Shown in pieces: positions 1-20,064 of a stretch of 20,064 bases of DNA (positions are counted from its first letter, which is position 1; the number at the start of each line of letters is the position of its first letter). The stretch comes from a virus. The notes under the pieces are model-generated. The model did not search any database. It was not told the DNA's origin and was given only the letters and a program-made list of their open reading frames with translations. Both the position numbers and the translations under genes were made by a program. The stretch is taken from positions 1-20,064 of the IMG/VR virus record IMGVR_UViG_3300006810_000562. One strand, 5' to 3'.

Positions 1-148
1 CATCATCATTGTGGATCCTGTGAATGGGTCAATAGCTAAATCCTGTTGAATTATCCAGGTAGTGTAGAGCCACTATAAAGCGTACGAGGCATTCCCTGTG
101 ATGTAAGTCCTCACTTTTTTAATCAGTAACCAATTTAAAAACATACAT
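1..148. other. Left-edge non-coding or gene-tail stretch
   Basis: No gene of useful length lies here. One + frame is open from base 2 to a TGA at 47-49 and could be the last 15 codons of a gene cut by the window edge, but that is too short to judge. The rest holds short complementary segments (an AGTG/CACT hairpin near 61-75 and GAGG/CCTC at about 86-89 and 112-115, followed by a run of six T at 115-120). The last feature could be a weak terminator. I cannot assign an RNA class. Confidence 0.3.
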
Positions 149-361
149 ATGGAATCAACTTATGAATTATTTGATTTAGCTTATTCATTGAATGAAATGG
201 ATAACTTTATTAAAGCTAATGGTGAAGAGGCATATATAGATGCTGTTTACCACGGTGCTTTTAGTGATCTTTATATGAGTATTCTGCATCCTAATGATAC
301 AGTCAGCTCTAATCCAAATTTTGATATATACTTTAGAGCATTTAAGAATGCTTATGTATAA
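149..361 (+). CDS. Small acidic protein of unknown function
   Basis: This 70-residue protein is acidic and predicted mostly helical, with no cysteines, no signal peptide and no membrane segment. I do not recognise a family. The ATG follows an A-rich leader with no Shine-Dalgarno motif, which matches other starts in the window. It is flanked on both sides by non-coding DNA with inverted repeats, so it may be a transcription unit of its own or lie inside a longer RNA element. The reading frame is intact and its composition (many D, E, N, Y, F) matches neighbouring phage genes. No function is assigned. Confidence 0.6.
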   Translation: MESTYELFDLAYSLNEMDNFIKANGEEAYIDAVYHGAFSDLYMSILHPNDTVSSNPNFDIYFRAFKNAYV

Positions 362-700
362 TATTTAAGTTTCCGGCCATTTATACTTACTAAAATATAC
401 TTAAGTCAGATTGAGGTGATAGAATATATTTGGCGGAAACTTCTTATATTAGCTATATAATACTATCTGTTTCAGATAACAGAGGAGTTGGTAGCAAGAG
501 ATAAGGAATATAACGGTAAGTTGAGACTCCTTGAGAGGTAGCCTATAGACTGTGGACAAGCCTTATGCCAAGAATAACAGAAGATACACTTATTTTTAAG
601 TGGGTAAGCTTCCTTAGTTCTGTTATAATTATCTCGTGACCATTTGTAAGTAATTCCCAGGGAGACACCTTATACGTAGGTTTTACAGATGGTGCTAATA
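362..700 (+). other. Non-coding stretch with nested inverted repeats, possible structured RNA
   Basis: About 340 bases have no credible gene on either strand but hold several complementary pairs: 367-378 with 432-442 (AAGTTTCCG core), a tight hairpin at 464-478 (TATCTG, TTT, CAGATA), 483-488 with 526-531 (AGGAGT/ACTCCT), and 574-582 with 618-626 (ATAACAGAA/TTCTGTTAT) enclosing a hairpin 587-602 (CACTTA/TAAGTG). A strong terminator follows at 701-736. This arrangement suggests a structured transcript. I looked for group I intron core elements and tRNA T-arm or acceptor patterns and could not establish either. The class is unknown. Confidence 0.4.
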
Positions 701-736
701 AATACTACCTGTTGAAGTAGACAGGTAGTATTTTTT
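701..736 (+). terminator. Intrinsic terminator
   Basis: A perfect 12-base-pair stem (AATACTACCTGT at 701-712 and its complement at 721-732) encloses an 8-base loop and runs directly into T residues to 736. It lies 12 bases before the next ATG, so it ends transcription of the preceding non-coding stretch. Confidence 0.85.
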
Positions 737-748
737 AAATATAAACAA

Positions 749-928
749 ATGAAAAGGAAATTTAAGAGAAGTTATAGAGAAGAATATCTTATAATGTTAA
801 GGTTTGCTTTGACGTTTACCGGATTAACATTATTAGTGATGTTCTTTAATATTCTGATTGCTTCAATTTGTGCATTTGGTGCACTGATATTTTGGAGCTT
901 TGTAATTAAAACCAATAAATACAATTAA
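749..928 (+). CDS. Small membrane protein, two predicted helices
   Basis: A 59-residue reading frame starts 12 bases after the terminator. The first 16 residues are strongly basic (K/R-rich) and are followed by two hydrophobic stretches at about residues 17-34 and 35-53, with a short polar KTNKYN tail. This is the pattern of a small inner-membrane hairpin protein with a cytoplasmic basic head. The stop is followed after one base by the next ATG, so it probably shares a transcript with the gene at 930. No family is recognised. Small membrane proteins in phage early regions often act on host membranes or superinfection, but nothing here shows that directly. Confidence 0.6.
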   Translation: MKRKFKRSYREEYLIMLRFALTFTGLTLLVMFFNILIASICAFGALIFWSFVIKTNKYN

Positions 929-929
929 T

Positions 930-1082
930 ATGATTATTACACACTTGATTCAGCAAATTCACGATCTTTGTGTACACCTTTATAATGAAGGTTTAGACAA
1001 AGAAGAGTGGGAACACTATGAAGACTTATCAATAGAAGAATTAGAAGATATGATTCGTAGATTAAAGTTACAAATGATTTAA
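930..1082 (+). CDS. Small acidic helical protein
   Basis: This 50-residue frame begins one base after the stop of the membrane-protein gene and ends ten bases before the next ATG, so it fits neatly into the operon. The protein is acidic in the middle (runs of E and D around residues 25-40) and ends in a basic amphipathic segment (MIRRLKLQMI). It looks like a small two-helix protein, perhaps a protein-interaction module. It has no cysteines or membrane segment and no recognisable family. The tight fit between neighbours is the main reason for calling it. Confidence 0.55.
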   Translation: MIITHLIQQIHDLCVHLYNEGLDKEEWEHYEDLSIEELEDMIRRLKLQMI

Positions 1083-1092
1083 AATTGAAAAG

Positions 1093-1371
1093 ATGAAAAC
1101 ACATTTTGCTACTAAAGTAGTTATCACAGATGGTCAGAGAATGGTTAGTAACCATGTAAGTCCTAAAAGAGCTGAAGTACAGGCTGAAGTTAATTCAAAT
1201 AAAGTTGATATTGACTATTCTGTATTTGAAAAGACTCAGGAAGAGAAGAATGAGCTAAGAATTGAAAAAGCTCATTATAAACTCTCTCCTGAAAAAGGTA
1301 GAGATGAACTGTTGTCGGCATTTATAGACAGCACTTTGCCTAATTGGAATCTTACTTTTATTGTGAAGTAG
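1093..1371 (+). CDS. Hypothetical protein, 92 residues
   Basis: The first half of this 92-residue protein is probably beta-rich and basic (KTHFATKVVITDGQ region). The second half is charged and helical (about residues 50-85, many E and K). No catalytic motif or known family is seen. The gene starts ten bases after its upstream neighbour and is followed after 22 bases by an intrinsic terminator, so it closes the small operon running from 749. The start is the first ATG in the frame and is preceded by an A-rich leader. Confidence 0.6.
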   Translation: MKTHFATKVVITDGQRMVSNHVSPKRAEVQAEVNSNKVDIDYSVFEKTQEEKNELRIEKAHYKLSPEKGRDELLSAFIDSTLPNWNLTFIVK

Positions 1372-1393
1372 GATTGTTTGTTCCATAAGCATG

Positions 1394-1425
1394 AAGAGGT
1401 ATCATTAAGTTGGTACCTCTTTTTT
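1394..1425 (+). terminator. Intrinsic terminator
   Basis: A ten-pair stem with one G-U wobble (AAGAGGTATC 1394-1403 with GGTACCTCTT 1412-1421) has an 8-base loop and a run of T to 1425. It closes the 749-1371 operon. Confidence 0.85.
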
Positions 1426-1445
1426 GTATTTAAAAACTATAAACT

Positions 1446-1694
1446 ATGAAAATCACATTATTAATATTGAGCCTGTTTTTGGCTCAGCAAGCAGAAGAAA
1501 TTAAGTTTAATCAACTTATAGAAGAAGGAATAATTATACCTACAGAAAAGTATGAGCAATATGGTTATACAGATAGACCCACTTATACTTTATTTGATAC
1601 TGATACCACAGTAATAGAATATGCATATAAAGGAGAGATTAAAGAGTGGATCCGCACAGGAGAATTTGAGTACAATGATTTCTTAAAAGATTAA
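1446..1694 (+). CDS. Small protein with N-terminal hydrophobic segment, possibly secreted
   Basis: This 82-residue protein starts just behind a terminator, so a promoter should lie between 1426 and 1445 or just upstream. Its first residues (MK, then ITLLILSLFL, then AQQAEE) resemble a short Sec signal peptide with possible cleavage near residue 14, or a short membrane anchor. The remainder is acidic with several Tyr and Thr. There is no lipobox cysteine. The next gene follows after two bases. The family is unknown; export is an inference from the N-terminus only. Confidence 0.55.
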   Translation: MKITLLILSLFLAQQAEEIKFNQLIEEGIIIPTEKYEQYGYTDRPTYTLFDTDTTVIEYAYKGEIKEWIRTGEFEYNDFLKD

Positions 1695-1696
1695 TT

Positions 1697-1933
1697 ATGC
1701 ATTCTATAAAACAATTAAGACAAAGACAGTCAGAAATTGAAGATATGCATGAGCAGATTAGTCTAAATGAACCTGAACATGCATACAAACAGATGATACT
1801 AGATGATCTTGAAGAAGAATATTATACTATTCAAGACAAGATAAATAGTATTAGATTTCAGAACGGAGCTTTGTTAGTATCAGTATCATTTCTTGTATTA
1901 ATTTTATGTTTATTAGCATGCGTGAGAGATTAG
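1697..1933 (+). CDS. Coiled-coil protein with C-terminal membrane anchor
   Basis: Residues 1-52 of this 78-residue protein are highly charged, rich in E, Q and K with heptad-like spacing, and probably form a coiled coil. Residues 56-75 form one hydrophobic helix, followed by only a few residues (CVRD). This layout is a tail-anchored membrane protein with its soluble part in the cytoplasm, superficially similar in layout to small phage spanin or lysis-accessory proteins, but without evidence for that role. It follows the previous gene by two bases and overlaps the next one, so it is co-transcribed. Confidence 0.55.
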   Translation: MHSIKQLRQRQSEIEDMHEQISLNEPEHAYKQMILDDLEEEYYTIQDKINSIRFQNGALLVSVSFLVLILCLLACVRD

Positions 1934-2349
1934 AAATAACACCCGAATTAGCACAAAAGTGTCTTGATGATATATTAGACCACAGAAATGCTTTTGATAT
2001 TAAATGCTTTTTGATGGATATATTATCTCATGAAGAAGCGTTAAGTAAATTTGTAGAGATATATCTAGGTAAAGAATATCCTACAATTCCAGAAGTTGAC
2101 ACTCAAGGAGATATAACAGTTAAAGTACTTAAAGAAAGAATGTATGATTCTGTTGCTAGAGATAAGTATCTTAACTCTGACCTTGTTGTCAATGATAAAA
2201 TTCCAGTTAAAGTAAAGAAATGGAGAGGTATACATAAATATTGTCCTTTAGATGTAATACTGCCTGATATTCCAAATGAAAATATGTCTGATATCAGAAA
2301 AGAACTTAGTATTGATCTTGAGGATTTTAATGAGCATGCACCTTTTTAA
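1918..2349 (+). CDS. Hypothetical acidic protein, about 143 residues
   Basis: The frame allows two starts, at 1906 and 1918. I prefer 1918 because it gives the smaller overlap (16 bases) with the preceding gene and a natural N-terminus (MRERLEIT); 1906 would add four residues. The N-terminal half is predicted helical (about residues 1-55). The rest includes a basic patch (VKVKKWRGIHK) and an acidic C-terminus. No known domain is recognised. Two hairpins behind the stop end the operon that begins at 1446. Confidence 0.6.
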   Translation: MRERLEITPELAQKCLDDILDHRNAFDIKCFLMDILSHEEALSKFVEIYLGKEYPTIPEVDTQGDITVKVLKERMYDSVARDKYLNSDLVVNDKIPVKVKKWRGIHKYCPLDVILPDIPNENMSDIRKELSIDLEDFNEHAPF

Positions 2350-2354
2350 AAGAA

Positions 2355-2372
2355 ACAGAGGCCGATCTCTGT
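2355..2372. repeat. Small hairpin behind the 1918 gene
   Basis: ACAGAG (2355-2360) and CTCTGT (2367-2372) form a six-pair hairpin with a GCCGAT loop, six bases after the stop codon. It is followed by a GT-rich, partly T-rich stretch. It may help termination or protect the transcript end together with the larger hairpin at 2391-2423. Confidence 0.4.
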
Positions 2373-2390
2373 GTTGTGTTTTAAATCAGG

Positions 2391-2423
2391 ATTAAAGGAG
2401 AGTATAAAAGCTCTCCTTTTAAT
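2391..2423 (+). terminator. Probable intrinsic terminator
   Basis: AAAGGAGAG and CTCTCCTTT form a nine-pair stem with the loop TATAAAAG; outer A/T pairs (ATTAA against TTAAT) may extend it. The T tract is short (four T), so it is a weaker terminator than those at 701 and 1394. The near symmetry could let it work in both directions. Confidence 0.6.
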
Positions 2424-2474
2424 CTATTTAGCTATGTAATGCAAATTACTTTAACTAAGCAAGCTTTATTAATT

Positions 2475-2516
2475 TGTAGATGTTAAGTTTATAACTATAT
2501 TTACTAATAATCTACA
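2475..2516. promoter_or_regulatory. Inverted repeat just upstream of the 2521 gene
   Basis: TGTAGAT (2475-2481) and ATCTACA (2510-2516) are perfect complements separated by 28 A/T-rich bases, and the second arm ends four bases before the ATG at 2521. A terminator lies upstream, so a promoter for the next operon must be in this gap of about 100 bases. The repeat could be an operator or a leader-RNA stem that hides the start. I cannot point to a convincing promoter consensus. Confidence 0.3.
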
Positions 2517-2520
2517 TAAA

Positions 2521-2787
2521 ATGTATTATCAGTTACCGAATGGTAAAACCATATATTTAACTATAGAGGAATATCTTAATCTTACAGATGCTGATATACA
2601 ATACTTGGTCTCCCTTAATGTAGGAGAATCTGTCTTAAACCCTTTTAAAGGTTCTGTTGTTAACAAAAGTGGAAAGAATAAAACTTATGACTTCACATTT
2701 ACTGATGAAGATGAAGATAGCCACGAGAGTGATAACATGTACCCCTTTGATGATATAGTTGATCTGTCAGACAACTTGGATATATAA
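2521..2787 (+). CDS. Small acidic protein of unknown function
   Basis: This 88-residue protein begins MYYQLPNGKTIYL, a short beta-like start, followed by a helical stretch (TIEEYLNLTDADIQYL) and then a strongly acidic C-terminal third rich in D, E and S. The tail resembles a DNA-mimic or a partner-binding acidic tail, but nothing more specific is visible. The stop codon lies inside an inverted repeat (2784-2815). It appears to be the first gene of a short operon with the 2912 gene. I do not recognise the family. Confidence 0.6.
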   Translation: MYYQLPNGKTIYLTIEEYLNLTDADIQYLVSLNVGESVLNPFKGSVVNKSGKNKTYDFTFTDEDEDSHESDNMYPFDDIVDLSDNLDI

Positions 2788-2815
2788 TATTGCATATCGC
2801 GATTAGCAATATTAT
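2784..2815. repeat. Ten-pair inverted repeat over the 2521 gene's stop codon
   Basis: ATAATATTGC (2784-2793) and GCAATATTAT (2806-2815) are perfect complements around a 12-base centre that itself holds the palindrome ATCGCGAT. The left arm overlaps the TAA at 2785-2787. No T run follows, so a standard terminator is unlikely. A processing site or an operator for the 2912 gene is possible. Confidence 0.45.
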
Positions 2816-2911
2816 CACCTTACCTATTGAGAATGAGTAACTTAATGGTATAGTAAACAATCTACTCAAAAACAAATCAATTAATTTTTTTAACAATTTA
2901 AACTTAAAGTT

Positions 2912-3385
2912 ATGAACTCTAAAGTAAAAGTAGTAGCACTAGATGAAACAGGATTGGTAATTAATCAATCAAAGTCTAATCCAGAATATGGTTATGTTCG
3001 TGTAGAACAGACACGTACTATGGTAGATGACAATGGTTTCTTACGTAGAAAGAATGTATCAACACTTATTCATGGTACTATGGATGAGTTGTCTGCAACT
3101 AATTTCTATGCAGGACAAGAACTTCCAGGTGCTATTGTGATTAAAGAGTCACTTGAACCATTCAATGCAAAAAATCCAGAGCGTGATCTTAAGATTGCCG
3201 GAGAAACAGGTATTATTTGTAAAGTAGGAGATTCTCCTATTTACCGTAAGACTGTATATACTCCTGCATCTAATGTTCAGGATGAATTAATACAGCATGA
3301 TAATGTTGCAGAACTACGTGCTGCTTATGAGACTAGCTCTAGTTCAGCAATGACTGCAAATACAGACTTTGATAACGTTGGTTAA
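2912..3385 (+). CDS. Conserved-looking phage protein, probably highly expressed
   Basis: The N-terminal two thirds of this 157-residue protein look beta-rich (KVKVVALDETGLVI, YGYVRVEQTRT, ALIHGTM-like segments). It ends in a flexible, Ser/Thr-rich tail that finishes with several acidic residues (about 140-157). An OB-like or small beta-barrel nucleic-acid-binding fold with an acidic tail would fit, but I cannot show it. Codon use is richer in CGT and GGT than in neighbouring genes. It sits alone between a 124-base leader with an inverted repeat and one of the strongest terminators here, both signs of high expression. The family is not recognised with confidence. Confidence 0.7.
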   Translation: MNSKVKVVALDETGLVINQSKSNPEYGYVRVEQTRTMVDDNGFLRRKNVSTLIHGTMDELSATNFYAGQELPGAIVIKESLEPFNAKNPERDLKIAGETGIICKVGDSPIYRKTVYTPASNVQDELIQHDNVAELRAAYETSSSSAMTANTDFDNVG

Positions 3386-3408
3386 TAAGTCAGTTTAAAC
3401 AAAGGTAG

Positions 3409-3438
3409 AAAGGGGGAGGGTAATACCTCTCCCTTTTT
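3409..3438 (+). terminator. Strong intrinsic terminator
   Basis: AAAGGGGGAGG (3409-3419) and CCTCTCCCTTT (3426-3436) form an 11-pair GC-rich stem with one G-U pair and a six-base loop, followed by T to 3438. It ends the 2912 transcription unit. Confidence 0.9.
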
Positions 3439-3465
3439 ATTAATTATGATTATAAATTATGTATT

Positions 3466-3966
3466 ATGAAAACACAAACAGAGAATTCTAAATACCAGTT
3501 TTCAGGATCTTTATCTAAGTATCAAGAAACTAGTAGAAAGCCTTATACTAAGTATGAACAAGATAAGTATACTCAGTATCAAAATTATTTGTACAAGAGA
3601 GCCTTGTACGGTCTTAAATCTTTAAGCAAAGAAGAGATAGATTCTATGTCTGAACAAAAGCTTAAAAGAATTAAGAGAGTTAATAGAAAAGCTCAGTCTG
3701 TTATCAATGTTTATAAGCAAAAAATTACTATCTTGTATAGCAATATTCTATTTGAGAAATTCTTTCCAAATAGTCCATATACAGAGTTTTTGCTTAACAA
3801 TGTAGAGACAGATACTAACTTTATTAACAAACTGAACTTCAAGGATTTAAATATTCATAAAGATGACATTATAAAAGTCTTTATTGAAGAAGGTGTTCTC
3901 CCTAAAAACTTTATGGAGATCAAGATTAATCCTCACAAGTTGCCAAGACTGAAACATGAAATTTAA
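3466..3966 (+). CDS. Basic protein of unknown function
   Basis: This 166-residue protein has a strongly basic first 90 residues rich in Lys, Tyr, Gln and Ser, with a predicted helical segment (SEQKLKRIKRVNRKAQ region). The C-terminal half is more hydrophobic and helical. The high positive charge suggests nucleic-acid binding, but no known domain is visible. It starts 27 bases after the strong terminator, so its promoter should lie between 3386 and 3465. Its stop overlaps the next gene's start by 11 bases, so the HNH-type protein is translated from the same transcript. Confidence 0.6.
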   Translation: MKTQTENSKYQFSGSLSKYQETSRKPYTKYEQDKYTQYQNYLYKRALYGLKSLSKEEIDSMSEQKLKRIKRVNRKAQSVINVYKQKITILYSNILFEKFFPNSPYTEFLLNNVETDTNFINKLNFKDLNIHKDDIIKVFIEEGVLPKNFMEIKINPHKLPRLKHEI

Positions 3967-4348
3967 AACATGTGATGGATGTGGTCAAGAAAGAACCATA
4001 TGGAAGAATCATGAGGGAAATAGATACTGTAGATATTGCTGGAGTTGCCATAAAAATACTTCACAGAAACCAACAGCAGTGTCTATCCCTCGTGTTTCTA
4101 CCAAAAGAAAAAAGAAAGATGAAGAGTATTCTAAACTGAGAAAAAGGTTTTTAGAAGAAAACCCGATATGCAGGTTAAATTTGGCAAAGTGTGGTGGACA
4201 TTCAACTGATGTCCATCATACTTATGCTGGAGAAAAAAGAGATGCTTTTTATCTTGTACAGAGTACATGGTTACCTCTATGCAGAAACTGTCATGATTGG
4301 ATACATGGTAATCCAAAGGAAGCTAGAGAAATGGGATGGTTAAAATAA
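3956..4348 (+). CDS. HNH-type nuclease-like zinc protein
   Basis: Two zinc modules can be read in these 130 residues. The first is a ribbon with CxxC at residues 6-9 and CxxC at 25-28. After a basic linker (residues 50-70) comes an HNH-like core: Cys72 and Cys79, a DVHH pair (His87-His88), then LPLCRNCHDWIH with Cys109, Cys112, His113 and His117. HNH proteins of this kind cut DNA and in phages serve in recombination (NinG/Rap-like), packaging or homing. It is embedded in the operon without interrupting a gene, so a recombination or DNA-processing role is more likely than homing. The exact family is uncertain. Confidence 0.75.
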   Translation: MKFKTCDGCGQERTIWKNHEGNRYCRYCWSCHKNTSQKPTAVSIPRVSTKRKKKDEEYSKLRKRFLEENPICRLNLAKCGGHSTDVHHTYAGEKRDAFYLVQSTWLPLCRNCHDWIHGNPKEAREMGWLK

Positions 4349-4354
4349 ATTATT

Positions 4355-4474
4355 ATGAAAAAGAAAGTGAATCTTAACACAATTAAAACTTGTTTTAACT
4401 GTAAGAAACAATATCCTATATCTGAACTTGAAGATTACGGTGTATGGGTATGTAAAAAATGTTTAAAGAAATAG
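4355..4474 (+). CDS. Zinc-ribbon microprotein, 39 residues
   Basis: A short frame sits between the HNH-type gene (six bases before) and the next membrane-protein gene (two bases after). Its 39 residues contain two CxxC pairs (CFNC at 13-16 and CKKC at 33-36) separated by 16 residues, with a TWG-like turn (GVWVC) before the second pair and a Lys-rich start and end. This is the minimal form of a zinc ribbon. It may bind nucleic acid or a partner protein. It is below usual gene-calling length limits, but the cysteine spacing and the fit between neighbours support it. Confidence 0.65.
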   Translation: MKKKVNLNTIKTCFNCKKQYPISELEDYGVWVCKKCLKK

Positions 4475-4476
4475 AT

Positions 4477-4656
4477 ATGAGTAATAAAGGAATATTAATA
4501 GTATATATCATTGCTTTTGCTGGGTGGATTTTAAATTTAGTCAGACTAGCTAATACAGACTTTGATGCTCCATACAGAGCAGAAGTATTCAGAACAGTTG
4601 GTGTTGTTATACCACCTGTAGGATGTATTATTGGATATATAGATATAAAAGATTAA
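4477..4656 (+). CDS. Small membrane protein, two predicted helices
   Basis: This is a 59-residue protein starting MSNKGILIVY. I chose this ATG, two bases after the previous stop, over the upstream in-frame ATG at 4459, which would overlap the zinc microprotein gene. One hydrophobic helix lies at residues 5-24 and a second at about 43-56, separated by a polar loop with several charged residues. The gene ends three bases before the SF2 helicase start. No family is recognised; the membrane location is inferred from hydrophobicity only. Confidence 0.6.
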   Translation: MSNKGILIVYIIAFAGWILNLVRLANTDFDAPYRAEVFRTVGVVIPPVGCIIGYIDIKD

Positions 4657-4659
4657 GAA

Positions 4660-5748
4660 ATGCAGAGAGAAGAAATACAAAAACAAGCCTTAAACGCAAC
4701 TTTAAACTTAAGTAGATCAGGATTAGCATTAGGTACAGGTGTGGGTAAGACTTTAGTTGGTTTATCTCATGCAGAAAGAGAACACGCTGGGTTAAAAAAT
4801 GTTTTAATTGTAGCACCTAAGTTGAGCATATTAGATAGTTGGAAAGAAGAGGCTAAAAAGCATAAAAAAGAACATGTTTTAGGAAATGCTGAATATACAA
4901 CTTACTTAAGCTTAAATAAAAAAGACCCTAATGCTTATGATATTATATATCTTGATGAGTGTCATAACTTATTAGATTCTCATAAAGAGTTTTTGAGCAA
5001 GTATAAAGGAATGATATTGGGTTTAACAGGTACTCCACCAAAAAGAGATTATTCTGAAAAAGGTCAGATGGTAAATAAGTTCTGTCCTATAGTATATACT
5101 TATGGTGTAGATGATGCTGTTAGTGATAATATTCTAAATGACTATAGAATAGTAGTTCATATGGTACCTTTAAGCACAGAAAATAACATTGATGTTGCTA
5201 CCAAAGCAAGGTCATTTAAAACTTCTGAAACAAAAAACTATAGTTATTGGTGTAGTAGAATTGATGGTGGTAAAACACCTAAGCAGCTACAGATGGCTAG
5301 AATTATGAGGATGAAAGCTATGATGGACTTTCCAAGCAAAGAAGCTTATGCTAAAAAGCTAATGGAGTCTATTTCAAGTAAGTGTATTATATTTGCTAAT
5401 ACTCAAGATCAAGCAGATAGAATGTGTAAGCATTCTTATCATAGTAATAATCCTGATTCAGAAAAAAATCTTGTTATGTTTAAATATGGTGACATAGATA
5501 AGCTATCTTGTGTACTTCAATTAAGTGAGGGTGTGAATATTCCTAACTTAAAACAAGGTATTATTATGCACGCATATGGTAATGAGAGAAAGTCTGCTCA
5601 AAGAATTGGTAGATTATTAAGACTTAACCCAGATGAAACAGCTATAGTACACATACTTTGTTATAGTAATACTATAGATGAAAAGTGGGTAGAGTCTGCA
5701 CTTGAGTCATATGACAAAGACAAAATATTTTATAAACAATATGTATGA
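4660..5748 (+). CDS. Superfamily 2 DNA helicase (SNF2/DEAD-like)
   Basis: This 362-residue ATPase has the SF2 helicase motifs in order: Walker A GTGVGKT at residues 25-31, motif Ia around VAPKLSILDSW (51-61), a DECH box at 99-102, TGTPP at 123-127, a second-domain motif IV CIIFANT, motif V near LSEGVNIP and motif VI QRIGRLLR at 314-321. It is compact compared with cellular helicases and has no extra accessory domains. Enzymes of this type translocate on DNA and can unwind forks or recombination intermediates; crAss-like phages carry SNF2-type helicases in this module. The stop overlaps the next start (ATGA). The exact subfamily is not certain. Confidence 0.9.
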   Translation: MQREEIQKQALNATLNLSRSGLALGTGVGKTLVGLSHAEREHAGLKNVLIVAPKLSILDSWKEEAKKHKKEHVLGNAEYTTYLSLNKKDPNAYDIIYLDECHNLLDSHKEFLSKYKGMILGLTGTPPKRDYSEKGQMVNKFCPIVYTYGVDDAVSDNILNDYRIVVHMVPLSTENNIDVATKARSFKTSETKNYSYWCSRIDGGKTPKQLQMARIMRMKAMMDFPSKEAYAKKLMESISSKCIIFANTQDQADRMCKHSYHSNNPDSEKNLVMFKYGDIDKLSCVLQLSEGVNIPNLKQGIIMHAYGNERKSAQRIGRLLRLNPDETAIVHILCYSNTIDEKWVESALESYDKDKIFYKQYV

Positions 5749-6239
5749 GCAACACAGCTAAAACAATCCATTTAGTTAGAGCATTAGTTAAGATATCTAG
5801 TGCTTTAACTGATATGGATAAAGTTATTTATGGAGATGATTTAAAGTTTAATCTTAAAAAAGACTTGCCTAAGTTTCAAAGCAAGCTAGAAATAGTAATT
5901 GATGAACCTTCAAAGATTTTATTAAAATCAGATTCTACTGTATTGACTCATCTAATAAATGTTTTTGATGACTTTTCAGAATTAGTTTATGTTAAAAATG
6001 ATTATATCACAAATGTGAATTTATTTTTAGCAAAGATTACTTCTGCTAATAATGATTTAGAAAAATTGCAGACTAGTGACGCTCATTATATAAAAGCTTT
6101 GAGAAGTTTAATAAGTGGATTCTTAGACAAGAAATATCTAAATCAATTTACAACATGGGAAGATCCGGAAGGTAATACTTTTTATTCTTTAATAAAGAAA
6201 TTAGAAGATATTACTAATGAATACGTAATTACAAAGTAA
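5745..6239 (+). CDS. Hypothetical helical protein after the helicase
   Basis: This 164-residue protein is predicted almost all alpha-helical, with alternating hydrophobic and charged residues, no cysteines and no nucleotide-binding or metal motif. Its start overlaps the helicase stop by four bases (ATGA), so translation is coupled. The pairing suggests a helicase partner or regulator, but this is only from position. The following ClpS-like gene begins five bases after its stop. I do not recognise a family. Confidence 0.6.
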   Translation: MSNTAKTIHLVRALVKISSALTDMDKVIYGDDLKFNLKKDLPKFQSKLEIVIDEPSKILLKSDSTVLTHLINVFDDFSELVYVKNDYITNVNLFLAKITSANNDLEKLQTSDAHYIKALRSLISGFLDKKYLNQFTTWEDPEGNTFYSLIKKLEDITNEYVITK

Positions 6240-6244
6240 TAACA

Positions 6245-6502
6245 ATGGAAGATGATTTTACACACCAACTGATTTTAAAAAATGATAATGACAATGACTT
6301 TCTTTTTGTAATGGCTTGTCTTGTAAATGTATGTGAGCATGCACGAGACCAAGCAGAACAATGTGTAATAATAGCACATAACAGAGATGAATGTCAAATA
6401 AAAAGAGGAGATATCACTAAGATGATAGAGTTACATGGTTTGCTTGATGATCTTGGTATAAAAACTGAAATAAGAGAATATGAAAGTAGTTTGCATAAAT
6501 GA
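6245..6502 (+). CDS. clpS-like: ClpS-like ATP-dependent Clp protease adaptor
   Basis: This 85-residue protein aligns without gaps to the ClpS core fold. It begins with LILKND at 9-14, then a helix (FLFVMACLVNVCEH, 19-32), then AEQCVIIAHN (37-46) and a final alpha/beta part up to about residue 79. Asn13, Asp14 and His45 match E. coli ClpS Asn34, Asp35 and His66, which hold the N-terminal amino group of N-degron substrates. The CEH..QAEQC pattern is like Bacteroidota ClpS. ClpS delivers substrates to the ClpA/ClpC unfoldase with ClpP. The ClpA-binding N-terminal extension is very short, so it might block rather than deliver. A phage copy suggests redirecting host proteolysis; that is inference. 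Confidence 0.8.
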   Translation: MEDDFTHQLILKNDNDNDFLFVMACLVNVCEHARDQAEQCVIIAHNRDECQIKRGDITKMIELHGLLDDLGIKTEIREYESSLHK

Positions 6503-6743
6503 TAAGAATAAACCTAAGCAGATTCCTTTTAATAAATGGATTAAAGAAGGAGAACAGTACACTGTTATCTTTGCTACTCCATTAAACATTCAGAAAAATA
6601 AATTAGGTTATCAGTTAAAGGAAATAGATTTAGATGAGTCTTGTTTTCCTTATCACTATTTTGATTCTAGTAGATTTAAAGAACTAGATACATCTTCAGC
6701 AGTTAAAGCAGAAGAACAAGAAATAGATTTACAAGAAATTTAA
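6480..6743 (+). CDS. Small hypothetical protein (MKVVCI type)
   Basis: This 87-residue protein starts MKVVCINDKNKP, then IPFNKWIKEGEQYTV and a LGYQLKEIDL segment, and ends in an acidic Glu-rich tail after about residue 65. Short proteins with this start and a W-IK-G-Y-V core are common in Bacteroidota phages and prophages, and look like a small beta-barrel (SH3-like), but no function is established to my knowledge. It overlaps the ClpS-like gene by 23 bases. I kept this start because the MKVVCI beginning is typical of the group. Confidence 0.65.
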   Translation: MKVVCINDKNKPKQIPFNKWIKEGEQYTVIFATPLNIQKNKLGYQLKEIDLDESCFPYHYFDSSRFKELDTSSAVKAEEQEIDLQEI

Positions 6744-6754
6744 AAAAATAATTT

Positions 6755-7201
6755 ATGAAAAAGTATACTGCTGTTGAAGTATTAGATTACTTCAAAGGTA
6801 AAATAGGTATTAAGAAAACTCGTAAAAGAGATTATATAGATAAGAGAAATTATATAATTTCTGTTTTATATTACAAGTTTGGGTATACTGAATTTGAATT
6901 AGGAGACATTTTCAATGTAGATAGGACCAGTATAAATTATGCTAAGGATCAACCCTATCATCTTTTGGATTCAGATGATGCTACATTTGCAGAAAACACA
7001 AAAGAACTTGCTGAAAAGTTTCCTTATATCTTTCCTTATCATGATAGAACATCTCTTCCTGAAAGAGTATATTCTGTGGTAATTACTTTAACAAAGCAAG
7101 ATAGAGATGATTTAAGAATATATGCTAATGCTAGAAGCCAGTACATAAATAGTGCGGCAAGAAACATTATTCAAGAAAAGTTAAAATCTATAAAGAAATA
7201 A
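6755..7201 (+). CDS. DNA-binding protein: DnaA domain IV-like HTH plus possible RHH
   Basis: This 148-residue protein appears to have two DNA-binding parts. Residues 30-66 resemble DnaA domain IV: a helix, then an LGDIFNVDRTSINYA segment (49-63) matching the DnaA signature region where DHSTVLHA normally lies. Residues about 108-148 (VVITLTKQDRDDL, then ARSQYINSAARNIIQEKL) look like a ribbon-helix-helix unit, with a strand followed by two helices. No AAA+ ATPase is present. It could bind an origin or regulate transcription of phage or host genes. The HTH call is fairly firm, the RHH call weaker. It follows its neighbours by 11 and 2 bases. Confidence 0.7.
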   Translation: MKKYTAVEVLDYFKGKIGIKKTRKRDYIDKRNYIISVLYYKFGYTEFELGDIFNVDRTSINYAKDQPYHLLDSDDATFAENTKELAEKFPYIFPYHDRTSLPERVYSVVITLTKQDRDDLRIYANARSQYINSAARNIIQEKLKSIKK

Positions 7202-7203
7202 CT

Positions 7204-7398
7204 ATGGGAAGAATGAAAGATTTGTACATATCATTAAAAGAAGCTAATCAAGGATGTATTCCGGATAGTTTAGATATGAAAGATTTTGCAGAAATGCACA
7301 AATTAAAAATTTATAATAAAGAACACTATGAAAGTTGGAAGAATCAAAACTCTAAAAACTTACAAGGAGGAGCTTCTGAAAAAAAGAAGAGCAATTAG
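7204..7398 (+). CDS. Small charged protein of unknown function
   Basis: This 64-residue protein is mostly helical and ends in a Lys-rich tail (EKKKSN). Its start lies two bases after the stop of the DNA-binding protein gene, which makes co-translation likely. It contains one Cys and no recognisable motif. A second short frame (7328-7453) overlaps its 3' end by 71 bases. No function can be assigned. Confidence 0.55.
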   Translation: MGRMKDLYISLKEANQGCIPDSLDMKDFAEMHKLKIYNKEHYESWKNQNSKNLQGGASEKKKSN

Positions 7399-7453
7399 GC
7401 ATAATATTAAACCTGTAGGGTTTAAAACTATATTTGCTGAAGAAGGATGTTAA
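7328..7453 (+). CDS. Possible basic 41-residue protein overlapping its neighbours
   Basis: An open frame of 41 codons starts inside the 3' end of the 7204 gene and stops at 7451-7453, four bases inside the next gene (ATGTTAA). The product is very basic (KKRRAIRHNIKPVG centre) and ends GC. In its favour, it fills the otherwise empty 48 bases between two genes and couples to the radical SAM start. Against it, the overlap of 71 bases is longer than any other here. I give it low confidence. Confidence 0.3.
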   Translation: MKVGRIKTLKTYKEELLKKRRAIRHNIKPVGFKTIFAEEGC

Positions 7454-8289
7454 GTAAAGTAAACAGAAAAAGTTTAAAAATTAAAACATCAGGTAGATCT
7501 ACAGATTATTTAACACCATCTTTTATATTTGGTTGCGGATTTAACTGTAGTTACTGTTACTGTAAACGTCACGTACACAGTGGGTTAACAGCTGCTACTA
7601 ATGTAGAAGAGATTCTTACAGAAGTTGATCACCATGCTTGGTTTGCAGATGTAGAAAAGCCTAATCAAACTCATAAAGAGTATGTTACTTATGATATAGG
7701 TTGTAATACTGATGTAGCTTTACACTATAAACATTTAGAATGGGATAAAGTTTTTGACTTTTTTAAACAACATCCAAGAGCAATGGGTTCTTTTGCAACA
7801 AAATATGTAAATGAAAAGTTGCTTGATTATGATCCTGAAGGTAAGATGAGAATTAGATTTAGTCTTATGCCTCAAAAATATGCTGATGTATTAGAACCTA
7901 ATACTTCTAGCATAGTTGAGAGAATTAATGCTATATCAAAATTTCAAGATGCTGGTTGGGATGTCCATGTAAATTTCAGTCCTGTGGTTGTTACCAATGG
8001 ATGGTTAGATGAATATAAAGGTTTATTTGAGCTTCTGCCTGTTAATGAAAAAGTTAAAGCAGAAGTAATATTTCTTACTCATAATTTAGGAAGACATATT
8101 TTTAACTTAAAAAATAATCCTGAAGGAGAAGATTTATTATGGAGACCTGAAATTCAAGAAAATAAGGTGTCTCAGTATGGAGGAGAAAACATCCGGTATA
8201 AACGTGATTTAAAAGCTCACTATATAAAACAATGGACGCAGCTCCATGATGAGATAATTCCGTGGAATACAATAAGATATATATTTTAA
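7447..8289 (+). CDS. Radical SAM protein, spore photoproduct lyase (SPL/SplB)-like
   Basis: This 280-residue protein carries a radical SAM cluster CxxxCxxC at Cys30, Cys34 and Cys37, inside a GCGFNCSYCYCKRH stretch preceded by DYLTPSFI, as in the spore photoproduct lyase / DNA repair photolyase family. Cys86 in IGCNTD lies where the SPL hydrogen-donating cysteine (Cys141 in B. subtilis) would be expected. SPL reverses thymine spore photoproduct in DNA using a 5'-deoxyadenosyl radical. Length is slightly below the usual 330-340 residues, the N-terminal part being short. In a phage the substrate is unknown: DNA damage repair or a modified base are both possible. Confidence 0.75.
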   Translation: MLSKVNRKSLKIKTSGRSTDYLTPSFIFGCGFNCSYCYCKRHVHSGLTAATNVEEILTEVDHHAWFADVEKPNQTHKEYVTYDIGCNTDVALHYKHLEWDKVFDFFKQHPRAMGSFATKYVNEKLLDYDPEGKMRIRFSLMPQKYADVLEPNTSSIVERINAISKFQDAGWDVHVNFSPVVVTNGWLDEYKGLFELLPVNEKVKAEVIFLTHNLGRHIFNLKNNPEGEDLLWRPEIQENKVSQYGGENIRYKRDLKAHYIKQWTQLHDEIIPWNTIRYIF

Positions 8290-8291
8290 TT

Positions 8292-8483
8292 ATGAAAGTA
8301 GAAATATTAATGAATGGAACATATAAGCTAGTGCTTATTCCAGAAAATGAAGTAGAAAAAGGTATATTAAATGCTATTTCTAAAACAGAAGTAGATGCTA
8401 AATCTATTGAACAGCATACTCAAATTCTTGATAAAGTGGTACAAGAAGGTTTAGTAATAACAAGTAAAACATCAATGACATGA
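8292..8483 (+). CDS. Small hypothetical protein
   Basis: This is a 63-residue protein starting MKVEILMNGTYKLVLIPENEVE. I chose this ATG, two bases after the radical SAM stop, instead of the in-frame ATG at 8262, which would put 28 bases inside that gene. The product looks like a short strand-strand-helix fold: a beta hairpin with a PENE turn, then an amphipathic helix. It overlaps the next gene by four bases (ATGA). Proteins with this short MKVEIL...LIPEN pattern occur in Bacteroidota phages without assigned function. Confidence 0.6.
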   Translation: MKVEILMNGTYKLVLIPENEVEKGILNAISKTEVDAKSIEQHTQILDKVVQEGLVITSKTSMT

Positions 8484-8854
8484 AAAAGTTAATGTTAATA
8501 GCAGCTTTTTTATTAGCATTAACAGCAGGATTTTCTCAACCCATAATTGAAACTACAACTTTTGTTGAAGTTGGTAATTGGGATCCTACTATTAAGGATT
8601 ATGATTGGGAAGATCCTGTGTTTGTTGATTTAGAATTTCTTTTTTACAACAATGTTATTGCAGTTTCTAATAAAGCTGAGTCAGTTTACATAATAAAAAA
8701 AAGAAGTTCTAAAGATGGTAAAATGGTATACAAAGTTAGAGATGAAAATTATGAAAGCTGTATGATACATTTTGAAAATGAAGTTCTGTATTTAACACTG
8801 ACTGTATTTTACAAAAAAGACTATGCATTAAAATATTATTTCATAAACGACTAA
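8480..8854 (+). CDS. Secreted protein with Sec signal peptide
   Basis: The first 20 residues of this 124-residue protein are a clear Sec signal peptide: MKK, a hydrophobic core (LMLIAAFLLALTAG) and FSQ at the likely cleavage site, a pattern typical of Bacteroidota. There is no lipobox Cys, so it should be free in the periplasm. The mature part of about 104 residues is predicted beta-rich, with a short charged stretch (KKRSSKDGK) in the middle and one Cys. Phage-encoded periplasmic proteins may act in lysis or in excluding other phages. The family is not recognised. Confidence 0.7.
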   Translation: MKKLMLIAAFLLALTAGFSQPIIETTTFVEVGNWDPTIKDYDWEDPVFVDLEFLFYNNVIAVSNKAESVYIIKKRSSKDGKMVYKVRDENYESCMIHFENEVLYLTLTVFYKKDYALKYYFIND

Positions 8855-8867
8855 AAAACTTATAGTT

Positions 8868-9140
8868 ATGGAAAAGTTAAAGAAGATATTATTAGGAATG
8901 GGTTATTTAACCTGGATGATCTGCAACCTTGCAGTGGTTTATGGAATAGGATGGGCAGCAATGAAGTTATTAGAATCTGAATCAGTAGGAGAATTTTTAC
9001 TGAAGCTTGCTGGTGGTATGGTCACAGTGTTGATAATGGTAATACTGAGCATTCTATGTTTAGGTTTGGTTGCAATGCTTTTTGGAGATCAAAGAATGGA
9101 GAGTAAATTGGATGATTTCTTTGACAAAATGAATATTTAA
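8868..9140 (+). CDS. Membrane protein with two predicted helices
   Basis: Hydrophobic segments of this 90-residue protein lie at about residues 7-34 and 43-73, joined by a short charged loop (LESESVGEF), and it has an acidic amphipathic C-terminal tail (SKLDDFFDKMNI). It follows the secreted-protein gene after 13 bases. Size and shape fit a small inner-membrane protein; holin-like topology is conceivable, but nothing in its neighbourhood (no endolysin seen) supports it. No family is recognised. Confidence 0.65.
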   Translation: MEKLKKILLGMGYLTWMICNLAVVYGIGWAAMKLLESESVGEFLLKLAGGMVTVLIMVILSILCLGLVAMLFGDQRMESKLDDFFDKMNI

Positions 9141-9186
9141 AACAAAACAAAGATGATACATTTAATGGAACATAAACTTTAAAAAC

Positions 9187-9558
9187 ATGCAAGGATTCGG
9201 ATTAATAAAGGGATTTGATATGTCAATGATTACAGATGAAATGCTTTATGCTCAAAATGGGCGAGAATATTTGTGGAGACTATCACCTCAAGAAAAAGAA
9301 AATAAAAGATTAGGAAATCTTTATAGTATGTACCTCTCAGCAGTAAAAATGTATGGCAAAGACAGTAATGAAGCTAAAGAAGCTTATGACAATTTACCTA
9401 AAGAAGCTAAGGTTTGGAGAAAAGAATTTAGAAGATGTGTTAAACCTCCAAGAGAGGTGTGGGCATATGAATTTATGATTCATCTTTCTAAAGGAAGTTT
9501 AACTTCAGAAGCTCTTGATTTAATAAGTATTAAATTAAACCAAAACAAAGATGACTGA
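9187..9558 (+). CDS. Hypothetical helical protein, 123 residues
   Basis: The protein is basic to neutral, Lys/Glu-rich and predicted largely helical. An early region (EYLWRLSPQEKENKRL) is followed by a YSMYLSAVKMYG helix and a WRKEFRRCVKPPREVW segment rich in Arg and Trp. No catalytic motif or known domain is seen. An internal ATG at residue 12 is an alternative start. The stop overlaps the next start by eight bases, so it heads a three-gene run to 10250. The family is unknown. Confidence 0.6.
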   Translation: MQGFGLIKGFDMSMITDEMLYAQNGREYLWRLSPQEKENKRLGNLYSMYLSAVKMYGKDSNEAKEAYDNLPKEAKVWRKEFRRCVKPPREVWAYEFMIHLSKGSLTSEALDLISIKLNQNKDD

Positions 9559-9799
9559 AAAAGAAGTACAACTATTAGGATTTGAAAGAAGAGATGAATC
9601 TGAAGAACCTAATCCATACTATTATTATGTCTACAAAATTGTGGATGGGGTAGATTTTATCACCTCTGCTAATGATGAAGTAGAGAATGGAGAATGGTCA
9701 GTAGAATTTTTAGAGGCCAACCCTAAGATAATATTTACAAAATTTGAAGAAGTTCAAGCATTAATTAATTTGCTTACAAAAAGAATTAAATATGATTGA
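9551..9799 (+). CDS. Small acidic protein (LGF type)
   Basis: This 82-residue protein has the start MTEKEVQLLGFERRD, a Tyr-rich strand (PYYYYVYKI), an acidic middle and a final helix (FEEVQALINLLTKRI). Small proteins with an early LGF motif and a C-terminal 'F..v..li' helix are widespread in Bacteroidota phages, with no known function. It overlaps both neighbours by eight bases, which indicates translational coupling. Confidence 0.6.
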   Translation: MTEKEVQLLGFERRDESEEPNPYYYYVYKIVDGVDFITSANDEVENGEWSVEFLEANPKIIFTKFEEVQALINLLTKRIKYD

Positions 9800-10250
9800 T
9801 TTACTAAAAAAGTATAAAGATGGTACCTTAACATTAGGTACTTTTAAAAGATGTAAAAGGCTGGTTAAAGACTTAACAAAAAGTCAGTTTGATATAATAG
9901 ATGACCAGATAAGAGCGTATATAACAAAAGGAGGATCTTACCATTTTATGCTCTGGCAATATTTAAAAGGAGATAAAAGACCAGAAGTTTGTAATGTAGC
10001 TTTGGTATCAGAAATATTTATTTACAAAGAGATTGGTTTAATAACAGAAGAAGAGATGGAAAGAATGATTAGTCTTTTAGCATCTGATGATGAAGATAAC
10101 TTCTTTATAGGACTTACTACCTTTGAATATTTCTATAATAATTTAGATGATAAGGCTAAGAAAAACAAAAAGAAGTATCTGATAAAGAATCAGGATGAGA
10201 TATTTAAAAACATTATGAAGTTAAAAAAAGAAGAAATCGTTTCACATTAA
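9792..10250 (+). CDS. Protein with SxDxxNxxxxL motif, unknown function
   Basis: The N-terminal half of this 152-residue protein is basic and helical. Residues 85-117 contain a motif of the form LLASDDEDNFFIGLTTFEYF that recurs in the products of the genes at 17921 and 18294 (LLSNSEEDFTIGLESF and MATSKDEGNKFLALEML). These look like members of a short helical-repeat group common in Bacteroidota phages. The C-terminus is Lys-rich. The gene ends four bases into the convergent gene on the - strand (10247-10546). Confidence 0.6.
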   Translation: MIDLLKKYKDGTLTLGTFKRCKRLVKDLTKSQFDIIDDQIRAYITKGGSYHFMLWQYLKGDKRPEVCNVALVSEIFIYKEIGLITEEEMERMISLLASDDEDNFFIGLTTFEYFYNNLDDKAKKNKKKYLIKNQDEIFKNIMKLKKEEIVSH

Positions 10251-10546
10251 GCTTCTTTGTTATCTAAGTTATTAGAATATTCATCTAAAAGATCTTTACT
10301 CAGCTTTTCATTAATGATTGATAGCATAACAATAGAGGCAGCTTCTTTCCATGTTTCATCAACAATTTCTGATAATACATCTAAAGGAGTTGCTGTTTTT
10401 AATATTTCACCTGTTCTTATGTGAATATTAGTTCCGGCATCAGGATTTTTAACACTTACAAATGTAAGTCTAGTTATGTGTGCAACATTCAGTCTTTCAA
10501 AGTATCTGGAACCATCAGCATCTCTAAATTCAACTCCTATAAACAT
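10247..10546 (-). CDS. Small beta-type protein on the - strand
   Basis: This 99-residue protein has an N-terminal half that reads as short strands (FIGVEFRDADG, NVAHITRLTFV, TNIHIRTGEILKTATPL), similar in layout to small FlbD/SwrD-like barrels: strand-rich, with a T-x-x-G-E-I turn. The rest is helical with an acidic end. It is transcribed against its neighbours: its 3' end overlaps the + gene at 9792 by four bases, and its start faces the + gene at 10580 across 33 bases. A different expression time from the main + transcript is likely. Confidence 0.6.
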   Translation of the reverse strand: MFIGVEFRDADGSRYFERLNVAHITRLTFVSVKNPDAGTNIHIRTGEILKTATPLDVLSEIVDETWKEAASIVMLSIINEKLSKDLLDEYSNNLDNKEA

Positions 10547-10579
10547 GAAACTTCTTTTATTATAAATATAATATATTAT
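10547..10579. promoter_or_regulatory. Divergent gap between a - and a + gene
   Basis: These 33 A/T-rich bases separate two divergent starts, so promoters or leaders for one or both genes must lie in or around it. A perfect 14-base palindrome (TATAATATATTATA) occupies 10567-10580, ending on the first base of the + gene's ATG. It could be a binding site, but A/T-only palindromes arise easily by chance in DNA this AT-rich. Confidence 0.3.
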
Positions 10580-10957
10580 ATGCTAACAGTAAAATTAATT
10601 AAGAAAAACGGCAAGCTTGACTATGTTGATAAAAAAGATAAAGTCAAGTATAATTTGTTCTTAGATAAAGTATCTGAAGGAGACACTGTTGAAATATTTT
10701 TTAATATTCAGACAGATAAAGCTTCAACAGCTCAAATATCTAAAGTTCATGCATGCATAAGACACATAGCAAAAGAACTAGGTTATTCTTTTGATGATAT
10801 GAAGTCTATGATAAAAATGAAGTCAGGTCTAACATTTTTAGATGGAGAAGATAATGTAATTAACAAATCTTTTGCTGAATGTTCTAAAGATGAAATGAGT
10901 TTGACTATACAAACTTGTGAAGATATAGCAAGAGATAATGGAATTATTCTTGGGTAG
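10580..10957 (+). CDS. NinB-like recombination protein (tentative)
   Basis: This is a 125-residue protein starting MLTVKLIKKNGK. The frame is open upstream to 10421, but that extension lies inside the - strand gene, so I chose 10580. The pattern is an N-terminal beta part, then KASTAQISKVHACIRHIAKELGY (about 52-74), a KMKSGL segment, and KSFAECSKDEMSLTIQTC. This order resembles NinB/Orf-type single-strand DNA recombination mediators of phages, where an Arg/Lys-Ser-x-x-Gln-x-x-x-helix is followed by a similar C-terminal helix. Location among replication genes agrees. The call is weak at sequence level. It ends 14 bases inside the next - strand gene. Confidence 0.5.
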   Translation: MLTVKLIKKNGKLDYVDKKDKVKYNLFLDKVSEGDTVEIFFNIQTDKASTAQISKVHACIRHIAKELGYSFDDMKSMIKMKSGLTFLDGEDNVINKSFAECSKDEMSLTIQTCEDIARDNGIILG

Positions 10958-11258
10958 GAGGTACATAACCTTCATCCTCCGGTTCTAAAATTTCTTTTTC
11001 TTCATACAGATTAGCCTTCTTAGCATTATTTTCAATATCTGCTAGAAGAATAGTTAATGTATAGAAAGCTCTTTCCCAGTCATTCATGTCTTCATACTTA
11101 CCTTCCATTACTTGCTTAAGATGCTTTTCTCTTTCATCATCATCTTTAATATGTTGAAACAGATAAAAAAGAGCAGCTTTTGCCATTAGGTAATATGATT
11201 TATTTACTTTGATGTCTACAAGAGCATCATCTTTTAACTCTTTAACTTTAATAGCCAT
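10944..11258 (-). CDS. Small helical acidic protein on the - strand
   Basis: This 104-residue protein starts MAIKVKELKDDALVDIKVNK. The frame runs further upstream to 11375 but that part lies in the uracil-DNA glycosylase gene, so I chose the ATG at 11258. A strand-like start is followed by a helical middle (YYLMAKAALFYLFQHI, then a DWERAFYTLTILLADIE helix) and an acidic, Pro-ending tail. Its start codon shares two bases with the start of the + strand glycosylase gene (CATG), and its 3' end overlaps the + gene at 10580 by 14 bases. The family is unknown. Confidence 0.6.
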   Translation of the reverse strand: MAIKVKELKDDALVDIKVNKSYYLMAKAALFYLFQHIKDDDEREKHLKQVMEGKYEDMNDWERAFYTLTILLADIENNAKKANLYEEKEILEPEDEGYVPPTQE

Positions 11259-11973
11259 GAATAAAACTTTAGATTTAGACGAAATTAAAGAAAAAATATT
11301 AGAAAAACTAAAAAGTTCCGGGTGGGATAGAATTTTAAAAGGTTTTATCAAAAGTTCTGAATTTGATGCTATCATAAAAGAACTTGTTAAACAATCACGG
11401 GATGGTAAAAAATTTACACCAACACTTAAGTATATCTTTAGAGCTTTTGAGGAATGTCCTTATGAAGATCTTAAAGTTGTTATGGTTGGTCAGGATCCTT
11501 ATCCAGGATTTGAAGTTGCTGATGGCATAGCATTTAGCTGCAGCAGAAAAGAATATGAGCAACCTAGCCTTAAGTATATGCTAGATGCTATTGACAGAAC
11601 AGTTTATGATAATAAAAAGATTGTTGATAGAAATCTAGATTTAAAAAGATGGAGTAACCAAGGTATGTTAATGCTTAACACAGCTTTAACAACTAATATT
11701 GGTAAAATTGGTCAACATTACTTAATTTGGAAACCTTTTATTGCTTATTTATTTGATTGGCTTACTTGGCATAACAATGGACTTGTGTATATCTATTTAG
11801 GTGCAGAAGCTAAGAAATGGTCAGATGTGGTAAATGACAATAATTATAAACTGTATGCTTCTCATCCTGCTAGTGCTGCTTATAGCAAAAGTGCTGAATG
11901 GAATTGCGGAGATGTGTTTGTAAAGACTACACAAATTGTAAAAGAAAATTATAATCACGAAATAGAATGGTAG
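11257..11973 (+). CDS. ung-like: Uracil-DNA glycosylase, family 1
   Basis: This 238-residue enzyme has the family-1 motifs: GQDPYP at 78-83 (Asp80 is the catalytic base), a DGIAFS segment, LMLNTALTT with Asn141 for uracil recognition, and HPASAAYS at 203-210 with His203 as the catalytic histidine. The HPSPLS motif usual in the family is altered to HPASAA, which may alter base flipping. It removes uracil from DNA; in phages it repairs deaminated cytosine or blocks dU incorporation, and it is typical of crAss-like replication modules. I start at 11257 because MNKTLDLDEIKEKI reads as a family-like N-terminus; the upstream extension lies in a - strand gene. Confidence 0.92.
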   Translation: MNKTLDLDEIKEKILEKLKSSGWDRILKGFIKSSEFDAIIKELVKQSRDGKKFTPTLKYIFRAFEECPYEDLKVVMVGQDPYPGFEVADGIAFSCSRKEYEQPSLKYMLDAIDRTVYDNKKIVDRNLDLKRWSNQGMLMLNTALTTNIGKIGQHYLIWKPFIAYLFDWLTWHNNGLVYIYLGAEAKKWSDVVNDNNYKLYASHPASAAYSKSAEWNCGDVFVKTTQIVKENYNHEIEW

Positions 11974-12551
11974 ATATATTTAATAAGCTCATAAAAGCTG
12001 GTTTAACTCCTAATACATTTTATGTATTGTACTGTATTAAGAATAAAACAAAACCAGCTGATTTTGTATCTCTTGAGTTAGAAAAACACAGACTTATAGA
12101 GAATGAATGGATAACAAAAGATTTTAAATTATCAGATAAAAGTGTTATCTTTATCCAAGAAATAGATTCCTATTTCAGAAAGAAAAAGAAAGAAACTTCT
12201 CAAGATTTAATGGGTGATAGTTTTATCAGTAAGATCAAGTCTTATAATGAACTATTCCCCAAGCTTAAGCTCCAAAGTGGCAAGTATGCTAGAGTAAATG
12301 CTAAAACTTTAGAAGCAAACTTTAGATGGTTTTTTAAAGAATATGATTATGATTGGGATACAATACTAAAAGCAACTCAAAGATATGTAAGCGAGTACAG
12401 TCTAAACAATTATGCTTACATGCGCACAGCACAATACTTTATTAGAAAACAAAACATTGACAAGTCTTTTGATTCAGACCTTGCTACTTATTGTGAGATA
12501 GTGATGTCAGACTTAGATGACTTTAATTACTTCAAAGAAAATGTAATTTAA
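11967..12551 (+). CDS. Replication-associated protein, possible helicase loader
   Basis: The first 70 residues of this 194-residue protein resemble a winged helix: helix (FNKLIKAGLTPNTFYVLYCIKN), then a LIENEWITKDFKL wing-like piece. After a Lys-rich linker, residues about 105-170 are helical, rich in Trp, Tyr and Phe (TLEANFRWFFKEYDYDW, YAYMRTAQYFIRKQ). It lies between the glycosylase and the DnaB-type helicase, the place where phages often keep a DnaD-like or T4 gp59-like loader. Loader function is therefore inferred from place and fold only. It overlaps its upstream neighbour by seven bases. Confidence 0.55.
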   Translation: MVDIFNKLIKAGLTPNTFYVLYCIKNKTKPADFVSLELEKHRLIENEWITKDFKLSDKSVIFIQEIDSYFRKKKKETSQDLMGDSFISKIKSYNELFPKLKLQSGKYARVNAKTLEANFRWFFKEYDYDWDTILKATQRYVSEYSLNNYAYMRTAQYFIRKQNIDKSFDSDLATYCEIVMSDLDDFNYFKENVI

Positions 12552-12736
12552 TGAGTAAATATAAAAACTTAATATTACTAGTTACTGCAATTATTGGAAC
12601 TGTAATAGGATACAATCTGGGAAAACTATTCCTAGATATTACTTTAGTTGATTATATACTAATTGAACTAATTATCTCTTTATTTCATTACTTATACAAT
12701 AGTGTTAAAAGAGATCTTATAAAACAAGAAATATAG
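12551..12736 (+). CDS. Small membrane protein, two predicted helices
   Basis: This 61-residue protein starts on the last base of the previous stop (TAATG) and ends directly before the helicase ATG. Hydrophobic segments run at about residues 6-28 and 32-48. The C-terminus is basic (NSKRDLIKQ type) and would stay in the cytoplasm. Being placed between a possible loader and the helicase, it may tether the replisome to the membrane, but that is speculation. No family is recognised. Confidence 0.6.
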   Translation: MSKYKNLILLVTAIIGTVIGYNLGKLFLDITLVDYILIELIISLFHYLYNSVKRDLIKQEI

Positions 12737-13753
12737 ATGGAAAGATTTAATGGAGCAAAACCGTTAATTCCTGTAAGTGAGAGAGATGCTCTTAGAAAAG
12801 CAATCATTAAAATTAAAGCTAGAAAGACAGGGCAGTTAAAATTTCTTAAGACAGCTTGGCCTAAATTTAATGATGCTTTTTGTGATGGCTTGGAATGGCG
12901 TACAATTACTGTTGTTGGAGCAAGACCTGGTACAGGTAAGACATTGTTTATGGAACAACTTGTTTCTGATATAATTGACATTAACACAGACCAGGAATTT
13001 AGAGTATTAAAATTTCAAATGGAAATGCTTGATGAAACAAGTGGTGTAAGAAAGTTATCTCAGCATACAGGTAAAGACTACAACACTCTTATGAGTAAAG
13101 AAGAATCTTTAGAGGATCAGATTTATTGGAAGTGTGTTGAGTTGTATGAAAAAACAGCTGATAAGGATTTTGTAAATGTTATTTATGATCCTTGTACAAT
13201 AGATACAATGTGTGCAACCATACATTATGAGTTGGAAAAATATAAAAGAGTAGTTGGAAAAGATGATGATGGAAATCCTATTTATCAATACACTAATACT
13301 TTGGTTACCATAGATCACTCTGCTTTATTTAAACAAGCCAAGAATGAGCGTGATAAGTTTCAGACTTTGAATGCATTGGGTGAAGCTTTGACTTATATGA
13401 AGAAGCATTATCCTATAGCATTTATTGTTCTTAGTCAGCTAAATAGAAATATAGATGACCCTAAAAGAACAATGGATGGTGAATATGGTAACTATGTCTT
13501 AGATTCTGATATCTATGGTTCTGATGCTTTACTTCAGCATGCTGATGTTGTAGTTGGTATTAACAAACCTTCTTTAAGAAAGATAAGACAGTATGGTCCG
13601 GAAAGATTTATTATTGATGATCCAGACTTATTACCATTTCACTTTCTTAAGTCTAGAAATGGTACTACAAGGTTAAGCTTTTTCAGATTTGATAGAAACA
13701 CTATCAGAATTGAACAAGCTCCAACTCCAGGTTCAGGAATTAAAATAACATAA
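12737..13753 (+). CDS. dnaB-like: DnaB-type replicative helicase
   Basis: This 338-residue protein has the RecA-like core of DnaB (superfamily 4): Walker A GARPGTGKT at 61-69, FQMEML (93-98) after it, Walker B TIDH at 191-194, SQLNR at 233-237 (DnaB motif 3), and a C-terminal FLKSRNGTTRL segment with arginine and lysine finger positions. The N-terminal domain of cellular DnaB is missing; only about 55 residues precede the core, with a GQLKFLKTAWPKFN stretch like the DnaB linker helix that packs on the neighbouring subunit. It should form the hexamer that opens the fork for the primase at 15839. Confidence 0.93.
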   Translation: MERFNGAKPLIPVSERDALRKAIIKIKARKTGQLKFLKTAWPKFNDAFCDGLEWRTITVVGARPGTGKTLFMEQLVSDIIDINTDQEFRVLKFQMEMLDETSGVRKLSQHTGKDYNTLMSKEESLEDQIYWKCVELYEKTADKDFVNVIYDPCTIDTMCATIHYELEKYKRVVGKDDDGNPIYQYTNTLVTIDHSALFKQAKNERDKFQTLNALGEALTYMKKHYPIAFIVLSQLNRNIDDPKRTMDGEYGNYVLDSDIYGSDALLQHADVVVGINKPSLRKIRQYGPERFIIDDPDLLPFHFLKSRNGTTRLSFFRFDRNTIRIEQAPTPGSGIKIT

Positions 13754-13755
13754 TA

Positions 13756-14376
13756 ATGATTGACAGAAAAAGAAAAGAGGCTGAGTTTTTTGCTGAGCAC
13801 AAAGAAACTTTTAAAAAGTTAAAGTTACATGATCCTTTCTTTACAATTAAAACAGCTTTCTATAAGAAAGGTAAAGAAGGAAGACAAGTACAATTTTTTG
13901 AGTGGGAGCTTGAAAAAGGTGCTGACATTTACGTAGAATTTTATGATTATGAAGAAACATCTCATGGTAAAGATATGGTGCCTATGTATGAAAGCAGAAA
14001 TCTGTTTAAGTATACACACAATCCATTCTTTAAAGAAGAATATGACATTAAATCTAATGTGAATAAAAAAGGTGAAGAATACATTACTTATATGATTCCT
14101 GTATCTGAATTGTCTGTTGTTCTGAAAGATGGTAATATGATTACATATCCTGATTTTGAAGCTGGTAATTATATAGAACCGCAAGAACAATCTAAGATTA
14201 GCATTTTCCCGGATTTTGAGCAAGAGTTAGGACTAAACAGTTCTTCTGAAGATGCTCCTTTTAGTGAAATGACTATTAAAGATTTTTGTGCAGTGATGTT
14301 TAAAAAACCAGTAAGTGATAAAGAATGGTTAAATAATTTAATTAAAAACGCAAAGTATGGAAATAGTACTTCCTAA
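13756..14376 (+). CDS. Unknown protein between helicase and Sak4 genes
   Basis: This 206-residue protein starts two bases after the helicase gene. The middle is predicted beta-rich (QVQFFEWELEKGADIYVEFYDY, ITYMIPVSELSVVL), preceded by a Lys-rich helix. Residues 145-175 are acidic and low in complexity. The last 30 (MTIKDFCAVMFKKPVSDKEWLNNLI) form a likely helical peptide-like module. No active-site motif is found. Its 3' end overlaps the Sak4-like gene by 20 bases, so the three are translated together. It may be a replisome accessory protein; no better call is possible. Confidence 0.6.
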   Translation: MIDRKRKEAEFFAEHKETFKKLKLHDPFFTIKTAFYKKGKEGRQVQFFEWELEKGADIYVEFYDYEETSHGKDMVPMYESRNLFKYTHNPFFKEEYDIKSNVNKKGEEYITYMIPVSELSVVLKDGNMITYPDFEAGNYIEPQEQSKISIFPDFEQELGLNSSSEDAPFSEMTIKDFCAVMFKKPVSDKEWLNNLIKNAKYGNSTS

Positions 14377-15079
14377 AAAGAAGGTATCTGCTACCAGAAC
14401 TAATCCTAAAAGAATGATTATTTATTCTAAACCTAAGACAGGTAAAACAACTGCTTTTGCTGGTTTAGATGATAACCTGATTATTGATTTAGAAAATGGT
14501 TCTGATTATGTAGAAGCTTTGAAAGTAAAAGCTAATAGTTTAGAAGAGCTGATTGCTATTGGTAAACAGATTAAAGAACAAGGTAAACCTTACAAGTATG
14601 TTACTCTAGATACAGTAACAGCATTAGAAGATATGGTAAAGCCTTTAGCTGCAAAATTGTACCGGGAAACACCAATGGGTAAGAATTTTTCTGGTGATGA
14701 TGTAATTAAATTACCAAATGGTGCTGGATATTTGTATATTCGGCAAGCATTTTTTCAAGTACTTGACTTTGTTGATACTCTTGCTGATACTGTGATACTA
14801 TCAGGTCACATTAAAGATAAGCAGGTAGATGATAAAGGAGAGCTTGTTATGTCAGCTAACATAGATTTGACAGGTAAGATTAAATCTTTAATCTGTGCTA
14901 ACGCAGATGCTATAGGTTATATGTTCAGAAAAGGTGATAAAGTAATTCTTAGTTTTAAAACTAATGAGGAAGTTACTTGTGGTGCAAGACCTGAACATTT
15001 AAGAAACCAAGAAATAGTTATTTCTGAATCAGTTGATGGTAAGATTATCACTCACTGGGATAGAGTATATGTTAAATAA
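14357..15079 (+). CDS. Sak4-like RecA-fold ATPase (AAA_24 type)
   Basis: This 240-residue P-loop protein has Walker A SKPKTGKTT at 24-32 (the usual first Gly is Ser), an IDLENGSDYV acidic segment (43-52), Walker B YVTLDT at 81-86, and SGHIKD at 149-154. The layout (short N-terminus, compact single RecA fold, ending in a beta-rich part) is that of the Sak4/AAA_24 phage ATPases. Sak4 proteins act in single-strand annealing recombination together with a phage SSB. The next gene here encodes an SSB-like protein, which agrees with that pairing. The 15-base gap before it allows one transcript. Confidence 0.82.
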   Translation: MEIVLPKKKVSATRTNPKRMIIYSKPKTGKTTAFAGLDDNLIIDLENGSDYVEALKVKANSLEELIAIGKQIKEQGKPYKYVTLDTVTALEDMVKPLAAKLYRETPMGKNFSGDDVIKLPNGAGYLYIRQAFFQVLDFVDTLADTVILSGHIKDKQVDDKGELVMSANIDLTGKIKSLICANADAIGYMFRKGDKVILSFKTNEEVTCGARPEHLRNQEIVISESVDGKIITHWDRVYVK

Positions 15080-15093
15080 TAAAATAAAATAAA

Positions 15094-15774
15094 ATGGGAT
15101 TAAGTACAAAAGTATTAGTAGAATCAGCATGGAGTGGAATGCCTAAAACAATTTCTCCTGGTAATCATACATTGAAAATTAATAGAGTTTATCTAGAACC
15201 TTTTAAGTTTATTGATGATGCATATCATCTATATTTAGATGTGGAGACAAAACCTATTGATGGGTTTGAAGGTTTTATGCTTGACAAAGATGATCCAACT
15301 AAAGGTAACCATAAAGGTCAGGTTGGTAGAGTTAAAGCTAGTCAATATGCATTTGCTGATGGTGAAACTAAATCAGGTATTAAAATTCAAAGAGATAGAT
15401 CAATGTTGATCTTCTTGCAAAATTTGTGTAAAGCACTAGATATTAATGAATGGTTTACATCTCAAGATGGTAAACATGATACTATTGAAGACTTTGTTAA
15501 AGGCTTTAATAATGATCAACCATTTAAAGATATTTATCTTGACATGTGTATTGCAGGTAAAGAGTATATGAGTAAGTCTGGCTACACAAATTATGATATG
15601 TGGCTTCCTAAATCTAGTAAAGATGGTTATGCATTTTCTGCAGAAGAAAGCGGTAAGACTGTAATCTTTAATGAGAATGACCACCTTAAAAAGCTAGAAG
15701 TTAAACAAGTAGATTCTTTTGGGAGTGATTTAGATATTGATTCTAAGTCATCTTCTGACTTTTCCTTAGATTAA
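15094..15774 (+). CDS. SSB-like single-strand DNA-binding protein
   Basis: The core of this 226-residue protein is beta-rich with several Phe, Tyr and Trp (LKINRVYLEPFKFIDDAYHLYL, WFTSQDGKHDTI, YTNYDMWLPK). It ends in a flexible, acidic tail (SFGSDLDIDSKS then SDFSLD) that mirrors the acidic C-terminal tip of bacterial SSB, which recruits partner proteins. Following directly after a Sak4-type ATPase supports a ssDNA-binding role. A strong terminator stands behind the gene, and use of GGT and CCT codons is rather high, so I expect high expression. The fold cannot be proved by eye. Confidence 0.68.
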   Translation: MGLSTKVLVESAWSGMPKTISPGNHTLKINRVYLEPFKFIDDAYHLYLDVETKPIDGFEGFMLDKDDPTKGNHKGQVGRVKASQYAFADGETKSGIKIQRDRSMLIFLQNLCKALDINEWFTSQDGKHDTIEDFVKGFNNDQPFKDIYLDMCIAGKEYMSKSGYTNYDMWLPKSSKDGYAFSAEESGKTVIFNENDHLKKLEVKQVDSFGSDLDIDSKSSSDFSLD

Positions 15775-15790
15775 TTAGTTAATAGTTAAT

Positions 15791-15823
15791 AGAGGGGAGG
15801 TCAGATTTGGTCTCCCCTCTTTC
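15791..15823 (+). terminator. Intrinsic terminator behind the SSB-like gene
   Basis: AGAGGGGAG (15791-15799) and CTCCCCTCT (15812-15820) form a nine-pair GC-rich stem with a 12-base loop, followed by TT then CTATT. The outer AATAG/CTATT may pair too. It separates the Sak4/SSB genes from the primase. Confidence 0.88.
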
Positions 15824-15838
15824 TATTAAAACTTAATT

Positions 15839-16822
15839 ATGATTTCTACTAAAAACTTAATAGGTCATATTAATGACGTACCAAGAGAATGGGTATTTGA
15901 ATATTATCTTAATCTAAGAGAAAAGCTTTGCGGGCAAGATGTAAAAATCTTATCAGTATTTAACTCAAAAGATTCTGTGCCTTCAATGTTTATTTACTTT
16001 GATACAAGTTCTAATGAGTACAAGTTTAAAGATTTCTCTTCAGGATATCAGGGAGATCACATACAGCTTGTGTTGCATTTATTCAATCTTCCTGTAAGAT
16101 GGAAAGCAACTTATAAGATTATCAATGACTATTCTGAATATTTAAAAACACATAAAAGATTTGACAAAGTTGAAATAAAATTTCACAGTAAATATCAAGT
16201 ATCTGATTATCAAATAAGATCCTGGAATAATCTTGATGCCAAGTACTGGACCAGTTTTGGTATATCATCTAACACTCTTAAAAAATATAATGTACATCCA
16301 TTAGAATTCTTTACCATGAGTAAAGAAGAAGATGGTAAAGCATATACTATTACTTCTAATAAGCATTATACATATGGTTATTTTAGAGAAGATGGAGAGT
16401 TGTTTAAGATATATATGCCTAAGAATAAAGATAAAAAGTTTATCAAGGTTCAGAATTATATTCAAGGTATGGATCAACTTACATATGATTCAGATTATCT
16501 GATTATACTATCTAGTCTAAAAGATTTAATGAGCTTTGAAGAGCTTGGTATATCTAATATAGAGAAGATTGCACCGGATAGTGAAAACAGTGTAATTCAA
16601 GAAAGTATAATTAATGATCTTAAAGAAAAATACAAAAAGATTGTTGTTATGTTTGACAATGATGAGCCTGGCATAAAGTCTATGCAGGTGTATAATAACA
16701 AATATGATTTAAATTTTATTAATTTAAACTTATCTAAAGATCTTTCTGATTCTGTATTAGAATTTGGAATAGACAAAGTAAAGAATGAATTATTTCCTTT
16801 ATTAAAACATACTGTAAAATGA
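15839..16822 (+). CDS. dnaG-like: DnaG-type primase with degenerate zinc and TOPRIM motifs
   Basis: Residues 35-85 of this 327-residue protein keep the outline of the DnaG zinc-binding domain (SVPSMFIYFDTSSNEYKF, then GYQGDHIQLVLHL), but the cysteines are gone: the protein has a single Cys (31). The TOPRIM part has LIILSSLKD at 221-229 where DnaG has an EGxxD motif, so the metal-binding Glu is replaced by Ser while Asp229 stays. DND at 273-275 (VVMFDNDEPG) matches the second TOPRIM motif. A KDLSD motif follows at 300-304. It should make RNA primers with the DnaB-type helicase. Its stop overlaps the next start by four bases. Confidence 0.82.
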   Translation: MISTKNLIGHINDVPREWVFEYYLNLREKLCGQDVKILSVFNSKDSVPSMFIYFDTSSNEYKFKDFSSGYQGDHIQLVLHLFNLPVRWKATYKIINDYSEYLKTHKRFDKVEIKFHSKYQVSDYQIRSWNNLDAKYWTSFGISSNTLKKYNVHPLEFFTMSKEEDGKAYTITSNKHYTYGYFREDGELFKIYMPKNKDKKFIKVQNYIQGMDQLTYDSDYLIILSSLKDLMSFEELGISNIEKIAPDSENSVIQESIINDLKEKYKKIVVMFDNDEPGIKSMQVYNNKYDLNFINLNLSKDLSDSVLEFGIDKVKNELFPLLKHTVK

Positions 16823-17199
16823 GTTGGATATATAACAATGTAGAATTTGAACCAAGTATGATACCTGATAAGGCTGTAGGCTTTGTCTATGAGATGTCTG
16901 CTATTATAAATGGCAAACCTGTTAAGTACATTGGTAAAAAAGCTTTTTACTCTAGAAGAAAAAAGAAGTTTTCTAAAAAGAATATGCCTACTGATCGTAG
17001 AAAAAAGAACTATGAAATAGTGGTTAAGCTTAATTATGAAAACTATTATAGCAGTAATAAAGATTTAAAAGAAGCGCACAAAAAAGGAATTCCTATAAAG
17101 CGCATTATTCTACAAATATGTTATTCCAAAACAGAATTGACATATCAAGAAACTAAATTGCAATTTGTAATGAGGTTCTTGAAAAAGAGGAGTATTTAA
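16819..17199 (+). CDS. GIY-YIG-like endonuclease, 3' end out of frame
   Basis: This 126-residue product has a GFVYEMSAI start (VY at 23-24) and a KYIGKK block (YIG at 37-39), then a basic loop (residues 46-65), NYENYYSSNKDLKE, KRIILQIC and YQETKLQF with Glu111. This matches the phage GIY-YIG-like endonuclease group. After KLQF at residue 116 the family pattern is lost: the last ten residues (VMRFLKKRSI) are unlike it. The expected ending lies in the -1 frame (17166-17246). So the gene has lost one base, or a frameshift occurs. It overlaps the primase stop by four bases. Confidence 0.7.
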   Translation: MSWIYNNVEFEPSMIPDKAVGFVYEMSAIINGKPVKYIGKKAFYSRRKKKFSKKNMPTDRRKKNYEIVVKLNYENYYSSNKDLKEAHKKGIPIKRIILQICYSKTELTYQETKLQFVMRFLKKRSI

Positions 17200-17246
17200 A
17201 CGGAAATATTTTAGGTAGGTTTTACAAACAAATTAAAAATGAATAA
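17166..17246 (+). pseudogene. Displaced C-terminal part of the GIY-YIG-like gene
   Basis: In the -1 frame relative to the gene at 16819, bases 17166-17246 encode 26 residues beginning CNEVLEKEEYLNGNILGRFY, then a TAA. The NGNILG motif with its Asn is the normal end of this nuclease group. Joining it at KLQF gives a 142-residue protein. The TAA overlaps the next gene's ATG by eight bases, the same coupling used elsewhere here, which supports that this is the original frame. The change is next to a TTT run that would be TTTT in an intact gene. Confidence 0.6.
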
Positions 17247-17580
17247 TAAACAGTACGAAGAGTTTACTGCAAATTTAATTGCAGAAGGAATCCATTATAT
17301 TATTGGAACATTCTCTGGCTCAGGAGACAGTGGATATATAGAAGATTATACTTTTTTAGATAAGAATGAAGAGTTAATAGATACTAATTTTGAAGCAGTA
17401 CATGATACAAATGAGTTTGAGTCATTTATTACTAATTACATTTCAGATTATGATTGGTGGAATAATGACGGTGGTTACGGAACTTTTAAAGTTGACTTAA
17501 AAGAAAACAAGATAAACACTGATTATTATATAGCTGAAATAACATATCAAGAGTTTAATGAATCTAAAAATATAATTTAA
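17239..17580 (+). CDS. DUF6878-like acidic protein
   Basis: This 113-residue protein is very acidic, with GTFSGSGDSGYIEDYTF near residue 23 and a DYDWWNNDGGYGTFKVDL block near 71. The combination of a GSGDSG turn and a WWNxDGGYG block is what I associate with DUF6878, a family found with DUF6915 in phages and plasmids; function is not known. The gene starts at 17239, eight bases inside the displaced end of the GIY-YIG gene, and its stop overlaps the next start by one base. The family call rests on memory of the motif. Confidence 0.55.
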   Translation: MNNKQYEEFTANLIAEGIHYIIGTFSGSGDSGYIEDYTFLDKNEELIDTNFEAVHDTNEFESFITNYISDYDWWNNDGGYGTFKVDLKENKINTDYYIAEITYQEFNESKNII

Positions 17581-17921
17581 TGTCACATCCTATTCAACAT
17601 GCTAAATCTTCTGCTAAAAAGTTTGGTGGTGTGTGGCAAGATTATATTCATATTCACGAATGGTTTGATGAAACTAAAGCTTGGTATGGACATGCTAAGC
17701 ACAGAATGTTCAGACACCATAGTGAAGGTATATTTGAATGTGAGAAAAGATTTGGTAAAACAATGATTAATTCTGAAAACAAGACTGTATATACAAGATA
17801 TGTTGGTGAACAACATGTTAGAGAGGACTGTAATAATTATATACCTTCTGCTAAAGAATGGGTGGATAATCTTACTGAGCCTAAAGAATGGATGCTTAGA
17901 ACATTAAAATTAGATGATTAA
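17580..17921 (+). CDS. DUF6915-like protein
   Basis: This 113-residue protein begins with HPIQHAKSSAKKFGGVW, then IHEWFDETKAWYGHAKHRMFRHH, EGIFECEKRFG and RYVGEQHVREDC. These are the features of the DUF6915 family: many conserved His, an F-G-G near residue 16 and a GEQHVxED motif. The His and acidic clusters hint at metal binding, but the family has no established function. It follows the DUF6878-like gene with a one-base overlap (TAATG). The same overlap continues to the next gene. Confidence 0.68.
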   Translation: MSHPIQHAKSSAKKFGGVWQDYIHIHEWFDETKAWYGHAKHRMFRHHSEGIFECEKRFGKTMINSENKTVYTRYVGEQHVREDCNNYIPSAKEWVDNLTEPKEWMLRTLKLDD

Positions 17922-18304
17922 TGACATTTGATGAAGTTAAAAGACTAGCAGATTTGCTATCTAATAGTGAAGAAGATTTTACAATTGGATTAGAAAGCTT
18001 TAGATATTATCATAAAAGTGGTGAGCTAAACAGTGATATTGTAGCTTATATTGCATATCAACGTTATTGGAACGGAAAAAGAAGTAACGGTATTTCTGCA
18101 GAATTTGATAATTTTCTAAAAGAGTATGACATAGCTCCTGATAAAGGAATATTTAAAACTCCTCTTTTAAATAAATTAATCAGATCTAAAGATGATAATT
18201 TAAGAGAGTTTGCAGAAAAAGAAATACTTCAAGCACTGTATCATATGTGCAATTATTATGATTTAAGTAAATATGAAATTAAATTAGTTAGAAATGAAAT
18301 CTGA
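17921..18304 (+). CDS. Small protein with SxDxxN motifs, unknown function
   Basis: This 127-residue protein is mostly helical. Two stretches share a pattern with neighbours: LLSNSEEDFTIGLESFRYY (about 12-30) and SKDDNLREFAEKEI (about 89-102). The first resembles part of the 9792 product and the second the start of the 18294 product, so all three seem to share one helical module. The middle is basic (RYWNGKRSNG). Start and stop overlap neighbours by one and 11 bases. The function is unknown. Confidence 0.6.
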   Translation: MTFDEVKRLADLLSNSEEDFTIGLESFRYYHKSGELNSDIVAYIAYQRYWNGKRSNGISAEFDNFLKEYDIAPDKGIFKTPLLNKLIRSKDDNLREFAEKEILQALYHMCNYYDLSKYEIKLVRNEI

Positions 18305-18605
18305 TTTCACAAAAGAAGAATGGGAGAACTTGTATGCTATGGCTACTTCTAAAGATGAAGGAAACAAATTCTTAGCATTAGAGATGCTCAAAGATACAAA
18401 AAATGAGGCAGACCTTGTATTGTATGATTTTCTTAAAGATGTAGGTAATAGTGATACCAGAATAATGGGAAAACTATCTAATCTTGATGATATAAAACTA
18501 TGTGAGTTTATATTAGGCAAGTTTTTAATGATGAAAATGCAATGGTATTTTTCATTTAGTTCTTTTAAGGCAGAATCTATTACAGTAAAATTAAAAGAGA
18601 GATGA
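18294..18605 (+). CDS. Small protein with SxDxxN motif, unknown function
   Basis: This 103-residue protein carries the module FTKEEWENLYAMATSKDEGNKFLALEML (about 5-32, SKDEGN centre), as in the gene before it and the gene at 9792. The remainder is helical with two aromatic stretches, and ends basic (KLKER). The start is 11 bases inside the preceding gene and the stop overlaps the metallopeptidase start (ATGA). It looks like a paralogue of the gene before it, and may have arisen by duplication. No function is assigned. Confidence 0.6.
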   Translation: MKSDFTKEEWENLYAMATSKDEGNKFLALEMLKDTKNEADLVLYDFLKDVGNSDTRIMGKLSNLDDIKLCEFILGKFLMMKMQWYFSFSSFKAESITVKLKER

Positions 18606-19828
18606 GTAAAGAAATTAGTTTAAGTAAGATCAGTAAAGATCTTATTCTGAAAGAGCCTTTTTACGGGTTCTTTCTTATTATGTTGAATAAAGTTTGGAGA
18701 AAAGATGTTCCTACAGCAGGTGTGTCTAAGAATGGTATTAATTACCAACTTGCAATCAATGAAGAGTTTTGGAATTCTTTAAGTGATGACCATAAAACAG
18801 GTTTGCTTAAGCACGAGCTATTACATATAGCATATTTTCATTTAACTAAAGTGTTTGAATTTCCTGACAGAAAGCTTGCTAATATAGCAATGGATATGGA
18901 AATCAATCAATATATTGATGACAGCTTACTTCCTGAAGGCGGTATAGATATAAAAAATTATCCTGAGCTAAATCTAGATGAAAGAGCAGGTACCAGATAT
19001 TATTATGAAGAGCTTCAAAAAGCTAGAGATAAAAAGAATAAGAATGGTACTTCAGGCTGTCCTAATTGGGATAATATGTGTGATGCTTTAGATAATGGAA
19101 ATCCTTCTGCTATTTGTCAAACAGGATCAGGTCAAGAAGAAACTCAGATTCCAGGACATGGGACTTGGGAAGAGTTTGAAAATCTTCCTGAAGCTGAAAA
19201 GAAGATTATGGAAAAGCAGTTAGCTAAAGTTCTTAATGAAGTTTCTAAACAAACTGAAAAATCTAGAGGTACTATACCAGGATCAATCAAAGATTGGTTA
19301 CTAGAAATGGATAAGTTAGAACCAGCTAAGTTTAATTGGAAAGCTTATCTAAGAAGATTTACCGGAACTTCTACAAAGATTTTTACTAAGAAACTTAGAA
19401 GAAAGGAAAACAAAAGATTTGCTGATAATCCAGGTCTTAAAATTAAAAAGAAACAAAGGCTTCTTCTTGCCATAGATACTTCAGGTTCTGTATGTGATGA
19501 AGAACTTAAAGAGTTTATGAATGAGATTCATCATATCTATAAAATGGGTATTGAGGTCACTGTTATTCAGTGTGACACAACCATTAGATCTATTGATGAG
19601 TATAAAGGAGATTTGCAAATTAATATTGCAGGTAGAGGCGGAACCATGTTTGATCCTGTCTTAGAATATTTTAATGAAAACTATAAAAAGTTTACAAGCT
19701 TAATTTATTTTACAGATGGTGAGGCTCCTGCAAATGTAAAACCTAGAAACAGAATGTTATGGGTTTTGTCAGAGCGGTCATATATGAATGACGCTTTACC
19801 AGGTCATGTAATAAGATTAGAATTATGA
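18602..19828 (+). CDS. Zinc-metallopeptidase/VWA protein, DUF2201-like
   Basis: The N-terminal domain of this 408-residue protein has HELLH at residues 71-75 (LLKHELLHIAYFH) and a downstream IAMDMEINQYI block (95-105) that may supply a third metal ligand, the pattern of DUF2201 metallopeptidase-like domains. A Lys/Glu-rich linker (about 140-280, with a short disordered acidic part) leads to a VWA domain: LLLAIDTSGS with DxSGS at 292-296, Thr348 (GRGGTMFDP) and TDG at 371-373, so all MIDAS parts are present. In bacteria such proteins work with MoxR-type AAA+ ATPases. A start of another gene follows at 20018, whose product I cannot name. Confidence 0.82.
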   Translation: MSKEISLSKISKDLILKEPFYGFFLIMLNKVWRKDVPTAGVSKNGINYQLAINEEFWNSLSDDHKTGLLKHELLHIAYFHLTKVFEFPDRKLANIAMDMEINQYIDDSLLPEGGIDIKNYPELNLDERAGTRYYYEELQKARDKKNKNGTSGCPNWDNMCDALDNGNPSAICQTGSGQEETQIPGHGTWEEFENLPEAEKKIMEKQLAKVLNEVSKQTEKSRGTIPGSIKDWLLEMDKLEPAKFNWKAYLRRFTGTSTKIFTKKLRRKENKRFADNPGLKIKKKQRLLLAIDTSGSVCDEELKEFMNEIHHIYKMGIEVTVIQCDTTIRSIDEYKGDLQINIAGRGGTMFDPVLEYFNENYKKFTSLIYFTDGEAPANVKPRNRMLWVLSERSYMNDALPGHVIRLEL

Positions 19829-20016
19829 TTTGTTGTATATGTAGCAAAGAATTTGATGAATTTGAAAAAGTAGAATTTGCTGGCCAAGAATGGATAGCTT
19901 ATAGTGGACATAATCCTTCTCCTGTTAAAGAAGAAGGAAGATGTTGTTCTGATTGCAATTATGAGGTAGTTATACCTGAAAGAATGAAAAGAATTTATAA
20001 CCAACAAAAAAAGTAA
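19825..20016 (+). CDS. Small zinc-ribbon protein
   Basis: This 63-residue protein has CCIC near the start (Cys3, Cys4, Cys6) and CCSDC (Cys40, Cys41, Cys44), separated by a region with GHNPSPVKEEGRC. This resembles the short CxxC-type proteins of Bacteroidota phages with a GNNAxPVxxGxCC core, where the C-terminal VVIPERMKRIY segment is also typical. One module is thus longer than usual between the pairs. Zinc binding is expected; the function is unknown. The ATG overlaps the previous stop (ATGA). Confidence 0.65.
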   Translation: MICCICSKEFDEFEKVEFAGQEWIAYSGHNPSPVKEEGRCCSDCNYEVVIPERMKRIYNQQKK

Positions 20017-20017
20017 C

Positions 20018-20064
20018 ATGAGTCAAGTAGAATTAAACATTGATGAATTAAAGGATTTTATGAA
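20018..20064 (+). CDS. Partial gene, start only
   Basis: An ATG one base after the previous TAA opens a frame that runs to the window end: MSQVELNIDELKDFM, 15 residues plus a partial codon. The start is acidic and helical. Because VWA proteins of the kind at 18602 are often paired with a MoxR-type ATPase, that is a reasonable guess for this gene, but the visible residues do not show it. Confidence 0.5.
   Translation, partial: MSQVELNIDELKDFM

Follow-up and report, generated by a model that had tools for sequence, protein, structure and literature searches.

A ClpS-family gene without its N-terminal extension is conserved in a phage lineage distantly related to crAss-like phages

Introduction

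ClpS is a bacterial adaptor that selects proteins for degradation according to their first amino acid. What can a ClpS protein do for a phage if the part used for delivery is missing? In E. coli, the N-terminal extension of ClpS threads into the ClpA channel, where pulling remodels ClpS and releases the substrate, and blocking entry of the extension inhibits delivery (PMC9663308). The window analysed here is the whole 20,064-nucleotide stretch, a 20 kb viral fragment, and it carries a short gene whose product was originally predicted to be a ClpS-like N-degron adaptor with its extension nearly absent. Here we examine the identity of this gene, its neighbourhood and history in related phages, and the roles that its product may play during infection.

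Results

The 85-aa product is, with near certainty, a member of the ClpS family. In the HMM search that the original prediction had proposed as a check, it matched the Pfam ClpS family (PF02617) over residues 6–60 at 33.9 bits (E 2.7e-8), above the curated cut-off of 23 bits, and each of the 14 sequences in the phage alignment matched the family by itself. A phmmer search of PDB sequences with the single 85-aa sequence gave no match, whereas a profile of 78 relatives retrieved ClpS; a comparison with PHROGs gave no significant match for the protein, and the window had no megablast match among phage records. The protein aligns without gaps to the ClpS core, at a constant offset of 21 from E. 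coli ClpS, which places Asn13, Asp14 and His45 on E. coli Asn34, Asp35 and His66, exactly as predicted, and puts Phe19 at the position of the hydrophobic gatekeeper (E. coli Met40). In 78 cellular ClpS proteins of the Bacteroidota type, almost all of them from Bacteroidota, the Asn-Asp pair, Phe and His do not vary. The expected Bacteroidota-type motif is present as well, though with the spacing CEH-x3-QAEQC and not the two-residue gap first given.

Structure prediction, the second check proposed, likewise returned a ClpS topology: an AlphaFold2 model built from 78 aligned sequences had a pLDDT of 91.3, and its top structural matches were all ClpS. The closest solved structure was a plant ClpS (7d34; Z 15.1, rmsd 1.2 A over 78 residues), followed by those of E. 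coli and Caulobacter (Z about 13–14), with the related L7/L12 fold well behind (Z 9.8). Because the input alignment contained cellular ClpS, the fold is supported in a way that is not wholly independent of homology.

We found the gene in a conserved place (Table 1). Across the clade formed by the window and its closest relatives, an SNF2-type helicase gene is followed by clpS, mostly by an overlapping or close gene for an 87-aa protein, then by a uracil-DNA glycosylase gene and, further on, dnaB. The same neighbourhood recurs in many contigs at about 40–60% protein identity, and host contamination of the contig was rejected on the strength of this synteny. In this sample the 87-aa gene was confined to clpS-bearing contigs (8/8 loci among the helicase relatives), and its product had no match in Pfam or phage records. 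It was rejected as a strict ClpS partner, since contig L030 has clpS and lacks the 87-aa gene; the 164-aa protein was rejected as a partner because it is not conserved across the clade.

Table 1. Coordinates of genes discussed in the text, in the window and in related contigs
Sequence	Feature	Coordinates	Strand	Basis or remark
Window	SNF2/ResIII-type helicase, conserved upstream neighbour of clpS in the clade	4660..5748	+	Pfam ResIII and Helicase_C, synteny, helicase tree
Window	164-aa protein between helicase and clpS	5745..6239	+	in part of the clade: homologues in L027–L029, L031–L033
Window	clpS-family gene without N-terminal extension	6245..6502	+	85 aa; ATG start, TGA stop
Window	87-aa protein	6480..6743	+	start overlaps the end of clpS by 23 nt
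Window	Spore-photoproduct-lyase-like radical SAM protein	7447–8289		Pfam SPL, E 9.6e-25; conserved in L019, L054
Window	DUF2201 metallopeptidase and VWA protein	18602–19828		Pfam; widespread in phages
L027/L028	Uracil-DNA glycosylase gene	8961–10640		in two parts about 1 kb apart
L048	ClpS	2684–2905		
L179 (L088 contig)	ClpC/ClpA-like double-AAA+ ATPase	247–2379		711 aa
L180 (L079 contig)	ClpC/ClpA-like double-AAA+ ATPase	331–2388		686 aa
L181 (L064 contig, 465 kb)	Clp ATPase	1183–2352	-	

Several other genes of these contigs deserve mention in their own right. The radical SAM protein encoded downstream of clpS is possibly a DNA-repair enzyme of the same module. In L027 and L028, the uracil-DNA glycosylase gene looks as if it were split by an intron or inserted element. 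The widespread DUF2201/VWA protein goes under the label "HNH endonuclease" in PHROGs and in a number of records, despite its Pfam peptidase and VWA domains.

The near-absence of the extension was borne out by comparison of start sites. Only 12 residues precede Asn13 in the window ClpS, against 33 in E. coli, so that it has no extension able to enter the channel of a Clp ATPase. The same 12 residues separate the initiator Met from the Asn-Asp position in nearly all of the window's closest relatives (the tail-less group: L002, L016–L033, L048–L050, L189–L192 and L242), with 10 in L190 and 7 in L048. Other phage copies of the Bacteroidota type have their Met 23–31 residues before Asn-Asp, mostly 26, and cellular copies with an assignable start have 24 or more. 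Upstream of the window's ATG the frame stays open for 8 further codons only, with no ATG, GTG or TTG among them; stops close the upstream frame within 2–8 codons in the window, L019, L026 and L030, and the window, L016, L029, L031 and L033 have no other start codon upstream. An upstream start that would restore a normal tail was rejected on the basis of the window, L019, L026 and L030, as was fusion with the upstream 164-aa protein, which is absent beside clpS in L016 and L019, where the helicase gene ends just before clpS. Five contigs (L023, L025, L189, L191 and L192) do have a further in-frame ATG upstream, lying within the helicase gene, but a start at the conserved ATG of the MEDxKTH-like motif is simpler. 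That a phage lineage has lost the extension is well supported.

The shortened gene is under purifying selection. Among unsaturated pairs, dN/dS was 0.11–0.34, so the gene is maintained in its shortened form.

The survey of related phages called for in the original prediction recovered clpS both in the tail-less clade, with a conserved place after the helicase, and in long-tailed relatives. In ClpS trees the tail-less copies form one clade, with support of 99/89 in one tree and 90/82 in another of only 76 columns. The better-resolved helicase tree places every clpS phage on one side (98/64) and groups 14 tail-less rows as a clade at 100/97; the other part holds three long-tailed phages together with tail-less L048, which groups with long-tailed L054, possibly through a second tail loss or a long-branch effect. 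Among 55 helicase relatives, those nearest the window have a tail-less clpS adjoining the helicase gene, L230 has a long-tailed clpS in that position, and L238 has one, also long-tailed, roughly 3 kb away from its own 87-aa gene. No clpS lay within the fetched loci of 47 of the 55, and seven of those 47 contigs (110–120 kb) had no ClpS match anywhere. The tail was lost within these phages, since relatives that share the replication module still have a long-tailed ClpS, and the simplest history that the trees suggest would be one ancestral long-tailed clpS whose tail was lost at the base of the window's clade. Acquisition of clpS from Bacteroidota, followed by vertical inheritance in the phage lineage, is the best explanation of its origin.

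The lineage appears to consist of phages distantly related to crAss-like phages. The best matches of the window's DnaB are in Crassvirales, and its helicase matches Flavobacterium and Bacteroides phages. Relatives of the crAss major capsid protein were weak (about 25% identity, E 5e-7 to 4e-5) and found in three of five group contigs; no capsid gene was identified in the 20 kb window. Within the likely host class, clpS occurs in 125 of 149 Bacteroidia genomes, and Clp_N ATPases occur in all 14 likely-host genomes sampled. Four clade contigs of 86–114 kb contained no match to ClpP or Clp AAA_2, so any partner of the phage ClpS is probably the host's.

Discussion

Across the whole clade the extension that E. 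coli ClpS uses for delivery is missing, which makes a delivering role doubtful; of the predicted N-degron adaptor, the family, the pocket residues and the missing extension stand, while the delivering adaptor is in question. With the core kept and the extension lost, the protein should bind without delivering. Our leading reading, put forward tentatively, builds on this core without extension and on a partner that is probably the host's: the phage ClpS would bind N-degron proteins and/or the adaptor-binding site on host ClpC/ClpA, would compete with host ClpS, and would damp or redirect host Clp turnover during infection. In this proposal we infer the binding of N-degrons and of host ClpC/ClpA, the failed delivery and the benefit to the phage. 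A decoy, which had been offered as an alternative role, seems to fit better than a delivering adaptor. The sharper version, in which the phage encodes an inhibitor of a bacterial N-degron pathway, we consider rather unlikely: here ClpS would have evolved into a dominant-negative form, its tail lost in the phage lineage, and would shield N-degron proteins or occupy host ClpC/ClpA during infection. Dependence on the extension is established for E. coli ClpA, and its carry-over to Bacteroidota ClpC/ClpA would be by analogy.

The clade also shows changes in and around the pocket that bear on a second reading, in which the ClpS fold has been repurposed: the core would be kept for binding some other phage or host protein, and N-degron and Clp binding would be vestigial. 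The pocket His is replaced by Asp in L022, L026–L029 and L031–L033 and by Asn in L048 and L190, and L048 has Arg-Ser in place of the Asn-Asp pair, in a gene that nonetheless stays open and selected. Near the pocket, Thr18 has become Asp and Asp20 has become Leu or Gln, and in helix alpha-3, which lies on the side of ClpS that contacts ClpA in E. coli, the cellular Pro62 is Glu or Asp in 11 of 12 clade members. The E. coli ClpA-contact residues of this helix (Glu79, Glu82 and Lys84) are conserved neither in the window nor in cellular Bacteroidota ClpS, where the host partner differs. Because sister proteins replace the His and one lineage has lost Asn-Asp, N-degron binding may not be the trait that the clade preserves, which counts against a simple N-degron decoy; what the members share may instead be docking on the host ATPase, or a new function. 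Against repurposing, the window ClpS retains every pocket residue, and Asp or Asn could still accept a hydrogen bond from the alpha-amino group; we regard it as unlikely. The ClpS of L048, L049 and L050 is the most degenerate that we observed, combining the shortest start, Arg-Ser and Asn in an open, conserved gene.

It is quite unlikely, in our judgement, that the protein is a working adaptor that brings N-degron proteins, of host defence or of the phage, to host ClpCP/ClpAP for degradation. This would be possible if Bacteroidota ClpC did not need the extension, or if a phage partner such as the 87-aa protein supplied it. The window's intact pocket is consistent with such a role, a delivering role has been proposed for phage ClpS (PMC7824862), and in mycobacteria ClpS still regulates ClpC1 when the ClpC1 N-domain is missing (PMC6274998), so coupling to ClpC can differ from coupling to ClpA. 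The restriction of the 87-aa gene to clpS-bearing contigs also favours a partner, but the short-tailed contig L030 does without it. Moreover, cellular Bacteroidota ClpS proteins keep their 24 or more residues before Asn-Asp, so the hosts' system seems to use a tail, and none of the clade has one.

A functionless passenger, whether a recent host capture or host contamination of the contig, is very improbable even though ClpS is common in Bacteroidia, as we found both conserved synteny across divergent contigs and purifying selection (dN/dS well below 1), and the tail-less phages group together in the helicase tree as well as in that of ClpS.

If the non-delivering reading is true, these phages have evolved a truncated ClpS like a biochemist's non-delivering control, and a degradation adaptor has become a brake. 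Such a protein would be a natural probe for the little-studied Bacteroidota N-degron pathway, and its existence would point to a role for N-degron turnover in phage infection. For comparison with the tail-less ClpS, the long-tailed copies of related phages are ready to hand.

Comparison with known systems

The original prediction knew of no described phage role for ClpS, which does not hold: searches with E. coli ClpS (tblastn) found annotated clpS in many proteobacterial jumbo phages (among them PA5oct, GAP32, Atu_ph07, SCTP-2 and Phosso), whose proteins have been proposed to bring targets to host ClpAP (PMC7824862), and ClpS is discussed among the seven Clp proteins of Atu_ph07 (PMC6102473). 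In the open literature we found no experiments on the ClpS of crAss-like or other phages. Bacteroidota-type ClpS was itself present in about 295 IMG/VR viral stretches and in three phage records of 635–642 kb. Phage ClpS as such is thus not new, and the tail-less clade with its conserved locus is the distinctive part. The jumbo-phage proteins resemble the window's in being phage-encoded, with several lying near phage ClpX or heat-shock genes, but they stem from a capture of their own, placed with E. coli in the tree, mostly keep the extension (some have a longer one) and belong to much larger genomes.

Huge phages with Bacteroidota-type ClpS (L003, L064, L079 and L088) are nearer in kind, yet keep the 26-residue stretch before Asn-Asp, with ClpP and/or a ClpC-like ATPase encoded as well in three of these contigs. 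The ATPases of the L088 and L079 contigs begin near the D1 module with no Clp_N match, and the former has a ClpC-like UVR motif; the contigs of L079 and L064 encode ClpP as well. These findings suggest that the phages encode a ClpCPS set of their own, with an ATPase that lacks the domain on which ClpS usually docks. In the L064 contig, intein-like sequence appears to interrupt the Clp ATPase just ahead of the second Walker A motif.

In the tree, the phage copies fall within cellular Bacteroidota ClpS, and they share with them the fold, the Asn-Asp pair, the Phe gatekeeper, the His and the C-x-H-x3-QAEQC motif, at roughly 30–43% identity. The window's copy differs from them in its lost extension, in its clade's changes at positions 18 (Thr to Asp), 20 (Asp to Leu/Gln) and 62 (Pro to Glu), and in its place within a phage replication module. 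With the E. coli ClpS-ClpA-ClpP system (PMC9663308), the window ClpS has in common the predicted core fold and the residues that bind the alpha-amino group; unlike E. coli ClpS, it has neither a channel-entering extension nor the conserved ClpA-contact residues.

Follow-up and report, generated by a model that had tools for sequence, protein, structure and literature searches.

Why would a virus carry a gene resembling that of spore photoproduct lyase (SPL) when its apparent hosts, the Bacteroidota, make no spores? This puzzle was raised by a preliminary description of a 20,064-nucleotide stretch of viral DNA (IMG/VR record IMGVR_UViG_3300006810_000562; hereafter, the window), which read an open reading frame at positions 7447–8289 of the plus strand as an SPL-like radical SAM protein. 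The frame is open across this span and encodes a product of 280 amino acids.

Profile searches identify this product as a radical SAM protein of the SPL superfamily. The Pfam SPL model (PF20903) matched it at 87.6 bits, above the cut-off of 27, while the generic Radical_SAM model stayed under its own cut-off. The best of five NCBIfam matches was TIGR03886, "spore photoproduct lyase family protein" (313.2 bits, E 2.2e-93), which aligned residues 6–280 to model positions 62–346 and left the first 61 model positions unmatched. The score falls short of the TIGR03886 equivalog cut-off (437.55 bits); a full-length Bacteroidota protein scored 489.7 bits against the same model. Orthology to the sporulation enzyme was rejected, as the sporulation equivalog TIGR04070 gave only 78.7 bits against a cut-off of 400. 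The window protein is a short form of the TIGR03886 SPL family of non-sporulating bacteria. Because this family, and not TIGR04070, is the best match, the lack of spores presents no paradox: the suggested link to Bacteroidota stood, but the puzzle that accompanied it did not. Among PDB sequences, only Geobacillus (Gt) SPL was matched at E <= 1e-3 (phmmer and a 52-row profile). PHROGs returned a weak match to the unnamed family phrog_13321 only, and PADLOC found nothing.

Structural comparison gave the same family. An AlphaFold2 model of the window protein, built from a 52-sequence alignment (pLDDT 92.7, pTM 0.90), placed six SPL entries at the top of a Foldseek search (E 1e-17 to 1e-18), with the next entry at E 1.3e-4. 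VIA-align superposed the model on residues 62–341 of the Gt SPL structure 4fhf over 270 residues (Z 28.8, rmsd 2.2 Å). A better match to a radical SAM family other than SPL was sought and none was found, the next fold family being the PFL-activating enzyme (Z 14.5). The SPL-like identity first proposed from the letters of the DNA is thus borne out by Pfam, NCBIfam and fold alike. A Foldseek search against predicted viral structures returned remote radical SAM proteins only (best E 6e-8, 14% identity).

Since the model aligns to residues 62–341 of 4fhf, the window protein is an SPL core without Gt residues 1–61. This truncation separates the viral from the cellular genes. Upstream in-frame codons before the core number at most 31 in all 88 viral loci counted (not dereplicated, and leaving out L001, L012, L054 and L092) and at least 55 in all 78 cellular loci (L102–L179). 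Locus L101, a phage-like contig with masked letters in a metagenome-assembled genome (MAG), has 74 such codons and belongs to neither count.

The residues on which SPL chemistry depends are present in this core. The CX3CX2C motif for a [4Fe-4S] cluster, which the preliminary description had picked out as Cys30, Cys34 and Cys37, is found in the translation (codons at 7534–7557, plus strand) and includes Tyr36, the equivalent of Gt Tyr96. It is followed by Tyr38 (7558–7560, plus strand), which aligns with the radical relay Gt Tyr98, and by an additional Cys39. Cys86 (7702–7704, plus strand), within the sequence YDIGCNTD, had been assigned to the place of the hydrogen donor, and both sequence alignment and the global fold match set it against Gt Cys140 (Cys141 in the Bs enzyme). 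Where the window protein has Cys86, wild-type 4fhc has Cys and chain 4fhe, titled a "C140A mutant", has Ala, so Cys86 matches the donor position. According to PMC3742179, Cys140 donates the hydrogen and Tyr98 relays the radical.

These residues are kept in nearly all viral relatives. Among distinct viral rows, 66 of the 69 without a gap have Tyr at the Tyr38 position, and Tyr36 is also kept. Position 86 is Cys in 65 of the 68 rows counted (L012, in which an intron lies, being left out) and Thr in the other three. The Thr residues belong to a single viral sub-branch (L003, L005, L006 and identical copies), and a comparison of L003 with L005 gave a dN/dS of 0.09, indicating purifying selection. 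Position 86 varies more among cells. The cellular loci were chosen as the 80 closest to the viral query among 573, so that their proportions are not those of the whole family; 78 rows were counted. Cys was found in Bacteroidota (22/22), Myxococcota (4/4) and Acidobacteriota (1/1), and Glu in Pseudomonadota (7/7), Cyanobacteriota (3/3) and Armatimonadota (1/1). Actinomycetota had 38 Glu, one Thr and one Cys, the last in a MAG row (L124) that groups among Bacteroidota in the tree. Outside Bacteroidota and Myxococcota, Glu replaces the donor Cys in most cellular members of TIGR03886 (L093–L098, L126–L179), and these proteins may have a chemistry different from that of SPL. Together with the viral Thr rows (3/68), the prevalence of Glu in cellular rows suggests that the family may not always perform SPL chemistry.

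The substitutions at position 86 bear on which lesion the viral enzymes act upon. A short form with a more open pocket might reverse a thymine adduct other than the classical spore photoproduct in hydrated phage DNA, a reading that we consider rather unlikely yet worth weighing. Apart from Glu or Thr at the donor place elsewhere in the family, it draws on the missing N-terminal ~60 residues of 88/88 viral loci, on the long branch leading to the viral clade (1.09 in an earlier tree) and on PMC3231322, according to which the spore photoproduct arises in dry DNA and not in DNA irradiated in aqueous cellular surroundings. The retention of Cys86, Tyr36 and Tyr38 in nearly all viral proteins, however, argues for SPL chemistry. 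An SPL-like mechanism is likely for the window protein.

We identified numerous relatives in environmental viruses. An IMG/VR scan with one sequence yielded 11 relatives among 18 candidates, and a profile scan at least 515 among 599, of which the best 80 were retained. By comparison, 50,697 public phage records contained two matches only, both remote (~26% identity) and both from faecal phage records. One candidate phage carrier, MT835514, has a full-length ORF beside a cation-efflux-like ORF (by eye) and looks like a bacterial fragment. No paper on a phage SPL was found in the open-licence literature. A scan of cellular genomes with a mixed profile gave 573 relatives and one with a viral-only profile gave none, its patterns being virus-specific. 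L100 and L101, initially taken as cellular, fall inside the viral clade and have phage-type genes on their contigs: a DnaB-like gene in L100 and, by eye, dNMP-kinase-like and rIIA-like ORFs in L101. The nearest cellular relatives of the window protein in our trees are in Bacteroidota, with up to 52% identity, though only 4 of 395 Bacteroidota genomes have TIGR03886 matches of at least 300 bits, three of them over the cut-off. SPL-family genes also occur on plasmids (L093:1-2355; L096:1-2355; L094:1300-3421), in Deinococcus near dinB and a uracil-DNA glycosylase (UDG) gene, in Streptomyces beside a photolyase-family gene, and in Roseomonas as two tandem copies that follow repAB.

Some viral copies are interrupted at catalytic cysteines. 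In L012, a group I intron (RF00028, 65.6 bits) with an inner ORF occupies 1051–2040; it was missed at the Rfam gathering threshold and detected by an E-value search of a short stretch. The exons, delimited by eye, end in GAC ATT GGC T (to 1050) and resume with GT AAT TCA GAT (from 2041), so that joining them by splicing would restore the Cys86 codon, TGT. In L189 (1175–3006) and L245 (160–1997), a two-part (split) intein divides the gene between Tyr36 and Cys37. Its N part matches PT-HINT (48.5 bits in L189 and 44.2 in L245; cut-off 27.7), and the C part in L189 covers Intein_splicing positions 117–155 of 155 at 23.9 bits, below the cut-off. A long ORF with HNH-like residues (by eye) lies on the opposite strand between and over the intein halves of both loci; the L189 copy had no Pfam match, and Rfam found nothing in either insert.

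Such insertions, along with the absence of a close relative from public phage records, might point to a gene that is an inert remnant or a passenger without catalytic function. We regard this as very improbable, given that the catalytic residues are conserved and that dN/dS among close pairs of relatives is 0.04–0.15 (computable for 12 of 14 pairs, two being saturated), values that indicate purifying selection. The gene is a real, conserved and phage-borne short form of SPL on which purifying selection is acting.

We next consider the phages that carry it. The window covers 20 kb of a replication region, on the plus strand of which the SPL gene is accompanied by an SF2 helicase (4660–5748; a relative is present in 23 of the 51 SPL contigs that extend at least 5 kb downstream), a UDG (11257–11973; nearest named phages crAss001-type, 35%), a DnaB-like helicase (12737–13753; best matches listed are crAss-like phages), a Sak4-like ssDNA annealing protein (14357–15079; PHROGs/Pfam), a Toprim DNA primase (15839–16822; matching crAss001 gp80) and a metallopeptidase/VWA-like protein (DUF2201_N and DUF2201, 18602–19828; PHROGs/Pfam). 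The UDG motifs GQDPYP...HPASA are presumably family-1-like. A small ORF at 16819–17199 has matches to phrog_447 ("NAD synthetase") and to a homing-endonuclease family and is probably a homing-endonuclease-like gene. Two minus-strand ORFs (10247–10546 and 10944–11375) interrupt the otherwise plus-strand module, the second having no Pfam or PHROGs family.

The UDG (gp74), primase and gp86 of crAss001 match the window by tblastn. Structural genes could be counted on the larger contigs of relatives, both in the lineage of the window protein (lineage 1) and in a second lineage described below: a crAss001 portal was found in 26 of 33 (lineage 1, 15/21; lineage 2, 11/12) and a crAss001 capsid in 13 of 33 (11/21 and 2/12), with no terminase PF03237 in 21 larger contigs. 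Most of the relatives' larger contigs thus look crAss-like, which fits Bacteroidota hosts and agrees with the placement first suggested. Since 133 phage records with a crAss-type portal, including 29 Flavobacterium and two Cellulophaga phages, are not known to carry the SPL gene, crAss-like phages do not have it in general. A contrast between gut and environment was dropped, as the gene seems to be missing from these aquatic phages as well.

This phage context changes what the UDG can say. The preliminary description had viewed UDG and SPL as a DNA repair set, and the UDG family is indeed found in the window. In lineage 1 it occurs on 30 of the 51 contigs that extend at least 5 kb downstream and on 14 of the 21 larger contigs; 14 of 80 lineage-2 loci have it too, and 24 of 80 UDG loci carry an SPL relative. 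According to PMC7886860, however, UDG belongs to the nucleotide-metabolism enzymes of crAss-like phages, which can be rich in introns and inteins. A UDG is therefore an expected replication/nucleotide-metabolism gene of such a phage, its co-presence may reflect plain phage ancestry, and it offers little evidence for a repair set. Neither photolyase (PF00875) nor the T4-type pyrimidine-dimer glycosylase (PF03013) was found in 21 larger contigs, where positive controls were detected. SPL could, because of this absence, be the UV-dimer repair of these phages.

UDG loci led to a second lineage of viral SPL relatives. Six loci fetched with the UDG encode an SPL relative just 32–34% identical to the window protein, and a lineage-2 profile scan gave 153 viral relatives of 217 candidates. 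Each of the best 80, which were examined (L260–L339), has the motif GC[FM]GGC[VI][DNS]TYCYM, that is CX3CX4C and not CX3CX2C, and each keeps the hydrogen-donor Cys. Another CX3CX4C relative lies at L344:7738-8619 on the minus strand. None of the lineage-2 relatives occurs in public phage records, and a search of the open-licence literature for "CX3CX4C" together with "radical SAM", in that spelling, found nothing. A model of a lineage-2 protein (L217; pLDDT 88.6, pTM 0.87) is least sure in the cluster region, with blocks at pLDDT 65–66, and aligns to SPL over 266 residues (Z 25.0, rmsd 2.5 Å), the next family reaching Z 13.3.

A short, 293-aa CX3CX4C form is also encoded by 3 of 396 genomes in one Bacteroidota order (G212, G603 and G625, the last with two copies). 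A fourth strong match (G492) spans residues 106–293 only, outside the motif. The surroundings of the gene in G212 look like chromosome, none of the ORFs read there being a phage gene. In a 55-row tree, which drops columns filled in fewer than 30% of rows and hence the two-residue insert (13/55 rows), the short forms constitute one clade (100/100) that the full-length Bacteroidota proteins adjoin. Within it, bacterial and phage CX3CX4C proteins group at 98/92 and lineage-1 phages at 100/99; L359 and L360, considered as intermediates, are ordinary lineage-1 members. The two viral lineages were united at 83/94 in a tree without the bacterial short forms. A very long branch leads to lineage 2 (2.8 in the 55-row tree and 4.8 in the tree without bacterial short forms). 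With the CX3CX4C proteins, the range of spacings known for radical SAM cluster motifs would become wider within one family, and the same chemistry could be compared with two motifs.

The long divergence and different cluster motif of lineage 2 might instead mean that the enzyme repairs nothing and modifies phage DNA bases or an RNA, for example to evade host nucleases. Radical SAM enzymes of the same fold do include RNA methyltransferases such as RlmN. The window model, however, is far closer to SPL (Z 28.8) than to RlmN (Z 13.9), and a Pfam scan of ten frequent neighbour proteins named no base-modification enzyme. A modifying role appears improbable on this evidence.

The reading we favor, with slightly better than even confidence and by analogy with characterized SPL, is that the truncated phage enzyme acts on UV-damaged phage DNA, undoing thymine photodimers without light, the substrate being the spore photoproduct or a close methyl-linked dimer. 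DNA within a virion is dense and partly dehydrated; speculatively, the lesion could be the spore photoproduct itself, formed in such capsid DNA. We infer the chemistry from SPL. Cys30, Cys34 and Cys37 would bind the [4Fe-4S] cluster, and cleavage of SAM would generate a 5'-deoxyadenosyl radical that abstracts a hydrogen from C6 of the dimer, breaking the bond between the thymines. Cys86 would then return a hydrogen to the thymine methyl radical, with Tyr38 relaying the radical so that SAM is regenerated. Its gene would form part of the replication module in crAss-like phages that infect Bacteroidota. Several points count against this reading: PMC3231322 places the spore photoproduct in dry DNA and not in aqueous cellular DNA, the N-terminal part is absent, Thr or Glu takes the donor position in some relatives, and the phage records with a crAss-type portal are not known to carry the gene. 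In cells, related genes are connected to DNA damage: splB and a UDG are listed as predicted SOS genes of Bacteroidetes in PMC8565304, splB falls under predicted SOS control in alpha- and beta-Proteobacteria in PMC3323433, and UVC induces an SPL-family gene in Curtobacterium according to PMC12029717.

A wider proposal is possible, though we hold it tentatively: environmental crAss-like phages may have their own branch of enzymes for dark reversal of photodimers caused by UV damage in the capsid, reduced to a minimal SPL core, with a sub-branch, in common with a few Bacteroidota chromosomes, whose cluster would be bound by a new CX3CX4C motif. A minimal phage SPL with the SPL catalytic residues makes a small, testable enzyme and brings a testable idea, that tightly packed virion DNA may suffer spore-type photodamage. 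SPL-like genes in non-spore-formers raise the question of which lesion gets repaired.

A comparison with known systems places the window protein among three points of reference. The replication module resembles that of crAss001, with genes for UDG, DnaB, Sak4, primase and a metalloprotease common to both, but crAss001 was not among the SPL matches and its own gp56 is annotated as an HxsC-like radical SAM protein. The splB proteins of Bacteroidota, which belong to TIGR03886, the best NCBIfam family of the window protein, are up to 52% identical to it and have Cys at position 86 in 22/22 cases; the window protein differs in missing the N-terminal ~60 residues, in its score (313 against 437.55 bits) and in falling into a separate clade. 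With respect to sporulation SplB (Gt SPL, 4FHC), it is 22% identical in the structural alignment and has neither the N-terminal domain nor an association with spores, yet the two share their fold over 270 residues (Z 28.5, rmsd 2.3 Å), the CX3CX2C motif and the equivalents of Cys140, Tyr96 and Tyr98.
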